A DNA stretch of 64,000 nt from Cytophagaceae bacterium (GTDB lineage: Bacteria > Bacteroidota > Bacteroidia > Cytophagales > Flexibacteraceae). The notes under the pieces are model-generated. The model made no database searches, was not told the DNA's origin, and worked only from the letters and a program-made list of their open reading frames with translations. Below are positions 1 through 64,000 of the stretch, piece after piece. Both the position numbers and the translations under genes were made by a program. Position 1 is the first letter of the stretch. Each line of letters begins with the position of its first letter. The stretch is from NCBI GenBank assembly GCA_027490155.1, contig JAIXYP010000030.1, positions 1 through 64,000 on the forward strand, given 5' to 3'.

Positions 1-851
1 GCATTGAGGTATGGCGTGACTTGGACTTCTACTGTGTCCTTGCTCACACATCCGTTGGCAGTAGTGACAGATACATAGTAGCTACCTGCCGTCAGCACTG
101 AGATACTATCAGCAGTAGCACCATTGCTCCAGCTATAGCTCAGGCCACGAACTGTCGGCTTTAGGGTAACGGCTGTTCCTTGGCAAGTGGTTCGGTTGGC
201 GCCAAGGCCAGCATTCAGATAAGGGGTGACAAATACATCCACAGTGTCCTTGCTCACACATCCGTTGGCAGTGGTGACAGATACATAGTAGCTACCTGCG
301 GTCAAGACTGAGATACTATCTGTAGTAGCACCCGTACTCCAGCTATAGCTAAGGCCACGAACCGCTGGCTTTAGTGTAACAGCCGTGCCTTGGCAAGTTG
401 TTTGGTTGGCTCCTAGGCCAGCATTGAGGTATGGCGTGACTTGGACTTCTACTGTGTCCTTGCTCACACATCCGTTGGCAGTAGTGACAGATACATAGTA
501 GCTACCTGCGGTCAAGACTGAGATACTATCTGTAGTAGCACCCGTACTCCAGCTATAGTTAAGGCCACGAACCGCTGGCTTTAACGTAACAGCCGTGCCT
601 TGGCAAGTTGTTTGGTTGGCTCCTAGGCCAGCATTCAGATAAGGGGTGACGAATACATCCACAGTGTCCTTGCTCACACATCCGTTGCCAGTGGTAACAG
701 ATACAAAGTAGCTACCTGCGGTTAAGACCGAAATAGAATCCGAAGTAGCACCATTGCTCCAAGCATAGCTAAGGCCACGAACCGCTGGCTTTAGGGTAAC
801 GGCTGTTCCTTGGCAAGTGGTTCGGTTGGCGCCAAGGCCAGCATTAAGGTA
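1..851 (-). repeat. Tandem 210-bp (70-aa) coding repeats
   Basis: The period is exactly 210 bp: related blocks start at 1, 211, 421, 631 and 841 on the plus strand. In protein direction, units run from 851 down, changing every 210 bp. The first 90 bases of the blocks at 1 and 421 are identical, while the second half of the block at 211 nearly matches the second half of the block at 421. The pattern is therefore mosaic rather than a simple series of copies. Each unit encodes one Ig-like module with an internal Cys pair and a WSNGAT or WSTGAT segment. Confidence 0.95.
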
Positions 852-2252
852 TGGTACTACTTCTAGCCGAATGGTGTCCTTGGCTTCGCAACCATTAGCG
901 TCGATACCCGTAAGCACAAAGCTAGTCGAGGTATCTGGGGTAGCGATAAGGCTAGCACCAGTACCCAGCGTTGTGCCAGATAGGTTTGCCCATGAAAAAC
1001 TATTAGCCCCGGAGGCCTGTAAGGTACTTGAGCTACCTAAACAAGGTTGAAGTGTAGTCGCAGTGGCAACTACTAATGGTGCTGCACTAGCCAAAACCTG
1101 CCGTACCGGGCTAGTGCCTGTACAACTAGCCGAAGTAACAGTCACCGAATAACTACCAGCCGTAGTTGCGGTATAGGTCGCTTGGGTGGCACCCGAGATA
1201 GGTCCACCGTTTAGGTTCCACTGATAGGCATTGCCAGTTGTGGCAGTAAGAAGAACGCCAGTATTAGGGCAATAGGTGGTGTCCGCGGCTGTTACAACAG
1301 GGCTGACGCCGTTGACTGTAATGACTTGCGACTCAGAAGCCGCAGGTGGCAAGGTGCAACCAAGGCTAGAGGCAGTGGGCAGATAGATCACCCTGTAGTT
1401 ACCAGCTTGGGCAGACTGAATGTTGGCTAGGACTAGGGTATTGTTGGTTTCGCCCACCAAGTCAACATTGTTTCGTTGCCATTGGTAAGACCAGCCATTT
1501 GCTGCGATAGCGGCATCTGCCGTAAGGGTAATGGTTCCTCCCTGGCAAGTGGTCGTTGCTGAAGCTGTAAAATCCCGACCAGTGGCAAAGTTCCCAGTCT
1601 GACGGGCGCTCAGCAAACGGACGTTACGTAGCATCACAATTTCATCTACGCGGTTGAAACGTGTCCGGATCGTGAAACCAAATGTGCGGGCATTAAGGCT
1701 GTTATCGATGTTGTAGACGGCATTGGCCAAGCTGACTGGGGTATTACCACCGCCATCCAAAAAAATACCAGTAACGGCAGGTGCAGCATTCGGGCTAGCA
1801 TTCGCAATAAAGTCTACTTGGTCCGAGGCATCCCAACCTGGGCCGTTGGACTGGTAACCAGACCCGTTTCCCTCGGTATTGCCGTAGTCAAATTGCAAAA
1901 AGACATCCTTGTAGGCGGCAATATTGACGTTCCTAAATGTAAGCTCTGATTGCGTTGACTGAATTTGGTAACGCTCGCCGTCGTAGGTAGAGGTGTGGCG
2001 CGAGCTAGATGGACAGCTAGGACAAAGCACCGTATTGGAGCCACCTAAAGGAATCCAGCGTGGATTGGTACTGCTTGGGTAGCCTGCAGACCCTGCTGGC
2101 GAAACGATGCTGTCACTGATGTAAGGCCAGCAGTTGCCAGTGGCTGTGTTGCGTCCTGCGATTTGGACAAACTGGGCTTGGATTGACCCCAGAAAGAGCC
2201 AAAAGCAAACCAAAAATGAGAACCAAAAACGCAAACAACAGAAGATTTTCAT
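1..2252 (-). CDS. Large secreted adhesin-like protein with Ig-like tandem repeats (3' end outside window)
   Basis: The minus-strand frame starts at the ATG at 2252-2250 and stays open to the window edge, giving 750 residues of a longer protein. Residues 1-24 form a signal peptide (MKIFCCLRFWF..., cut near SIQA-QF). About 175 residues of a non-repetitive, lectin- or jelly-roll-like region follow (many Gly/Asn/Asp). Next come three diverged Ig/PKD-like modules with CQGG, YCPN and QPCLG segments, then four 70-residue units beginning YLNAGLGAN and ending GC-x-x-KDTV, and the start of a fifth. Such modules are typical of Bacteroidota surface proteins exported by T9SS; the sorting domain would lie beyond the window. 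The neighbour at 2487-4220 carries the same module. The function, probably adhesion or a surface filament, is inferred from architecture only. I found no exact promoter match upstream. Confidence 0.85.
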   Translation of the reverse strand, partial: MKIFCCLRFWFSFLVCFWLFLGSIQAQFVQIAGRNTATGNCWPYISDSIVSPAGSAGYPSSTNPRWIPLGGSNTVLCPSCPSSSRHTSTYDGERYQIQSTQSELTFRNVNIAAYKDVFLQFDYGNTEGNGSGYQSNGPGWDASDQVDFIANASPNAAPAVTGIFLDGGGNTPVSLANAVYNIDNSLNARTFGFTIRTRFNRVDEIVMLRNVRLLSARQTGNFATGRDFTASATTTCQGGTITLTADAAIAANGWSYQWQRNNVDLVGETNNTLVLANIQSAQAGNYRVIYLPTASSLGCTLPPAASESQVITVNGVSPVVTAADTTYCPNTGVLLTATTGNAYQWNLNGGPISGATQATYTATTAGSYSVTVTSASCTGTSPVRQVLASAAPLVVATATTLQPCLGSSSTLQASGANSFSWANLSGTTLGTGASLIATPDTSTSFVLTGIDANGCEAKDTIRLEVVPYLNAGLGANRTTCQGTAVTLKPAVRGLSYAWSNGATSDSISVLTAGSYFVSVTTGNGCVSKDTVDVFVTPYLNAGLGANQTTCQGTAVTLKPAVRGLNYSWSTGATTDSISVLTAGSYYVSVTTANGCVSKDTVEVQVTPYLNAGLGANQTTCQGTAVTLKPAVRGLSYSWSTGATTDSISVLTAGSYYVSVTTANGCVSKDTVDVFVTPYLNAGLGANRTTCQGTAVTLKPTVRGLSYSWSNGATADSISVLTAGSYYVSVTTANGCVSKDTVEVQVTPYLN

Positions 2253-2486
2253 AGGAGCTGGACCTAGCCTCCATCAAGTTGATTAGTGGCTAGTTTTCAA
2301 ATCCTAAAATTAGGCACACGCCGAAACCCCGGGATTAAGCCGATGTTTCGATTGGATTAAGCAATCGGGGATCATGTTACGCAACCACTGATTGCATCTA
2401 TCGAATAGGCTGAAACATCAACAAAACATATCGCATGCCGAAGTTTGCCTAAAGGTTCAGTCAAAATAAATCCCTGAAATCAACTA

Positions 2487-4220
2487 CTATTTCAGGACCT
2501 CAACCCAGCCGCGATAGTCAGCTTGGGTACCGTTTTGCAAGGTTGCCTTGACGACATAAAAATAGGAGCCTGATGGTAGACCCTCCGCTTTCCAGCGGAT
2601 GTTAGGATCGGTGGTCCTGCCAAGCTCAACCCCATAGCGGTTGTAGAAGCGGGCCTCTGCAGATAAGAAGACAGATTCTCTTGTAGGGCGGAAGTCATCG
2701 TTCTGTCCGTCTTGGTTAGGGGTCAGGAAATTAGGCAAGGTCCATGCACAATTACCAAGCTTAAGGCTGGTGGCTGTCAAACGTGAGCAACCATTGCGGC
2801 TGAGGCGAACCTCATACTTGCCTACCAAGCCTGGTGTGATGGTCTGGGTAGTGGCACCCGTGTTCCAGAAGTAGGCATAGCCAGCTGGTGCCGTGATGAC
2901 CTCGGTCTGTATGTCGCAGGTCGTGATTACACTTGGTAAAGAGTCGGTGATAGCGGGCTGGATAGCTATAATGATGGTATCCTTATCTAGACAGGTACTG
3001 CCATTGACCAAGGTGCCAACTATGGTGCCACTGGTGCCGACCTTTAATGTTGATGAAGTTGGCCCAGTGCTCCAGACGATAGGCAGGCCTGCTGTTGCTG
3101 CGACAGTAGAGCTTAGGGTAACGCTATCCCCACCACAAATTGCCAGATCAGGCCCCAAAAAGCCACGGGTGGGATTATCGGACTTGACGACGATGGTATC
3201 TCTGCTTTCGCAACCTGAAGCAGGGGTTACAATAACAGAATAGCTACCTGCCGTTGTGACCCTAATAGAATCGGTGGTAGCACCATTACTCCAGCGGGTG
3301 CGGACACCCCTTGAGGCTGGCTTAAGGATCACTGGTTGACCAAGGCATACTTGTTTATCCGCACCGAGGCCTGCATTACCAATAGTACCAAACGTCACTT
3401 TGATGGTATCTGTCACGGTGCATAGGCCATTAGAGTAGGTTGCCCAATATTTACCCGAATTACGGACCGAAATGCTTTGTGTGCCTAATCCATTAGACCA
3501 AGTAAGTGTGGCGCCAGAAAGTGGCGGAGCCGTGATGGTATAGCTATTGAGTCCGCACAAAGAAGTATCCGGACCTAGGCTAAAGTTGCCAGTGTTGAAC
3601 GACGGTGTGAAGCTAGTCGTGGTCATACACTTGTTGCTGGTATTGGTCAGCTTAGTGGCTGTCCATCCTATCACATTGCTTGTCGAGGAGCTGGGCCACG
3701 AGTTGGGGCCTGAGCCAGAGATATTGTTATAGCGTGTACAATTGGTCGGAAGCCGCTCTAAGCGAGTCTCTAACAAGGCATTGTTAACCCCACCAACACG
3801 ATAGCCTGAGATGGTATTATCGTTCCAGCGAGCAACCATGTCCACAAAGGTGCGATTTGGCCCCTTCATGATGGCCACCTTTTCGTTGCCATTGATGCCT
3901 GTGGCATTGGCCGTGGTGAAGTCACAACTACCACTACAGTCCGAATTGCAATAGACTGTATTGCCGATATACTTCACCGCACCAGGGGCCAAAACGCCCG
4001 TTAGCCGAACGCTGTCTGCGACCCGTCCGTTTTCATCCTGCATCTTGAAGATGTAGCGCCCTGTGGTTAGGTTGATGGGTTGCGTGGTCGGGTTCACGAT
4101 TGTTACGCCATAGCCACTGCCTGTCTTAGAGTCTATGTACTCGACGATCATGACGTCATCGGTCTGGGCCTTGGCTAGCAAGGTCGTCAGGCAACAAAGA
4201 GCAAAAAGCAGATACTTCAT
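2487..4220 (-). CDS. Secreted lamin-tail/Ig-like protein with T9SS type B sorting domain
   Basis: 577 residues. A signal peptide (MKYLLFALCCLTTLLAKAQ) precedes an N-terminal region (about 20-190) that resembles a lamin-tail domain, with the pattern IVEYIDSKTGSGYG...VTIVNPT. Several Ig/PKD-like modules follow (about 215-490), each with paired Cys and WSNG-type turns. The last 85 residues (LPNFLTPNQDGQNDDF...YNRYGVELGR...GLPSGSYFYVV) are a clear gliding-motility-associated C-terminal domain, the type B signal used by T9SS. The protein should be exported and attached to or released from the cell surface. The module near residues 283-352 is closely related to the repeat unit of the gene just downstream on the same strand (1-2252). 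A TACCTTTG promoter element lies 33 bases upstream of the ATG. A role in adhesion is inferred. Confidence 0.88.
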   Translation of the reverse strand: MKYLLFALCCLTTLLAKAQTDDVMIVEYIDSKTGSGYGVTIVNPTTQPINLTTGRYIFKMQDENGRVADSVRLTGVLAPGAVKYIGNTVYCNSDCSGSCDFTTANATGINGNEKVAIMKGPNRTFVDMVARWNDNTISGYRVGGVNNALLETRLERLPTNCTRYNNISGSGPNSWPSSSTSNVIGWTATKLTNTSNKCMTTTSFTPSFNTGNFSLGPDTSLCGLNSYTITAPPLSGATLTWSNGLGTQSISVRNSGKYWATYSNGLCTVTDTIKVTFGTIGNAGLGADKQVCLGQPVILKPASRGVRTRWSNGATTDSIRVTTAGSYSVIVTPASGCESRDTIVVKSDNPTRGFLGPDLAICGGDSVTLSSTVAATAGLPIVWSTGPTSSTLKVGTSGTIVGTLVNGSTCLDKDTIIIAIQPAITDSLPSVITTCDIQTEVITAPAGYAYFWNTGATTQTITPGLVGKYEVRLSRNGCSRLTATSLKLGNCAWTLPNFLTPNQDGQNDDFRPTRESVFLSAEARFYNRYGVELGRTTDPNIRWKAEGLPSGSYFYVVKATLQNGTQADYRGWVEVLK

Positions 4221-4252
4221 CCGGGATTGGGGTGTGGGTGATTTGGTATCAG

Positions 4253-4260
4253 CAAAGGTA
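4253..4260 (-). promoter_or_regulatory. Candidate -7 promoter element (TACCTTTG)
   Basis: An exact match on the minus strand to the Bacteroidota -7 consensus TAnnTTTG, 33 bases upstream of the ATG at 4220, predicting a leader of about 25 bases. No TTTG is seen at the expected -33 position, so support rests on one element and on position. Confidence 0.5.
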
Positions 4261-4432
4261 TGGCCTATGTAGGAGAATTTTGCTAACCATATTGTCAGCA
4301 GAATATCAGGCGTAGGGAGGGTATTTGTGTGATTTACGAAAAATTTGTAGCGAATACTGCGACCAATATTAAATCCCTTTAATACTTGGCACGATTTTTA
4401 TTAACCTATTCCAACACAACCAACCCACCCGC

Positions 4433-5260
4433 GTGTTACCGAAACCACAAACAAGTTCGAAAGCCTACAGCTTGCAGCCAAAGAGCCCTACCCATCTAAT
4501 TTTAACCCTGATAACGAGCACTTTCGTTTTCCTTGCCGATTTCTCTACCAAGGCCCAATCCCTAATTGTCGGGATTCCTTCGGCAGACGTAACCCACCCA
4601 GGCCTGCTAGAGTGGACCCACGAAAGCCAATTCGCCCCCAAAAGCGACAATACTGTCGCCTGGAACAGCTTCAACTTCCTGACATACGGCATAGCCAAAA
4701 ACACCGAGGTCTCTGTTTCGCTCAATAACCTAGGCTATCCCAGCACCTTTAACGAAGCCTTGGGCTTTGGTGCTAAACACATTATCCCGCTCTATCATGG
4801 CGAGGCCGACCATGACAACAAAAACCACCACCTGATCGGACACGATACCCGCCTGACGGTTGGGGCGGTTGCCAACTATTCTTTTAGCAGGAAGCAACCT
4901 GGCTATTGGGTATTTAGCCACCTCAGCTACCGTTTGCCAAGCATCTATACCCGTCTAACCGCTGGGGTGAGTAATGGCAATGCCCCCACCTTTGGCTACC
5001 GCAACATCCCAACTGGCGAAGGCCTCAGCATCGAACAAGCCAACCAGCCTTGGTCTGCCATCCTAGGGTTTGAGCAGCCCATCGCCCACCGCTGGTCTTT
5101 CATTGCGGACTGGTTCAGCGGCACCCATGACCTAGCCTGCTTTATCCCCGCCATCCAGTACGAACGTGACAAACAAGTCATCATTGTCGGCTACAAGATC
5201 CCGAACAATGGCCAGTCTGGCTACCATGCCTTGGTGCTGGAGACGATGATACGGTTTTAG
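4433..5260 (+). CDS. Secreted or outer-membrane protein of unknown function
   Basis: I do not recognise a family. The frame opens with GTG at 4433 and contains no ATG in its first part. A hydrophobic stretch LILTLITSTFVFLADFSTKAQ gives a signal peptide cut near KAQ-S; an in-frame TTG at 4472 would give a more usual 30-residue leader, so the start is uncertain. The mature part (about 235 residues) is rich in alternating aromatic and polar residues (for example FNFLTYGIAKNTEVSVSLNNLGY, split here as a description of 8-12 residue amphipathic strands) and ends MIRF, a terminal aromatic residue as found in outer-membrane beta-barrels. It is probably a small barrel (inference). It faces the oxidoreductase gene at 5396-6535 and shares a terminator hairpin with it. 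Confidence 0.7.
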   Translation: MLPKPQTSSKAYSLQPKSPTHLILTLITSTFVFLADFSTKAQSLIVGIPSADVTHPGLLEWTHESQFAPKSDNTVAWNSFNFLTYGIAKNTEVSVSLNNLGYPSTFNEALGFGAKHIIPLYHGEADHDNKNHHLIGHDTRLTVGAVANYSFSRKQPGYWVFSHLSYRLPSIYTRLTAGVSNGNAPTFGYRNIPTGEGLSIEQANQPWSAILGFEQPIAHRWSFIADWFSGTHDLACFIPAIQYERDKQVIIVGYKIPNNGQSGYHALVLETMIRF

Positions 5261-5334
5261 GCTAACTCTGACCTTTTAGGTTTATAAACGCTTGTTAATA
5301 AGCTCTGCTTTATCAATCCCCCCCAACCAAAAAC

Positions 5335-5364
5335 ATCCCCCTACAGCAATTGCCGCAGGGGGAT
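5335..5364. terminator. Hairpin between convergent genes
   Basis: ATCCCCCT (5335-5342) pairs perfectly with AGGGGGAT (5357-5364). On the minus strand the stem is followed by GTTTTTGG; on the plus strand by ATTTCTATTT. It probably ends both the gene at 4433-5260 and that at 5396-6535. Confidence 0.5.
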
Positions 5365-5395
5365 ATTTCTATTTGTGTCAACAACGATTAAAACT

Positions 5396-6535
5396 CTACC
5401 ACTCCAACCCTACAACAGTTCCGCTCTCCGTACTCTGGAGGGCGGCGGCGAAGAGCTTGTGGCTTGCAACGGCCTCCGCAGGGGTGGCGCAGGTGAAACG
5501 GCCAGAGGAAGGTAGGCCATTTTTGACCAAGTGCCGCTCCTCGAAGTAGCCGGCCAGCATTTGCATAAAGCAGTCTGGGAATCCCACCTCGAAGATCCCG
5601 CCCGTGATGGTAGGGTAAGGGGTAGCAAAACCGAGGTCGGTCTTCTGCCAGTATTGCTCCTTCTCACGTTTATAGACATAAAGCGTCTTAGGCTCCTTGG
5701 TCGAGAACCGCACACCACCCTCTGTACCGAGCACCTCTAGGAACCAAGTATTGGTCTCGGTTGGGGCCATGCGTTTGGTCTCGAGGGTCATAGGCACACT
5801 GCGTCCATCGATCGTGACGGCGGTGTGTAAAACGGCATTGTCCCACGTGTCGCAAGCAGCCATGCCACCTTTGCCATCAGGGCGTTCGGTATAGATTTTC
5901 TGGAGCTGGGCATAGACCGTATCAGGGTACCAACCTAGGCGGAATGGTACGTGAGCAGCATGCATCCCAAGGTCTCCCATTACGCCGATCTGGCCGCAGA
6001 ATTTAACCTGACGTTTCCAGTTGATGGCTTTGGTAGGGTCTAGGTCACTGCTGTGGTGGAAACCAGATTTGATCTCGAGCAGGGTGCCTAGTTTGCCTGA
6101 CTTAATCTCCTGGATCACCCGCTGAACGCCTGGGAGGAACGGAAACTCAGAGCTACAACGGACGAATTGGCCAGATGCCTCGGCTGCTGTATAGATAGCG
6201 TTGGCAGCATCAGCATCGATCCCGAAAGGTTTCTCAGCCAATAGATCCTTGCCAGCGGCCAGCACATCTAGGTAGATTTGCTGGTGCAGGTTATGCGGCA
6301 CTGCCACATAGACCACCTCGACATCAGAGGCCAAAAGGGCATGGTAGTCAGTGGTTAGTAGCTCGATGGTTGAGACACGTTTGTACCACTTCAGAACGTC
6401 TTCACTAAGGTCAGCCACAGCAGTTAGCACTGGCTGGGCTGGGCTATCGTTGAGGACAAACCAACGGGCGAAAGCACTAGCGGCCTCCTTGCCCATCAGT
6501 CCACCACCGATGATGCCTACTTTTACTTGTTTCAT
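5396..6535 (-). CDS. Gfo/Idh/MocA-family NAD(P)-dependent oxidoreductase
   Basis: 379 residues, the usual length for the family. The N-terminal Rossmann fold begins KVGIIGGGLMG (glycine-rich dinucleotide loop, residues 6-15), and EKP at 101-103 supplies the conserved lysine (K102) that binds cofactor and substrate. The C-terminal half is the beta-sheet substrate domain, with GDLGMHAAHVPF as the catalytic-helix region. Family members oxidise or reduce hydroxyls of sugars and cyclitols. There is no signal peptide, so it is cytoplasmic. It lies 57 bases downstream of an aldolase gene on the same strand, so the two probably form an operon for catabolism of a sugar or sugar acid. The substrate cannot be read from sequence. 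Confidence 0.92.
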   Translation of the reverse strand: MKQVKVGIIGGGLMGKEAASAFARWFVLNDSPAQPVLTAVADLSEDVLKWYKRVSTIELLTTDYHALLASDVEVVYVAVPHNLHQQIYLDVLAAGKDLLAEKPFGIDADAANAIYTAAEASGQFVRCSSEFPFLPGVQRVIQEIKSGKLGTLLEIKSGFHHSSDLDPTKAINWKRQVKFCGQIGVMGDLGMHAAHVPFRLGWYPDTVYAQLQKIYTERPDGKGGMAACDTWDNAVLHTAVTIDGRSVPMTLETKRMAPTETNTWFLEVLGTEGGVRFSTKEPKTLYVYKREKEQYWQKTDLGFATPYPTITGGIFEVGFPDCFMQMLAGYFEERHLVKNGLPSSGRFTCATPAEAVASHKLFAAALQSTESGTVVGLEW

Positions 6536-6592
6536 TTCGGAGAATGTTTGGGATATGATAACGACAGTCCAGAAGACTGCTATATCGCTTGA

Positions 6593-7423
6593 TTATTTGA
6601 CCAGACCAATAACGTCAGCCACGGTAGCACCCTCATGGACGACGGCCATCAAGGCACGGGTCATAGCACCTGGCTTCGGATGCTGAATGATGTTACGACC
6701 GTAAACGATGCCTTTGACACCCTGTTGGATAAGGTTATAGGTACGGGTCAGGATCTCCTCATCCGTCGCACGGCCACCGCCGCGTACGAGTACAGGAATA
6801 TCGCCAGCGGTCTCGACCACTTTGTGATAGACGCTAACATCATCCGTAGGGTCAGATTTGATGATGTCGGCACCGAGCTCGACAGCTTGGCGCACCAATG
6901 GAATGATTTTCTTTTCATCACCATCCACCATGTAGCCACCGGCTTTGGCATTCTCTTGGAAAACCAATGGCTCGATCATCAACGGCATGCTGAACTGATC
7001 ACAGATCGGCTTGATGGACAAGATGTTCTGGATACACTGGTCAGCAACCTCTGGTTGGTTCGGGATCTGGAATAGGTTGACGACCACACAGGTGGCATCA
7101 AGCCTAATAGCCTGGGTAACAGGCTCGCTAATCATGCGGCTAAAAAGGGTGCGTGGCAGCAGAGTGCCATAGACGTTTGCCACATCCGTGCGGAGGACAA
7201 GACTAGGCTTATGACGACCTGGGAGATTCTGGAGGTAGTGGGCCTGACCAACTGTGAGCTGAATGGCATCAGGTGCTGCCTCTACCAAAGTGGTTATGGC
7301 GGTTTTGATGTGCTCGATACCTTGTAGGAAGGCATACTCGTTAAAAAATCCGTGGTCGATTGCCACGTCGAAACAGCGGCCAGACTGCTGGTTGAACAAG
7401 CGCTGTAGGCGGAAGTTCTTCAT
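6593..7423 (-). CDS. Class I aldolase, DeoC/FbaB/LsrF-like
   Basis: 276 residues in a TIM-barrel aldolase frame. FDVAIDHGF near residue 20 matches the AxDHG strand of FbaB- and LsrF-type enzymes. LGADIIKSDPTDD near residue 190 carries the probable Schiff-base lysine, and VLVRGGGRATDEE plus GVKGIVYGRNI form the phosphate-binding glycine loops at the barrel's C-terminal end. These enzymes make or break a C-C bond in phosphorylated ketoses. The gene is first in a two-gene minus-strand unit with the Gfo/Idh/MocA oxidoreductase, so the product of one may be the substrate of the other. Transfer activity like that of LsrF is possible; the exact substrate is unknown. Confidence 0.85.
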   Translation of the reverse strand: MKNFRLQRLFNQQSGRCFDVAIDHGFFNEYAFLQGIEHIKTAITTLVEAAPDAIQLTVGQAHYLQNLPGRHKPSLVLRTDVANVYGTLLPRTLFSRMISEPVTQAIRLDATCVVVNLFQIPNQPEVADQCIQNILSIKPICDQFSMPLMIEPLVFQENAKAGGYMVDGDEKKIIPLVRQAVELGADIIKSDPTDDVSVYHKVVETAGDIPVLVRGGGRATDEEILTRTYNLIQQGVKGIVYGRNIIQHPKPGAMTRALMAVVHEGATVADVIGLVK

Positions 7424-7650
7424 AAAGCGTATTTGTTTTGGGCCATGGGCGTCGCCGCTGGCCGTGGTTTGTTTTCTTTGCAGGACAGCTGCATGACTTC
7501 GAATCAGGATGTAATAGCTACACCTATTCTAACTGCATCTACTTGCATGGCAAATCAACACAAAATGGCCTATAGTTTGCGCATTATTTATATGTAAACT
7601 TCGCTCTGATTACCAAGTGTGCTCTTGGCACTTTACCCTAACGCTGACGA

Positions 7651-8847
7651 ATGAACAAATCCACTACCTCCCTATCTACCCCAATGGTGTTGCCAACAGG
7701 GGGAAAGCCCATTTTTTGGGACTTTTTACAGCCAATCTTTGGCTTTAGCCTGCTAGGCGCTCTAATCCCTTTTCTTACGGTTCAGGCCCAAGTGGTCCCA
7801 AGCACCACAGCGCCAGCACTCGATACTGCCAAAGTGGTGCCCTTAGTATCGCCCACCAAAATGTCAGGTAAGGCCCCTTACAAAAAAGGCATCCATGATG
7901 GCATGGCCAACGAGCTGCAACCACTAACCAAAAGGGCTAACTACGGGCGGATGCTCGAGCCTAAGGACAAAGTGATGCATGGGGTGGGCCAAAGTGGTGA
8001 TGCTTTCCGGAACTATGCCACTGCCGCGGGTCCAGACCTCCAGCCTAGCGTCTATATGACCTATCATAACCTGAGCACCCTTGGCGATGGCACTAGGTTG
8101 CGCAAGGATTTGCAACGGATAGCAAACTTACCCTACCCTGCCATTCCGCAGCTGGGCCTCCCGATGACCTTTGATGGGCAACCGGAAAAACACTATGAGC
8201 ACCTAGTCGCTGCTGGCCAACATGATGCTGATATTCAGACATTCATACGTGAAATCAAAGCCTTTAACCGCCCCATTTACCTCCGCCTGGGTTATGAGTT
8301 CAACGGATTTTGGAACGGATACGAAGCCAAAAGCTATATAGCTGCCTATCGTCATGTGGCAGATGCCATTAGGGCCAGTGGACTCAAAAACGTGGCCTTG
8401 GTCTGGTGTTTTGCAGTGGACTCGGACCAAGATGACTACATGCAGTTCTACCCCGGTGACAACTATGTGGACTGGTGGAGCATCGACGTGTTTAGCGCTT
8501 GGCAATTTGAGCGACCTGAGCTATGGAACTTCTTGGACAGTGCCAAGGCTCGCAAATATCCTGTCATGATTGGTGAATGTACCCCTCGTAGGATGAGTGT
8601 ATCAAAGGGAGACTCAAGCTGGAGGCTTTGGTTTGTGCCCTACTTCAATATGGTGCGGCTATACCCCAACCTGAAGGGTACTTCTTACATCAACTGGAAT
8701 TGGCAGGGTACCTCGTGGCCAGACTGGGGCGATGCACGCATCGAAGCTGCACCAGAAGACCTGCGCAAAAAATACCTAAAGGAGCTCAGCCAACCTTGGT
8801 ACCTGCATAGCACCCGCAAGAATAGGAAGTTTTTACTGGGTCAATAA
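7651..8847 (+). CDS. Secreted GH26-like glycoside hydrolase (beta-mannanase-like)
   Basis: 398 residues. The N-terminus has a hydrophobic segment (FLQPIFGFSLLGALIPFLTVQAQ), consistent with a signal peptide; an alternative start is M12. The catalytic domain has the GH26 layout: YLRLGYEFNGFW carries the likely acid/base E216, and VMIGECTP the likely nucleophile E309. WSIDVFSAW and YINWNWQGTSWPDW supply substrate-facing aromatics. GH26 enzymes cut beta-mannans, and some act on beta-1,3-xylan or beta-glucan. A beta-mannosidase gene lies at 13674-16292 and an alpha-galactosidase at 59510-61528, a set that could finish the job. The gene diverges from the aldolase operon across 227 bases, in which I see only a weak promoter match near 7573-7600. 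Confidence 0.75.
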   Translation: MNKSTTSLSTPMVLPTGGKPIFWDFLQPIFGFSLLGALIPFLTVQAQVVPSTTAPALDTAKVVPLVSPTKMSGKAPYKKGIHDGMANELQPLTKRANYGRMLEPKDKVMHGVGQSGDAFRNYATAAGPDLQPSVYMTYHNLSTLGDGTRLRKDLQRIANLPYPAIPQLGLPMTFDGQPEKHYEHLVAAGQHDADIQTFIREIKAFNRPIYLRLGYEFNGFWNGYEAKSYIAAYRHVADAIRASGLKNVALVWCFAVDSDQDDYMQFYPGDNYVDWWSIDVFSAWQFERPELWNFLDSAKARKYPVMIGECTPRRMSVSKGDSSWRLWFVPYFNMVRLYPNLKGTSYINWNWQGTSWPDWGDARIEAAPEDLRKKYLKELSQPWYLHSTRKNRKFLLGQ

Positions 8848-9038
8848 GTAGCGACTGTCAGATTGAATTAACAACCACCAAGGTATCAAATAGCCATTCT
8901 AATTGATGTTACTGGTACGTTAACAACTTGTGCCTGCACTAAAAGTGAAGAAAACGCGGAGTCCAAGAAGTAGAGGAAGAGCGTTAATAGGCCATCTAAC
9001 ATTCCTGCACGAAACATCCTAACTCTTGATCTTTGCCG

Positions 9039-9701
9039 TTACCACACAATCTCGCCCAAGCCATGCAGCTGTAACCAAGTATTACACTGGCTAAAGTGCT
9101 TGTTGCCCAAAAAGCCTTGGTGGGCTGATAGTGGCGAGGGGTGGGCAGACTGTAGTACCAGATGCAGATCCTCGTCAATCATTGTGGCTTTGCGCTTAGC
9201 ATAATTGCCCCAGAGCATAAATACTATTTGTTGTTTCTGAGTTGCAATGGTCCGGATGACAGCATCGGTAAAGTCCTCCCAGCCTTGTTTTTGGTGGCTA
9301 GCGGCTTGGCCAGCACGGACGCTTAAGGTAGCGTTAAGGAGCAATACTCCTTGTGATGCCCATCGCATCAAATTGCCTGAAACTGGGGTCTGGATACCGA
9401 GATCTGAACGCAGCTCTTTATAGATATTGGCCAGAGAGGGAGGTATTGGCACCCCATCATTAACCGAAAAGCTAAGCCCATGTGCTTGGCCTGGCCCATG
9501 ATAAGGGTCTTGACCAAGGATCACCACCTTGACTTTGTCCCAAGGGCATGCATCAAAAGCGGCGAATAGTTGGCTGCCAGGTGGATAGACCGTTGTGGTA
9601 GCATACTCCTGTCGAACGAAGGCAGTTAGGGCCTCAAAATAAGGTTTGTCAAACTCGGATTGCAATGTGGCCCTCCATCCAGATTCTAATCGTACATTCA
9701 T
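9039..9701 (-). CDS. ung: Uracil-DNA glycosylase, family 1
   Basis: 220 residues, the usual length. It contains GQDPYH with the catalytic water-activating Asp at residue 65, the LLLNATLSV strand that forms the uracil pocket, and the HPSPLSA minor-groove loop with the catalytic His. It removes uracil from DNA after cytosine deamination or dUMP incorporation, the first step of base excision repair in the cytoplasm. It is transcribed alone, divergently from the monooxygenase gene at 10071. A second glycosylase gene of another family lies at 41108-41622 but is frameshifted. Confidence 0.97.
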   Translation of the reverse strand: MNVRLESGWRATLQSEFDKPYFEALTAFVRQEYATTTVYPPGSQLFAAFDACPWDKVKVVILGQDPYHGPGQAHGLSFSVNDGVPIPPSLANIYKELRSDLGIQTPVSGNLMRWASQGVLLLNATLSVRAGQAASHQKQGWEDFTDAVIRTIATQKQQIVFMLWGNYAKRKATMIDEDLHLVLQSAHPSPLSAHQGFLGNKHFSQCNTWLQLHGLGEIVW

Positions 9702-10070
9702 AACTTGTGATGTTCTGATCTTGAAACAAGTACCAAACAGGTTGGCTATCCTCCAGCTGACCCAATAGGGACAAAACTAGAAACATCGTGGAATAATCAT
9801 TACAAACCGAGGTACTTCCAGCTGCAAGTCCCTATTACTTCCGAAAGGGATTGACGTTGGCCATAAAAATCAGCCATAAGGCTGCCTCAGAGGTACATTA
9901 ATGATTTTTAACCGCCGAATGTGCTGAGAGTCAGGATAAATACGCAATTTCGTAGGCTGAAAGCTAGGTACAAGCTTAGTGCAGCCCTTCTGGCACTTTT
10001 TTCATTTGCTGGTTCAGCTTGGTGCCCATACCCTATTATTTCCCCTGATCTATTCTACAGTCCACCAGAT
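9702..10070. other. Intergenic region between ung and the monooxygenase gene
   Basis: 369 bases between divergent genes. A frame reading into the monooxygenase from an ATG at 9921 adds 50 basic, poorly conserved residues before a second and better signal peptide, so I treat it as untranslated. Apart from the weak ung promoter I see no RNA gene or repeat. Confidence 0.5.
9772..9806 (-). promoter_or_regulatory. Weak candidate ung promoter
   Basis: The minus strand has TAGTTTTG (9772-9779), an exact TAnnTTTG match, with TTTG 23 bases upstream (9803-9806). The spacer is longer than the 19-20 seen at the tRNA promoter, so this is tentative. It would give a leader of about 65 bases. Confidence 0.3.
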
Positions 10071-11657
10071 ATGACCAACGCTTTACGAAACCTATCTGCC
10101 GCCCTTATTTGGGTCTGTATAGTCCTGATAGGCAGCTCAGCACAAGCGCAGACGATGACTTTTGCGTCTGATATTGCGCCAATCATCTACAATAACTGCA
10201 CCAAGTGCCATAACGAAAATGGGGTGGCCAATTTTATGCCCCTCAATAGTTATGCTTCTGTTAGTAGCCAAGGCCTCAATATCATGAATGCGGTTATTAG
10301 CAAGACCATGCCGCCTTGGCCACCAGATACTCGCTATAGCCGCCTGCTTCGCGAGCGGACCCTATCACCAATACAGATCAACAAAATCGCTGACTGGGTA
10401 AACAACGCTATGCCTCGTGGGGACAGCACGCTAGAACCTCGAGCGCCTGTTTTTGGCACCCATACACCAGCTCTTGGCCGGCCTGATACAGTCATTGCGA
10501 TGGCACAGTCATATACCAAGGCCGCTGGGCCAGACGAGTACCGCATTTTTGTTTTGTCGCTCAACATCAGACAGGACCGTGACATCGCTGCCATTGAGTT
10601 TGTCCCTGGTAACCCCCACATCAGCCACCACGCAATTATTGCGCTTGACACCACTAACCAAGGAAAGACACTTGATGCGCGCAACCCCGGCTATGGCTAT
10701 CCATCGTACGGCGGCGGCTTCAACTTCAGCCCAACTGACCTCAACTGGTTTACTTGGGTTCCTGGAGCCATGCCGACTGTTTTTCCTACTGCGGTAGGCA
10801 AAAAGCTCTACAAAAAAACAGACCTTTTGCTCCAGATGCACTATGGCCCATCAGCCACTGCACAGTCTGACAGCTCCTTTATTAGGATATACTATGCCCA
10901 AACACCTATCAGGCGCTATCTCAAAAGTACCCTGATGAGCCCAATTAACATCACCAATGGGCAGTTTTATATCCCTGCCAATACCATCCGCACGTTCCAG
11001 GGCCGTATGTTGGCTTCTCAGGATATGAGCTTGGTAGATGTCACACCACATGCCCACCTGATCTGCACCAGTTGGAAAAGTTTTGTTGTCCGTGCACCTG
11101 GAGATACTGTGAAACTCGTTAGCATCCCTAAGTATGATTTCCACTGGCAAGGAACCTATACCTTCCCTAAGTTCCAGAGAATACCGGCTGGCAGCGCGTT
11201 CCACGGCGAAGCAACCTACAATAACACTGCCTCCAATCCACGGAACCCCAGCAGCCCACCACGTCCGGTGTCTTGGGGCGAGTTCACGACAGACGAAATG
11301 TTTTTGCTCGGCTATAGCTTTGTGGACTACGAACCAGGCGACGAAAACATCTCGCTGGACAATAACTCCATCGTCAGCCTACCAGCTGCTGCTTCGCATT
11401 TTGATCGCCTAGCTGTCTACCCGAACCCTGCCCGTGACCAAGTCAAAATACGGTTCACTCTACGGGAGGCTAGCCAAGTCAGCGCCACCTTGTTTGACAT
11501 GCATGGGCGTGAAGTCCTGAACCTTTTGCCAACCACCAGCTATCCCGAAGGCGAGCAAGACCTATTGTTCCGCCTACCAATGATCGCCCCTGGGGTCTAT
11601 ACCATCATGGCAACAGATGGGCTGAGTAAAATTTCTAAAAGACTCGTAGTTCAATAG
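10071..11657 (+). CDS. Secreted cytochrome c / copper type II monooxygenase fusion with T9SS type A tail
   Basis: Start chosen at the ATG at 10071, which gives a standard signal peptide (ALIWVCIVLIGSSAQAQ); the frame itself opens at 9921. In the 528-residue form, a small haem-binding domain has CTKCH (C43, C46, H47) and a candidate distal Met in KTMPPW. A peptidylglycine-monooxygenase-like region follows and keeps all the expected copper ligands: the HH pair (H186, H187), H257 in QMHYG, H327/H329 in PHAHL, and M410 in TDEM. The final 80 residues start YPNPARD and form a T9SS type A sorting domain. The enzyme would hydroxylate an unknown substrate outside the cytoplasm, with the haem domain as a possible electron donor (inference). 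A strong terminator follows. Confidence 0.85.
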   Translation: MTNALRNLSAALIWVCIVLIGSSAQAQTMTFASDIAPIIYNNCTKCHNENGVANFMPLNSYASVSSQGLNIMNAVISKTMPPWPPDTRYSRLLRERTLSPIQINKIADWVNNAMPRGDSTLEPRAPVFGTHTPALGRPDTVIAMAQSYTKAAGPDEYRIFVLSLNIRQDRDIAAIEFVPGNPHISHHAIIALDTTNQGKTLDARNPGYGYPSYGGGFNFSPTDLNWFTWVPGAMPTVFPTAVGKKLYKKTDLLLQMHYGPSATAQSDSSFIRIYYAQTPIRRYLKSTLMSPINITNGQFYIPANTIRTFQGRMLASQDMSLVDVTPHAHLICTSWKSFVVRAPGDTVKLVSIPKYDFHWQGTYTFPKFQRIPAGSAFHGEATYNNTASNPRNPSSPPRPVSWGEFTTDEMFLLGYSFVDYEPGDENISLDNNSIVSLPAAASHFDRLAVYPNPARDQVKIRFTLREASQVSATLFDMHGREVLNLLPTTSYPEGEQDLLFRLPMIAPGVYTIMATDGLSKISKRLVVQ

Positions 11658-11683
11658 CCAGAAACCATTACCCATCCATCCAG

Positions 11684-11722
11684 AACCTATCCTCATCTAT
11701 AATGATTAGGGTAGGTTTTTTT
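11684..11722 (+). terminator. Rho-independent terminator
   Basis: AACCTATCC (11684-11692) pairs with GGGTAGGTT (11709-11717), nine pairs with one G-U, followed by a run of T. It closes the monooxygenase gene. Confidence 0.75.
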
Positions 11723-11865
11723 GCATTATTGTAAAACCGTTGGTCATTTGGCAGCGCCCGATTCGCAAAATAGTTGCCATATTGCAGCATAGGCAGCCAC
11801 CCACCAGCCAAGACCGACAAGGTTGGATACGACCAAGGCAACTAGGCCTACACCACCTCCGCGTC

Positions 11866-12933
11866 ATGACCACCGAAACAAACGAAAACGAGTCTACTGC
11901 CAAGCCTCTGCTGCCATCGGATGACTCTTCTGAGTCCATTTTGCCAAGTCAGGGACCACCTGACCACCAAGCTCCTGAGCTGCTTGAAGATGGCCAAAAT
12001 CCTGCATCGACCTCTGGTGAAGTACCCACCCCAGCCAACGACGAATCCTTGGCAGCAGACCTCAATATGCTCCCTCCGCCACTTCCTACAGAGACAGAAG
12101 CGGCCCACCCACTCTCGGTGCCAGGCGGGGCAACAATGCCAAACCAAAGCGCAGGCTTCGGACAGCAACCTCAACCATATACTAGTCAAGGTCAAGTCAA
12201 TCCGACCCAAGACCCTAATCAGCCGGCCTATCCTGTTGGGTATAATCCCTATTACCAACAATTCCACCCAAATGCCCCAACGTTCGCGCAAGGGCAACAG
12301 CCAACTCAACAACAAGGCCCCCAACCATACTATCCAGTATCGGGAGCTCCACAACAGCCTTACCCCAACACTGGTTATCCGCCACAAGGTCAGCCACAAC
12401 AACAACCATATAGCGGCGCTCCAAACCAAGGATTCGGACAGCCAAACTTTGGTCAGCAGGCCCAACCCTACGGCAGCCCCTCCCCCGGACAATACCCTGC
12501 CCAACCGACAAACAATCCTTATGGAGGACAGGCGCAATATCCACAAGGGCAATATCAAGTTCAGGGTCAGTACCAAGGCCTGTACCCAGACCCTAACCAA
12601 GCCAATCCGTTTGGCAACATTGTAGCCCCACCCAATTACACTGGGCCTAATGGCAACTCGAATGGAGAAAAACCCAAAACATGGCTCATCGAGGCTATTT
12701 TGGTGGCGGTACTTTGTTGCCAGCCGCTAGGGATTGCCGCCATCGTCAATGCAGCCAATGTAGATGCCAGATACAACGCAGGTGACTATCAAGGAGCCAA
12801 ACGCGCCAGTGATGCCGCCAAGCGCTGGATCGTCTGGGGTGTAATTTTGGCCGTCGTGATCGGCTTTGTGGTGGTAGCCTTCCAGTTCATCATGGTCTTC
12901 GGATTCTTCCGCGACAATGTTGAGGTAAGGTAA
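11866..12933 (+). CDS. CD225/dispanin-like membrane protein with long Q/P/G/Y-rich N-terminal tail
   Basis: Start chosen at the ATG at 11866 (MTTETNENES), 355 residues; the open frame reaches up to 11740, but that extension is basic and unlike a real N-terminus. Residues 1-80 are acidic and low in order. Residues about 85-265 are a low-complexity stretch dominated by Gln, Pro, Gly, Tyr and Asn. The last 80 residues match the dispanin fold: a first membrane segment WLIEAILVAVLCCQPLGIAAIV, a loop with NAANVDARYNAGDYQGAKRASDAA, and a second membrane segment WIVWGVILAVVIGFVVV. Bacterial dispanin proteins have no settled function. The tail resembles disordered, phase-separating sequences (inference). 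The gene stands alone between a terminator and the convergent phosphatase gene. Confidence 0.8.
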   Translation: MTTETNENESTAKPLLPSDDSSESILPSQGPPDHQAPELLEDGQNPASTSGEVPTPANDESLAADLNMLPPPLPTETEAAHPLSVPGGATMPNQSAGFGQQPQPYTSQGQVNPTQDPNQPAYPVGYNPYYQQFHPNAPTFAQGQQPTQQQGPQPYYPVSGAPQQPYPNTGYPPQGQPQQQPYSGAPNQGFGQPNFGQQAQPYGSPSPGQYPAQPTNNPYGGQAQYPQGQYQVQGQYQGLYPDPNQANPFGNIVAPPNYTGPNGNSNGEKPKTWLIEAILVAVLCCQPLGIAAIVNAANVDARYNAGDYQGAKRASDAAKRWIVWGVILAVVIGFVVVAFQFIMVFGFFRDNVEVR

Positions 12934-13078
12934 GGACAATGCGTAGTTGCGCTGCTATATTAGGATACCTAGTCAACAGTTCTGCTAGGGAGCCATCTGA
13001 TACTAACTGGTGCCCATCTATAAAGTCTGACAAGATCCTAGATTTTTGTTGCCTTACCTTGATGGTTCTACAGGTTGT

Positions 13079-13600
13079 CTAGGACAAAATAAACGCTACT
13101 GCGGCGGCAAAATCAGGAACGACAGCTATTGCCAATTCTGACTCCCGCTCCTTAAGCGTAGGTATTAGGATGCGGCCCGTTATGCCAACATTGGCTGCAG
13201 CCACTAGGTCCCGATGCGCATCGCCTATTAGCCATGACTGCGTAGGGTCGATGCCGAATTTGGCCATTCCTCGCTCGATCATCAGTGAGTCTGGTTTGCG
13301 CATTAATGATCGGCTTATGCTATCGTGATAGGGCGAATAATAGAGGGCATCAAGAGCATTGTCAGATACTTGTTGCATCCTTCCATGTAGTTCTCGTACA
13401 CGGTCGGCGGTATAAAGCCCTTTGGCTATACCGCCTTGGTTTGTTACCACAATCAGATAATAGCCGGCTTGCTTCAGCCGCTTAAGGCCTTCAGCTACGC
13501 CAGGGGCAATCTCAAAGTCCTGATCCTGATAGACATAGTTACCCTTTTCGACATTCAGAACACCGTCACGGTCTAAGAAAACTGCTTTATTGTTGGCCAT
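13079..13600 (-). CDS. GmhB-like HAD-IIIA phosphatase
   Basis: 173 residues. FLDRDGVLN (near residue 8) carries the two catalytic Asp residues of the HAD family, VVTNQGGIAKG is motif II, RKPDSLM gives the motif III lysine, and WLIGDAHRDLVAAANVG is motif IV. The overall pattern is that of heptose-bisphosphate phosphatase (GmhB) or the HisB N-terminal phosphatase. Those enzymes usually carry a zinc loop with three Cys and a His between motifs II and III; here the loop reads YYSPYHDSISRSLMRKP and has no Cys, so it cannot bind zinc in that way. It is probably a sugar-phosphate phosphatase for LPS heptose or a related sugar; no other heptose genes are in the window. Confidence 0.8.
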   Translation of the reverse strand: MANNKAVFLDRDGVLNVEKGNYVYQDQDFEIAPGVAEGLKRLKQAGYYLIVVTNQGGIAKGLYTADRVRELHGRMQQVSDNALDALYYSPYHDSISRSLMRKPDSLMIERGMAKFGIDPTQSWLIGDAHRDLVAAANVGITGRILIPTLKERESELAIAVVPDFAAAVAFILS

Positions 13601-13673
13601 GGAGCGGATTCTTCGGGCTATTCATTAAATAGAGTGTAGACAATAGTCAACTTCCATTTTTCGCCCTCAATAA

Positions 13674-16292
13674 TTACTTGGTTTCTGTTGTAGTGGGTTC
13701 TAGGGTATCGAACAAGGACAGTAGGTTGATTTCGTCTTGATAGTTTTCAAGCTTACCTACCTTGAGGTCAACGACGACCTTTTGCCCAGGCAGTAGGTCA
13801 AAATAGTTGTTACTAAAGTGCCCATTGCCATTTTTGGTATTCAGATAAAGGTCTTTGACCAAGGTGCTACTGCTCAGGGTGATGCGGTATCCATCCTCAA
13901 TGGGGTTGATAATACGCTCGATGCTAGGCTTAGCTAACACTAGCTCAGCAGGTTTGACGAAGTAGTAAATGGTCGAGGCCAATTCCTTTTTGCCGTCTAG
14001 TACCACAACTTGGAGGCAAGTCTGCTCTAGCTGAATCTTGGCTGGCAATTCCTTCCGGAGCAAGGTACAATAGGTCTTGGAGGTAAGTGGGCTCAGGACA
14101 ACTGGCTTAGTTGAAGTCATCAAAACATTGCCACTAAAGTCCAGGAGCCGGTAGATGATTGTTGCTTTCTGGGGCAGACGCAGGTCCGATGCAACGATGA
14201 CATCATAGTTTTTGGCAGTAGCCCGCACCATTGGCAGGATTGGTTTGTAGTGGTTACGGACCTGATAATGCCCGGCCTTCCAGTTACCAAAATAGTCCAC
14301 TGTACTCCATGTGATGCCCGGCCAAGTATCATTGATCTGCCAGTACATGGATCCGCCGCATGTGGCCATTTGGCTACGATGCGCCTCGATGGCCTCACGA
14401 AGACATAAGGCCTGCATTAGCTGTCCTTGATAGATGACGTGCTCAAATGCTTTTACTGGTTTGTAATATTGACTACTGTACCAAATGATGGCTTCTGTGC
14501 CAGACTGTTGCCGACCTTCGAGCCAGACAGGGCTGCGCTGCCGGTGTTTGACCGCCACACTACCAAGATAGAGCTGGTCAGCCTGATCCACCCGACGGAA
14601 GGTCGAGAGGGCAGGAAAACTTTGCATGCCATACTCACTGACAAACCTGCCTGTATGGTCCGCAAAGTTGCTAAACAGCTTTTTGCCAAAATAGACTGAC
14701 CAATCATGGTTATCGCCTTCCTTTAGGTTCTCGAGTTCTAGCTCCTTACTCTGGGGGCTTGTTGGCCAATAGGCAATGTGCGGCGCAAGGGTGGTCATCC
14801 GTTCGCGCAGCTCCTTGTAGAAAATACGCTGGAACGCCTTTTCTACCTCTAAACTATCAGTTTCACCAGACTTGTACTTGGATTTAAACCAGCCACGGAC
14901 CCCATTAATATTCTCGTTATTGCCACTCCAGATAGGGATATTGGGCCAGTTGCGCACGCGTTTGATGTTGTCAGTGGCCTCGGCCCTTATGCTATTAATA
15001 AATTCATCATCGCCAGGGTAGGCCGAACAAGCAAACATAAACTCGTTCCAGCACATAATACCTTGCTCGGCACATTGGCGGTAGAACCGGTCATCAGCAT
15101 AGACCGCTCCACCCCAAACCCGCAACATATTCATGTTGGCATCAACTGCCCAGCGGACGGTTTCGGCATATTTGGCGCTATCCACATTGGCGACAAAGTG
15201 GCTTGGTGGCAAATAATTAGCCCCCTTGATGAAAGTCGGCTTGCCATTGACCTCAAAGTAAAAACTCTTCCCTTTGGCATCTGGCTTCTGCACTAGCTTA
15301 ATATCGCAAAGCCCAATCGTAGTTTGGCGGGTATCGGTGTTTTCGTCCTCAGTCTCTACCTCAGCCACCAAATCGTAAAGTGGATGAGCACCTAGTCCAT
15401 TGGGCCACCAGATTTTCGGATTCTGGAACTGCACAGGTAGTGTAACAGTGTGCAAACCAGTGTCAACACTGAGCGTTTGGCTGGCCAGTTTGGTGCCATT
15501 GGCCTTTAGCACCACATTGACCTTGGTTTTGGCCATCATGGTCAGGCTGACTTGGACCTTACCTTGAACCAACTTAGGGCTGAAGGAGGTTTGTTGCCAA
15601 TATAGGTCTTCAATCTGGACCTCGTTTGTGGCAACTAACTTGATAGGGCGATAAATGCCTGCCGTAACCATGCGCAGCCCCCAATCCCAGCCATAGTGGT
15701 AGGGCGCCTTCCGGACATAGGTACTTGTATGCGCAGCTTTGTTGATCTGCTCGTTGATGTTGGGCCAATATTTAGGGTACTTGCTGCGGCGCTCCATACC
15801 AGCCACCATCGCCGACCTAAAGACGATCAGTAGGTTATTTTCCCCTTCAACCAATGTCTTGGTCACATTCACACGCCAGGTCCGGAACATATTGTCCGCC
15901 TTCAGGATCTCTTTGCCATTCAGATAGACGGTTGCGTAAGTGTCCAGGCCCTCAAAAACGAGCTCCTGTTTTTGTCGGCTTGCTAATGACGATCCTACGT
16001 TAAAACTTGTTTTGTACTCCCAATCTGCATAGTCGATCCAGCCTAATTCTTTTTCGTTTTGGTCCAACAGGGGATCCTTAATAACACCATCTCGTTGTAA
16101 ATCTGTATGAACGCATCCAGGAACCACAGCCGCCCGCCATTGGTCAGAGCGCCCAACTTGTTTGTATTGCCAGCCACCAGAGATGGTCATGGACATGCTG
16201 GGCAAAGCTGCCCATACTGACCCCGCCAGCAATACAAGGGCTAAGGATAAACAACAGCCGACAACTGAGCGTAGAGCATGAGGTAGGATCAT
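13674..16292 (-). CDS. Secreted GH2 beta-mannosidase
   Basis: Start chosen at the ATG at 16292, giving a 872-residue protein with a signal peptide (SVVGCCLSLALVLLAGSVWA); the frame opens 15 codons earlier. The domains follow GH2 order: a jelly-roll (FEGLDTYATVYLNGKEI), an Ig-like sandwich, then a TIM barrel. IWSGNNENING carries the acid/base E460, and VSEYGMQSFP the nucleophile E553. YHYGWDWGLR and WQINDTWPGITWS match the beta-mannosidase subgroup rather than beta-galactosidase. It releases mannose from the non-reducing ends of manno-oligosaccharides, probably in the periplasm. It may cooperate with the GH26-like enzyme at 7651-8847. The phosphatase gene follows after 73 bases on the same strand. 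Confidence 0.93.
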   Translation of the reverse strand: MILPHALRSVVGCCLSLALVLLAGSVWAALPSMSMTISGGWQYKQVGRSDQWRAAVVPGCVHTDLQRDGVIKDPLLDQNEKELGWIDYADWEYKTSFNVGSSLASRQKQELVFEGLDTYATVYLNGKEILKADNMFRTWRVNVTKTLVEGENNLLIVFRSAMVAGMERRSKYPKYWPNINEQINKAAHTSTYVRKAPYHYGWDWGLRMVTAGIYRPIKLVATNEVQIEDLYWQQTSFSPKLVQGKVQVSLTMMAKTKVNVVLKANGTKLASQTLSVDTGLHTVTLPVQFQNPKIWWPNGLGAHPLYDLVAEVETEDENTDTRQTTIGLCDIKLVQKPDAKGKSFYFEVNGKPTFIKGANYLPPSHFVANVDSAKYAETVRWAVDANMNMLRVWGGAVYADDRFYRQCAEQGIMCWNEFMFACSAYPGDDEFINSIRAEATDNIKRVRNWPNIPIWSGNNENINGVRGWFKSKYKSGETDSLEVEKAFQRIFYKELRERMTTLAPHIAYWPTSPQSKELELENLKEGDNHDWSVYFGKKLFSNFADHTGRFVSEYGMQSFPALSTFRRVDQADQLYLGSVAVKHRQRSPVWLEGRQQSGTEAIIWYSSQYYKPVKAFEHVIYQGQLMQALCLREAIEAHRSQMATCGGSMYWQINDTWPGITWSTVDYFGNWKAGHYQVRNHYKPILPMVRATAKNYDVIVASDLRLPQKATIIYRLLDFSGNVLMTSTKPVVLSPLTSKTYCTLLRKELPAKIQLEQTCLQVVVLDGKKELASTIYYFVKPAELVLAKPSIERIINPIEDGYRITLSSSTLVKDLYLNTKNGNGHFSNNYFDLLPGQKVVVDLKVGKLENYQDEINLLSLFDTLEPTTTETK

Positions 16293-16515
16293 CAAATTGG
16301 GTGATTGAACGATGGGGTAAAGCGTGTCAAACAACAAAATTGCGCATTTTTCGTCTCTTTACCATCACCTAGCATGACTGTATTATGCATTATGGGCAGA
16401 GATAACAACTTGGTCGGCATCCCAATAAGTTTATCTGACTTCTGGACCTTTGAATCAAAAGAAATACACTAAAGTTCTTCCACTGGATTTTGGGGCCAGA
16501 TTACCAAACTAATCT

Positions 16516-16866
16516 CTATACATGTGGCTCTGCCTCTAGTGCTTCCCAATACTCCACTGCCCGCCTTAAGTGCGGGATAACGATGGTGCCACCAATGATA
16601 TTGGCGACAGCGAAGACTTCAAAAATCTGGGCCTTGGTCACGCCTAAATCATAACACTTACCGACGTGGTACTTAATACAATCATCACAGCGCAGGACCA
16701 TGCTACAAGCCAAGCCGATCAGCTCCTTTGTATGGGTACTCAGAGCACCTTCTGCATAGGTCTGGGTGTCAAGGTTAAAAAGGCGTTTCAGGACAAGGTT
16801 ATCTGCGCCCAAGATTTTGTCGTTCATCTCGGCACGATAGTCATTGAAATCAGTTACTAAGCTCAT
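16516..16866 (-). CDS. Carboxymuconolactone decarboxylase/AhpD-like protein
   Basis: 116 residues, all helical by composition. The signature is the redox pair and histidine MVLRCDDCIKYH, with an upstream KELIGLACS helix. This is the AhpD/CMD fold, in which the CxxC pair reduces peroxides or serves as a thiol relay. Proteins of this length are often annotated as carboxymuconolactone decarboxylase, but the CxxC pair points to thiol-disulfide chemistry. It is cytoplasmic. The gene lies 45 bases downstream of the YwqK-repeat gene on the same strand and might be cotranscribed with it. The physiological partner is unknown. Confidence 0.88.
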   Translation of the reverse strand: MSLVTDFNDYRAEMNDKILGADNLVLKRLFNLDTQTYAEGALSTHTKELIGLACSMVLRCDDCIKYHVGKCYDLGVTKAQIFEVFAVANIIGGTIVIPHLRRAVEYWEALEAEPHV

Positions 16867-16911
16867 GGTTGTAATAGGTGGTTAGGATATTTAAGAATAG
16901 TGCCATTGAGG

Positions 16912-18342
16912 CTATTTGATTTTAGTGCTGTCATGGCCCTTTTTCTGGTTGTATTCCAGCTGGGTGGGGCGGCCAGCTTTTGCGTCCTTGAAGCCTGACA
17001 TCGTCCCGGCTTGGTACCACTCGGTCCGGACAAGTTTGCCATCAGCGTTGAACTTCTGGACTTTGCCTTGTTGCAGGTCCTGCCGATAGAACCCAGTCTC
17101 GACTAAGACACCTTGTTCGTTGAACTTTTTGTATGGGCCACTGCGGGCATTGCCTTTGTATTCGTAGCTAACCTCCACTTTGCCACTTTTGCCAAAATAG
17201 TGGGTCTCGATGCCTGTCTTGACCCCATTAATGTAGGGCTCCTCGGTGACTTTATGACCCAAGGTGTCATAATGGATGCGGGTACCAGCTAGTTTGCCCA
17301 CCTCATTATAAGACTCACGAGTTTTAACTTTGCCAGTTGATGGATGATAGGTTTTCCAGGTGCCGGTAGGTAGTTTGTTCAGGTATTTTTGGTCTTCTAG
17401 CTGCCGCCCATTTAGGTCATAGTTGCTGATTTCTTTTTCGCCAGGTGTATCCCCAAAACTAATTTTTTGTTTGAGGTTACCGTTCGGGTGATAGTATTTG
17501 CCTGTGCAACACAATAGCCCTTCCCTATACTTAAGTTCGTGCTTGAGTTTACCATCCCGATACCACGCCGTATTGGGTCCATCAATCTTCCCGTTTTTGT
17601 AAAATCCTTCCAGAATTTTGGTGCCATTTTTGGCGTAGGACTTGTAGGTGCCATTCTTTTCGCCTTCCGAATAGACACTTTCGGTCTCGAGCTTGCCGTT
17701 AGGATAATAAACCTGATAGGTGCCCATTAGCAATCCGTTGCGGTAGTTGGACTTGATATAGGGACTACCACTACGGAAATATTCGTTCCAGTATCCATTA
17801 GGTTTGGCCACCGCATAGATTGCCTCCACCTTTAGTTTTCCGTTCGGGTGGTAGATTTTCATTAGGCCGTCAGGCCAGTCGTCCCGGAATTTGCTTTTGC
17901 TCTTGAGGCTACCGTCCTCATACCAAGCCACAACCGTATCCTGCAACTTATTATCCCTGAAAACACCTAGCTGACTTGGTTTCCCGTCGGAGTACCAGGC
18001 CTTGATCGGTCCATTTTTACGGCCTTTATCGAACGTTGTCTCCAACATTGGTCGGCCAGACTCATAATATTCGGTGAAGACACCATGTTTAACACCTGCC
18101 TCATAACCACCTTTGAGCTGCACTTTGCCAGAAGGATGGAATTTGGTGTAATCGCCTACCCTAGTGCTATCTGTAATGCTGGTGATGTTGTAGGTCTCTT
18201 TCAGAATGGTCGCCTTGCTGCTATCATAATAAGTCCGGACCAAGACTTGAGCCTTCAACACGCCCCCACAACCTAGCAACAAAGCCCCAAAACCGCCAAA
18301 GGCTACAAGCAAAAGTGCTGTCGTTCGTTTACTCATCTTCAT
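16912..18342 (-). CDS. Secreted YwqK/MORN-type repeat protein
   Basis: 476 residues. The leader (TTALLLVAFGGFGALLLGCGGVLKAQ) contains a cysteine in LLGC, so it is either a lipoprotein or is cut after KAQ. The rest is about 16 tandem repeats of 23-24 residues with the pattern Y-h-x-N/D-G-K-L-x-x-E-x-x-Y-x-x-G-x-x-x-G, for example YHPNGKLKVEAIY and YYPNGKLETESVY. These are MORN-variant repeats of the kind labelled YwqK-family antitoxin in databases. In Bacteroidota such extracytoplasmic proteins are common and of unknown role; the antitoxin label is unlikely to apply to an exported protein without a partner toxin. No toxin-like gene is adjacent. Confidence 0.85.
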   Translation of the reverse strand: MKMSKRTTALLLVAFGGFGALLLGCGGVLKAQVLVRTYYDSSKATILKETYNITSITDSTRVGDYTKFHPSGKVQLKGGYEAGVKHGVFTEYYESGRPMLETTFDKGRKNGPIKAWYSDGKPSQLGVFRDNKLQDTVVAWYEDGSLKSKSKFRDDWPDGLMKIYHPNGKLKVEAIYAVAKPNGYWNEYFRSGSPYIKSNYRNGLLMGTYQVYYPNGKLETESVYSEGEKNGTYKSYAKNGTKILEGFYKNGKIDGPNTAWYRDGKLKHELKYREGLLCCTGKYYHPNGNLKQKISFGDTPGEKEISNYDLNGRQLEDQKYLNKLPTGTWKTYHPSTGKVKTRESYNEVGKLAGTRIHYDTLGHKVTEEPYINGVKTGIETHYFGKSGKVEVSYEYKGNARSGPYKKFNEQGVLVETGFYRQDLQQGKVQKFNADGKLVRTEWYQAGTMSGFKDAKAGRPTQLEYNQKKGHDSTKIK

Positions 18343-18644
18343 TATTATCGTAGGAGAAGACCTACCCTAAACACCTGTTATTGGGTCAATATAACCCTGC
18401 CCAGCACAAAGGCATGGACAGGACTACAATAATACCAGATAACGCCTCAATAGTCGTTAATATTGGCTTGCAGATTACCAATGCTGGCCACATTCGTTTG
18501 TTGGGATGGTAGCAGCACAAAGCAGAACTGACAAAGCTGCTGATTACAGGAGCAAGGCACCTAGTAAAGAACCTGAGTGCCTCAAACGGACCGCAACAAT
18601 CGTCCTCAGCAGAAAAGAACCCACCAAAAAACATTGCCCTTTAT
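18343..18644. other. Intergenic region, no gene seen
   Basis: 302 bases between divergent genes. A minus-strand frame of 82 codons at 18386-18634 has no family resemblance and a Cys-rich, unlikely composition. I see no exact promoter match, hairpin or repeat here. Confidence 0.4.
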
Positions 18645-20093
18645 ATGGCTTTTGATGACGGCAAACACATAGCTAATATTCGAGAGCAGCCCACTGTCCA
18701 GATTCTGGAGCTAGGTCAGGCTAGGTGGAGACTATGGCTTGCCTTGGCCATTGGCTTGATAATCATCTTGGGCGTAACTGCCCTTATGATGTCCTATCAA
18801 CCACATATTAAGCTCAACAATGGCTTAGGTTGGGATGGGCGGTATTACCAACGTATGACCCAACAATTGCTTGATGGTGAGACGATCATGGACCGCCCAC
18901 CTTGGGTCAATCGATTTGGTATTGTTTGGATGGCGGCTACGCTCACTTCAATCTCGGGTAGCAGCATCGACCAAGGCTATTGGCTGCTGAACGAGGGCTC
19001 GGCATTGCTGCTAATTCTGCTTCTGAGCTGGGTTGGATTTCGACAATCTACCAAGGCCAACCATAGTCCATTGCTCAGCCAAGTCCTGATGGTTTTGATT
19101 CCCCTAAGCTGGTGGTCTTGGCATTGGCTGAGTCCGTTCCGGTTTTCGGCCTTTGACCCATATAATGCCGACACGGTGGCGGTGCTGCTGTTATTGGTAG
19201 GCATCCTACTTCAGGATTGGGTCAATGGTCATTTAGACTCACCCCATTATCGAACGCGGGTTAGCCTAGTTAACCTGTTGCTAGCTGGGGTGATATTCCT
19301 CGGATGCCTCTGTCGCGAGTTTGTATTGGCCTTACCATTGGCCCTCCTGATTGGGCATTTGTTGCAAGGAAAGGCTATTCGTTATCAACAAATCCCGATA
19401 CGCCTTTACCACCTTGCGGTTGGAGTGATGGGGATAATGGCAGCTAGGTGGCAGGTCCAGAACACCATGACCGGCAACTTACAGGAAGCTATCTGGTATC
19501 ATATACGGGACATGAGCTACCATTTGCTCGAAATACGCCCGCTAGTGTTTGCTTTAAGTGCATGGCTAGCATACGGTCCTGTTTTGGTCATGATCCTGAT
19601 CTTGAGGAAACCCTTTTGGCAAGTCATCAAAGCAAGTCGGTACAGATTGCCGTTGTTGCTCATCTTATTGATTCTTTGCTACGTCGGTGGCACAGACTCG
19701 GAGCGATACCTATTCTGGCTTTCGCCTATCCTGGTCTATTGGTTTTGGCTTGTGGTGAAGACGAAGGAGGGGCAAAACGCCATCAGTCGATTATCCATGG
19801 CATTTTGGTGTCTTTTGGTCATAGGTCAAGGGTTGGCATCGCGGTGGGTGATGCCCATCCCCGAGCCCGAAGCAAGCCAAACTTGGCCCCATTGGCCAGT
19901 CCTGACTAGTTTTGGTGGGGCCAATCCATTCCTTCAATTGATGGGGCATCACGGCTATGGACTGAACTACCTTTACACGATCGTCTTGTTGGCAGAGTAT
20001 GGCCTTTTGATTGGGCTATTACTTTGGCTCTCGAGGTCAAGCCCCTACCCATTATGGCTAAAAACGCCGCCAAAACAGGATCTAGCCCCATAG
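18645..20093 (+). CDS. Polytopic membrane protein, possibly GT-C type glycosyltransferase
   Basis: 482 residues with about 10 membrane segments, beginning with WLALAIGLIIILGVTALMMS. After the first segment a periplasmic loop contains NNGLGWDGRYYQRMTQQL, and RPPWVNRFG follows. An acidic residue in the first large external loop and this general layout occur in lipid-linked-sugar (GT-C) glycosyltransferases and related membrane proteins. I cannot assign a family with confidence. The C-terminus is cytoplasmic and basic-proline rich. It is transcribed alone, 98 bases before the SRAP gene on the same strand. Confidence 0.7.
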   Translation: MAFDDGKHIANIREQPTVQILELGQARWRLWLALAIGLIIILGVTALMMSYQPHIKLNNGLGWDGRYYQRMTQQLLDGETIMDRPPWVNRFGIVWMAATLTSISGSSIDQGYWLLNEGSALLLILLLSWVGFRQSTKANHSPLLSQVLMVLIPLSWWSWHWLSPFRFSAFDPYNADTVAVLLLLVGILLQDWVNGHLDSPHYRTRVSLVNLLLAGVIFLGCLCREFVLALPLALLIGHLLQGKAIRYQQIPIRLYHLAVGVMGIMAARWQVQNTMTGNLQEAIWYHIRDMSYHLLEIRPLVFALSAWLAYGPVLVMILILRKPFWQVIKASRYRLPLLLILLILCYVGGTDSERYLFWLSPILVYWFWLVVKTKEGQNAISRLSMAFWCLLVIGQGLASRWVMPIPEPEASQTWPHWPVLTSFGGANPFLQLMGHHGYGLNYLYTIVLLAEYGLLIGLLLWLSRSSPYPLWLKTPPKQDLAP

Positions 20094-20191
20094 AAATGGT
20101 CCTAAAGCCCATTTCTGATGTAGCTTGCGGTTATAGAGTATAGGATGCCACTTATCCTGACCAAAACCCAAAAAAACTACTCCGATTTGCT

Positions 20192-20899
20192 ATGTGTGGA
20201 CGCTATGCACTGATCACCCCTATTCAGGAGCTGGAAGCCGCTGTTGGTGTGGTCCAGACCGAAATACCGACCAATCAGCAATTGCATTTGCCGACCTATA
20301 ACGCCAGCCCTGGGCAAACTTTGCCAGTCATTATCGAGCATAAGTGGCGGCAGCTCCGCGGTATGCGCTGGGGACTGGTACCAAACTGGGCACCCACTGC
20401 CGTCTCGAAAGGCAATACAATTAATGCCCAGCAGGAGACCCTAACAGCCAAACCCTCCTTTCGGCACCTGGTCCAGACAAATAGATGTGTGGTGCCGGTC
20501 TCGGCTTTTTATGAATGGCAACCACTCGGCAACTTGAAGCAACCATACGCAATCATGCCCATGGAAGGCATCGCCTATCTAGCCGGCCTATGGGATCGTT
20601 GGATCTCACCATTGGACAGCAGCATAATCGAAACGTTCACCATAATAACAACACCATCGGCTGGCCTGATGACCAACCTTCATGATCGGCAGCCAGTCGT
20701 GTTGGACCCTAAAGATCTAGACCAATGGCTTGATGGCAAAAGTCTGTGGCCTGACCTAGCCCCAATGCTCCAGAGCTATGCCTGGCTAAATTGGAAGTCT
20801 TATCCTGTTAGCAGTATGGTCAACAATGTCAAACACAACAGCCCTCAATTGTTGGCCGAAGCCCCAAGGATTGCCACACAAGGAAGTCTGTTTGGGTAG
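20192..20899 (+). CDS. SOS response-associated peptidase (SRAP, YedK/HMCES family)
   Basis: 235 residues starting MCGRY; after Met removal Cys2 becomes the N-terminal nucleophile that forms a stable thiazolidine link to abasic sites in single-stranded DNA. The other family residues are present: N78 in TINAQ, E108 in AFYEWQ, and H164 in MTNLHDRQPVVL. RWGLVPNWAP and NRCVVPVSAFYEW are standard signatures. The protein shields abasic sites during replication. A strong bidirectional hairpin ends the gene. Confidence 0.95.
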   Translation: MCGRYALITPIQELEAAVGVVQTEIPTNQQLHLPTYNASPGQTLPVIIEHKWRQLRGMRWGLVPNWAPTAVSKGNTINAQQETLTAKPSFRHLVQTNRCVVPVSAFYEWQPLGNLKQPYAIMPMEGIAYLAGLWDRWISPLDSSIIETFTIITTPSAGLMTNLHDRQPVVLDPKDLDQWLDGKSLWPDLAPMLQSYAWLNWKSYPVSSMVNNVKHNSPQLLAEAPRIATQGSLFG

Positions 20900-20940
20900 G
20901 AGGATGGATAAAAGTGCTAAAGTCCTAACCACACAATAAC

Positions 20941-20984
20941 AACAACGCCCAAGATCATGGACTGACCTTGGGCGTTGTTCTTTG
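20941..20984. terminator. Strong bidirectional terminator
   Basis: AACAACGCCCAAG (20941-20953) pairs perfectly with CTTGGGCGTTGTT (20967-20979): a 13-bp stem between convergent genes, with CTTTG after it on the plus strand. Confidence 0.85.
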
Positions 20985-21033
20985 TATAGCTGAGTTGAAT
21001 AACATGTGCTGGGTAAGCACAAATCTGGTTGTA

Positions 21034-21510
21034 CTAGTCGTCAAGGCCTGCCTCGCTCATGCCTTCGGATTCCATCTTGGCTTTGACTTTGTTACGAACC
21101 TTGGATTTCATTTCTTGGTACTTGCTAAGTTGGTCTGCAGTCAAGACACCTTTAAGGCCTGCATCAAATTTGGCAAAGGTATCCTTGCGCTCTTGGTTGA
21201 ACGTTTTACGGTCCTTGCTCGCCTTTGCTTTTTCGATTGATGCCTTCATGGCAGTTAAGCGCTCGGTGTTGAGTGTTAGAACCTTAGCCTTTTGGCTTTC
21301 GTCTAGCCCGAGGACTTTGGTCATCTTCTTGGTGGCTTGCTCTGCACGTTTGGCAGGGTCAAAGTCACTGCTTTGGCGTGGCGACCAATCCGCCTTGGAT
21401 TTGGTTGTTTTTGGCGTCTCTTTAGGAGCCATCTGAGCCATACTAGTAGTACCTATTAGGGCCGAAGCACCAATGGCAAAACAGAACTGAAGGAATCGGG
21501 AAGCTTTCAT
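21034..21510 (-). CDS. Exported Spy/CpxP-like LTxxQ protein
   Basis: 158 residues. The signal peptide (FLQFCFAIGASALIGTTSMAQ) precedes a charged, helical mature region. KMTKVLGLDESQKAKVLTLNTERL and GVLTADQLSKYQEM contain the paired L-x-x-x-Q motifs of the Spy/CpxP family. These small periplasmic proteins act as chaperones or as sensors of envelope stress and metals. A related gene lies 246 bases upstream on the same strand (21757-22248), so the two probably arose by duplication. In that gap a TACATTTG element occurs at 21694-21701 on the minus strand, far from the start codon, so its use is uncertain. Confidence 0.82.
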   Translation of the reverse strand: MKASRFLQFCFAIGASALIGTTSMAQMAPKETPKTTKSKADWSPRQSSDFDPAKRAEQATKKMTKVLGLDESQKAKVLTLNTERLTAMKASIEKAKASKDRKTFNQERKDTFAKFDAGLKGVLTADQLSKYQEMKSKVRNKVKAKMESEGMSEAGLDD

Positions 21511-21756
21511 TGTGTGTGTGATTAAATGGGATTTGTGTGAACTGTTTGGGTCTAGGAAATGACTGGCAGAGGACTAGCTTGACGAGCTGTACCTCAGCTT
21601 GTGTTCGGTATATGATAACCTGACAAAACTGTGCCAGACTAAGTGATGGGCTGAGGAGCTTAACGTCCTTAACAAGCCTTAACCATGACCTAACAAATGT
21701 AGTCCATCTGGCCTGAAAAGATTAGCGGAGATACCTATCCCTTTGCCCCATTTGGT

Positions 21757-22248
21757 TTACTCCATCTGGCCACCGCCCATTTGGCGCTGCTGCATACGTT
21801 CTTGGCGTTGTTTCATCTGTTCTTCCTTCCAGGCTGTATAGTCTTTGAACTGGGTCGCGTTCAGCACAACTTTTAGGCCTTCCTCAAACTTGGCCTCAGA
21901 CTTCATGGCCTCTTCGCGCATCAGGGACATGTCACCAGCATCCATGGCCTTTTTGTAAGTATCCTTCATGCTCAGGAATCGCTCTAGGTTAAGTGCCTGG
22001 ACACTTGCCTCCTGATTTTCGTTGAGTTTAAGGCGCTCCTTCATCCTTTCGGTAGTGCGGCTTGCCATTTTTTCAGGGTCCATTTGCTCTCGCCCTCCCC
22101 CTGGCCCACGTTGACCGCCTCCGCCACCAAATTGGGCAAAAGCGCTACTGGTTAGCAATGTGATAACGAGGGTCATTAACAGAAACCTACCCATCTGACG
22201 GAAGGTGGCTGTGGCAGGACCAATGATGCAAGAGGGGTTTAGTTTCAT
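21757..22248 (-). CDS. Exported LTxxQ-like protein, paralogue of the next gene
   Basis: Start is uncertain: ATG codons at 22281, 22248 and 22194 are in frame. I chose 22248 (MKLNPS); 22194 gives the shortest conventional signal peptide (GRFLLMTLVITLLTSSAFAQ). After the cleavage site comes a short Gly-rich stretch (FGGGGGQRGPGGG), then a helical region with RLKLNENQEASVQALNLERF and VVLNATQFKDYTAWKEEQ, the same LxxxQ spacing as in its neighbour at 21034-21510. The C-terminus is Gln/Met/Arg-rich (MKQRQERMQQRQMGGG). It is probably a periplasmic stress or metal-response protein. Confidence 0.78.
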   Translation of the reverse strand: MKLNPSCIIGPATATFRQMGRFLLMTLVITLLTSSAFAQFGGGGGQRGPGGGREQMDPEKMASRTTERMKERLKLNENQEASVQALNLERFLSMKDTYKKAMDAGDMSLMREEAMKSEAKFEEGLKVVLNATQFKDYTAWKEEQMKQRQERMQQRQMGGGQME

Positions 22249-22437
22249 GGCGTTGGTAAGGGCTTGGAGCAAAATTTGCATTAGGTTTAAGTGATAATCG
22301 ATCGGCCGAGACCATCAAAATGACAATACTTTGCCGATCTATTGATAAGACCAATAACTGGGGCGGTAGTTTAAGATCCAACCAATTAAAAATATGGCCG
22401 TTCGTACGATTGTCCTGATAAATTTTGGCGGAACCAG

Positions 22438-22445
22438 TATCTTTG
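22438..22445 (+). promoter_or_regulatory. Candidate -7 promoter element (TATCTTTG)
   Basis: An exact TAnnTTTG match 58 bases upstream of the subtilase ATG at 22503. It lies inside the open-frame extension that starts at 22425, and so supports the shorter start. No clear -33 TTTG is seen at the usual spacing. Confidence 0.4.
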
Positions 22446-22502
22446 GATGTCGGATCGCACTTTTGTGTATCCAACCCACAACACGTTCAACCAACGCGCT
22501 CA

Positions 22503-25500
22503 ATGACCAGATTTTTTACTAAGACCAATGGCCGGTTGCTGAGGCCATACCTACTCGGGATGGCATTGTTGGCCAGCGCCGGGGTTGTACAAGGCCAAAC
22601 GGCGGATCAGTTACTCCAGATCAAGCTCGCAACTCCGTCTGAGGCACTAGAGAACCTAGCCCGCGAGTATGCCAAAATCACACCTATCCGTAAGGCTAGT
22701 GCATTGGCCAAAGCCAAACAATTGGGCTGGCCTTTGACCTTTGCAGACGCTAAGGGCAAAGTCGTCAACCACTTGGTCGATCTTGACGAACTCGGCAATC
22801 CTGTTTATGCTGGCGTTGACAACTTATCTTCAGCTCAGACGCTTGGCATTGACAAAGTCTGGCCAGGTGGTACAACTAACTATAACCTCACTGGGCGTGG
22901 CTATAAAGCCAGCCAATGGGATGCAGGTTCGCCTGTCCTGAATCACGTAGAGCTGATTGGCAGGGTCGTGAGTGCAGATGGATCTGGCGTCGATGACCAC
23001 AGCACCCATACCGCTGGTACCATCTTGGGCAAAGGCGTTTCTGCCGAAGCCAAAGGCATGGCTTATGAAGCCACAATGCGGGCCTATAACACCAGTAGCC
23101 CAATCAACCAGATGGCCAACGAAGCCAACAATGGTTCCTTAGCTGGCAACCATAGCTGGTCTTACAAACGCGGCTTCCAACCAGGTGGTGTAGGTTATGT
23201 TTGGCTCGGACCTGCCACCGCTTATGTCGATCCTGGCTATGGGTATTACAGCAACATCGCAGCCCAATGGGATGCAGCAGCGCTCAATATGCCCTACTTC
23301 CTGAACTGTAAGTCAGCAGGCAATGACCGCGGATCAGGCCCAGCACCAGGACAAACCTATACCATCCAGGCCACAGGTGCTACTGTTACGCAGCCAGCAG
23401 TTGGATCAGCTACTTATCGTGCGCCTAATGGCCAATACGACTGTATGGCCAACCATACAGTATCCAAAAACCTCCTGAGTGTTGCAGCGGTTTCAGCCAT
23501 CAGGGCTGGTTATACCACCCCAAATGGTGTGATCATGTCTAGCTTCAGCAGCTGGGGCCCAACAGACGATGGCCGGATCAAACCAGATATTTCGGCAGTT
23601 GGCGTATCTGTCTACAGCTCAGTTGGACCAACCAACACTAGCTATGACACTTATGACGGCACCAGCATGAGTACCCCGAGCATGACTGGTGTTTGTCTCC
23701 TACTTCAGGAGCAACATGCCAATACCCACCAAGGTCGCCTAATGCGTGCCGAGACCCTCAAAGGCCTAATCATCCATTCGGCTGACGAGGCTGGTACCGC
23801 AGTTGGACCTGATTATCGATTCGGCTGGGGACTTGCTAACGTCAAAAAAGCCTCTGACATCTTGCTTGGTGACAGTGCAAACCACTTCATCAAAGAGCTG
23901 GTCTTGACCAATGCCCAAACCATCACAATCCCAATCACTGTCGCCACAGCTGGCCCATTACGTGCCACCATCTCTTGGTTCGATCAGCCAGGCCCGGTTA
24001 ATGCCGCCATGCCGCTCAACGACCGTACACCCAAGTTGATAAACGACCTTGATCTCCGCATTGTCCGCCTTTCGGACAATACCACCACCAGCCCATATAA
24101 ACTAGACCCAGCCAACCCAGCGAACGCCGCCACTACTGGTGACAACGTTCTGGACAATGTCGAGCAAGTATTGGTCGCCAATGCTGCACCAGGCAATTAC
24201 GAAATCAGGATCAGCCACAAAGGTGCTACCCTTGTAACTGGTCGTCAATCGTTTGGCCTTTTGGTCTCTGGAGTCTCGAGCAAGTATGCAGGTACACTTT
24301 GTCATGGCCTGTTGCGCAGCTCCGCTAGCCGTGGCACCATCACTGATGGTAGCGGTAGCCAGAACTACAAAGACAATTCGGACTGTACTTGGCAGATCGA
24401 TGTGCAGGACACCACTGCGGCTGTTGCCATCAACTTCACAGCAATGGGCCTCAGCGCTGGCGACACTGTCTATCTTTATAGCGGTACTCAAACTCGGAAC
24501 ACTTTATTGGGTAAGTATTCAGGCACCGCTATCCCTGCTGGAGTTAAATATGGTTCCAAAGGGCGGGCTTACATTCGTTTCGTATCGGATGCAGCAACAG
24601 CAAGCACTGGGTTTTCTCTAAACTACAACATCGTGACCTTGCCACAGGTAACAGTCACCTCGGGTTCGTCACAAGTATGTAGTGGCAACGCCGTTCGGTT
24701 TATTGCCAGCACAGCTACCGCCTCTGACACGGCAGGCCTAACTTGGCAATGGAACATCCCTGGTGCCATCCCGAACAACCCGACTGGTCGTACCCCTGTG
24801 GTTATTTTGCCAAATGGGGGCACCTACACTGCAAGCGTTAGTGCAACAAACCTGGTCGGTACTGCCAATGCAACCATCCAGACCGTTGTGAGAGCCCTCA
24901 ATGGCAATATTTTCTCAGCTGCTTATGCCGAAGAGCGTTTTGATGCCAACACTACTTGGCCACGCAATACAATTGACACCAACGGTACTTGGCGCACTAC
25001 TACCTCTCCTGCTAGCAATACCAACTGGTCACGCAGCACAGTTGCGGCCTATAGTGGTACTGCAAGTGCTTATATCAGGAGCAATTCCGTTTTGGCTGGC
25101 ACCGTCCGTGAGCTCATTTCGCCTAACTTCAACATGACGGGACTGACAGCAGGACAGCGTTTACGTTTCCGAATTTCAAGTGCACGTGCTACTTCAAGCA
25201 GCAGCGATGTCATGAAACTATTCTGGAGCAACAACTGCGGTAACACCTGGACCCAGATTTCGTACAACCGCTCTGGCACCACCAACCCGAGTATCTATAC
25301 CGTCATAGGAACCCGTCGTTTCCCTTTTATACCAGCAGATGGCTCGGAGTGGCGCACAGAAAGTGTCATCATCCCTGCGGCTGCGATTGCCTCAACACGT
25401 TGCCAGTTCAAGTGGGAGTACACCAACGATGCTTTAACAAGCCTGTACATGGATGACATCATGATCGGTGACTCGGCCTTGGCTGTCAGCATCGACAAAA

Positions 25501-25775
25501 ACTTGACCACAGTTCATGACCTTGCCACTGCCTACCCTAACCCAGGCGAAGTCAGCAATGCCAAACTCAAGATCAACGTCCCAACCGGAGAGGCCCTGCA
25601 AATCAGCATTACGGATGTTGTGGGTCGCCAGCAGATGCTAAACTACACTGTCAATCAAGAGGGCGAAGTCGTTCTGGTCAACGAGTTGTTTGGCAACACA
25701 CTCGCTAGAGGTTTGTACAATGTTACAATCCAGCGGGCACGAGAGGTGCAACAGATCAAACTAGTGCTGCAATAG
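22503..25775 (+). CDS. Secreted subtilisin-like serine protease (S8) with CUB, PKD-like and T9SS type A domains
   Basis: 1090 residues. Signal peptide (PYLLGMALLASAGVVQG), short propeptide-like region to about 110, then an S8 catalytic domain. The triad is visible: D140 in SQWDAGSP, H169 in DDHSTHTAGTI and S388 in YDGTSMSTPSMTG. The asparagine of the oxyanion hole is probably in LNCKSAGNDRGSG. After about residue 600 follow a CUB-like domain with CHGLLRSSA and DCTWQIDV, a PKD-like domain (VTVTSGSSQVCSGNAV), a carbohydrate-binding jelly-roll-like segment ending in YMDDIMIGD, and an 80-residue T9SS type A sorting domain (AYPNPGE...ARGLYNVTI). It is exported by T9SS to digest proteins outside the cell. 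The frame opens at 22425 but the signal peptide and a promoter element favour 22503. Confidence 0.92.
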   Translation: MTRFFTKTNGRLLRPYLLGMALLASAGVVQGQTADQLLQIKLATPSEALENLAREYAKITPIRKASALAKAKQLGWPLTFADAKGKVVNHLVDLDELGNPVYAGVDNLSSAQTLGIDKVWPGGTTNYNLTGRGYKASQWDAGSPVLNHVELIGRVVSADGSGVDDHSTHTAGTILGKGVSAEAKGMAYEATMRAYNTSSPINQMANEANNGSLAGNHSWSYKRGFQPGGVGYVWLGPATAYVDPGYGYYSNIAAQWDAAALNMPYFLNCKSAGNDRGSGPAPGQTYTIQATGATVTQPAVGSATYRAPNGQYDCMANHTVSKNLLSVAAVSAIRAGYTTPNGVIMSSFSSWGPTDDGRIKPDISAVGVSVYSSVGPTNTSYDTYDGTSMSTPSMTGVCLLLQEQHANTHQGRLMRAETLKGLIIHSADEAGTAVGPDYRFGWGLANVKKASDILLGDSANHFIKELVLTNAQTITIPITVATAGPLRATISWFDQPGPVNAAMPLNDRTPKLINDLDLRIVRLSDNTTTSPYKLDPANPANAATTGDNVLDNVEQVLVANAAPGNYEIRISHKGATLVTGRQSFGLLVSGVSSKYAGTLCHGLLRSSASRGTITDGSGSQNYKDNSDCTWQIDVQDTTAAVAINFTAMGLSAGDTVYLYSGTQTRNTLLGKYSGTAIPAGVKYGSKGRAYIRFVSDAATASTGFSLNYNIVTLPQVTVTSGSSQVCSGNAVRFIASTATASDTAGLTWQWNIPGAIPNNPTGRTPVVILPNGGTYTASVSATNLVGTANATIQTVVRALNGNIFSAAYAEERFDANTTWPRNTIDTNGTWRTTTSPASNTNWSRSTVAAYSGTASAYIRSNSVLAGTVRELISPNFNMTGLTAGQRLRFRISSARATSSSSDVMKLFWSNNCGNTWTQISYNRSGTTNPSIYTVIGTRRFPFIPADGSEWRTESVIIPAAAIASTRCQFKWEYTNDALTSLYMDDIMIGDSALAVSIDKNLTTVHDLATAYPNPGEVSNAKLKINVPTGEALQISITDVVGRQQMLNYTVNQEGEVVLVNELFGNTLARGLYNVTIQRAREVQQIKLVLQ

Positions 25776-25805
25776 TCAGTTCACGAGTCTAATCTCCATT
25801 AACCC

Positions 25806-25845
25806 ACAAAGGGCAGCTAGTATCAACGAGCTGCCCTTTGTTTTT
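25806..25845. terminator. Bidirectional terminator
   Basis: ACAAAGGGCAGCT (25806-25818) pairs with AGCTGCCCTTTGT (25829-25841), then a T-run. It separates the subtilase gene from the convergent pirin gene. Confidence 0.88.
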
Positions 25846-25878
25846 GACAATGATCAAGAAACATCTAATCAGAATACC

Positions 25879-26595
25879 TTATCGTAACTCCAACATCGGG
25901 ACCTCCATGAGCAATAACTCAGCGTTGGAGCTTGCTAGGACTTCAAAGGTTGTGGTGTCCGTTATGGCAAGGCCGTCACGGGTGCTGAGGGTTTGGCCAG
26001 CAACAGTCACATCTCCACTTAGGACAAAGAGGTAGAGACCGTGGCTTGGTTGGTGGAAGGTGTAGGGCAGTGCTTGTCCAGCCGACAGGTTACCAAGGGT
26101 GAACCAAGCCTCTTGGTTGATCCAGACTGCAGCGGCGTCGTCAGGTGCTACGATGGTTTGCCATTGGTTTTGACGACCAACGACATCAAACGTTTTTTGG
26201 TCATACCTAGGGGTGATGTTCCGCTCTTTGGGCAAGACCCAAATCTGCAAGAACTTAACCTCTTCGGTTTTAGAGTGGTTGTACTCGCTATGTTTAACAC
26301 CTGAGCCCGCACTCATGATCTGGACATCGCCATGTTTGATGATGGTCGAATTACCCATTGAGTCACGATGCTCTAGGTCGCCAGCCAGTGGTATACTGAC
26401 AATTTCCATATTGTCATGCGGGTGGGTGCCAAAGCCCATCCCGGCAGCCACTCGATCATCATTGAGGACACGAAGGGCACCAAAATGCACACGTTCGGGA
26501 TCGTAATAGTGCGAAAAGCTAAACGTATGGCGGCTATTGAGCCAGCCAAGGTTGGCAATACCACGGGTGTTAGCTTTGTGAAGGGTGGTTTTCAT
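25879..26595 (-). CDS. Pirin-family protein
   Basis: 238 residues, the usual two-cupin length. Metal ligands of the N-terminal cupin are visible: H58 and H60 in GTHPHDNMEI, and H102 and E104 in GVKHSEYN. SHYYDPERVHFGALRVLNDD is the conserved N-terminal strand region. Bacterial pirins (YhhW type) bind iron and some have quercetinase activity; others act as redox-linked regulators. It is cytoplasmic. The gene is single and faces the subtilase gene. Confidence 0.93.
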   Translation of the reverse strand: MKTTLHKANTRGIANLGWLNSRHTFSFSHYYDPERVHFGALRVLNDDRVAAGMGFGTHPHDNMEIVSIPLAGDLEHRDSMGNSTIIKHGDVQIMSAGSGVKHSEYNHSKTEEVKFLQIWVLPKERNITPRYDQKTFDVVGRQNQWQTIVAPDDAAAVWINQEAWFTLGNLSAGQALPYTFHQPSHGLYLFVLSGDVTVAGQTLSTRDGLAITDTTTFEVLASSNAELLLMEVPMLELR

Positions 26596-26831
26596 GGTGG
26601 TGGTTGGCAGCGACGCTGCGCATTATATGGTTATAGCCTCGGCAGGCTTTGATGATCTGCCTTTAAACATCATGGCTTCGTCTGATCACCTGCTTTTGTC
26701 ACTACAAAGTTCGGCCCATTGCTGGCGCCAACCAATGCAAAAAAGATTGTAAGCATTGTCAAAACCTTGGTGCCAGATAATACAATCCCAATACCTGATT
26801 TATGCTATCAAAGGCCCAGCAATGACCATAC

Positions 26832-27599
26832 CTAGGCCTCTCCACTAAGCTCCATGACGGACTGGAAGGACGGGCGGGTAAGCCAAAAGTTGTTATAGCC
26901 CTCCCCAATTACAACCATGGCCTCTTGCATTGCCAAGAGCTCCAGCACGGCCAAGAAGTTAAAAATGGCCAGGATTTTAGAGTTCGTTTCGCCCAAAACC
27001 ATCTCAAACGAAACCCGCTCGTGCTGCATCAGCAACTGCCGAAGACGATCTTTTTGTTCCTCGACAGTATAGGGGAAGGTCACGACAGTATGGCGGGGCC
27101 GGTTAAGCTCGATCTCGTAGGCCTGCATAGCGCGTTCGTAGAACTTGAGCAATTTGTAAAGATCCACATCCTGCAGCTCAACATCTGTGTCGCTGACCTT
27201 GGACATAAGTTTGAGCTCGCGGGTGACATTCCCACGGTCATACATCTGGGCACGATCAGCTTCCATCTCGGCCAACACCCCAACCACACTCTTGTATTTT
27301 TTGTACTCCAACAATTGCTGGACAAGCTCTTGCCGAGGGTCAATCTCTTCGCCTTTGGCATTGAGCTCAGGCCGAGGCAACATACTCCGGCTCTTGATCC
27401 GCATAAGGGTTGAAGCCACCAAGATGAACTCGCCAGCCACCTCCATATTCATCTGCTCCAGATGATGGAGGTAGTCCAGAAAGTCCTGCGTCATCTTACC
27501 AATCGGGATGTCATAGATGTCCAACTCGTCGCGCTCAATGAAGAACAACAACAAGTCAAACGGACCCGAAAAAAGTGGCAACTTGACCTCAAAACTCAT
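26832..27599 (-). CDS. scpA: Segregation and condensation protein A (ScpA kleisin)
   Basis: Start chosen at the ATG at 27599 (MSFEVKLPLFSGPFDLLL), 255 residues; the frame opens 18 codons earlier without conservation. The N-terminal helix-turn region (GPFDLLLFFIERDELDIYDIPIGKM) binds the SMC neck, residues about 95-190 are a long helical linker, and a C-terminal winged helix (FLAVLELLAMQEAMVVI) binds the SMC head. With Smc and ScpB it forms the condensin complex that compacts and separates chromosomes. ScpB is not adjacent here. The gene diverges from the OmpA gene at 27791. Confidence 0.92.
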   Translation of the reverse strand: MSFEVKLPLFSGPFDLLLFFIERDELDIYDIPIGKMTQDFLDYLHHLEQMNMEVAGEFILVASTLMRIKSRSMLPRPELNAKGEEIDPRQELVQQLLEYKKYKSVVGVLAEMEADRAQMYDRGNVTRELKLMSKVSDTDVELQDVDLYKLLKFYERAMQAYEIELNRPRHTVVTFPYTVEEQKDRLRQLLMQHERVSFEMVLGETNSKILAIFNFLAVLELLAMQEAMVVIGEGYNNFWLTRPSFQSVMELSGEA

Positions 27600-27790
27600 G
27601 TTAGGACTATATTTGGACCAAATGCTGGCTTTGGCTGGACTTTTGCTTTGCAATATAAGGCACTAACGTATTCCTTCGCCTAGCATATTTGCTTACCGTT
27701 CCTCGTTACATGCCTAGCATGGCCATTGGTCTTGACTGCAAAACCAACAAAACCAAAACTGCTGCGATCAATTAACACTACGCCCCCATC

Positions 27791-28708
27791 ATGCAACATC
27801 CACCGCTCATGAGCGCCAATCCATCCCGTACTAGCCGCTATTTGCTACTACTGGCCATCCCATGCATCACCCTGCTGGGCAGCTGTGTCGTCGGCAAAAA
27901 GAAGTATGAATCCCTTTTGAAGGACCGCAACAAACTGGATAGCACCTTGGTGGATCTAAATGGCAAGCACAAAACACTCAATGCCCAGCATGATGCGCTC
28001 AATGCCCGCACATTAGCCTTACTAAAAGACACTGCTGCCCTTGGTAAAATCCGTCGTGGGTTGGTATTTGACCTCCAGACTGCTGACCGCAACTACAGCG
28101 CCTTGATGACTACCAGCAACAAACAAACCTTGGAGCTAAGCAAGAAAAACGCCACCCTTGGCAAGGATCTAGCCGCCCGCGAACGCCGCGTTCAAGAACT
28201 TGAAGGCCTTATTGCTGATAAAGAGCGTGCGACTCGTGAGCTTCGGGACCGCGTAGCCAAATCACTGCTTGGCTTCAACGAAAAAGACCTAACAATCCAA
28301 GTCAAGAATGGCAAAGTTTATGTCTCACTGTCCGAGCAACTATTATTCGCCTCAGGCCGGTATGATGTTGATCCGAAAGGACAAGACGCCCTCAAAACCT
28401 TGGCTGGCGTTCTCCGCAAGGATACTTCGGTCAACGTCACCATCGAAGGCCATACGGATGACGTACCGATGCGTGCTGGCACAGCAGGCATGAAGGACAA
28501 CTGGGACCTAAGTGTCCTCCGCGCGACAAGCATTGCACGTTTGCTTGCTGACGAAGGTGTACAAGGTCATCAACTAATTGCCTCAGGCCGTAGCAAATAC
28601 CTGCCACTTGATCCTCAAAAATCAACCGAAGCACGCACCAAAAATCGTCGCACTGAGATCATTTTGACGCCTAAGCTGGACGATTTGTTCAAGATGCTTG
28701 GCAACTAA
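27791..28708 (+). CDS. OmpA-family lipoprotein with coiled-coil
   Basis: 305 residues. A lipoprotein signal ends ITLLGSC (lipobox LLGSC). Residues about 35-155 are a coiled-coil with many Lys/Asp/Leu heptads (KDRNKLDSTLVDLN and later repeats). The C-terminal OmpA domain has VTIEGHTDDVPM, LSVLRATSIARLL and EARTKNRRTEI, whose Asp and Arg residues bind the diaminopimelate of peptidoglycan. The protein should link the outer membrane to the cell wall. An alternative start is M7. A hairpin terminator follows. Confidence 0.93.
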   Translation: MQHPPLMSANPSRTSRYLLLLAIPCITLLGSCVVGKKKYESLLKDRNKLDSTLVDLNGKHKTLNAQHDALNARTLALLKDTAALGKIRRGLVFDLQTADRNYSALMTTSNKQTLELSKKNATLGKDLAARERRVQELEGLIADKERATRELRDRVAKSLLGFNEKDLTIQVKNGKVYVSLSEQLLFASGRYDVDPKGQDALKTLAGVLRKDTSVNVTIEGHTDDVPMRAGTAGMKDNWDLSVLRATSIARLLADEGVQGHQLIASGRSKYLPLDPQKSTEARTKNRRTEIILTPKLDDLFKMLGN

Positions 28709-28784
28709 AACAATAAGCGTATGGATAGCGTCTTGGGTCTGCTGCGTGAAAAACTAACGACCTCAGTAAAAGGCACCTAGATAT

Positions 28785-28823
28785 AAAAAAGGCAGCTCCT
28801 TCATCAGGTAGCTGCCTTTTTTA
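28785..28823. terminator. Bidirectional terminator
   Basis: AAAAAAGGCAGCT (28785-28797) pairs with AGCTGCCTTTTTT (28810-28822). It lies between the OmpA gene and the convergent GH28 gene. Confidence 0.85.
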
Positions 28824-28841
28824 TTTGGCACTGATATGCCG

Positions 28842-30380
28842 TTATGGTAGGATAACTACTGGCTTGATTGATGCATCAGAAGACTTGGCACCCTCCAGCT
28901 TCAGTGACTGATCTGTCAAACCCTTGCCCCAAAAGACACCAAAACTAGCTCGCTTCTTGCCTGACCTAATATCGGATTCATTGCCACGATAAAACTCCGG
29001 ATTCAGGAAACGCCATTCAGTTTTGAGCAGGTTCCAGTCAGCAGAAACAGGGAAACGTGGCCACGTAATTGTCACACCCTCCACTTGGAGTCGAGAGACA
29101 TTTTGGGCCACAAACGCTGCCTTTGCCGAACGTACATCTGGCATATTTTTGTAGAAGCCAATGCTGCGGGCCTTTGCTGCTAGTGGGTCTGGCTGGTCGA
29201 TCATCGCATATTCTAGATGGATGTTCGAAAAACGAATATTGTCTAACTCCATTTTAGGGGCAGCCGCCATCATAATCCTACCATCGGTGATGATGCTGAG
29301 GTTAGAGATCGAAACATCACGAATGGCACCCAGCTTGTTAACTGGTTTGGGTTTCCGGTAGTTAGGATGCTCCTTGATCTCGACATCATAAGGGGTATTA
29401 ACGGTATCGACCTCAATCTCGATCACCCGGTTCAGCGGCCAGCCAGAATTGGTGGTACCAGTGATGTTATTGATGATCACATGCTCAATCGTGCCACCTT
29501 CTAGGCTTCGGATGTCGATGATACGTGAGGATGTTTTCACCACAAGGTTATTGACTGTGATGTACCTAAAGTCCTGACGTGACTCATATCCAATCCGGAG
29601 GGCAACGCAGCTAGTCGACAAGATACAGTTTGAGATCGTGACATACTCACATGGTCCAGAGTCCTCGGTGGTTTTGAGAGCGATGGCATCATCCCCGACA
29701 TCGATATTACAGTCACTGATAATGAGATGGCTACAGCCACCAACATCAATACCGTCCGAATTGGGACCAAAGGCCGAGTTCAGGATCGTCAAGCCCATGA
29801 GTTTAACATCATAGGAGTTGAAGGGATGAAGACCCCATCCGGCAGAATTCTGGATCGTTACACCTTCTACGGTCACATGTTTACAACCGTCTATCTCGAC
29901 CATAGGCGATGGTCGCTCTTCGATCTCTTTGTAGAAATCCCAATCATGCCGACGGTTAGGCTTCCAGAAGGCTTTGCCATTTCCATCAATCGTCCCCTGG
30001 CCAGTGATGCGCACATCGTTGACGTTTTTTGCGACAATCAGATGCCACGGGGTGCGATCTTCGTGGTGGCCCCAAGTCATTTGGGTATAGTCCTTGATAT
30101 TGGTCGAGCCTAGCAAAACGCCCCCGCCAGCCAGGTGCAATGTCACCCGATCTTTGAGGAATAATGTCCCCGTATAAAAGGTCCCGGCTGGCACAAAGAC
30201 CGTTGCACCCGTAACTGATGCTTGGTCAATTACCTTCTGGATGGCGACCGTATTGAGGGTTTTGCCATCAGGCACAGCGCCAAACTTCGTGATGTCTAGC
30301 AGTTGTGCATTGACTGACAGCGAAGTGACCATCAATCCTAATAGGATGGCTAGGCCATTAAATCGTTTTTGGGTTATCAT
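28842..30380 (-). CDS. Secreted GH28 polygalacturonase-like hydrolase
   Basis: 512 residues. The signal peptide (GLAILLGLMVTSLSVNAQ) is followed by the N-terminal pectate-lyase-3/GH28 start DITKFGAVPDGKT...AIQKVIDQAS. The beta-helix carries GPNSDGIDVGGC and DVGDDAIALKT, the Asp residues of the GH28 catalytic centre. The usual GHG motif on the next coil is not obvious (the corresponding stretch reads CVALRIGYESRQDF), so the substrate may not be plain polygalacturonate; family members also act on rhamnogalacturonan and xylogalacturonan. The C-terminal 100 residues have the usual extra strands. A TAGCTTTG promoter element lies 26 bases upstream. Confidence 0.88.
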   Translation of the reverse strand: MITQKRFNGLAILLGLMVTSLSVNAQLLDITKFGAVPDGKTLNTVAIQKVIDQASVTGATVFVPAGTFYTGTLFLKDRVTLHLAGGGVLLGSTNIKDYTQMTWGHHEDRTPWHLIVAKNVNDVRITGQGTIDGNGKAFWKPNRRHDWDFYKEIEERPSPMVEIDGCKHVTVEGVTIQNSAGWGLHPFNSYDVKLMGLTILNSAFGPNSDGIDVGGCSHLIISDCNIDVGDDAIALKTTEDSGPCEYVTISNCILSTSCVALRIGYESRQDFRYITVNNLVVKTSSRIIDIRSLEGGTIEHVIINNITGTTNSGWPLNRVIEIEVDTVNTPYDVEIKEHPNYRKPKPVNKLGAIRDVSISNLSIITDGRIMMAAAPKMELDNIRFSNIHLEYAMIDQPDPLAAKARSIGFYKNMPDVRSAKAAFVAQNVSRLQVEGVTITWPRFPVSADWNLLKTEWRFLNPEFYRGNESDIRSGKKRASFGVFWGKGLTDQSLKLEGAKSSDASIKPVVILP

Positions 30381-30405
30381 TGGGGATGGGGCAAGCGTTT
30401 GACAT

Positions 30406-30413
30406 CAAAGCTA
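30406..30413 (-). promoter_or_regulatory. Candidate -7 promoter element (TAGCTTTG)
   Basis: An exact TAnnTTTG match on the minus strand, 26 bases upstream of the GH28 ATG at 30380. A TTG occurs 22 bases further upstream (30436-30438), a little farther than usual. Confidence 0.5.
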
Positions 30414-30456
30414 GCATATTTTTAACATGCGAACCCAACTTGGAATACCCTAACAC

Positions 30457-31206
30457 CTACCTCAACACCTGTTGCCACCGCTCGCTGCTCACCACGACGG
30501 CATTATAGTCCAGCAACCCCTTAGCATGGTCATGGTCTTGATTGATCGCATATTGCCAGATCAACATCCGTTCGATCGAAGGTTCAAACCCCGTACTAGC
30601 GATCCAGTAGTCAACTGCAAGGTCCGTGTCACCGATGTAGTGTTTGTAGGTACCATAGTCGGCATACAGGATTGGCCTTCGATTGGTTTGACGCCTGATA
30701 TAAGCGATACAATCCTTGAGCCGAGCCAATGCCTGAGCCCTTGTGCCCTTATAATATCGATTGCCCGAAGTCTCAAAGTCGATCACTGGGGGCAACTCAT
30801 GCGGGTATTTTTGGTACTCGGCAACAAACAATTTCGCCTGGACAATGCCATCAGTCCTGAACCGAAAGAAGTGATATGCCCCTGATACAAAACCAGCCCG
30901 TCTGGCTTCTTTAACGTGTTGGTCATACTTAGGATCGTGATAGGCGGTACCTTCTGTGGCCTTTACAAAAACGAAACTATAACCTTCTTCGCCAAGCATA
31001 GCCCAATTGACTTTGCTAGTATGTTTGCTAACATCCAACCCTTTGATGGGATACTTACGGGCCAAATGTGCTGCTGAGGTAGGGGACGATCCTCTGTAAT
31101 AGAGATGCCACAACGATGCACCCAACAACAATAGCACCACCATTATGGCAACCAAGGTCCAGCGTTTAGGGCTGTGTCGTGGTTTGGCAGGGTGGGTTTT
31201 GGGCAT
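30457..31206 (-). CDS. Membrane-anchored GH25 lysozyme
   Basis: Start chosen at the ATG at 31206 (249 residues); the frame opens at 31260 but a promoter element at 31265-31272 makes that start unlikely. The N-terminus is basic, then one membrane segment (TLVAIMVVLLLLGASLW) acts as an anchor or uncut signal. The GH25 domain follows: GLDVSKHTSKVNW (first catalytic Asp), VKATEG, GAYHFFRF, PPVIDFE (catalytic Asp and Glu) and LIWQYA near the end. It cuts the beta-1,4 bond between muramic acid and glucosamine in peptidoglycan and probably faces the periplasm. No immunity or secretion genes flank it, so wall remodelling is more likely than attack on other cells. Confidence 0.9.
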   Translation of the reverse strand: MPKTHPAKPRHSPKRWTLVAIMVVLLLLGASLWHLYYRGSSPTSAAHLARKYPIKGLDVSKHTSKVNWAMLGEEGYSFVFVKATEGTAYHDPKYDQHVKEARRAGFVSGAYHFFRFRTDGIVQAKLFVAEYQKYPHELPPVIDFETSGNRYYKGTRAQALARLKDCIAYIRRQTNRRPILYADYGTYKHYIGDTDLAVDYWIASTGFEPSIERMLIWQYAINQDHDHAKGLLDYNAVVVSSERWQQVLR

Positions 31207-31264
31207 AAAAAGGAGTAGGCTGTGAGGCAGGTCAAAAATTGATCTAGCAATCAGCAACAAGGGG

Positions 31265-31272
31265 CAAAGATA
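31265..31272 (-). promoter_or_regulatory. Candidate -7 promoter element (TATCTTTG)
   Basis: An exact TAnnTTTG match 58 bases upstream of the chosen lysozyme start at 31206. No clear -33 partner. Confidence 0.42.
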
Positions 31273-31375
31273 GGCGAAGTCAGCAGATAGGGGCCGTTAT
31301 GACGTCAGGATGAAAACAGCCTAACGAATGGAAGACTAGGACCAGATATAACCACAATATATTAAGATCGGGGCT

Positions 31376-31383
31376 TACCTTTG
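31376..31383 (+). promoter_or_regulatory. Candidate -7 promoter element (TACCTTTG)
   Basis: An exact TAnnTTTG match 71 bases upstream of the DUF2911 ATG at 31455. Its last G is the first base of the GTG that opens the longer frame, so that GTG cannot be the start if this promoter is used. No -33 TTTG is seen. Confidence 0.5.
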
Positions 31384-31454
31384 TGCAGAGGTTCTATCCC
31401 TTTGTTGGTATGTCCATCAGGATTAAGGCTTCCGCAAAAAAAACAAAATCACCA

Positions 31455-32291
31455 ATGAAAAAGGTACTACTAGCAGCCGCTACAGCCTTCTTGCTGACCA
31501 CCGCCAGCCAGGCTCAAATCGTCACACCACAAGCCAGCCCCCTTGCCAAAGTGGAGCAACGCATTGGTGTTGCTGACGTCACCCTGACCTACAGCCGCCC
31601 AAGTGCCAAAGGTCGTAAAGTGTTCGGTGACGTCCGTCCATGGGGCGAAATCTGGCGTTTTGGTGCCAACCAACCTACCAAAATCAAGTTCTCGGACTCC
31701 GTAATGGTCGGCAAAACTTGGCTTGCACCAGGCGAATATGCCATCTATGCAACGCCAATGCAGAATGGTGAATGGCCAGTCTTTTTTGGCAAGGATACCA
31801 AAGTCCAAGCTGATGATTTCAAAACATCTGAGGCCGCCGCAAGCCTAATGGTCAAAACGGAGTCGCTGCCTATGTCGATCGAGACAATGACACTTGACTT
31901 CATGGATATCACTTCTACATCATCCAACCTAACGATGATGTGGGAAAAAACTTCCATCAAAATCCCGTTGACCTTTGATGTTGATCGTAAAGTCACTTCT
32001 AGCATCCAGAAGACGATGAACGACGTCAACAACTACTGGTCAGCTGCTAACTACTATTTCGAGACCAACAAGGATATGAAACAAGCCCTTGTCTGGGTAG
32101 ACAAAGTGGTGGAAAAAAATCCTGCATTTTGGGTCCTGAACCTCAAAGCTAAAATCCAGCATAAACTAGGCGACAACAAGGGTGCGATTGCTTCGGCCGA
32201 GATGAGTATTGTCAAAGCCAAGGAGGCCAAAAACAATGACTACGTCAAGATGAACGAAAAACTCATCGCTGAAATTAAAGCAGGCAAGTAG
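31455..32291 (+). CDS. DUF2911 secreted protein with TPR-like tail
   Basis: 278 residues from the ATG at 31455; the signal peptide is KKVLLAAATAFLLTTASQAQ. The region 25-180 matches DUF2911: ASPLAKVEQRIGVADVTLTYSRPSAKGR, with WGEIWRFGANQPTKI and APGEYAIYATP. The domain is common in Bacteroidota and has no known biochemical function. The last 90 residues (NYYFETNKDMKQALVWVDKVVEKNPAFWVLNLKAKI...) form two TPR-like helical pairs. It is probably periplasmic. A single-gene unit, with a promoter element before it and a strong terminator after it. Confidence 0.9.
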   Translation: MKKVLLAAATAFLLTTASQAQIVTPQASPLAKVEQRIGVADVTLTYSRPSAKGRKVFGDVRPWGEIWRFGANQPTKIKFSDSVMVGKTWLAPGEYAIYATPMQNGEWPVFFGKDTKVQADDFKTSEAAASLMVKTESLPMSIETMTLDFMDITSTSSNLTMMWEKTSIKIPLTFDVDRKVTSSIQKTMNDVNNYWSAANYYFETNKDMKQALVWVDKVVEKNPAFWVLNLKAKIQHKLGDNKGAIASAEMSIVKAKEAKNNDYVKMNEKLIAEIKAGK

Positions 32292-32324
32292 TCCGAATAG
32301 ACTGCGGCCCTTAGTGACAATAAT

Positions 32325-32358
32325 AAAAGAGGCATCCGTTTCTGGATGCCTCTTTTTA
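32325..32358 (+). terminator. Rho-independent terminator
   Basis: AAAAGAGGCATCC (32325-32337) pairs with GGATGCCTCTTTT (32344-32356) around a six-base loop, followed by T-rich sequence. It ends the DUF2911 gene. Confidence 0.88.
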
Positions 32359-32505
32359 TTTTGGTTGAATGAGAAAATAGGTCGTTGACTTGCTATTGGG
32401 TCCTGAGTGGTTGTATTTTGGCAAAACAGCATCGATGCCACGATTGCTTGCCAAGTCCAAGCACAAAGGCTGAAAACAATCTACCTAACAAATGCAACGA
32501 GGCGG

Positions 32506-32536
32506 TTTGATAACTAGCCGTTCTGGGCCAACTTTG
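32506..32536 (+). promoter_or_regulatory. Promoter of the PIG-L/SSS unit
   Basis: TTTG (32506-32509), a 19-base spacer, then CAACTTTG (32529-32536), one mismatch from TAnnTTTG. The spacing equals that of the tRNA-Arg promoter. It would start transcription about 40 bases before the PIG-L ATG at 32583. Confidence 0.6.
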
Positions 32537-32582
32537 AACCTAGACGGACTTATGATCGAAACGAGCAAAGTCAGAACCAACT

Positions 32583-35102
32583 ATGAAGACAAATTTTTTT
32601 CCACAATTATTGTTTAGTGTGCTGGGCATTTTGGCGCAAATCATGGTCTTTGCGCAAGCTCCTACCAGCTACTCGTCCACACAGGTGCAACAGCTGCTGA
32701 AACAGCTACCTATCTGTGGTACGGTTTTATACGTGGCGGCCCACCCTGATGATGAAAACACCCGACTGATCGCCTATTTGGCCCACGAGCGGCATCTAGA
32801 TGTCCACTACCTAAGCCTGACCCGTGGCGATGGCGGCCAAAACCTCATCGGCACCGAGCTCAGCGAAGGCCTAGGCGTGATCAGGACGCAAGAGTTGCTA
32901 GCTGCGCGCAGAATCGATGGTGGCCACCAGCTCTTTAGCATGGCACGAGACTTCGGCTTCAGCAAAACACCCGAGGAAACCTATACCAAATGGCCACGTA
33001 GGCTCGTCTTGCGTAATGTTGTCCAGACTATCAGAAGGATAAAGCCAGATGTAATCATCACTAGGTTTAGCCCCTTGCCTGCACCAACACATGGTCACCA
33101 TACCGCCAGTGCCCAACTAGCACTCGAGGCGTTCACCATGGCCGTCACCGATAGTTTCCCCGGTGATATGGACGAGGCAAAACAGGTACGGCCTTGGCAA
33201 GCCAAACGAATTTTCTGGAATATCAGCTCGTTCTTTTTCCAAGGGCGAGAAAAAGAATTCAAGGCCGAAAAATACCTCAAGCTCGACATCGGAGGTTACA
33301 ACCCGACTTTAGGGCTAAACTATCAAGAGCTTGCCGGCCTTAGCCGCAGCCAGCACAAAAGCCAAGGATTTGGCTCTGCAACCAGCCGAGGGGCTAGCTT
33401 CGAATACTTTGAGCTACTAGCAGGTGATAGCGCCAAGGTGGACATCATGGATGGCATCGACCTAAGTTGGCAAAGACTTGCAGGTACTTCCCAACAGAAC
33501 GACCGATTGCTTGACTCGGCCTATACAGCCTATCAACTAGGGCAACCCGAAAAGTCAATCAAACTATTGGCCAAAGCCCTCCAACGCGGTAAAACGGACC
33601 TCCAGAAAGTACCAGGGAATGTGCAACGTATTAAAGAGGTCAAGATCCAGCAGATAGAGGAGGCCATTCTTGCCATTGCGGGCATTAGGGCAGAAGTTAC
33701 CTCTAGCAAATCCACCTTTGTGTCAGGTGACGATCCCGTATTCAACCTAGAAGTCGTTAACCGCAGCAAGGTGCCTGTCACTTTGGTCGGGTTCAATGGT
33801 GGTGGACATGATACCACGATCAACAAGCCCTTGGCCGAGAACCAACCATGGCAGCACAAAGCTAATCTAAGGATAGCCTACAGACATACCCAGCCTTTTT
33901 GGCTCGAGGTTCAGCCATCGGCTGGGAATTTCAACCTATCCCCTACGATGTCCCGGAGCATGTATGACCAACCAGAATCAAACCAACGAAACCTGACCTT
34001 CACATTCCGGATTGCAGACCAGATCATCAAAAAAACAGTTAATGATCAACACAAATCAGTTGACCCAATCCGGGGTGAACTCTATCAGCCTATTGAGATT
34101 TTGCCATACATCCTAGTCAAGCCACTCAGTCCTATTCAAAGGGTTGTTACTGGCAAACCAACTACAGTCAAAGTCGAGATTGAGGCATTGGAGGACTATA
34201 GCAATGCCACTTTCTGCCTCAAGTTTAACGACGGTAGCACCACGCCTACCCTAAAGCTTGAAAAAGGACTAGCAGGTAGCAAACGCATTCTGGATGTCAC
34301 CTTCGTACCCAAAGCCGGCCAAAATTCAGTTGTGGCGATGGTCCAAGATGACGATACGACATACACCTACCGTAGTTGGGTCCAACGTATTCGGTATGAC
34401 CATATCCCGAACCAGTTGATGCTCAAGGAGGCCAAAATCACTTTGGTCAATGCCGACATCAAGACCAAAACCAACCGACTTGGCTACATTATGGGGGCTG
34501 GGGATGAGGTGCCAGATGCCCTTCGCCTCATGGGTTATCAGGTCGATCTACTCACAGAGGCTAATATGAAAGCTGAGGTACTTAAACAATACCCTACCAT
34601 CGTGGTCGGCATCAGGGCCTATAACACTCATACTTGGCTCAAGAAGGCCAAACCTTTGGTGCTCGATTATGTACAGCGGGGCGGCAACTACATCGTCCAG
34701 TATAACACAGCCAACTTCCTGTCAGGTGCTGATGCGCTTGATAGCATTGCCCCCTATCCGATCAAGATTAGCTCTGAACGTGTTACAGTTGAAGAAAGCC
34801 CTGTTAGTATCTACCTTCCTGACCACCCTGCCCTCAGCAAACCCAACAAAATCAGCAATGCAGACTTTGATGGCTGGGTGCAAGAACGTGGACTCTATTT
34901 CGTCAAAGACTGGAAAGGCCCATATCAGGCACCACTCGGTATGAAGGACCCGAACGAACCAGAGCGCAAAGGTGGATTATTGATCGCCCAATATGGTAAA
35001 GGCCACTATGTTTATACTGGCATTAGCTTCTTTAGGCAGTTACCAGCTGGGGTTGGCGGGGCCTATCGCCTCATGGCCAACCTGATCGAACTTGGTCACT
35101 AG
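32583..35102 (+). CDS. Secreted PIG-L (LmbE-like) deacetylase with C-terminal ThuA/GATase-like domain
   Basis: 839 residues. Signal peptide (LLFSVLGILAQIMVFAQ), then the PIG-L domain: YVAAHPDDENTRL supplies zinc ligands H54 and D57 and the catalytic Asp, and PTHGHHTASAQ near residue 175 supplies the third ligand. PIG-L enzymes remove acetyl groups from N-acetylglucosamine-type sugars. The middle (about 370-620) is beta-rich and resembles alpha-galactosidase-associated or NEW3 beta-sandwiches. The last 200 residues (YIMGAGDEVPDALRLMGYQVDLL...VVGIRAYNTH...YVQRGGNYIVQYNT) look like a ThuA or GATase-like Rossmann domain without an evident nucleophile. A 50-residue membrane protein and an SSS symporter gene follow, suggesting import of the deacetylated product or of its cleavage products. 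Confidence 0.88.
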   Translation: MKTNFFPQLLFSVLGILAQIMVFAQAPTSYSSTQVQQLLKQLPICGTVLYVAAHPDDENTRLIAYLAHERHLDVHYLSLTRGDGGQNLIGTELSEGLGVIRTQELLAARRIDGGHQLFSMARDFGFSKTPEETYTKWPRRLVLRNVVQTIRRIKPDVIITRFSPLPAPTHGHHTASAQLALEAFTMAVTDSFPGDMDEAKQVRPWQAKRIFWNISSFFFQGREKEFKAEKYLKLDIGGYNPTLGLNYQELAGLSRSQHKSQGFGSATSRGASFEYFELLAGDSAKVDIMDGIDLSWQRLAGTSQQNDRLLDSAYTAYQLGQPEKSIKLLAKALQRGKTDLQKVPGNVQRIKEVKIQQIEEAILAIAGIRAEVTSSKSTFVSGDDPVFNLEVVNRSKVPVTLVGFNGGGHDTTINKPLAENQPWQHKANLRIAYRHTQPFWLEVQPSAGNFNLSPTMSRSMYDQPESNQRNLTFTFRIADQIIKKTVNDQHKSVDPIRGELYQPIEILPYILVKPLSPIQRVVTGKPTTVKVEIEALEDYSNATFCLKFNDGSTTPTLKLEKGLAGSKRILDVTFVPKAGQNSVVAMVQDDDTTYTYRSWVQRIRYDHIPNQLMLKEAKITLVNADIKTKTNRLGYIMGAGDEVPDALRLMGYQVDLLTEANMKAEVLKQYPTIVVGIRAYNTHTWLKKAKPLVLDYVQRGGNYIVQYNTANFLSGADALDSIAPYPIKISSERVTVEESPVSIYLPDHPALSKPNKISNADFDGWVQERGLYFVKDWKGPYQAPLGMKDPNEPERKGGLLIAQYGKGHYVYTGISFFRQLPAGVGGAYRLMANLIELGH

Positions 35103-35160
35103 TCATTAGGGATGATTATCAAACTGATTAGCTTATTCTTGGTCTCCTTAACCACTAACC

Positions 35161-35313
35161 ATGTCCCTACCATCAAAGCCAACAAAGGTCCCTATTGAGG
35201 GGCAGCCACCTGTTTTCAGCACCTGGAGCCAATGGTATTGGATCGTTGTGGTGGTCCTGATCATGTTGATGACGTTACTTTCGGTGACATCGGCCTATTT
35301 CATGATGCCATAA
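35161..35313 (+). CDS. Small single-span membrane protein (50 aa)
   Basis: An ATG at 35161 opens 50 codons to the TAA at 35311-35313. The protein begins MSLPSKPTKVPIEGQPPVFS, has WSQWYW at the membrane edge, one membrane segment (IVVVVLIMLMTLLSVTSAYF) and ends MMP. It lies 58 bases after the PIG-L gene and 67 before the SSS symporter gene, in the same direction. The aromatic belt and the hydrophobic run make it a convincing coding region. It may be a small partner of the symporter (inference); I know no named family for it. Confidence 0.7.
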   Translation: MSLPSKPTKVPIEGQPPVFSTWSQWYWIVVVVLIMLMTLLSVTSAYFMMP

Positions 35314-35380
35314 GTCAGATCTGCCTTCCTTTACCGTATTCGCTTGCCCACCATTGATCGCACCAACCCCTTGAATTGCC

Positions 35381-37084
35381 ATGCTATCTACCCTAGACTA
35401 CTTCATCCTGATTGGTACCTTAGGGATCATAGTAGGCTATGGGATTTGGCGGACACGGTCCACGAAAACAATGGATGGCTACCTAAAGGGAGATAATACA
35501 TCACCTTGGTGGTCCGTAGGGCTTGGGATCATGGCGACTCAGGCAAGTGCTATCACCTTCCTGAGCACACCAGGGCAGGCCTATAATGACGGCTTGCGCT
35601 TTATCCAGTTTTACTTTGGGCTCCCATTGGCGATGATCGTTCTCTGCATCACTGCGGTGCCCCTTTATAGCAAACTAAAGGTATTCACGGCCTACCAATA
35701 CCTTGAAGATCGATTTGGCCTCCCGACCCGCACCTTAGCCTCAGGGTTATTCTTGCTCCAGCGCGGACTTAGCACCGGGATCACAATTTATGCCCCCAGT
35801 ATTGTGCTGAGCACCGTCTTGGGATGGTCGCTAAATGCCACCATTCTGTTTATTGGTCTTGCTGTCACGGCCTATACCATTATTGGTGGCAACAAGGCTG
35901 TCAGTGTCACGCACCAGCAGCAGATGTTGGTCATATTCACGGGTCTATTTGCGGCTGTGGTCGTCATTTTACAGCTACTGCCATCAGATGTCGGTATCGT
36001 CCGGGCGACCCAATTAGCGGGCTATGCAGGCAAACTCAACGCCATCGACTGGAGCTGGGATCTGAAGGAACGCTACAATATCTGGTCAGGGCTAATTGGA
36101 GGTTTTTTTCTGCAACTCAGCTACTTCGGCACTGACCAAAGCCAAGTTGGACGCTACATCGGCGGCGCCAGCATTACCGAAAGCCGTCTAGGCCTTATCA
36201 TGAATGGGCTTGTCAAGATTCCGATGCAGCTCCTGATCCTTTTCATCGGGATCATGGTTTACGTCTTTTACCTCTTTCACCCTGCGCCACTCAACTTCAA
36301 CAGCCAGGCAGAGCGCCAAGTACTTGCAAGTACTTCAGCGCCTGCCTATCAGGTTCTCGAACGCCAGTACCTTGGCTTGCAAACCCAAAAGGCCAATCAA
36401 ACAAAGGTCCTTAACGAGGCGATATCTGCCGAAGACCCAAACCAAATTTTGGCAGCACAACGCGGGTTAAATGATATCCAACAACAAATTACCGAAGTCA
36501 GATCTAATGGTCAAACCATCATAAAATCGGTCTCACCAAAAACAGACGGCAAAGATGCTGACTATATCTTTATCCACTTTGTCTTGCGCTACCTCCCACA
36601 CGGACTTATTGGTCTATTGCTGGCCGTCATCCTGTCAGCCGCGATGAGCAGCACGTCTGCTGCCCTCACGAGCCTAGGTGGCACCACCGTCATCGACCTA
36701 TACCAACGGATGGTCAACCCTGATGCCAGTGGCAATAATATGGTTTTAGTAAGCCGGCTAAGTACTGCAGCCTGGGGCATTATTGCGATGGGTTTTGCCC
36801 TTGTTGCTAGCCTAGTAGACAACTTGATTCAGGCAGTCAATATCCTTGGATCCTTGTTCTACGGCTGCATCTTGGGGATTTTTTTGGTTGGCTTTTATGT
36901 GCCGTATGTCAAGGGCAAGGCCGTGTTTGTTGGGGCAATTGTGGCTGAGCTAGTAGTCCTGTTTTGCTTTTGGAAGGTAGATAGCATTGGATATCTTTGG
37001 TACAATGTCATCGGGTGCCTCTTGGTGATTATTGTAGGACTATTGGCGCAACCCCTCATCAGGCAGCCGAAAGCAGCTAGCTAA
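35381..37084 (+). CDS. Sodium:solute symporter (SSS family)
   Basis: 567 residues with about 13 membrane segments. DYFILIGTLGIIVGYGIW opens the first, DGYLKGDNTSPWWSVGLGIMATQASAITFLSTPGQAY is the conserved TM1-TM2 region of SSS transporters, and YTIIGGNKAVSVTHQQQMLVIF covers the TM5-TM6 region. YFGTDQSQVGRY and SAAMSSTSAALTSLGGTT (sodium-site serines on TM8-9) are also family signatures. A charged loop at about 300-390 is longer than in most relatives. It uses the sodium gradient to import a small solute, probably a sugar derivative in view of the PIG-L deacetylase gene upstream. No terminator is evident after it. Confidence 0.93.
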   Translation: MLSTLDYFILIGTLGIIVGYGIWRTRSTKTMDGYLKGDNTSPWWSVGLGIMATQASAITFLSTPGQAYNDGLRFIQFYFGLPLAMIVLCITAVPLYSKLKVFTAYQYLEDRFGLPTRTLASGLFLLQRGLSTGITIYAPSIVLSTVLGWSLNATILFIGLAVTAYTIIGGNKAVSVTHQQQMLVIFTGLFAAVVVILQLLPSDVGIVRATQLAGYAGKLNAIDWSWDLKERYNIWSGLIGGFFLQLSYFGTDQSQVGRYIGGASITESRLGLIMNGLVKIPMQLLILFIGIMVYVFYLFHPAPLNFNSQAERQVLASTSAPAYQVLERQYLGLQTQKANQTKVLNEAISAEDPNQILAAQRGLNDIQQQITEVRSNGQTIIKSVSPKTDGKDADYIFIHFVLRYLPHGLIGLLLAVILSAAMSSTSAALTSLGGTTVIDLYQRMVNPDASGNNMVLVSRLSTAAWGIIAMGFALVASLVDNLIQAVNILGSLFYGCILGIFLVGFYVPYVKGKAVFVGAIVAELVVLFCFWKVDSIGYLWYNVIGCLLVIIVGLLAQPLIRQPKAAS

Positions 37085-37165
37085 TACGGCATCTAATCCC
37101 TTGTTCAGCCATGTTGTCCAAATCAAGTATACTTCCTTCATCAACTATAAAGGCATCCAGCTTGA

Positions 37166-37689
37166 ATGCAGAGCCATCTTGCATCTAATTCTAGGGCTCA
37201 CCAGCAATTATCTAAACCCAACTTTGACCTTATCAAAATCATCATCGGCCAAACCTATATGGCACCAGAACTGGGCTATGGCACCAACTCATAAGTATAG
37301 CATTGGTCGCCCAAATCATAAATCACATTGACTTCAAACGAGTACTAACAGCACCGTTCGACATTATACTTAATAAGACCAACAAGGTCCAACAGGATGT
37401 TATGATTTTCCCATACATCCCAAAAGTCTCAGCAAGTAACACACCTCAAATAGTAATAGAGATCCTGTCCCAATCGTCATTACTTCATGATCGCATTACC
37501 AAATTCCAACTCTATGAGTCTGCTGCCATTGCTGAATATTGGCTTGTGGACCCTGAAACTGACTCGATAGAAGTCTATTCTTTGGTAGATGGGCAATACC
37601 AAATTCTCACCAGGGTCATCGACCAAGGTGAGGTGACATCAGTGGCAATGCCTGAAATTAAGTTTATGATTGCAGATATCTTTAACTAG
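37166..37689 (+). pseudogene. Frameshifted Uma2/DUF820 family gene
   Basis: The C-terminal part is open from 37303 (TTG) to 37689. It has the Uma2 signatures APFDIILNKTNKVQQDV, IVIEILSQSSLLHDRITK and YESAAIAEYWLVDPETDSIEVYSL. The expected N-terminal part lies in another frame: TTT at 37223 reads FDLIKIIIGQTYMAPELGYGT and stops at 37292-37294. The shift falls near 37280, where the second frame continues HQLISIALVAQIINHI, just as intact relatives read YMAP...HQ...I. The segment between QQDVMIF and PQIVIEIL also looks shorter than usual. Uma2 proteins have a PD-(D/E)XK nuclease fold. This copy is very probably inactive unless the shift is an assembly error. Confidence 0.78.
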
Positions 37690-37746
37690 CCAATAATTAT
37701 TAGCTATTACAAGTTCAAGTCAAGGGATGGAAAAAGCCCCATCTCT

Positions 37747-38502
37747 CTACCTAGCCTTCCGCATCACCAAAACCATGTGTTTGCTACCATTGGCGCCACG
37801 CTTTTTGCTGAGTTGAGCCAGTTTTTCTGCGGCGGTTTCAGATGCAAGTAAGCGTTTGAATGGGTTTATCTTGGCCAATCCCTTAAGGTTGGTACGCAAG
37901 GAGAACCACAGTCTATCGTGCATGTAGTGTTTTTCAAGCAACTCCAGTCCCCAACCTTCATATTTAGCAATTGATTGGTCAAATTTTTTGGGGCTTTGGT
38001 AGTCAGTAATGATAATGATTGCATCTGGCTTCATCATCCGCTTCAGGTTGTTGATAATATCCACCTGGATATGCATCGAGTCTCCCACACTTTCCATGAC
38101 ATCCATAAGGGTGACCACATCATAAAAGTCGTCTGGTGAAAACGGCTCCGTTGCACTGACTTTCATAAGCTTGTAGTCCGTGCCTTTGTTAAGCACTGAC
38201 TTGATGACTTTTTCGGTGATGGCAATTGCCGTCGACGAAATATCGGTGATGGTCGCTACTTTTGGCCATCCTGCCAACTTTGCAGTAAAGAGGCCAGAAC
38301 TACAACCAATTTCGAGCAAATGATCTGGATTAGGCTTATAAACCTTGCCTAAGGAGATCACCTTTTTGTAACGCAGCCGCTCGGCGCCACTACCGGCATA
38401 ATCCCAAGGGTCGCTCGTTACGTTGTGCTCTGTCTCAAACTTGGCCTGTATTTCGTCCAAGGTGATAGGCTGTTGGCCATTTGTCGATGTTGATTGCATC
38501 AT
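37747..38502 (-). CDS. Class I SAM-dependent methyltransferase
   Basis: 251 residues. Motif I is HLLEIGCSSGLFT (SAM-binding Gly-rich loop) near residue 63, followed by ATITDISSTAI (motif II acidic residue) and YDVVTLMDVMESVGD (motif IV). The upstream segment FETEHNVTSDPWDYAGSGAERLRYKKVISL resembles NodS- and SAM-methyltransferases that start with a short lid helix. The last 60 residues (LWFSLRTNLKGLAKINPFKRLL) are basic. The substrate is unknown; related proteins act on small metabolites or sugars. It is transcribed alone and away from the transketolase genes. Confidence 0.8.
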   Translation of the reverse strand: MMQSTSTNGQQPITLDEIQAKFETEHNVTSDPWDYAGSGAERLRYKKVISLGKVYKPNPDHLLEIGCSSGLFTAKLAGWPKVATITDISSTAIAITEKVIKSVLNKGTDYKLMKVSATEPFSPDDFYDVVTLMDVMESVGDSMHIQVDIINNLKRMMKPDAIIIITDYQSPKKFDQSIAKYEGWGLELLEKHYMHDRLWFSLRTNLKGLAKINPFKRLLASETAAEKLAQLSKKRGANGSKHMVLVMRKAR

Positions 38503-38840
38503 CTCAAAAAAGCTATTGTTGTCGGTTTAGTAATTAGATAGGACGTGGATCGCCACAAGTTGTGAACTTGAAGGCATTCTGCAATGATACGCAAATAACC
38601 GCTAATGGCTATTTGCTTTTACATAGGTGGCAGAAATTTAATTAGGCCGGCGTCAAACCTAAGATCAGATTTATAAGTTTTAGGCAGTGATTCTACGAGA
38701 CACGTTTTAGCCCACTAAAGTCGGTCTTGTTGGTGTGTATGCCCTGTAAGGGGCTGCCTAGGGGGATAGACTTTATTGCCTTAAGGCATCGGATACGGCC
38801 TGTTTTGGCCTTAATTTGCATGACCATATCAATTGTCAAC
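38503..38840. other. Intergenic region before the transketolase genes
   Basis: 338 bases between divergent genes. The transketolase frame is open from 38727, but its first 38 residues are not conserved. A TAAGTTTT element at 38674-38681 is one base off the -7 consensus and lacks a -33 partner. I see no hairpin or RNA gene. Confidence 0.4.
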
Positions 38841-39689
38841 ATGGCCCCAACAACAGAAAAATTACAAGCGGTCGTCTATCAGGTGCGCCGCGACATCGTA
38901 CGGATGGTGCATGGCTGCCAAAGCGGTCATCCCGGCGGCTCTTTAGGATGTACCGAATTACTAGTCGCGCTCTATCACGAAGTGATGACGCACAACCCAG
39001 CCTTTGAGGCAGACGGAATAGGTGAAGACCTATTTTTCTTGTCCAATGGTCACATTTCGCCCGTTTGGTACAGCGTGCTAGCCCATGCTGGCTACTTCCC
39101 GAAGGCTGAGCTCGCTACGTTCCGCAAGCTCAATAGCCGCGTACAAGGCCACCCTGCCACACACGAAGGGCTACCGGGCATCCGGGTTGCTTCAGGTTCG
39201 TTGGGTCAAGGCATTTCGGTTGCGATTGGTGCAGCCCAGGCCAAAAAACTCAACCATGACGACAAGCTGGTCTATGTCTTGACTGGGGATGGAGAACTAC
39301 AAGAAGGTCAAAACTGGGAAGCCATCATGTATGCCGCCCACAACAAGGTCAATAACTTGGTCCTGATTGTGGACTATAATGGCCAGCAAATCGATGGGCC
39401 AGTTGACAAAATCAATACACTTGGTAACCTAAAAGCCAAAATGGAAGCCTTCGGGTGGAACGTATTGGATCAGCCCAATGGTAATGACCTTGCTGCAATC
39501 ATCGAGAGCCTAGCAGAAGCAAAAACACTTTTGGCCGAAACCAAACCAGTCGTGATCCTACTCAAGACCGAAATGGGCAATGGGGTTGACTTCATGATGA
39601 ATAGCCACAAGTGGCACGGCATCGCCCCTGACGACGAACAGTTGGCTACAGCCTTGGCCCAGAACCCTGAAACTCTGGGAGACTATTAG
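38841..39689 (+). CDS. Transketolase, N-terminal subunit
   Basis: Start chosen at the ATG at 38841 (MAPTTEKLQ), 282 residues; the frame opens at 38727, and 38820 is a further option. It is the thiamine-diphosphate pyrophosphate-binding half of transketolase: GCQSGHPGGSLG, LFFLSNGHISP, VASGSLGQGISVAIG, and VYVLTGDGELQEGQNWEA, whose GDG motif binds Mg and thiamine diphosphate. With the C-terminal subunit it moves two-carbon units between ketose and aldose phosphates in the pentose phosphate pathway. The partner gene starts 88 bases downstream. Many Bacteroidota and archaea split transketolase this way. Confidence 0.93.
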   Translation: MAPTTEKLQAVVYQVRRDIVRMVHGCQSGHPGGSLGCTELLVALYHEVMTHNPAFEADGIGEDLFFLSNGHISPVWYSVLAHAGYFPKAELATFRKLNSRVQGHPATHEGLPGIRVASGSLGQGISVAIGAAQAKKLNHDDKLVYVLTGDGELQEGQNWEAIMYAAHNKVNNLVLIVDYNGQQIDGPVDKINTLGNLKAKMEAFGWNVLDQPNGNDLAAIIESLAEAKTLLAETKPVVILLKTEMGNGVDFMMNSHKWHGIAPDDEQLATALAQNPETLGDY

Positions 39690-39777
39690 GCCTAAGTCCT
39701 GAGCCTTTGGCCAGTTCAATTTTGCAGTAAGCTCAATCCCCCCTCCCCTACCACGATTTATCCACAGGACCCTCCTG

Positions 39778-40731
39778 ATGAAAAAATATACATTCACCGA
39801 AAAGAAGGACACCCGCAGCGGCTTTGGCGTCGCAATGGCAGAGCTGGGTGCCTCTAACCCTAAGGTTGTGGCGCTATGCGCCGACCTGATCGGATCGCTC
39901 AAACTGGGTGATTTCCAGAAACAGTTCCCAGATCGCTTTTTCCAGATCGGTATTGCTGAGGCCAACATGATGGGTATTGCAGCTGGCCTCACGATTGGTG
40001 GCTACATACCCTTCACGGGCACTTTTGCCAACTTCAGCACAGGCCGTGTTTATGACCAAATCCGTCAAAGCATAGCCTATAGCGGTAAAAATGTCAAGAT
40101 ATGTGCTAGCCATGCAGGCCTAACCCTCGGCGAAGATGGCGCCACCCACCAGATCCTGGAGGACATCGGGATGATGAAAATGTTGCCACACATGACCGTC
40201 ATCAACCCATGTGACTTTAACCAGACTCGTGCTGCTACCCTCGCAATAGCAGACTACCACGGGCCAGTTTATCTGCGTTTTGGCCGCCCTGTAGTGCCTA
40301 TCTTCACCGAGCGTGACCAGGAGTTTATCGTCGGCAAAGCTTGGATGGTGAACGAAGGCACAGACGTCAGCATCTTCGCCACAGGCCACCTCGTTTGGGA
40401 AGCCATCTTGGCAGGTGAAATCCTGGCCGAGCAAGGTATCGACGCCGAGATCATCAACATCCATACCATCAAACCACTGGACGATGAGGCTGTTTTGAGG
40501 TCAGTAGCCAAAACACGTTGTGTGGTTTCTGCAGAAGAGCACCAAATCGCTGGTGGCTTAGGTGATAGCATTGCCAATCTGTTGGCCCGTAAAGCCCCTG
40601 CACCTCAGGAGTATATTGGTGTTAATGACAGCTTTGGCGAAAGCGGCACCCCAGAGCAGCTAATGGACAAGTACAAACTCAATGCAGCCGCCATCGTGGA
40701 AGCAGCTAAGCGTGCCATCGCCCGCAAATAG
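39778..40731 (+). CDS. Transketolase, C-terminal subunit
   Basis: 317 residues covering the pyrimidine-binding and C-terminal domains. QIGIAEANMMGIAAGLTIGG carries the catalytic Glu that activates thiamine diphosphate. GLTLGEDGATHQILEDIGMM and VYLRFGRPVVP are conserved active-site loops. The C-terminal regulatory-like domain includes VVSAEEHQIAGGLGDSIA. It pairs with the subunit encoded directly upstream to form the active tetramer in the cytoplasm. It is followed by a terminator hairpin and then the tRNA-Arg gene. Confidence 0.94.
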   Translation: MKKYTFTEKKDTRSGFGVAMAELGASNPKVVALCADLIGSLKLGDFQKQFPDRFFQIGIAEANMMGIAAGLTIGGYIPFTGTFANFSTGRVYDQIRQSIAYSGKNVKICASHAGLTLGEDGATHQILEDIGMMKMLPHMTVINPCDFNQTRAATLAIADYHGPVYLRFGRPVVPIFTERDQEFIVGKAWMVNEGTDVSIFATGHLVWEAILAGEILAEQGIDAEIINIHTIKPLDDEAVLRSVAKTRCVVSAEEHQIAGGLGDSIANLLARKAPAPQEYIGVNDSFGESGTPEQLMDKYKLNAAAIVEAAKRAIARK

Positions 40732-40763
40732 TTAGTTGCCAGTCGATTATATTAACATCAATT

Positions 40764-40797
40764 AGGCAGATCCTATATCAGTGGGGTCTGCCTTTTT
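40764..40797 (+). terminator. Rho-independent terminator
   Basis: AGGCAGATCC (40764-40773) pairs with GGGTCTGCC (40784-40792), with one G-U pair, then TTTTT. It ends the transketolase unit. Confidence 0.78.
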
Positions 40798-40848
40798 ATT
40801 TAAGCCTAGTGTCTGGATACTGATTTTTATAGATTTTTAGGCCACCTA

Positions 40849-40879
40849 TTTGGATAATGCCGATTATCCCTTACTTTTG
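40849..40879 (+). promoter_or_regulatory. Canonical Bacteroidota promoter of tRNA-Arg
   Basis: TTTG at 40849-40852, a 19-base spacer, then TACTTTTG at 40872-40879: both elements match the -33/-7 consensus exactly. The tRNA begins 31 bases after the -7 element. Confidence 0.85.
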
Positions 40880-40909
40880 CAATCCCGTAATCGAACGGGG
40901 AACAGTAAA

Positions 40910-40983
40910 GGTTGCGTAGCTCAATTGGATAGAGCATCTGACTACGAATCAGAAGGTTTGGGGTTCGACTCCCTACGTGACCA
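40910..40983 (+). tRNA. tRNA-Arg (anticodon ACG)
   Basis: 74 bases fold as a full cloverleaf. The acceptor stem pairs GGTTGCG with CGTGACC (two G-U pairs), the D-stem GCTC with GAGC, the anticodon stem TCTGA with TCAGA around loop CTACGAA (anticodon ACG), and the T-stem TGGGG with CCCTA around TTCGACT. The 3' CCA is not encoded. ACG becomes ICG after deamination and reads CGU, CGC and CGA codons. It has its own promoter and terminator. Confidence 0.96.
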
Positions 40984-41009
40984 CACTTTGACCTCTAAAG
41001 AGGTTCGTC

Positions 41010-41043
41010 AAGCCCCTACAATTGCATTGTAGGGGCTTTTTTG
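41010..41043 (+). terminator. tRNA terminator
   Basis: AAGCCCCTACAAT (41010-41022) pairs perfectly with ATTGTAGGGGCTT (41026-41038), then TTTT. A very strong hairpin ending the tRNA transcript. Confidence 0.9.
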
Positions 41044-41107
41044 TGTTCTAAATACTATACTTCGTCAATAGCATTACCCATATATCCGTACAATTCAGAT
41101 CATTAGC

Positions 41108-41622
41108 TTACGCCAAAGACCGTTGCAAAAAGCTAAACCATGCTGTTACCTTCGCCTGGTGGCTGACGCCTGCATTGGCAGGGCTGCTGGAGGGTAACGT
41201 CGTCATGGTCTTGGTAAAACCGCCAGCCTCAATAAGCCCAAGCAAAATCCGTTTCTGAAAGATATTTGCTGACAACTGGCCATTAAAACCAATGTGCTGG
41301 ATGGTCGGATACCTTGCAAACAATCCGGTCAAGTCATTAAGCTCCCCATGGCGAATATTGCTATCAAGGCTACCAATCCGTTCGGCCCTATGCATTACAT
41401 CCCAAAGGCCAATGCCATAAGCATGGAGTATCTCCTCTCGGTCAGCATAAGGCTCTGTTAGGATATGGTCGCCTATATAGGTGGCAATCAAGCGCCAAAA
41501 TAAATTACGTGGGTGCCCATAATACTGTTGCCGGGCAATGGACTGATCACCGGGCAAAGTACCAAGACACGACAATCATGACCGACAAGTGACGGTAAGC
41601 CAACTTTATGGCGCTCAAGCAT
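41108..41622 (-). pseudogene. Hypoxanthine-DNA glycosylase (family 6 UDG) with a frameshift
   Basis: The main frame, up to 41575, reads LGTLPGDQSIARQQYYGHPRNLFWRLI, LWDVMHRAERIGSLDSNI, IGFNGQ and LPSSSPANAG, all typical of family 6 deoxyinosine glycosylase. It has only a TTG start, directly preceded by an in-frame TGA. The missing N-terminus lies in another frame: the ATG at 41622 reads MLERHKVGLPSLVGHDCRVLVL and would join the main frame at LGTLPG by a shift near 41560-41568. Relatives read RVLILGTMPG there, so this copy seems to have lost about seven bases of a TTGG-containing direct repeat. The ATG lies only five bases after the dxs stop. Either it is a dead gene or the assembly has an error. 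Confidence 0.72.
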
Positions 41623-41627
41623 GACCT

Positions 41628-43538
41628 CTACAGCACCTCTACACCTGCTAAAGCCATCACCGCTGCTGCAATGCCTTCAGGGTCGAATCCACACTCGCGG
41701 TGCAGTTCAATCTGTTCGCCATGCTCAATAACAGTGTCAGGGATACCAAGGCGTTTGACAGTTGCATTGTAGCCATGGTCGGCCATAAACTCTAGCACAG
41801 CAGAACCAAATCCACCTTGTACGCAACCATCCTCGACGGTTACTACTTTGCTAAAGTTGCTGAATATTTCGTGCAGCATTTCCTCGTCCAATGGCTTAAC
41901 GAAACGCATATCATAATGGGCAGGATTAAGCCCATTGATCAATAGCTGCGGCATAGCCTCGGTGACATAGTTGCCAATGTGACCAATGGTCAAGATCGCA
42001 ACATCCTCGCCAGCCTGTACCAAACGGCCTTTACCTACCCTGATTTCCGCTAGCGGTGTGCGCCAATCGGGCATAACACCTTCGCCCCGAGGATACCTGA
42101 TCGTGAATGGACCTTCGTGCAGAGTGGCGCTGTACATCAGGTTCCGTAGCTCTTGCTCGTTCATCGGTGAGGCTACGACCATGTTCGGGATACAGCGCAT
42201 AAAGGCAATATCGTATGCCCCATGGTGGGTTGGTCCGTCGGCACCAGCAAAACCTGCACGGTCTAGGCAAAAGACCACGTGGAGATTCTGGAGGCAGACA
42301 TCATGCAGGACCTGATCGTAAGCCCGCTGCATAAAGGTGCTATAGATATTGCAAAACGGAATCAATCCTTGGCAAGCAAGCCCAGCAGAATAGGTGACAG
42401 CGTGCTGCTCGGCAATACCGACATCCACAGCACGGTCTGGCATGGCCTTCATCATGATGTTAACAGACGAACCACTTGGCATAGCAGGTGTCACTGCCAT
42501 AATCTTAGGATTGGCCTCGGCAAGCTCCAGCACCGTGTGCCCGAAGACATCTTGGTACTTGGGTGGCATCGGTTTGGTCGGAGTCGATTTCCGGATTTCG
42601 CCCGTAATCTTGTCGAACTTACCTGGGGCATGCCATTTGGTTTGGTCTTGCTCGGCTAGTGCATATCCTTTGCCTTTGACGGTAACAATATGCAGGATTT
42701 TCGGACCCGGGATATTCTTGAGCTCAGTTAGCGTATGGACCAGATGGTTGACATCATGGCCATCGATGGGGCCAAAATACCGAAGGTTGAGTGACTCAAA
42801 CAGGTTGCTTTGTTTTAGCATAGCAGCCTTGATGCCAGTCTCAATTTTACTAGCAATCTCCTGTGCATTGGGGCCAAACTTGCTGATCTTGCCAAGCAGT
42901 TTCCAGATATCCCCTTTGACTTTGTTGTATGTTTTGCTTGTCGTGATGTCAGTTAAGTAGTCCTTGAGGGCCCCCACATTAGGGTCGATCGACATGCAAT
43001 TATCATTAAGGATAATCAGCAGGTTTGGGTTAACACTTCCTGCATGGTTCATTGCCTCGAAAGCCATCCCGCCTGTCATGGCACCATCACCGATAACGGC
43101 AACATGCTGCCTGTGGGCATCTCCCTTGTAGGCACTAGCCATTGCCATACCTAGGGCTGCACTGATACTGGTACTGCTATGACCAACGCCAAAGGCATCA
43201 TAGATGCTTTCTTTCCGTTTCGGGAAACCTGAAATGCCTCCGTATAGCCTGTTCGTATGGAAAACGTCACGGCGACCTGTCAGGATTTTGTGGCCGTAGG
43301 CCTGATGACCTACATCCCATACCAACTGGTCGTCGGGTGTATTCAGAACGTAGTGTAGGGCTACTGTTAACTCCACAACACCAAGGCTAGCACCAAAGTG
43401 ACCACCATAGACCGATACCAAATCGATGATATACTGTCGCAGTTCGTCAACGGCTTGTTGTAGGTCAGCCTTGTCTAGCCGACGCAGGTCTGCTGGTGAA
43501 TCTAGCTTTGACAACAAGGGGCCTGGGGATATGTTCAT
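41628..43538 (-). CDS. dxs: 1-deoxy-D-xylulose-5-phosphate synthase
   Basis: 636 residues, the usual length. The thiamine-diphosphate enzyme signatures are present: VYGGHFGASLGVVELT (His), VWDVGHQAYGHKILTGRR, GVGHSSTSISAALGMA, GDGAMTGGMAFEAMNHAG (metal/ThDP motif with N), and VGIAEQHAVTYSAGLA with the catalytic Glu. LDRAGFAGADGPTHHGAYD and VVTVEDGCVQGGFGSAV are also conserved. It joins pyruvate and glyceraldehyde-3-phosphate to form DXP, the first step of the MEP pathway, which feeds isoprenoid synthesis (relevant to the UbiA gene at 58475). The frameshifted glycosylase starts five bases after its stop codon. A TAACTTTG element lies 51 bases upstream of the ATG. Confidence 0.97.
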   Translation of the reverse strand: MNISPGPLLSKLDSPADLRRLDKADLQQAVDELRQYIIDLVSVYGGHFGASLGVVELTVALHYVLNTPDDQLVWDVGHQAYGHKILTGRRDVFHTNRLYGGISGFPKRKESIYDAFGVGHSSTSISAALGMAMASAYKGDAHRQHVAVIGDGAMTGGMAFEAMNHAGSVNPNLLIILNDNCMSIDPNVGALKDYLTDITTSKTYNKVKGDIWKLLGKISKFGPNAQEIASKIETGIKAAMLKQSNLFESLNLRYFGPIDGHDVNHLVHTLTELKNIPGPKILHIVTVKGKGYALAEQDQTKWHAPGKFDKITGEIRKSTPTKPMPPKYQDVFGHTVLELAEANPKIMAVTPAMPSGSSVNIMMKAMPDRAVDVGIAEQHAVTYSAGLACQGLIPFCNIYSTFMQRAYDQVLHDVCLQNLHVVFCLDRAGFAGADGPTHHGAYDIAFMRCIPNMVVASPMNEQELRNLMYSATLHEGPFTIRYPRGEGVMPDWRTPLAEIRVGKGRLVQAGEDVAILTIGHIGNYVTEAMPQLLINGLNPAHYDMRFVKPLDEEMLHEIFSNFSKVVTVEDGCVQGGFGSAVLEFMADHGYNATVKRLGIPDTVIEHGEQIELHRECGFDPEGIAAAVMALAGVEVL

Positions 43539-43588
43539 GGGCGTGTGGTGACTGCGACAATGACGCTTGCTAATGTTTGGCGTAGCTG

Positions 43589-43596
43589 CAAAGTTA
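43589..43596 (-). promoter_or_regulatory. Candidate dxs promoter element (TAACTTTG)
   Basis: An exact TAnnTTTG match on the minus strand, 51 bases upstream of the dxs ATG (43538). No clear -33 TTTG. Confidence 0.5.
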
Positions 43597-43952
43597 AGGG
43601 CTTTGCATCAGGATTAAGACTAAAAAAATGGTGCGATTGTTTTCAGAAAAGTAAGCTATATCCTAGATGCCTAAACAGGCCATTTTACCCACCCAGATCT
43701 AGATAATTAGGTAATCATTCTGCGCTGGCTCCTAACGATAACTTAAAGGCGCGTCTTTGGGTCTGGGTGGACACAATAACGGATTTTGGCCTAATGTCCT
43801 TCCCCTCTTTGGAGTTAAGCATGGTGTCATTAAGCTGCCATAGTCGGCTGGCATAAACACCAAATAGCCCCACACAAGTTTATGCAATGGGGCTATCATC
43901 GGTGCTAAAATCAAAAGCAAGGCACTTTCAGGTCACGAATGCGCCTTAGGTA
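43597..43952. other. Intergenic region between dxs and the ABC/M1 gene
   Basis: About 356 bases upstream of the dxs promoter. It holds one inverted repeat (43864-43896, listed separately). I see no convincing gene; a 62-codon minus-strand frame at 43732-43920 has no family resemblance. Confidence 0.45.
43864..43896 (-). terminator. Hairpin downstream of the ABC/M1 gene
   Basis: ATAGCCCCA (43864-43872) pairs perfectly with TGGGGCTAT (43888-43896), 57 bases after the stop codon of the gene ending at 43953. The following T-run is weak. Confidence 0.4.
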
Positions 43953-46900
43953 CTACCAGTCAATACGGGTGGTATTGTCGTCGCTATTTTTGTCCACCAG
44001 CTTATTGATGGGGTCGATGCCAGCGAAGACTGGTTTCTTGCCCTTATAGTTCAGCTGAATGACGGTGGTATCTGTCTTGAGCACAGGGTGTTTGCTCAGA
44101 TAGAGCACATCAGAGGCACGTTTCGGGTTATCGTCCAGCATGAGGCCTATATCGACTGGGATGCCAAGCGCCAGTGGTTTTTCGGCTGTGCGGCCTAGGC
44201 TATCAGCATAGAACTTGCCGGCCAGCACCTTTAGTGTCACTTGGTAGGTACTATCCTTTTGGTTCAGGACTTTACCTTTAGCTTCAATGACTCGGTTCTC
44301 GAACATTGTTATTTTGCGGAGCTGATCATCCAAGAATGGCAATAGCTCTGGTTGCGTATGAGCCGAGACTGTGTCATACCACTGACCAACATGGGCAAAT
44401 GGCGGTCCTTTATGTGCTACTGCTCGAACATAATTGCCAAGAGCTTTATTGAGCCTCGCCTCACCGATGTAGTCTTGTAGTGCAAACATCACGACACTAC
44501 CCTTGCGGTAATAAGTGTAGGCTTGATCCTCGACATCTAGGAGAGACTTTTCGCTTTTCTTCTCTCCGCTGCGCCCATTGAGGTACGACCGCAGCTCGAA
44601 CTTCAGGAACTTACGCATTGGGCCAATCCCGAAACGCTCTTTCATCACCATCAGGGCCGAGTATTGGCTCATGGTCTCGCTAATGAACTGGCTGCCCCGC
44701 ACACGTGCTGGATATACTGCATGCCCCCACCACTGGTGTGACATCTCGTGAGCAGTGACGTAATAGACGTAGTCAACATCTTCTTCGTCGGCTAGGTTGG
44801 CGATGAAGCCAAGGCTCTCACTATATGGGATGGTATTGGCAAATGACTGTGCAAATGATCCGCCTGTTTTAGGAAACTCTAGGATCCTGACCTGTCTAAA
44901 CATATAGGGCTCATAATTACGGCCATAATAGTCCAGTGAAGCCTTAACGCTACTGATCATCTTGCCGACATTATAGCTATGTTGAGGGAGATGATAGACT
45001 TCGATATTGATCCCATTATATACTTCCTTTGTGACCTGATACCGTGCCGAAACCACGTTGAAGAAGTTATCTATCGGTTTGTCCATCCGGTAGTGGAAGT
45101 AGGCCCTACCGTTTGCTTTATGGTTTTCGATCAGGTAACCTGGTGCCATCGCGATTTGGTCCTCAGCTGTGCTTAGCTCGATCTCGAAGTTGACATAGTC
45201 GGCATCGGCAGCAAATGCTCCGGTTTTGATGGCGGTGGTATCAGTATAGGGTGGCGAAGGCGGAATGGCAGCCAGGCCATACTTCTTACGTTTATCTTCG
45301 TCTTGGAGCTCAAACCCTGGGTAACCGATGCTCGGCATTGACCCTTGGTTGTTGAAGAAGGTACCGTTATGGCGAACGAGGCTATTTTCTTCGAAACCAT
45401 CTTGGCCAAAGGTGGCGGCATAAGTAAGCACCAAGCTATCACCAGCTTCTAGGCCGTCAACCACTTTATAAGCCCTAAATCCGAATTTCTGGAATCGATC
45501 TTCCACGGCAACAGGGTCCAGCTTGCGGCTGAAGGTATTGGTCCATGTCAGCGCATTAGCCCCTTGGTTAATGTATAGCGTGTCGATGCGGGCCTGGGTT
45601 TTATTAACCAACTTAAGTGTACCGCCAATGCTTAGTTTTAACTCATCTGGGTAGATGTCAGCCTTGAGTTTGATGTCGGTAATTTTGGGCTGAGGCAGCT
45701 TTTCGATGCGTTTGTATTTCTGCTCGAAGGCTACTTGTAGCAACTCAGTTTCCTTGTCGCTAACGCGTTCATCCACCACAACGGTGATGTAGTAGATGTA
45801 ACCACCTGTACAAAGGCAAGCAATCAGGGCCAAACTGCCACCGAGCTTGATGGGTGTTGAGCCTGCCAAGCGCGACTTTGCTTCTAGCCAACGAGCTTTG
45901 ACCCCGTCAAGTGTGCCCTGGACGTTTAGCAGATAAGCCACAATTAGCATCAAGGCTGCTACTAGGTACCAATGTGTCTGATAGACGAGGCGCTGCCAAG
46001 TACCCTCGCCATAACCATCCATGTCGCTATACGTCAGGCTCATGCCCGACCCATAGCTCCAGAGTGGATGCTCAAGCCCTAGCTGCCGCACCACACCAAA
46101 GGTGAACAAGACCAAAACACCTAACATCACCCCATGACCAGCAAACTTGTTATTGATCGTGACCTGTACCACAAATGCCAAGATGACAACCAAGAGATAG
46201 CGAGGCAAGGTATTCAGGAAGGCATCGGTAAAATAGAGCCCCAATTCGTAGTCGAAGTAACCTTTGGCTGTCTGCATCAGGACCATCAACAAGATCATCA
46301 TCAACTGCAAGATGACAGGCACCACCATTAGCGAAGTCAACTTAGCTAAGAAAGGAATAGCCCTAGGTACTGGCAAGGTGTTATATAGCTGATCGATCTT
46401 GTACTGCCGCTCACGCCATACAACTTCGCCTGACAAGAAAATCAGTAAGGCAGTTAGTAGCAGGACATAAACGCCATCAAACTGCTCTAGCATAACCGAC
46501 GTCACTGGGTGAATACCGGTGCCATATAGCTCATCCGCATAGAAAGCATCCATTCCCTTATAGAGGGCAATGGCAAACAAGAAAACCAAAAAGAAAGGGT
46601 TACGGATCGTACTCTTGAGCTCAACCTCGCAGATGCTCAGGAACTGGGCCCAGCGTGCGCCAAGGCCAAAGTTGAGGGCAGGCCGTTTGAAGCTCTGGAG
46701 CAAAACACCCGCCTTTTCGTCTGAAGTTTCGGCCTTCGTGGATTGGGCTCCACTTCCACCTATACTGAACTTGAATCGGTAGAAACACCATGCCAAGACC
46801 AACAAACCAACAGTTGTCCAGAGCAATCGGTTCCAGAGGAAAACGCCTTCGAGCGGAACGATTTGAGTATTTTTTTCAGCGATTGACCAATACTCGGTGA

Positions 46901-47582
46901 TGTCCCCAAAGGCACTGAAGCCAAAGGGATCGAGCATCCGGGAAAGGGTTTTGTAGCCCGCAACGTAGAGTTTATCCAGCAAAAGGCCAGACAGGCTATA
47001 AAGCACCAACACCGAAATCGACAGGACATAGGTGAAGAAAATCTTACGGGATAGGGTCGGCAGGGCAAAGTAGATCGACCCAAGGCTAATCAGGTTGGGC
47101 AGCGCAACAGTAAGTACTGGCATCAGGTAGGCCATCGGCATAAAAGGCCCCCAGTTCGCCAACTCCGCTGCATCTCCAGTCAGTTTGCTGATTCCCTCGC
47201 CGATCATCATACCAAGTGGGAAACCAAAAATGACGATCAAGGCAATTAGGAAAGACCCGACGTATCGCCCACCTAGGTAAGCTGATTTCTTGATCGGGTA
47301 GCTGTAGAGGAACGTAAAGACATTGTGCTCAAAGTCTCGATAAACCGGCACCGCCATGATGGCCGAAAACAAAAAGAAGCCCAGGATGGTGCTGAGGTAG
47401 CCCACCCATATCAACAGAATGAAGGGGGCATTGGTGTTTACCTTGCCGAATCCACCCGTAAGGCGGGCAACATCGGTCAAAGTCACAATCAGGCCGAAGC
47501 CGAGGCAAAGCAAAAAGTAGATATACGTAGCTGGCCGGCGTAATCGGTAGCGCAGCTCAAAACTCAGGATGGATCCGAACAT
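43953..47582 (-). CDS. ABC-2 permease fused to M1-family metallopeptidase
   Basis: 1209 residues. The first 600 or so hold about 12 membrane segments in two ABC-2-type permease blocks (SFELRYRLRRPATYIYFLL..., and EVELKSTIRNPFFLVFLFAI...). After a last membrane segment (GGSLALIACLCTGGYIYYITVVV, near 580) the remaining 600 residues are an extracytoplasmic M1 peptidase domain. HEMSH (945-949) and E969 are the zinc ligands and catalytic Glu; GGSFAQSFANTIPYSE takes the place of the GAMEN region. The ATPase gene ends 41 bases upstream on the same strand, so this is a complete transporter with a built-in peptidase. Such fusions recur in Bacteroidota but have no proven substrate; peptide export or sensing of peptides are possibilities (inference). 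Confidence 0.93.
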   Translation of the reverse strand: MFGSILSFELRYRLRRPATYIYFLLCLGFGLIVTLTDVARLTGGFGKVNTNAPFILLIWVGYLSTILGFFLFSAIMAVPVYRDFEHNVFTFLYSYPIKKSAYLGGRYVGSFLIALIVIFGFPLGMMIGEGISKLTGDAAELANWGPFMPMAYLMPVLTVALPNLISLGSIYFALPTLSRKIFFTYVLSISVLVLYSLSGLLLDKLYVAGYKTLSRMLDPFGFSAFGDITEYWSIAEKNTQIVPLEGVFLWNRLLWTTVGLLVLAWCFYRFKFSIGGSGAQSTKAETSDEKAGVLLQSFKRPALNFGLGARWAQFLSICEVELKSTIRNPFFLVFLFAIALYKGMDAFYADELYGTGIHPVTSVMLEQFDGVYVLLLTALLIFLSGEVVWRERQYKIDQLYNTLPVPRAIPFLAKLTSLMVVPVILQLMMILLMVLMQTAKGYFDYELGLYFTDAFLNTLPRYLLVVILAFVVQVTINNKFAGHGVMLGVLVLFTFGVVRQLGLEHPLWSYGSGMSLTYSDMDGYGEGTWQRLVYQTHWYLVAALMLIVAYLLNVQGTLDGVKARWLEAKSRLAGSTPIKLGGSLALIACLCTGGYIYYITVVVDERVSDKETELLQVAFEQKYKRIEKLPQPKITDIKLKADIYPDELKLSIGGTLKLVNKTQARIDTLYINQGANALTWTNTFSRKLDPVAVEDRFQKFGFRAYKVVDGLEAGDSLVLTYAATFGQDGFEENSLVRHNGTFFNNQGSMPSIGYPGFELQDEDKRKKYGLAAIPPSPPYTDTTAIKTGAFAADADYVNFEIELSTAEDQIAMAPGYLIENHKANGRAYFHYRMDKPIDNFFNVVSARYQVTKEVYNGINIEVYHLPQHSYNVGKMISSVKASLDYYGRNYEPYMFRQVRILEFPKTGGSFAQSFANTIPYSESLGFIANLADEEDVDYVYYVTAHEMSHQWWGHAVYPARVRGSQFISETMSQYSALMVMKERFGIGPMRKFLKFELRSYLNGRSGEKKSEKSLLDVEDQAYTYYRKGSVVMFALQDYIGEARLNKALGNYVRAVAHKGPPFAHVGQWYDTVSAHTQPELLPFLDDQLRKITMFENRVIEAKGKVLNQKDSTYQVTLKVLAGKFYADSLGRTAEKPLALGIPVDIGLMLDDNPKRASDVLYLSKHPVLKTDTTVIQLNYKGKKPVFAGIDPINKLVDKNSDDNTTRIDW

Positions 47583-47623
47583 AACTGTTTTCTCTTGGTC
47601 TTTCAGGGGTTGACAGTTAATGC

Positions 47624-48511
47624 TTAGAGTGTATCGATGTTCGTGCGGGACGAGACATGGTAGAAATAAACCTCCTCAAGTGTTGGTTCGACAGGGATAA
47701 AGCCAGCACCAGGGTCAGTCTCGCTCTGGATATAGATATTCATACGGCCTTCGCGAAGCTGGGTGCTGATCAGGCGGTGTTCGCGTTTGTAGCCCTCGAC
47801 CTCTGACCGATCGACCGCCTTTCGGAAGACCTGACCTGCCAACTGATCGATAGCAGTCTGAGGAGCCCCTTTGGCTAAAACCTCACCAGCACAAATGATG
47901 GCCATGTCGGTACAGAGGTTTGTGACGTCCTCAACGATGTGGGTGGATAGGATCACGACTGTTTCGTTGCCGATCTCGCTCAGGAGGTTGTGGAAACGCG
48001 TACGCTCGGCAGGGTCTAGGCCAGCAGTAGGCTCATCGACGATCACCAGCTTAGGGTTACCCACTAGAGCTTGTGCAATGCCAAACCGTTGTTTCATCCC
48101 ACCCGAGTAGGTACCTAAGTTCTTTTTCCGGACATCCCAAAGGTTGGTTTTACGCAATAGATAACCGACGATTTCCTTACGCTCTGCCTTGTTGGTGATA
48201 CCCTTGAGCTGGGCAAAATGGTCCAGCAAAGTCTCTGAGTCGATCCGTGGATAAAGACTGAATTCTTGCGGCAAATAACCTAGCTGACGTTTGAGTCCCT
48301 CCGGATCGGTCAGGACATCCACATCCCCAAACGTAATCGAGCCACTTGTTGGCTGTTGCAGAGTGGCAATGGTACGCATCAGGGTGCTTTTGCCAGCACC
48401 GTTAGGTCCTAGCAGTCCAAACATCCCTTTGTTGATCGTGAGGGAAAGGCTCTTGAGCGCATGGGTGCCGTTGGCATATACCTTGTTGAGGTCCGTAATC
48501 TGTAGCTGCAT
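47624..48511 (-). CDS. ABC transporter ATP-binding protein
   Basis: Start chosen at the ATG at 48511 (MQLQITDLNKVYANG), 295 residues; the frame opens 13 codons earlier. GLLGPNGAGKST is Walker A, LGYLPQEFSLYPR the Q-loop, LGTYSGGMKQRFGIA the ABC signature, KLVIVDEPTAGLDP Walker B with the catalytic Glu, and ILSTHIVED the H-loop. The last 80 residues form the small accessory domain of NatA- and YhaQ-like ATPases. It powers the permease-peptidase fusion encoded 41 bases downstream, with which it must form an operon. Confidence 0.95.
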   Translation of the reverse strand: MQLQITDLNKVYANGTHALKSLSLTINKGMFGLLGPNGAGKSTLMRTIATLQQPTSGSITFGDVDVLTDPEGLKRQLGYLPQEFSLYPRIDSETLLDHFAQLKGITNKAERKEIVGYLLRKTNLWDVRKKNLGTYSGGMKQRFGIAQALVGNPKLVIVDEPTAGLDPAERTRFHNLLSEIGNETVVILSTHIVEDVTNLCTDMAIICAGEVLAKGAPQTAIDQLAGQVFRKAVDRSEVEGYKREHRLISTQLREGRMNIYIQSETDPGAGFIPVEPTLEEVYFYHVSSRTNIDTL

Positions 48512-48746
48512 TGCAGGATCGTGTGGGGAATGAAGGAAGGATGATTGCAAGATCGGTTCGGGAAAGGGCCAAAGTCAAGCAACAGGGAATAAATACCCTA
48601 TTGAACTTGGCTTTACGGCCTAAACACCAATTCTGAAACGGAATATCTACAATAATGCCCCAATAGACATAGAATATTTGCCGAACGGCCAATAGGACCA
48701 ACAAATGGTAAAACAGATCAAGATTTTGCCAATATCAGAAAGCACA

Positions 48747-48786
48747 AAGCCCTACACAGAACAGCATTTGTTAGGGTAGGGCTTTG
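48747..48786 (-). terminator. Hairpin downstream of the 48811-51192 gene
   Basis: AAAGCCCTAC (48747-48756) pairs perfectly with GTAGGGCTTT (48777-48786), 25 bases past the stop codon. The rest of the roughly 300-base gap up to 48811 from the ATPase gene shows no gene. Confidence 0.5.
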
Positions 48787-48810
48787 GGGAAAGCGATTGT
48801 ATGCAAGACC

Positions 48811-51192
48811 TTACTTCACGACGACCAGTTGTTTGGTCCAGCGTTTATTACCAGCCACAATTTGGCAGAAATAAGTACCTGACGGAACCTCTGAAAGGCT
48901 AAAAGATGGCGTATGGCTGCCAGCCTCGCCCAGATAAACGGGAGCAAATTGTTTGGCAACCTTGCCATTACTTGTCCAGAGACTGACAGAAAGAGTGCAT
49001 GCTTGGTTAGCATACAACATCAGCTGCAAGGTGCCTTTTGAAGGGTTAGGATACAGAACTGGCTCTTGCCCTGCCCCGATACTTTGGCCTAGACCAACTG
49101 GTCCGTCGCTAAAGACAGGTAGATTGCCTGTATAGTCGATATTATAGAACCGATTGCCAGCCTGCAAACGCACATTATTGTCTTTGGCCACAACGTTTGG
49201 TCCGTCAATGCCACGGTAGTTGGCCAGACTAACAGTCACATTGTTGACCTTCCAGCTCGGGATGCGGCCATTGTAAAGGGCATTTGGCCAAGTCGGGACA
49301 CGCCAAGCCGCCAAGTTCTGGTTGATGGATGGAGTGGTGACACCATAGCCCCAGTCATAAACAGGCTCATCAAACTGGCCAGTGGCATTATAGGTTGCCT
49401 CGATACTCTCACCCTTTAGGTTACGGTAGGTTACGACACCAGTACCTACTTGAGACTTGTTCAAACTAGTTTTGATCAGGATCGAGTCCTGAAAATTGGC
49501 AAAGGAGCTGAACTCGTTGTTGTTACGCGCCTCGATCACCAATCCACAAAGGCTGCCATATGCGGCACTATCGACCACCATATTGCGACCACTTAGCTCT
49601 GCCCTGATGGCTCCGCTATCGAGACCGATGGAACGGATGGCGACAAATACCTTTTCAAGCGACAAGAACAAGACCTTGTTGCGACGAAGCACTTGAACGC
49701 CTGCACGAGGCCATGAGATGTAGTTGGCATTCCTGTAGATATTCTGGACCGTAGTTCCATTGATGCCAACGGGATTGGGTTTGCCATCGCCTGGGAACCG
49801 AGCGGTGAAATCACGCTGCCAATCCGCTCTCCAAGTATTAACCACTGGGTTGAGAGCTGAGTAGATCGCTGCGTCAGTAGTTGGGGTTTGTGTCAGCTGC
49901 AATACAACGTTGTTGTGTTGCACATACTGATCATAAGGTTGGCGGGCTTTGCCACCACCGACAGCATAATAGCGTCCACAACCAGTCAGGACCTGGGCTG
50001 AGGCGAGGCTATCTCCGTTCGAGACCCTACCGACTAGCTTAAAGCTGTTAACTTGGTAGTCCCCACCAGTAAAGCCGCCGTATTTGATGCAGGCGCTTGA
50101 CAGGGTAAAGTTATTGTCGATGTAGAAATGTGCTGGAGAGTGTCCTTGATTCAGGATCAGGTAGTCTGGGTAGCCGATTTTGTACATCGCCTTATTCGCC
50201 AATGACTTGCGTGCTAGCTCAACTGCCAACAACGGTGGACGATAGCTACTGACAGCAGCATAAACGCTAGAAATACGGCTATTGCTGCGGCTGGTGAAGA
50301 AAATGATACCAACTGTCCGAGGGCTTTCGTCAAACCAAAGCCAGTTCAGGAAATCAGTGTCAGAGGCAACAGACGAAAGGGCATTGCCACGCATCTCAGC
50401 ACCCGCAGTGATGCCTTGATTATAGCTCAGGGCCTGCTCGATGGCGTAATAGTCCAGCACCGAACGGGCACAGAGTTTAACATCGTTATCAGTGGCATAG
50501 TCATAGAGGTTAAGCCATCCTGCGACGCTCCAGGTGTTATAGGTACTACTGTTCCATTCGCCATGGCCACCTTTAGTGATCAACTTTGACCACTCCAAGA
50601 TCCACTGCTTCATTTCGGCCAGCTTGGTGGCTGCCTGAGGGTATAGCGGATTGCCGACTGAGTACTGGGCATACAAGTAGGCCGAAGTACGGGTCATATT
50701 GTTGTGGTTTTCAGTACCCTCGCCTGTGAAGGCATTGTAGCCATCTGTGCGGCTCCAAACCTTATTGAGGTAGGTGCCACGGGTCTGGACCATAGCAGGT
50801 GCACCGGCATACTGGGCCATGATGCGGGCCATACCTACCAAGGTAAAGTGGAAAGGCGAGTTGTTGGCAAACCGCCTGATACGGGCATTCGCCGTGTCGT
50901 TGTTCAGGCCATATTTGTCAAACAAGGCGCAGACCGAAGGCCAATTATACTTTTCTGGATCAGTAGGACTACCAGTATTGGCATAGCCAGGTGCACGGGT
51001 GGCATACTGATCGGCCATGTTGTTGATCAGCTTAAGTTTCCGTACCTGAAAACCTTGCTCATAAACCAAGGGGTCGAGCTGAGCCATGGCAGGCATGGAT
51101 GCCCCTATACCTATCGCTAGGCTTATCATGAAGGCCATCAGGCCGTGTTGCAATTTCATCCTAAGGCGTATTTTACGTGTCAGTGTGGGCAT
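48811..51192 (-). CDS. Large secreted protein with T9SS type A sorting domain, possible polysaccharide lyase
   Basis: The frame opens at 51297, but a good promoter at 51287-51318 puts the transcript start near 51280, so the ATG at 51192 or 51159 is used; I chose 51192. Signal peptide: QHGLMAFMISLAIGIGASMPAMAQ. Residues about 40-400 are helical and contain GEGTENHNNMTRTSAYLYAQY and GGHGEWNSSTYNTWSVAGWLNLYDYA, reminiscent of the alpha/alpha-toroid of alginate and heparin lyases, where Asn, His and Tyr are catalytic. Residues about 400-690 are beta-rich. The last 75 (LYPNPSKGTLQLML...SGTYFCQIV) are a type A T9SS signal. I cannot name the family; a lyase or hydrolase of acidic polysaccharide is only a suggestion. 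Confidence 0.78.
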   Translation of the reverse strand: MPTLTRKIRLRMKLQHGLMAFMISLAIGIGASMPAMAQLDPLVYEQGFQVRKLKLINNMADQYATRAPGYANTGSPTDPEKYNWPSVCALFDKYGLNNDTANARIRRFANNSPFHFTLVGMARIMAQYAGAPAMVQTRGTYLNKVWSRTDGYNAFTGEGTENHNNMTRTSAYLYAQYSVGNPLYPQAATKLAEMKQWILEWSKLITKGGHGEWNSSTYNTWSVAGWLNLYDYATDNDVKLCARSVLDYYAIEQALSYNQGITAGAEMRGNALSSVASDTDFLNWLWFDESPRTVGIIFFTSRSNSRISSVYAAVSSYRPPLLAVELARKSLANKAMYKIGYPDYLILNQGHSPAHFYIDNNFTLSSACIKYGGFTGGDYQVNSFKLVGRVSNGDSLASAQVLTGCGRYYAVGGGKARQPYDQYVQHNNVVLQLTQTPTTDAAIYSALNPVVNTWRADWQRDFTARFPGDGKPNPVGINGTTVQNIYRNANYISWPRAGVQVLRRNKVLFLSLEKVFVAIRSIGLDSGAIRAELSGRNMVVDSAAYGSLCGLVIEARNNNEFSSFANFQDSILIKTSLNKSQVGTGVVTYRNLKGESIEATYNATGQFDEPVYDWGYGVTTPSINQNLAAWRVPTWPNALYNGRIPSWKVNNVTVSLANYRGIDGPNVVAKDNNVRLQAGNRFYNIDYTGNLPVFSDGPVGLGQSIGAGQEPVLYPNPSKGTLQLMLYANQACTLSVSLWTSNGKVAKQFAPVYLGEAGSHTPSFSLSEVPSGTYFCQIVAGNKRWTKQLVVVK

Positions 51193-51286
51193 CGAGATGC
51201 TCAGTACTCTTTTGGTGACGTAGAAAATTGAGGCAAAAAAGTAATGATCTGGTTGATCAAGAACCAAAGACAACAACTTCTCAAAA

Positions 51287-51318
51287 CAAAAATACATTCT
51301 TGGCGCTAGGCCACCAAA
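51287..51318 (-). promoter_or_regulatory. Promoter of the large T9SS protein gene
   Basis: On the minus strand TTTG (51318-51315), a 20-base spacer, then TATTTTTG (51294-51287): both consensus elements. It overlaps the 3' end of the upstream cyclase gene (stop at 51306) and shows that the downstream gene is a separate unit. Confidence 0.72.
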
Positions 51319-52517
51319 TCATTTATGGCCTGGGTCATGATTTGATCATCCAACTCATGCACCTCTATCGGCTGCCCGATCCCACGTAACATCAAGAGGG
51401 TAAGTCGGCCACCTAGGTGCTCGCGGAACTCATTTAGACCAGCAAGCAAAGGGTGGATTGATTGATAGGTGGTTTGGCTAATGCCGTAAGGTCCAAGTGC
51501 TAGGTCATATCCCATCCTGACCAATAGACTTTTGACTCGTGCATAGTCATTCGCAAGTAGCCAACCCATCTGCTGGCTATAAAGTGCATCAAGGTGTAGA
51601 CCAGCCGCAACTGCCAACCCATGCGCAATCCCGAAATTGGTTAGCCCTTCAGCCTTATGTGCTGACCAATGGCCAAAGTCAAGCGGGCGTGAGCTGCCTT
51701 GCTCAAAAGGGTCACCCCCTTGGCAAATGTGGCGCAGGTGCAGCAAAGCCGACTGGTGGATAATCTGCTGTAATTTATCAAGGTCCCCCTCGATGGCATC
51801 GACAGCATCACGCTCGAGCTGTTCAAAAAAGTCCCCATCCTTGACCAAGGCCACTTTTACAGCCTCGGCCAACCCTGCCCTGATGAGATCAGGGTTAAGA
51901 GTTGCCAAAAACGCGGCATCGTTTATCACTGCCAGCGGAACAGCAAAGGCACCCAAAAAATTCTTTTTACCAAAAGCATTGATGGCCGACTTGACCCCTA
52001 CCCCACTATCTGCCTGAGCTAATACGGTGGTTGGCACACGTAGCAGCTGCACCCCTCGGTGGGCGATAGCACAAGCAAAGCCTACCATATCCAGAAAAGC
52101 GCCTCCACCTACGGCGACGACCACACTATGCCGATCGATACCAGAGTCATTGATGGCCTGGCAAACAGCCATCACTCCAGCCCAGTTGTCCTTGCAGGAT
52201 TCAGTCCCTTGCAGCCACATCGGCTCTTTGGCCAAGGTGTAGCTATGCTTCTCTAGTGATGCTTTGTGGATGAGAGATGCCGGCAAGTGATCATAACCAT
52301 ACTGGGCTAGATCCGCCTCTAGGATGTATAGGAGCTTAGTTTCTGGCTTGGCAATAGTGCCAAGTGCAACTACTAGGGTGGGATTATCAGCTAACCAAAA
52401 GGCATTTGTCGATAGCAGCTGATGACGATAGGTCTGGACAAACTGCTCTCGAATGATGGCCGTTGATAGGCTGTCATCAGGAGGTGGCAAAAGGCTATAA
52501 TCGGAAGTAATAGGCAT
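51306..52517 (-). CDS. Sugar-phosphate cyclase, 3-dehydroquinate synthase superfamily, EboD-like
   Basis: Start chosen at the ATG at 52517 (403 residues); 52553 is also in frame. The NAD-binding VVVAVGGGAFLDMVGFACAIAHRGV, RVPTTVLAQADSGVGVKSAINAFGKKNFLGAF, GLAEAVKVALVKD and SRPLDFGHWSAHKAEGLTNFGIAHG match the sugar-phosphate cyclase superfamily and include the Glu and His residues that bind the metal. The AFGKKNFLG stretch, the DFGHWSAHK variant and the 40-50 extra N-terminal residues fit EboD-type proteins of the ebo cluster better than housekeeping AroB, which is about 350 residues. It would cyclise a sugar phosphate. It is the last gene of a five-gene minus-strand run with GtrA, the GT-C/kinase fusion, the aldolase and TMEM220. 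Confidence 0.85.
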   Translation of the reverse strand: MPITSDYSLLPPPDDSLSTAIIREQFVQTYRHQLLSTNAFWLADNPTLVVALGTIAKPETKLLYILEADLAQYGYDHLPASLIHKASLEKHSYTLAKEPMWLQGTESCKDNWAGVMAVCQAINDSGIDRHSVVVAVGGGAFLDMVGFACAIAHRGVQLLRVPTTVLAQADSGVGVKSAINAFGKKNFLGAFAVPLAVINDAAFLATLNPDLIRAGLAEAVKVALVKDGDFFEQLERDAVDAIEGDLDKLQQIIHQSALLHLRHICQGGDPFEQGSSRPLDFGHWSAHKAEGLTNFGIAHGLAVAAGLHLDALYSQQMGWLLANDYARVKSLLVRMGYDLALGPYGISQTTYQSIHPLLAGLNEFREHLGGRLTLLMLRGIGQPIEVHELDDQIMTQAINDLVA

Positions 52518-52607
52518 TAATGCTAAAGCAGTGGTAGGACTGGCCAAACACAAAAATAAGGCCCAATTGCGGCCTTATCTCAATTTGCTGACCTCCTATT
52601 GTGCAGA

Positions 52608-52982
52608 TCACCCAAATCCTATTTTCTTTCGGCTAATGGCGTGGAACAAATAGCGTGTCGAAACTAAAAAGCAAATCACGAGACCCCAGAACTCACGTCC
52701 CTCTTCCATTGTGGCATTCTTCATCCCTGTCGACCGATTAAGCAGCTCCTCGTCTATCCAGGTTCCAAAGACATCAGGCGTGAAGATGTACACAGCCCCG
52801 CAAAAATAACCAATAACACCTCCCAGAATCATGATCGGGATGTAGCGACGGAAGAACACCAAACCTGACAAGAGACTTCCATACAGATAGATGGGCGTCC
52901 AGATTTCAGGATCTGGGTCATTAAGCTGGACGGCTGCAAAAAGCGCAAACACAACCGCAAAAATGGCTGCAAAGATTTTCAT
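52608..52982 (-). CDS. TMEM220-family membrane protein
   Basis: 124 residues. The start MKIFAAIFAVVFALFAAVQLNDPDPEIWTPIYLYG is the TMEM220 signature (Q-x-NDPDP-x-x-W-x-x-x-Y). Four membrane segments follow: residues 3-19, 30-46, 50-70 and 100-118, with a short acidic loop (DEELLNRSTGMKNATMEEGREFWG). The family spans bacteria and animals and has no known function. The gene sits between the cyclase and class II aldolase genes, 126 bases after the aldolase stop. Confidence 0.88.
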   Translation of the reverse strand: MKIFAAIFAVVFALFAAVQLNDPDPEIWTPIYLYGSLLSGLVFFRRYIPIMILGGVIGYFCGAVYIFTPDVFGTWIDEELLNRSTGMKNATMEEGREFWGLVICFLVSTRYLFHAISRKKIGFG

Positions 52983-53108
52983 AATATACTAATCACCTGT
53001 TCGTTCGGCACGGGGCAAAAGCGCCCAGTGGATCTGTCGGTCCCTAAAGACTGGGTAAATGTAGCAGATTTATGGTTTGGATCGGCCTGCTGGACAAGAT
53101 CAGGTAGT

Positions 53109-54197
53109 CTATTTGAGGAGGCTTTTACGGAAGCGCTCGCTTTCCATATTGTTAATATAGTCTAGGTCCTGCGGCTGCAAAAAACGGGGCTCCAATCCTA
53201 AAAAACGCAATTGGTGCCTGATGTAGAGGTAAGCCGTCAAGGTTTCGTCGATGGTGCGGGCCTCCCGATAGTTGGTTCGGTAGGTCACTAGGCCCGTCTG
53301 CTGATCAACCATGATTTTGTTCGGCTTGGCGGCATCGAACGAAAAGTTGCCGTTAAAAAACACCGTCTGGTCCGGGAACAAGACATTGGATTCGAAGTAG
53401 GCCGCATCCACACCATCAGTTTGCTTGAAGAAATCTGACACGAATTCGGAACCACAATGCCAAACCTCAGAATGATCGGTAGGCACTAGTTCAGCAATAG
53501 GATATTGGCTTGGCAAAAGCTCATAATAGGTACAGAGGGCCGAGTTGATATCACGATGCAAGGCGATAACCTCGTCCACCGTATTGGCCGAGACGATGAT
53601 GCCATGGTTTTGCAGAAAAAAAACCTTAGGCTCTGGGCCACCATTTGCCTTGGCTGCCTCCAGTTGTTGTTGGATGGCAGTCGTAAGCCAAAAGCCTGGG
53701 TTGAGATAGGGTACCAGGACAGCCTCCCAACCCGACGCATGACAAAATGCCAACAAGGCTTGATGTGCATCTGCTTGGCAATTGATCAGGTTGGCATAGA
53801 CCGAATGGGTATGAATAACATAACGACCTAGAATGCTATGAAATCCAGTTTCCATGCTTGGGCGTGCCGCTGGCCACTCGTCCAAGGTGATGGTATGCTG
53901 CCTGACTAATGCCCCACTTACCGCCTCATAGTCAGTCGATTCTGATAAGGCTCCGTGATCGATGGAGTGGAAAAACGCAACAACAGGAGGACTCTCAACA
54001 AAGGCATAGCCCGAATTAGTATCGAGCTGCCGAAGCTCGAACCCAGATGCCTTTATTGCCATCAGACCGTCAAAAGCCTTGGCTGAGGTATTGCCCCCTG
54101 CACCTTGCACAAAGTCGGGCCGGTCGGCCACTGCACGGGATATGGCCAATAGCTCGCGCACTGTTTTGTGATAGAGATTGCTGTCGTATTGCTTCAT
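53109..54197 (-). CDS. Class II aldolase/adducin-family protein
   Basis: 362 residues, larger than simple fuculose-phosphate aldolase (about 215). FVQGAGGNTSAKAFDGLMAIKASG is the phosphate-binding region of class II aldolases. VIHTHSVYANLINC carries two zinc-binding His residues, and FLQNHGIIVSANT a third conserved His. The C-terminal 100 residues are extra. Enzymes of this fold cleave or form aldol bonds, or isomerise, in phosphorylated sugars using zinc. The gene lies 61 bases after the GT-C/kinase fusion gene, in the same direction, and so probably acts on the phosphorylated product of that kinase (inference). The substrate is unknown. Confidence 0.87.
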   Translation of the reverse strand: MKQYDSNLYHKTVRELLAISRAVADRPDFVQGAGGNTSAKAFDGLMAIKASGFELRQLDTNSGYAFVESPPVVAFFHSIDHGALSESTDYEAVSGALVRQHTITLDEWPAARPSMETGFHSILGRYVIHTHSVYANLINCQADAHQALLAFCHASGWEAVLVPYLNPGFWLTTAIQQQLEAAKANGGPEPKVFFLQNHGIIVSANTVDEVIALHRDINSALCTYYELLPSQYPIAELVPTDHSEVWHCGSEFVSDFFKQTDGVDAAYFESNVLFPDQTVFFNGNFSFDAAKPNKIMVDQQTGLVTYRTNYREARTIDETLTAYLYIRHQLRFLGLEPRFLQPQDLDYINNMESERFRKSLLK

Positions 54198-54258
54198 AAT
54201 CGGTATCGGTTTAGGGGCGAGTGCAGAGGCAAAACAGACCCGATAATCTCAACTATTC

Positions 54259-56454
54259 CTAGTCGATCGTCAGTTTATTGAATACATAATAGGCCAAAAG
54301 GAGTTGAATCAGACCATTGTAACCATCGGCCATTTTAGGTTCGGTTACGGCCACCTCTTCGAGCTCAGGCACCAGCTGCTGGATGAGATCAAACAGCTTG
54401 GAAGCTGAAATAATACCGTCAAACACGACTTGCTGGTGGTCTTCGTCCATAAAACGATGGCTGACCTCTAGGCCCTCAACTAGCGTCAAGGCATCAAGCA
54501 GACGATCGAGGTTAATGTTATTATCTAAAGTACAACGTAGGATCAAGGCCAGTGATAGGTCTGGTGCACCTAACTGGCTGATAGCAACCTTGGGCTCATA
54601 ACCAATGATGATGTCAGCATACTTGGCCTGGACGTCGATGTACTTGGTGGCGTCGGCCTCTCGGGCATTGAGCTGAGCGACGATCTGGTCAATGGTGTAG
54701 CCACGGTCACGGACATCCCGAATGATCTTCCAGTGGTAGCGTAGGTCACGGTCTGGGTTAATGAAGACCTTGCAGTCATACAGCCGTCTTGTCTGACTAA
54801 GGTAGAACGGATGAAGCCCCTCAAAGACCACTACCCTATTGGACCTCACTGCAACTGGCAAAGTGAATTTGCCATCTTGATGGTCGTAATGTCGTCGGTC
54901 GATGCTGCGGCCCTCCTTGAGCTTGAGGGCATGGGTCAGGTCGTCATGCAGGAGGTTGGCTTTGGGGTCTAGGTGGGTAAAAGTCCGCCATTGTTCATGT
55001 CCACGCTCCCAGCGGTGCATATCATCCCCACGGATAACAGCCACATTACGATCCAGAAACAGGTCAGCCATAAGGCGGGTAAAGGTACTTTTGCCGGACC
55101 CGCTATCACCACCGACGCCCATCAGGAAGGGTTTGTAGCGGATCTTGTGTTTGATAGTGGCATCAATACCATATTGATAGATCAGCCCACAATTGATGGC
55201 CAAGGTGGTCTGGAGCAAGGTGAATACCAGACTCAGGAAGTGGCTATCGTTTAGGCCTGCTTTTACCAAGGTTTGGCTCAGGTTTGGCAAAGCGGCCCAG
55301 CTAGGCTGCACAACCCTGAAGACCTGAAAAAAGTCCGAGGCTGGCACCAAGGCAAAGTAGGCGAAGAACAAAGCCGTCAGCGCATAAAAGGCCCAAGTGG
55401 CACGCTGGCCGATATCCTGCTTGAGCAAAAAGTAAATCAAGAAGGGTAGCACCCAAAAATACCAACCTTGCATCGGTGGGATTAGCACGATCAGGATGCC
55501 GAACGCAAACCCCAAAAACATAATGTATAGGTCACGGTTGAACATCCGGAAGGCAAGACTCCGGACCACCACGAGGTAGTAAGCAGCAGGCAGTGCAAAG
55601 ACAGCCAAGCCGAGGCCGTAGTCTAGCCGTAGGTTGAAGACCTTGCCCTGCTCGCGGTTCATGAATACCATCTGCCAAAAACCTGTAGAACTAAGGAACG
55701 GTAGGTTAGGCAACACAAAAGCCAAAGCAATAACCCCTATGTGCGCTAACAGACCACTGATTTTGACTTGTTTCGTTGTCAGGTACCAGAGGTAGAACGG
55801 CACAGCAACCACCATGTTGGTTTTCGTTGCAAGGCATAGGCCCAACACCAAACTAGCCATCCAGAGCTTGTCCTTGAACTGATAATAAAGACTAAGAAAC
55901 AACAAAGTGACTGGGATAATATCCAGCTGCCCATGGATGTAGCTGATGTAAAGCAATACGGGCGAAAGCCAGAACAGCACCAGCAATTTGGTCTCCTGCC
56001 GTCTAATCCAGCTATTAAGGATGATCAGCAACAGTAGGTCTGCCACGATGAGTGGCAGGCGCATCACCAAAAGGTCCAGCCAACCCACTGCCGCACCATC
56101 CTGGAACAAAAAGCCGAGTAGCATCCGTGGCAGAGCCAAGATATACAGCATCAGAGCCGGATAAGGGAACATCTCAGGTCGCCCAGCCTCCATCCAATGT
56201 TGGTAGGGGTCTGCCAAACCACTGCTGACGAATTGGTTAACAAACGGGATAAATAACTCGGCGTAGAACGAGGAGGCCAATGTCGCGCCCATCAACAGCT
56301 TCAAGCCTAGTCCTAACCAGAATAACCAAGACCGAAAACCCTCCCGAAAATTAATTTGGAGGATGATTCTGGTCCAGAAACTGGTGGATTGTGGCATAGT
56401 AAGGTAGCAATCAGCAGACAAAGGGCAAGATTCAATCAGTTTGGACTTAGGCAT
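54259..56454 (-). CDS. GT-C-like membrane domain fused to a uridine kinase/phosphoribulokinase-type kinase
   Basis: 731 residues in one open frame. Residues about 35-420 have roughly ten membrane segments; the first external loop has LADPYQHWMEAGRPEMFPYPALMLYIL, the acidic layout of lipid-linked-sugar mannosyltransferases of the GT-C fold. Near residue 440 a soluble kinase begins: GVGGDSGSGKSTF is Walker A, VIRGDDMHRWERG and RRHYDHQDGKFT hold conserved acidic and basic residues of the uridine kinase/PRK family, and VVVFEGLHPFYL is the Walker B-like strand. RDVRDRGYTIDQI and QAKYADIIIGYEP are the C-terminal PRK signatures. It starts 16 bases after gtrA, so the two are cotranscribed. The kinase would make a sugar- or nucleoside-phosphate in the cytoplasm next to the transferase. 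M20 (56397) is an alternative start. Confidence 0.9.
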   Translation of the reverse strand: MPKSKLIESCPLSADCYLTMPQSTSFWTRIILQINFREGFRSWLFWLGLGLKLLMGATLASSFYAELFIPFVNQFVSSGLADPYQHWMEAGRPEMFPYPALMLYILALPRMLLGFLFQDGAAVGWLDLLVMRLPLIVADLLLLIILNSWIRRQETKLLVLFWLSPVLLYISYIHGQLDIIPVTLLFLSLYYQFKDKLWMASLVLGLCLATKTNMVVAVPFYLWYLTTKQVKISGLLAHIGVIALAFVLPNLPFLSSTGFWQMVFMNREQGKVFNLRLDYGLGLAVFALPAAYYLVVVRSLAFRMFNRDLYIMFLGFAFGILIVLIPPMQGWYFWVLPFLIYFLLKQDIGQRATWAFYALTALFFAYFALVPASDFFQVFRVVQPSWAALPNLSQTLVKAGLNDSHFLSLVFTLLQTTLAINCGLIYQYGIDATIKHKIRYKPFLMGVGGDSGSGKSTFTRLMADLFLDRNVAVIRGDDMHRWERGHEQWRTFTHLDPKANLLHDDLTHALKLKEGRSIDRRHYDHQDGKFTLPVAVRSNRVVVFEGLHPFYLSQTRRLYDCKVFINPDRDLRYHWKIIRDVRDRGYTIDQIVAQLNAREADATKYIDVQAKYADIIIGYEPKVAISQLGAPDLSLALILRCTLDNNINLDRLLDALTLVEGLEVSHRFMDEDHQQVVFDGIISASKLFDLIQQLVPELEEVAVTEPKMADGYNGLIQLLLAYYVFNKLTID

Positions 56455-56470
56455 GACCCAGAGCGCTCAT

Positions 56471-56887
56471 TTAGGTCCTGAAAACGACAAACTTTGTCAA
56501 CACAAAATTGAGGATCGTCGTTAGGATGGTGGCCAAGAGCAGGGCAACAACTTTCTGGAGGTCTGTGCTGGGACTAACCAGCTCAATGAGGCCAAAGCTG
56601 ATGGCAAAACTAATAGCATAAACCAATAAATAGGGCAACAATACGGTGCTATGCTTAGCATCACCAGCCTCAAATGTGATGGACTTGTTGAGCCAATAAC
56701 CCAAAATGACACCTGACACATAGCCTATCCCGCTGGCAACAGAGGACCTTAATCCTAGGCCCCAAACCAAAACAGCCGCCAAGCCTAGGTTCATGACGGT
56801 GCTTAACCCACCCACAAACAGGAACCCTATCAGCTGCGGGTTGATACCAGTTTTTGATAATACCGACTTTAACCGTCTGGAGATCAT
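56471..56887 (-). CDS. GtrA-family membrane protein
   Basis: 138 residues from the ATG at 56887; the open frame reaches 56950. Four membrane segments: LIGFLFVGGLSTVMNLGLAAVLVWG, SSVASGIGYVSGVILGYWLNKSITF (with the GtrA signature Y-x-L-N-K-x-x-T-F), PYLLVYAISFAISFGLIELV and VVALLLATILTTILNFVLTKFVVF. GtrA proteins are thought to flip or escort polyprenyl-phosphate-linked sugars, mainly Und-P-glucose, across the inner membrane, where GT-C transferases use them. The gene heads the five-gene cluster on this strand. The promoter candidate at 56891-56920 favours the shorter start. Confidence 0.85.
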   Translation of the reverse strand: MISRRLKSVLSKTGINPQLIGFLFVGGLSTVMNLGLAAVLVWGLGLRSSVASGIGYVSGVILGYWLNKSITFEAGDAKHSTVLLPYLLVYAISFAISFGLIELVSPSTDLQKVVALLLATILTTILNFVLTKFVVFRT

Positions 56888-56890
56888 ACC

Positions 56891-56920
56891 CAAAGGTAAT
56901 ATGGATTGGTGGTTAGCAAT
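56891..56920 (-). promoter_or_regulatory. Promoter candidate of the gtrA cluster
   Basis: On the minus strand ATTG (56920-56917), an 18-base spacer, and TACCTTTG (56898-56891), an exact -7 match. It lies only three bases upstream of the ATG at 56887, which would make the transcript nearly leaderless. The alternative is that the match is by chance and translation starts at 56950. Confidence 0.38.
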
Positions 56921-56975
56921 GGAAGACGGACAACCTAAGAGTTGGCGCAAACACCGACAATGTAGGCGTCAATAA

Positions 56976-57089
56976 ACCAGATCTGGTGCCAACATTGCAG
57001 GTCCGGACAAAACCCACTAGATTGCTGCTGTAAAGTTCAGGGCCAGTAAATACGCTCAATGATCTGTGTCTAGACATGGTCCGGACCAT
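56976..57089. promoter_or_regulatory. Palindromic operator-like sites between gtrA and the SDR gene
   Basis: Three perfect palindromes lie in this divergent intergenic region: ACCAGATCTGGT (56976-56987), GTCCGGAC (57001-57008, within GGTCCGGAC) and ATGGTCCGGACCAT (57076-57089), the last 50 bases before the SDR start. The core GGTCCGGAC occurs twice, 78 bases apart. They look like binding sites for a dimeric regulator controlling one or both transcription units; no regulator gene is in the neighbourhood. Confidence 0.5.
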
Positions 57090-57138
57090 CACAAAAACGC
57101 TTTAATCCAAATATCCCCCCAACACCCCACACCCAGAA

Positions 57139-57918
57139 ATGGACTTACAACTCAAAGGTAAAGTAGCCATAGTGACTGGTGGCACCAGCGGCATCGGCGA
57201 AGCCATTGCCAAAACCCTTGCCCACGAAGGTGTACACCTGGCCCTCATCGGTCGGGACCAAACCCGTGGCGACCAAATGGTCGAAACACTGACTGCGATG
57301 GGTGTAAAGGCGCTTTTCGTCCAGGCGGAGCTCAGCGAAGAGGCCAACTGCAAAGTTGCCGTTGACAAAGTCCTCGCAACCTTTGGCCAGATCGACATTT
57401 TGGTCAATAATGCAGGTGTCAACGACGGCGCTAGCCTCGACAAGCCTGTATCTGACTTCGTTGCCTCCTTGCATAAAAACTTGGTGCACTACTTCGCGAT
57501 GGTCCACTATGCCAAAGCGGCGCTTATCGCCAGCAAAGGTGTCGTGATTAACATTGGGTCTAAGGTTGCAGACACTGGCCAAGGTGGCACAAGTGGCTAT
57601 GCGGCCAGCAAAGGTGGCATACATGCCCTAACCCGCGAGTGGGCAGCAGCCTTCCGTAATGATGGTGTGCGTGTTAACGAAGTTGTACCAGCCGAAACCT
57701 GGACACCGCTGTACGAATGGTGGCTCAACACCCTGCCAAACCCGGCTGAGAAAAAAGCTGAGATCGAAAGCAAAATCCCATTTGGTGCCCGCTTCACGAC
57801 CAGTGAAGAGATCGCAGACATGGTAGTGTTCTTGGTTTCGCCACGTTCGTCCCATACTACTGGCCAAATCATCTTTGTGGATGGTGGCTATACCCACCTT
57901 GACCGTTCGTTGACCTAG
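57139..57918 (+). CDS. SDR-family NAD(P)-dependent oxidoreductase
   Basis: 259 residues, a classical SDR. VAIVTGGTSGIGEAIA is the cofactor loop TGxxxGxG, DILVNNAGVNDG the NNAG motif, INIGSKV the catalytic Ser strand, SGYAASKGGIHALTREWA the YxxxK pair, and VNEVVPAETWTPLY the post-catalytic region. Absence of an Asp at the end of strand 2 (LIGRDQTRG) would fit NADP or NAD. The last part IIFVDGGYTHLDR is conserved in L-fucose dehydrogenase-like SDRs, so a free sugar is a plausible substrate. It diverges from the gtrA cluster and shares its operator-like sites. Confidence 0.9.
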   Translation: MDLQLKGKVAIVTGGTSGIGEAIAKTLAHEGVHLALIGRDQTRGDQMVETLTAMGVKALFVQAELSEEANCKVAVDKVLATFGQIDILVNNAGVNDGASLDKPVSDFVASLHKNLVHYFAMVHYAKAALIASKGVVINIGSKVADTGQGGTSGYAASKGGIHALTREWAAAFRNDGVRVNEVVPAETWTPLYEWWLNTLPNPAEKKAEIESKIPFGARFTTSEEIADMVVFLVSPRSSHTTGQIIFVDGGYTHLDRSLT

Positions 57919-57955
57919 AGCTTTATGACTAATTAAGATCATTTAGTCAAAAACC

Positions 57956-58003
57956 AAAAACCGCTTTTGATAGGCCAATTTGCCCTCAAAAGCGGTTTTT
58001 TTG
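57956..58003. terminator. Strong bidirectional terminator
   Basis: AAAAACCGCTTTTGA (57956-57970) pairs perfectly with TCAAAAGCGGTTTTT (57986-58000): a 15-bp stem followed by T residues. It separates the SDR gene from the convergent rhodanese gene. Confidence 0.92.
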
Positions 58004-58047
58004 TTTAGCCTCGACCTTTATGGATGGCCAATATCTTATATCTGGAA

Positions 58048-58359
58048 TTAGTGGCTATGTTGATGCTCCAGCTCCTGCCAAGCCAATATACCTCCTGTTA
58101 GGTTATGTAGGTTGGTGTAGCCTAGGTCCCGCTCTAACAATCGGATAGCCATTTCGGAGCGTTTGCCACTCCTGCAGTGTATCACGACTGGGATGTCCTG
58201 TTTGATCTGGTCAGCTTCGTCCAGCACCTGTGATAAGGGGATCAATAGCCCACCCAAATTGCTTTGGGCATACTCGTCTGCCTCACGCACATCGATAAGC
58301 TGAAACACTTTACCTTCAGTTTGCCAATCTCGTAGGTTGTCCACCGTAATTGCTTTCAT
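58048..58359 (-). CDS. Rhodanese-like domain protein
   Basis: 103 residues, a single rhodanese module. VFQLIDVREADEYAQSNLGGLLIPLSQ is the N-terminal strand-helix pair, and VVIHCRSGKRSEMAI contains the active-site loop CRSGKRS with the catalytic Cys. It transfers sulfur, or possibly selenium, between thiols in the cytoplasm, or acts as a redox sensor. The C-terminus ends with a short His-rich tail (EHQHSH). It is transcribed alone and diverges from the UbiA gene. Confidence 0.94.
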   Translation of the reverse strand: MKAITVDNLRDWQTEGKVFQLIDVREADEYAQSNLGGLLIPLSQVLDEADQIKQDIPVVIHCRSGKRSEMAIRLLERDLGYTNLHNLTGGILAWQELEHQHSH

Positions 58360-58474
58360 ATCACATTGATTCTGAGGGCAAGATAGGAAAATCCGAAATA
58401 TCGATATTAAAAACTGCTTAACTTTCAGCTAGCAGGCTTGTTATCATTTACAAAAAGTGCCGACTACAGACCCC

Positions 58475-59389
58475 ATGCTAATGCACGAAACTCGCCCAAC
58501 ATCAGTCCTCCAAAATTGGAAAAATGCGCTCCTGCTGATGCGAATCCCATTTTCGATCTATCTGATGCCGATCTTTTGGTTGGCAGCAAGCCAGAATATT
58601 CTCTTTGGATGGGAGCGAGGCGTCTTGACGTTTTTAATCCTTCACCTGCTAGTCTATCCTGGCAGCAATGGCTACAACTCCTATCACGATCGGGATACGG
58701 CACCTGTTGGCGGGTTGGCCAGCCCACCAGCCGTGAACCAGCAACTCTGGTACCTCATTATCTTGACTGACGTATTGGCTCTTGGCCTCAGCTACCTACT
58801 CGGTTGGCTTTTCCTGAGCTGGGTTTTGGCCTATATCTTGGCAAGCAAAGCCTATTCTTGGCCTAGCATTCGACTGAAGGGGGACCCCTACCTTGGCACT
58901 GCAATTGTGGTCCTGATGCAAGGGGCGGGCACCTACTACATGGTCTTGGCTGGTCTTGGTGTTTGCAGCTGCGAGTATGGCAATCTCTACCACATCGGCT
59001 ATGCAGTCGGGGCTAGCCTAACCCTACTAGGAAACTACCCACTGACCCAAGTATATCAACATGAGTCTGACGCCGAACATGGTGACCAAACGCTAAGCCG
59101 TCTGCTGGGGGTGATCGGAACCTTCTGGTGGGCCTTGGCATTCACCATCGTGGGTGGTGGGCTGATTGCTTTGTTACTCTATCTGGACTTCGGCTGGAAA
59201 GGTCCGGTCCTGCTTATGGCCCTCCAGTTACCCGCTAACCTCCATCAGCAGCGGTGGTTTGCGGCTGTCCGAAAGGACTTGAAGGCAGCCAATCACCAGA
59301 ATGCCATGCGGCTGAATCAGCTGGCCTCATTGGGCTTTTCGGCTGCGCTAGTCATCTTAGTCTTTGCAGAACGGTGGCAACTTTGGTAG
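58475..59389 (+). CDS. UbiA-family prenyltransferase
   Basis: Start chosen at the ATG at 58475 (304 residues); the frame opens with GTG at 58457, and 58481 is also possible. Nine membrane segments. The first polyprenyl-diphosphate site is YPGSNGYNSYHDRDTAPVGGL (N..DxxD), the second is YQHESDAEHGDQTLSRLLG (DxxxGD). UbiA enzymes attach prenyl chains to aromatic or polar acceptors in the membrane. The NSYHDRD...GGL variant is shared by a Bacteroidota subgroup whose acceptor is not known to me. EboD-type cyclases are linked to a UbiA protein (EboC) in ebo clusters, and a cyclase of that type is encoded 6 kb away, but the other ebo genes are missing here. Confidence 0.92.
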   Translation: MLMHETRPTSVLQNWKNALLLMRIPFSIYLMPIFWLAASQNILFGWERGVLTFLILHLLVYPGSNGYNSYHDRDTAPVGGLASPPAVNQQLWYLIILTDVLALGLSYLLGWLFLSWVLAYILASKAYSWPSIRLKGDPYLGTAIVVLMQGAGTYYMVLAGLGVCSCEYGNLYHIGYAVGASLTLLGNYPLTQVYQHESDAEHGDQTLSRLLGVIGTFWWALAFTIVGGGLIALLLYLDFGWKGPVLLMALQLPANLHQQRWFAAVRKDLKAANHQNAMRLNQLASLGFSAALVILVFAERWQLW

Positions 59390-59421
59390 CCTTTAACCAT
59401 CATTGGTAAATCCAGCGTAAT

Positions 59422-59466
59422 GCAAAAGGTGCACCTGACCGCTCAGATGCACCTTTTTGCTTTTTT
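59422..59466. terminator. Bidirectional terminator
   Basis: AAAAGGTGCA (59424-59433) pairs with TGCACCTTTT (59448-59457), followed by T-rich sequence, between the convergent UbiA and GH27 genes. Confidence 0.82.
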
Positions 59467-59509
59467 ATTAGTCGGTTGCCGTAGGCACCAAACTTATTGA
59501 CAATCTAGC

Positions 59510-61528
59510 CTATTTGGCAGCGGAGACACCTAGCATATAGCACCCATGGACCGGAATTTTGGTCAAGTTAAGGGTGTTGACACTAGTGCCACGATCCTTT
59601 TGGCGCCAAAGATCACGCACCTGTATTTTCTCGCTAAGGCCTAGGGCTGCAAGTGGTAGGCTGACGTCCTTAACCACATAGGACAAGTTGAAAACACCAA
59701 CTGCTTGGCTACCATTGTCTAAGGCCTTAACCCAGACTTGAATGTTATCCTTGTCATAGACCTTGGTGGCTTGTTTGCCTAAGGGGTCTTGGTTGACATC
59801 TAACACCTCATCATTTGTCAGGAGATTGAGGGTAAAGTCGTCAAGCTGGGTGAGGTCACAGCCAAGAAGTAATGGGGCAGATAACAAGGACCAGAGTGTA
59901 ATGTGCGAGTATTGTTCGTCTGGCGTGATGCGGGTTGGGTGCAGATTGGCACCCCAGCCTAGCTTGCCGACTACCAACATATCAGGATCGTTCCAAGTGC
60001 CGGGGCCTGCAAATTTGCTCCACCGATCCTGACTAAATCCGATCTCAGATACACTACCCCAGGTGTCGATGATATCGCCAGTGGTCCGCCAAACGTTTGA
60101 GACCCGTTTCCATTCTGCTGCTTTGTCTATCTCGGCAGAGTTAGAAAGGCTGTAAACAAAGTCACGACCAGTTGCCACAAGGGCATCACGCATGGCTTCG
60201 GCATGCGGTACATCCAGCGGAGCCCAGTCGTACTTCAAGTAGTCAAAGCCCCAAGCTGCCCACTGTTTTGCATCCTGTTGGTGAAAGGGATACACACCAA
60301 TGCGGCGACCTGCTGAAGCCTCAGCATTGTAGCGCGAACCATCTAGTTTGTCCGTTGACCCACCGATATGGTTGCCATAGCTCGTGACCCAAGGGGTGCT
60401 ATAAATGCCTGCCTTCAGACCCTTGGCATGGATGTCGTCACAGAGGGCCTTCATGTCAGGGAAGTTGGCGTTGGCCTGCAATGCCATGTCCTTACCACCA
60501 CGTTTGCCTTGCCATGCATCATCTATGTTGACGTAGGTCCAGCCATGGTCAATCAGGCCCTTGCTCACCATAGCCTCGGCAGTGGCACGCACTTTTTCGG
60601 CATTGACACTGAGGCCCCAGCAGTTCCAGCTGTTCCAACCCATGGGCGGGGTAAGGGCGATTTGGTCCCCACATTTGATCAGGAGCTCGCGGGTAGTTTT
60701 ACCCTTTGTGTTGCTGACCATGATCTGGACACGATAGTCGCCACGGGTATTGAGACGGCCAGTGATTTGTCCTGTGGTAGGATCGAGGGTTAGCCCAGCA
60801 GGCAGCCCAGTGGCCTCATAGCGTAGTGGTTTGAGACCTGTTGCCGCCACTTTGAACAAAAAGGGGGATCCTGGACGCACGCCAAACACCTTGGCTCCGT
60901 TGATCCTAGGTTTTGGACCTGCAACAGGGGTCAGGATATAAGGCGCCTCTGCTTCCCGGACGTAAATGATAGGTTTGGAGGTCGAATCTACCATCCGGAA
61001 CTTGGCGTCTGCCCAGTCAAAATGGGTGTGATTGGTATTGGCATTGAGGGCCGACACTGTCAGCACAAGATTCTGTTTGCCGCCAAGATCCAGATGGACA
61101 GGTTTGGCTACACCGCCAGGTCGGGAGGTGTCGGCATAAACAGTCTGGCCATCAACAGCAATGTCGATGATAGCAGTTCCACCAAATTTGCGACCAGCCA
61201 TGGCATCATCCAGCCCGATGACGGCGTCAAAAGCCAAAGCCTTGCCCGAAAGTTTGACCAAGGCTATCAACTTGGCATGGCCACAGATGCCGCGTTCGTA
61301 CTTTTTGCCGTTGAGCGTGAGGGGTGTACCCTCTAGGGTTTTGTTCCGGGTAGCTGCGCGCCAACCTACCTCAATTTTGTCCAGCTCTAGGTCGTCAAGG
61401 TAAACGATGTTGTCAGCGGATTGGGCAATTGCTGAGGGCATTGCGCCAAAGGCAAGGACCGCACAGCAAAGCAATGCTGCAAAAAGTGTGGTAGGGGTTG
61501 ATCTCCTCTTTTGGGTGGGTGTTGGCAT
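59510..61528 (-). CDS. Secreted GH27 alpha-galactosidase with NPCBM domain
   Basis: 672 residues. Signal peptide (LFAALLCCAVLAFGAMPSAIAQ). Residues about 38-180 form an NPCBM module (YLDDLELDKIEVGWRAATRN, YERGICGHAKLI), and about 205-285 a putative Ig-like domain (YEATGLPAGLTLDPTTGQITG). The GH27 barrel starts PPMGWNSWNCWG; FDYLKYDWAP carries the nucleophile D434 and VWRTTGDIIDTW the acid/base D485; GTWNDPDMLVVG is also conserved. A C-terminal beta-sandwich ends the protein. It removes alpha-galactose, for example from galactomannan side chains, before mannanase and mannosidase act. It is exported to the periplasm or outside. Confidence 0.95.
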   Translation of the reverse strand: MPTPTQKRRSTPTTLFAALLCCAVLAFGAMPSAIAQSADNIVYLDDLELDKIEVGWRAATRNKTLEGTPLTLNGKKYERGICGHAKLIALVKLSGKALAFDAVIGLDDAMAGRKFGGTAIIDIAVDGQTVYADTSRPGGVAKPVHLDLGGKQNLVLTVSALNANTNHTHFDWADAKFRMVDSTSKPIIYVREAEAPYILTPVAGPKPRINGAKVFGVRPGSPFLFKVAATGLKPLRYEATGLPAGLTLDPTTGQITGRLNTRGDYRVQIMVSNTKGKTTRELLIKCGDQIALTPPMGWNSWNCWGLSVNAEKVRATAEAMVSKGLIDHGWTYVNIDDAWQGKRGGKDMALQANANFPDMKALCDDIHAKGLKAGIYSTPWVTSYGNHIGGSTDKLDGSRYNAEASAGRRIGVYPFHQQDAKQWAAWGFDYLKYDWAPLDVPHAEAMRDALVATGRDFVYSLSNSAEIDKAAEWKRVSNVWRTTGDIIDTWGSVSEIGFSQDRWSKFAGPGTWNDPDMLVVGKLGWGANLHPTRITPDEQYSHITLWSLLSAPLLLGCDLTQLDDFTLNLLTNDEVLDVNQDPLGKQATKVYDKDNIQVWVKALDNGSQAVGVFNLSYVVKDVSLPLAALGLSEKIQVRDLWRQKDRGTSVNTLNLTKIPVHGCYMLGVSAAK

Positions 61529-61634
61529 TGCTAAAGCAGTTTCTGTTTGCCAGACCTTAACTAGGCCTGATCATGCGGGCAAGATAAGGACAAGTAGGGG
61601 CCCAAAACATCTTTTGCTTTGCCAGATCTCATGC

Positions 61635-61667
61635 AAAAGGGCCCAACCTTAACGGTTGAGCCCTTTT
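61635..61667 (-). terminator. Terminator of atpG
   Basis: AAAAGGGCCCAACC (61635-61648) pairs with GGTTGAGCCCTTTT (61653-61666) with one mismatch. On the minus strand it lies 37 bases after the atpG stop and is followed by GCAT after TTTT. Confidence 0.7.
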
Positions 61668-61703
61668 TCTGTCTTTTTCTGAAAAATCCTGCGGACTGAA
61701 GGC

Positions 61704-62582
61704 TTAGCTGGCCGCTAGTGCCTCTGCACCACCAACGATCTCGAGGATCTCCTTGGTGATGGCAGCCTGACGTGTTCTGTTGTAGGTCAACTTCAGGGAC
61801 TTGATTAGCTCACCAGCATTGTCGGTGGCTTTGTCCATGGCGGTCATCCTTGCACCCATTTCGCTAGCATAGCTTTCGCGGACGCAACGATAGAGCGATA
61901 CGTTGATAGCCTTAGGCACGAGCTCATCCATGATGCTTTCCATGTTGGGCTCAAAGATGTAGTCCGAATTGGTGGTGCTGGTCGAGACCGTGGTCTGGAC
62001 AGGCAGCAATTGCTCGGTGCGCAGGATCTGGGTCGCTACGTTCTTGAACTCGTTGTAGATAACCTCGACCTTGTCATACTTGCCTGCCAAGAAGCCAGCC
62101 ATTGCATACTCACTCGCCCGGCGGACTCCTTCAAAGCTTAGAGCCTCGAATACGTTGCTAAAGGTGGTTGTGAACTGGATGTTCCGACGGTTAAAAAAGT
62201 CAACCGACTTTTTGCCTAGGCACAGGACCTCAACATTACCACGGGCCTCTTGGGCGGCATAGTTTTGTTTGATGTGCGAGATAGCCTGGCGCAAAACGTT
62301 GGTGTTGAACGCACCGCAAAGCCCCCTGTCGCTCGTGACGACAATAATCAAAACATGCTCGATCGGACGCTCAACAGCTAGGGCATTGGTATAACCCTCG
62401 ATGGCACTAGCATTCAGGTTGTTGATGATGCCGTCCAGTTTGTTGGCATAAGGCCGTAACTGAGTGATCCCCTCCTGGGCACGACGCAACTTAGCAGCAG
62501 CAACCATTTTCATGGCTTTTGTGATCTGTTGGGTGCTGGATACTGACTGGATACGGCTACGAACTTCCTTTAAACTCGCCAT
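61704..62582 (-). CDS. atpG: ATP synthase F1, gamma subunit
   Basis: 292 residues, the usual length. The N-terminal helix MASLKEVRSRIQSVSSTQQITKAMKMVAAAKLRRAQ and the C-terminal helix MTAMDKATDNAGELIKSLKLTYNRTRQAAITKEILEIVGGA form the central shaft that rotates in the alpha/beta ring. VTSDRGLCGAFNTNV is also conserved. It couples proton flow to ATP synthesis. The gene is not in an atp operon here: upstream is the divergent asnS gene, downstream the GH27 gene behind a terminator. Its own promoter is at 62621-62651. Confidence 0.97.
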   Translation of the reverse strand: MASLKEVRSRIQSVSSTQQITKAMKMVAAAKLRRAQEGITQLRPYANKLDGIINNLNASAIEGYTNALAVERPIEHVLIIVVTSDRGLCGAFNTNVLRQAISHIKQNYAAQEARGNVEVLCLGKKSVDFFNRRNIQFTTTFSNVFEALSFEGVRRASEYAMAGFLAGKYDKVEVIYNEFKNVATQILRTEQLLPVQTTVSTSTTNSDYIFEPNMESIMDELVPKAINVSLYRCVRESYASEMGARMTAMDKATDNAGELIKSLKLTYNRTRQAAITKEILEIVGGAEALAAS

Positions 62583-63000
62583 TACGCTCGGGGGTTATTG
62601 ATGTGCAGTTTTTGCGGGTGCAAATATAGGGCTTCCGACGGCAGTAGCCAAGTTTGCTTCCACCTTTGCTGGGCGGCGATGGTAGGGCTAGGACCATGAA
62701 ACACTGGATAGGCTATGGCAACTTCGTATTTGTTATATCCTTCCTCAGTGTAAAAGGCCAACCATAATATGGCAATGCTGACCTACCTCTGCCGTTTATT
62801 TTGTTGTTTTGCAACATTGCAGGCCTTTCGTTGCAGCGATGCTAATTGAGGCTTCCTCTCCGCTAGTCCTGCCAAAGAAATCGTTTTTTGTTTTCTACAC
62901 CGCACATTACTGACCACCCTACTGGGTGATTGATGCCAGTTGAGCCCGATTAGGCATCAAAAGGCCAACCAATCTGACCCTAATCCTGAGACTTTTATCC
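62583..63000. other. Intergenic region between atpG and asnS
   Basis: 418 bases between divergent genes. Apart from the atpG promoter near 62621-62651, I see no exact -7 match for asnS, no RNA gene and no long inverted repeat. The reading frames here are short and unlike any family. Confidence 0.5.
62621..62651 (-). promoter_or_regulatory. Promoter of atpG
   Basis: On the minus strand TTG (62651-62649), a 20-base spacer, and TATATTTG (62628-62621), an exact -7 match. The -7 element ends 38 bases before the ATG at 62582. Confidence 0.65.
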
Positions 63001-64000
63001 ATGTCACGCCCTAGCATTCTGCACCTGCTCAACCAGGCCGAGCCTAACACCATAGTCACCGCCCGCGGATGGGTCCGGACCCGCCGTGGTAACAAAGCTG
63101 TTAGCTTTATTGCCCTTAATGATGGCTCCACGATCCATAACCTACAAGTTGTGGTTGACTATGCCAAAATCAACGAGGAGGACATCAAGGCGATTGGCAC
63201 TGGTGCTTGCCTCAAGGTGACAGGCCTATTGGTCGAAAGCCCTGCCGCTGGCCAACGAGTAGAGCTACAAGCCACCGAGATCGAAATCTATGGCCTTGCG
63301 GACGAGACCTTCCCGATGCAGAAGAAGGGACACACCCTAGAGTTTCTACGCGAGCAAGCCCACCTACGGTTCCGGACCAATACGTTTGGTGCTGTTTTCC
63401 GCGTGCGCCATGCCTTGGCCTTTGCCATCCATAAATACTACAACGATAACGGATACATCTACCTCCACACGCCGATCATCACGGGTAGTGATGCCGAAGG
63501 TGCTGGTGCCATGTTCCGTGTCACGACCTTTGAGCCAAACGCTGCTCCTGTTACAGATGGCGTAGTTGACTTCAGCCAAGACTTTTTTGGCCGCAGCACA
63601 CACCTGACTGTAAGTGGACAGCTAGAAGGTGAGCTAGGCGCTATGGCCCTTGGCAAGGTCTATACCTTTGGCCCCACCTTCCGGGCAGAGCAAAGCAACA
63701 CGAGCCGCCACTTGGCCGAGTTCTGGATGATTGAGCCAGAAGTTGCCTTCAACGACCTGGAGGACAACATGAACTTGGCTGAGGATTTCCTCAAGTACTT
63801 GGTCAACTATGCGCTCGAGCACTGCAAGGATGACCTAGAGTTCCTGAACAAACAGTATGACACCACCCTAATCGAGCGGTTGCAGTTTGTTTTGGCCAAT
63901 GACTTCCAAAGGCTAACATATACCGAAGCGATCGAGATCCTGAAAGCCACCAAACACAAGTTTGAGTTTGCTGTCGATTGGAGCACCGACCTCCAGAGTG
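63001..64000 (+). CDS. asnS: Asparaginyl-tRNA synthetase (3' end outside window)
   Basis: The ATG at 63001 opens a frame that stays open to the window edge (333 codons of about 460-480). The N-terminal anticodon-binding OB fold is complete: [24 protein letters not shown] and [10 protein letters not shown] short hinge leads to the class II catalytic core: [55 protein letters not shown] covers motif 1, and [33 protein letters not shown] motif 2. The VTTFEPN insert and [13 protein letters not shown] fit AsnRS rather than AspRS. It charges tRNA-Asn with asparagine in the cytoplasm. Confidence 0.95.

Follow-up and report, generated by a model that had tools for sequence, protein, structure and literature searches.

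A phosphoribulokinase-type kinase fused to a GT-C-fold membrane domain and linked to glycan-type genes in Bacteroidota, Alphaproteobacteria and an E. coli plasmid

Phosphoribulokinase (PRK) is seen as a signature enzyme of the Calvin cycle. GT-C enzymes of the fold discussed below work at the outer or luminal face of membranes, with polyprenyl-phosphate sugars as donors, and GtrA/GtrB/Gtr proteins form three-part glycosylation systems. In the available excerpt of PMC5241800, residues R59, Y98 and H100 of the M. hungatei PRK hold the phosphate of ribulose-5-phosphate (Ru5P), H55 and K151 hold Ru5P, and R154 holds ATP. The GPI mannosyltransferase I is described, in the excerpt of PMC12653191 used here, as having an essential DxD motif in loop 1, which is replaced by SSW in PIG-U. 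Finally, haloarchaea possess a non-carboxylating pentose bisphosphate pathway for nucleoside breakdown, in which ribulose-1,5-bisphosphate (RuBP) is made by ribose-1,5-bisphosphate isomerase; the product of a RuBP phosphatase, ribulose-1-phosphate (Ru1P), is then cleaved by a FucA-type aldolase into dihydroxyacetone phosphate (DHAP) and glycolaldehyde (PMC9700705, excerpt).

The window, a 64,000-nucleotide stretch of a Cytophagaceae bacterium genome, harbors a gene in which a GT-C-fold membrane half precedes a kinase of the PRK type (Table 1). As the earlier note had reported, membrane residues and kinase share one intact frame of 731 codons, devoid of stops. The protein is also encoded in a single open frame in the same-genus genome G001 (95% identity) and in G003 and G027 (43% and 45%), so the fusion is not an assembly artefact, and a reading as two genes or a frameshift is ruled out. 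Between the window gene and its same-genus copy, the membrane half has a dN/dS of 0.049 and the kinase one of 0.027; the membrane half is thus under strong purifying selection. Residues 1-37 are not conserved (dN/dS 0.93, based on nine changes), and translation may therefore begin closer to the second ATG (residue 20); the N-terminus is also of low confidence in the AlphaFold2 model. This model, built from a 23-row alignment (mean pLDDT 82.7, pTM 0.75), supports a GT-C-fold half followed by a whole PRK half.

Table 1. Features of the fusion locus, in window coordinates
Feature	Position	Strand
Fusion gene, 731 aa: GT-C-fold membrane half and C-terminal phosphoribulokinase (predicted)	54259..56454	-
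Membrane half (residues 38-438), predicted GT-C fold nearest GPI mannosyltransferase I	55141..56343	-
Complete PRK domain (residues 436-731, predicted), with P-loop and C-terminal parts	54262..55149	-
Walker A GDSGSGKST (residues 449-457)	55084..55110	-
Acceptor motif DDMHRWER (residues 477-484)	55003..55026	-
GtrA-family membrane protein, directly upstream of the fusion	56471..56950	-
Class II aldolase, ketose-1-phosphate type (predicted)	53109..54197	-

The kinase had been described as a PRK or uridine kinase; the first assignment stood and the second did not. By sequence and predicted fold it is a complete phosphoribulokinase. Pfam PF00485 (PRK) covers residues 445-625 (E 1.1e-40, 140 bits against a cut-off of 22). 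The top NCBIfam family is the phosphoribulokinase PRK07429, with 199 bits, below its cut-off of 236, against 82 bits for the uridine kinase family, also under its curated cut-off. The 50 best Foldseek rows for the full model are all phosphoribulokinases and uridine kinases. Over the whole domain, the kinase half resembles the cyanobacteria-specific PRK 9qkp (Z 27.1, rmsd 3.0, 284 aligned, 31% identity) and the M. hungatei PRK 5b3f (Z 25.8), sharing with them the fold, the P-loop and the named Ru5P residues. In a maximum-likelihood tree of 37 rows, 24 fused kinases group together (support 85/97) beside six PRKs (98/88), while seven uridine kinases stand apart at 100/100; the rows of locus L103 and of 5b3f are long in this tree, and one join among the PRKs is flagged as doubtful. 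The M. hungatei residues R59, Y98, H100, H55, K151 and R154, as named in the excerpt cited above, align with R484, Y523, H525, H480, K576 and R579 of the fusion, and all six are kept in 28/28 fusions. Four of them (H480, R484, H525, and K576) are missing from the seven uridine kinases compared; together with the NCBIfam scores and the tree placement, they rule out a uridine kinase identity.

Unlike 9qkp and 5b3f, the fused kinase follows a GT-C membrane domain, has glycan genes as neighbors, and belongs to a genome giving no RuBisCO match. Within its acceptor motif, D477, H480, W482, and R484 occur in all 28 fusions. Furthermore, W482, W489, and H494, located in the acceptor segment, are invariant in the fusions (28/28) and were not found in the six PRKs compared; they hint at a modified acceptor, and something other than plain Ru5P may be the substrate. 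E545, which we take to be the Walker-B-type acid, is present in the window protein and in 24/28 fusions, and is replaced by Ser in the divergent L103 and L109-L111. D478 is lost in L103 and L110. The most divergent Bacteroidia fusion, L103 (8923-10962; 31% identity to the L041 seed), hence lacks both D478 and E545, and its kinase may be inactive or altered in substrate.

The GT-C-like polytopic domain proposed for the N-terminal half is borne out by fold and, weakly, by sequence. It resembles GT87 in Pfam (E 0.0078, 16.4 bits, under the cut-off of 25); the L031 relative passes the GT87 cut-off (26.8 bits) and displays a sub-threshold PIG-U match (23.1 bits against 24.5), and L103 passes that of ALG3. 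The nearest fold is 9wno, the GPI mannosyltransferase I with Dol-P-Man (Z 28.4, rmsd 3.8, 352 aligned, 13% identity), followed by ALG3 (Z 26.6), ALG6 (Z 24.8) and PIG-U (7w72, Z 23.4), all of these rows coming from re-alignment of Foldseek matches, outside Foldseek's own 50 best. Likewise, the sole match of the membrane-half profile among PDB sequences is the GPI mannosyltransferase 1, at a weak E of 0.026. The membrane half thus has its fold in common with the catalytic subunit of this enzyme (Gpi14/PIG-M) and with ALG3/ALG6, but it is joined to a kinase, and no conserved loop-1 DxD was found in the fusions aligned. The latter trait is shared with PIG-U, which differs in being a subunit of the eukaryotic GPI transamidase. 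The best candidate for a loop-1 acid, position 66 (E66), is acidic in 20/28 fusions. Its placing against DxD is a gapless estimate, and the membrane half may be a transferase using another catalytic acid; D139, D178, and K211 are found in 28/28 fusions. A simple charge count, rather than a dedicated predictor, gives a positive-inside pattern across the family, with the N-terminus and the kinase predicted to be cytoplasmic and loop 1 to be outside.

The fusion is rare but widespread. The database search suggested by the earlier note brought the number of fusion loci to 32, from Bacteroidota, Alphaproteobacteria and an E. coli plasmid. This count comprises 27 loci, to which L103, L104, and L109-L111 were added; L001-L021, L046-L048, L051, and L052 were left out as duplicates, ordinary uridine kinases or controls. 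In two of the 32, a contig edge cuts through the fusion gene, at the end of L037 and at the start of L045; L029 and L034 are apparently near-duplicates. The genome-contig search gave 24 loci, of which two are labelled as Alphaproteobacteria MAGs and one, L022, is apparently the G001 locus. Near-full-length matches occur in 4 of 39 relatives (the window genome included where sampled), most other matches among these 39 being short, uridine-kinase-like, and 20-30% identical. Sampling across the phylum yielded the fusion in 3 of 395 genomes, the window genome included, in line with its having been called unusual, and 4 of 299 genomes from the family of G166 carry it. On plasmids, 3 of 72,556 records possess long matches, covering 73-89% of the query, and two further records match the kinase alone. 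No phage match was found at E 1e-10 among 50,697 records. Of 5,426 E. coli genomes, 2 carry a cassette identical to that of the E. coli plasmid, in both cases on plasmids.

Split versions, for which a search had also been proposed, did not turn up among the strong matches of the membrane-half profile in 395 class genomes: all four are fused, their open frames spanning 680-735 codons. Weaker matches (E 7.5e-16 and above) fall in open frames of 285-508 codons. The phylum sample contained one strong match to the kinase alone, in G075, where a standalone phosphoribulokinase-like gene of 325 aa (L053, 8524-9501) is surrounded, according to an ORF reading, by genes resembling those of the Calvin cycle (transketolase, aldolase, bisphosphatase, and epimerase).

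The gene neighborhood is of a glycan type. In the window, GtrA and the aldolase flank the fusion, the GtrA gene ending 16 bases before the first ATG of the latter; in G003 (L049), a GtrA domain is itself fused in front of the GT-C/PRK protein. On the E. coli IncR plasmid p5-S1-CAM-01-A, eight genes stand in a row: nucleotidyltransferase, GtrA, family-2 transferase, GDPD-type protein, the fusion, HAD, aldolase, and a further protein. The fusion is annotated there as uridine kinase. Assigned by BLAST to seed proteins, in fetched stretches that vary in length and on some contigs that end early, a class II aldolase is present in 23/27 and 28/32 fusion loci (L024, L032, L037, and L038 being without), a HAD phosphatase in 18/27 and 23/32, and a GDPD-type protein in 19/27 and 23/32. 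Counted over the 27 loci, a nucleotidyltransferase occurs in 19, a separate GtrA in 9, and a family-2 transferase in 18, the last figure taking in some possibly unrelated transferases. The window genome carries the whole gene set, at three places: beside the fusion, on contig C59 (two sugar nucleotidyltransferases and a family-2 transferase together) and on contig C25 (GDPD-like phosphodiesterase and HAD together). The PF00535 search was too general, but it led to the second gene cluster. Compared with GtrA/GtrB/Gtr systems, the set has in common GtrA, a family-2 transferase, and a GT-C-fold protein; it adds the kinase, HAD, aldolase, nucleotidyltransferases, and GDPD-like protein, and GtrA is not found in every locus.

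The GDPD-like protein co-occurs with the fusion. Its profile is strong (E 2.4e-85 or better) in exactly the three fusion-bearing genomes of 395; two other genomes, at 8.3e-23 and 1.1e-21, have it in other gene clusters, with different HAD and nucleotidyltransferases. Among the 72,556 plasmid records, the GDPD-like protein of the E. coli cassette reaches an identity of at least 66% only on the three plasmids that carry the fusion, one of them its own; 15 other records match it at 34% or less. These co-occurrence events are not independent, given that G166 and G268 belong to one genus; moreover, the window genome itself is part of both samples. Searches of PDB sequences with the GDPD-like protein returned nothing useful. 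Distant GDPD-like, HAD, and nucleotidyltransferase genes were also observed in polysaccharide-looking clusters at L101 (8849-12040) and L102 (9389-11395), the fetched stretches of which do not contain the fusion; this set is perhaps a wider module.

Some further genes were observed around the fusions. L029, L030, L035, and L040 carry a methyltransferase gene, presumably TylF-like, where other loci have GtrA (about 5811-6625). In the window, an L-fucose dehydrogenase gene (NF052481, 378.7 bits; 57139-57918) diverges from the GtrA-fusion-aldolase genes, and a similar ORF is present in the same-genus locus L022. The window also holds a PRK06203-type dehydroquinate-synthase-like gene (51306-52553, 448.6 bits) and a UbiA-like gene (58457-59389), which we take to resemble eboD and eboC, respectively.

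The linked HAD has ribulose-1,5-bisphosphate 5-phosphatase as its top NCBIfam family in four members, at 184.9, 168.2, 181.8, and 190.2 bits, against 112.2, 97.3, 117.1, and 91.2 bits for the next family. The window genome's protein, with 184.9 bits for NF053830, is below the cut-off of 330, yet this is its top family by 73 bits, and the next HAD of the genome reaches 58.5 bits with the same model against 184. The model matches 14/14 members of the HAD alignment, as do eight other HAD models; its best E is 3.7e-59, against 2.8e-39 for the next model. Each of the 14 control genomes also yields a match with this model, always below the cut-off. The aldolase is class II (FucA/RhaD-type), as judged from its predicted fold and kept residues. 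E116, H129, H131, and H198, presumably the metal and catalytic residues, are invariant in 12/12, and residues about 7-228 of the model (pLDDT 91.5) adopt the fold of sugar-1-phosphate aldolases (3m4r, Z 22.1; FucA 2opi, Z 18.0), the last ~130 residues being barely covered by this comparison. The fold is also near that of 6btd from B. thuringiensis, titled deoxyribose-phosphate aldolase (Z 17.1, 26% identity). By sequence, the aldolase is nearest to the aldolase part of bifunctional RhaD-type enzymes (13/13). Weak matches were obtained with MtnB in 13/13 and with the Ru1P-aldolase model in 5/13 (best E 3.6e-5), and the window aldolase scores 15.5 bits with NF053831, far under the cut-off of 300. 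The window genome gave no PF00016 match to RuBisCO, which the control search detected in 5/14 known genomes; a Calvin cycle in the window genome is thereby ruled out. A RuBP-phosphatase-like HAD and a class II aldolase are both in common with the haloarchaeal pathway (excerpt of PMC9700705); in contrast to the isomerase route given there, RuBP would come here from the PRK-like kinase, beside glycan genes.

In the absence of a RuBisCO match in the genome, the simplest reading is a series of PRK, HAD, and aldolase. The cytoplasmic kinase would convert Ru5P, or a close relative, and ATP to RuBP; the linked HAD would remove the 5-phosphate to give Ru1P, and the linked aldolase would process the latter, most simply to DHAP and glycolaldehyde. 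Assembly and export of an activated, polyprenyl-linked unit would fall to the pair of nucleotidyltransferases, together with the GDPD-like enzyme, the family-2 glycosyltransferase, and GtrA. At the membrane, this lipid-linked unit would be bound by the GT-C-fold half, which would transfer it or merely dock it and would keep the kinase at the site of assembly. The analysis establishes the fusion, the predicted folds, the conserved residues, the gene linkage, and the lack of a RuBisCO match in the genome, whereas all substrates, the order of the steps, and the product are inferences. We consider the odds even that the protein is a phosphoribulokinase tethered to the membrane and working in a dedicated pathway of surface-glycan synthesis. 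The more specific proposal, a RuBisCO-free use of RuBP for surface glycans in which PRK, RuBP 5-phosphatase, and ketose-1-phosphate aldolase form a dedicated precursor branch, compact and partly borne on plasmids in Bacteroidota and Proteobacteria, is put forward tentatively. Several points count against the main reading. Cleavage to DHAP and glycolaldehyde leaves the two nucleotidyltransferases with no obvious glycan precursor. The HAD scores are far below the RuBP-phosphatase cut-off, and eight other HAD models match the same 14 members; the aldolases match the Ru1P-aldolase model weakly, and in 5/13 only; and the aldolase is missing from 4/32 stretches. In the kinase, E545 is Ser in 4/28 fusions, D478 is lost in 2/28, and the W482/W489/H494 set is absent from the PRKs compared.

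The kinase might instead act on another pathway-specific sugar or polyol phosphate, such as a deoxy- or epimeric pentulose, with the HAD and aldolase that follow leading to a nucleotide-activated rare sugar. The same three invariant residues, placed beside a retained PRK phosphate site, speak for this possibility, as do the two linked nucleotidyltransferases and the nearness of the aldolase fold to 6btd. The presence in 28/28 fusions of the five Ru5P-binding residues named in the excerpt of PMC5241800 and the RuBP phosphatase as top HAD family argue against it, and on balance we find it rather unlikely. The earlier note had suggested that the kinase feeds the membrane transferase directly, that is, by phosphorylating a lipid-linked or soluble precursor for the GT-C active site of its own chain. 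Retention of the fusion across phyla, the long fused frames of all four strong membrane-half matches in the 395 class genomes, and the further fusion to GtrA in L049 would suit such a coupling. However, the kinase is predicted to be cytoplasmic whereas GT-C chemistry is extracytoplasmic, and the candidate loop-1 acid is acidic in 20/28 fusions only. Direct feeding is thus the weakest part of that proposal and appears improbable; likelier partners of the kinase are the HAD phosphatase and the class II aldolase linked to it.

As to the membrane half, it could be a non-catalytic relative of GT-C enzymes, like PIG-U, that docks the PRK or senses polyprenyl-linked sugars. PIG-U is among its top folds, L031 shows the sub-threshold PIG-U match, and the loop 1 of the fusions, without a conserved acid, recalls that of PIG-U, which is without the DxD of GPI mannosyltransferase I in the excerpt of PMC12653191. 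On the other hand, the top fold (9wno) is that of a catalytic enzyme, L031 and L103 exceed the Pfam cut-offs for the transferase families GT87 and ALG3, respectively, D139 and D178 are in place in 28/28 and could act, and purifying selection is strong; a purely non-catalytic role is therefore a doubtful reading. An ordinary Calvin-type PRK of central metabolism, anchored to the membrane by chance, would find a precedent in the standalone kinase of the Bacteroidota G075 among its Calvin-type-looking genes. With glycan-type neighbors and no RuBisCO match in the window genome, it is very improbable. The reading of a membrane-tethered PRK serving surface-glycan synthesis is the one retained here.

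In the open-licence PMC papers searched, neither the fusion nor the gene set was found described, which does not prove its absence from print. In two phyla, and also on a plasmid of E. coli, a PRK-type kinase joined to a GT-C domain is linked to glycan genes. The labels "phosphoribulokinase" or "uridine kinase" on these fusions can mislead metabolic reconstruction. The proposed pathway makes a testable prediction, the conversion of Ru5P to RuBP and Ru1P within glycan synthesis, and the eight-gene plasmid unit is small enough for reconstitution. The gene set may mark an undescribed route to cell-surface sugars from ribulose phosphates.
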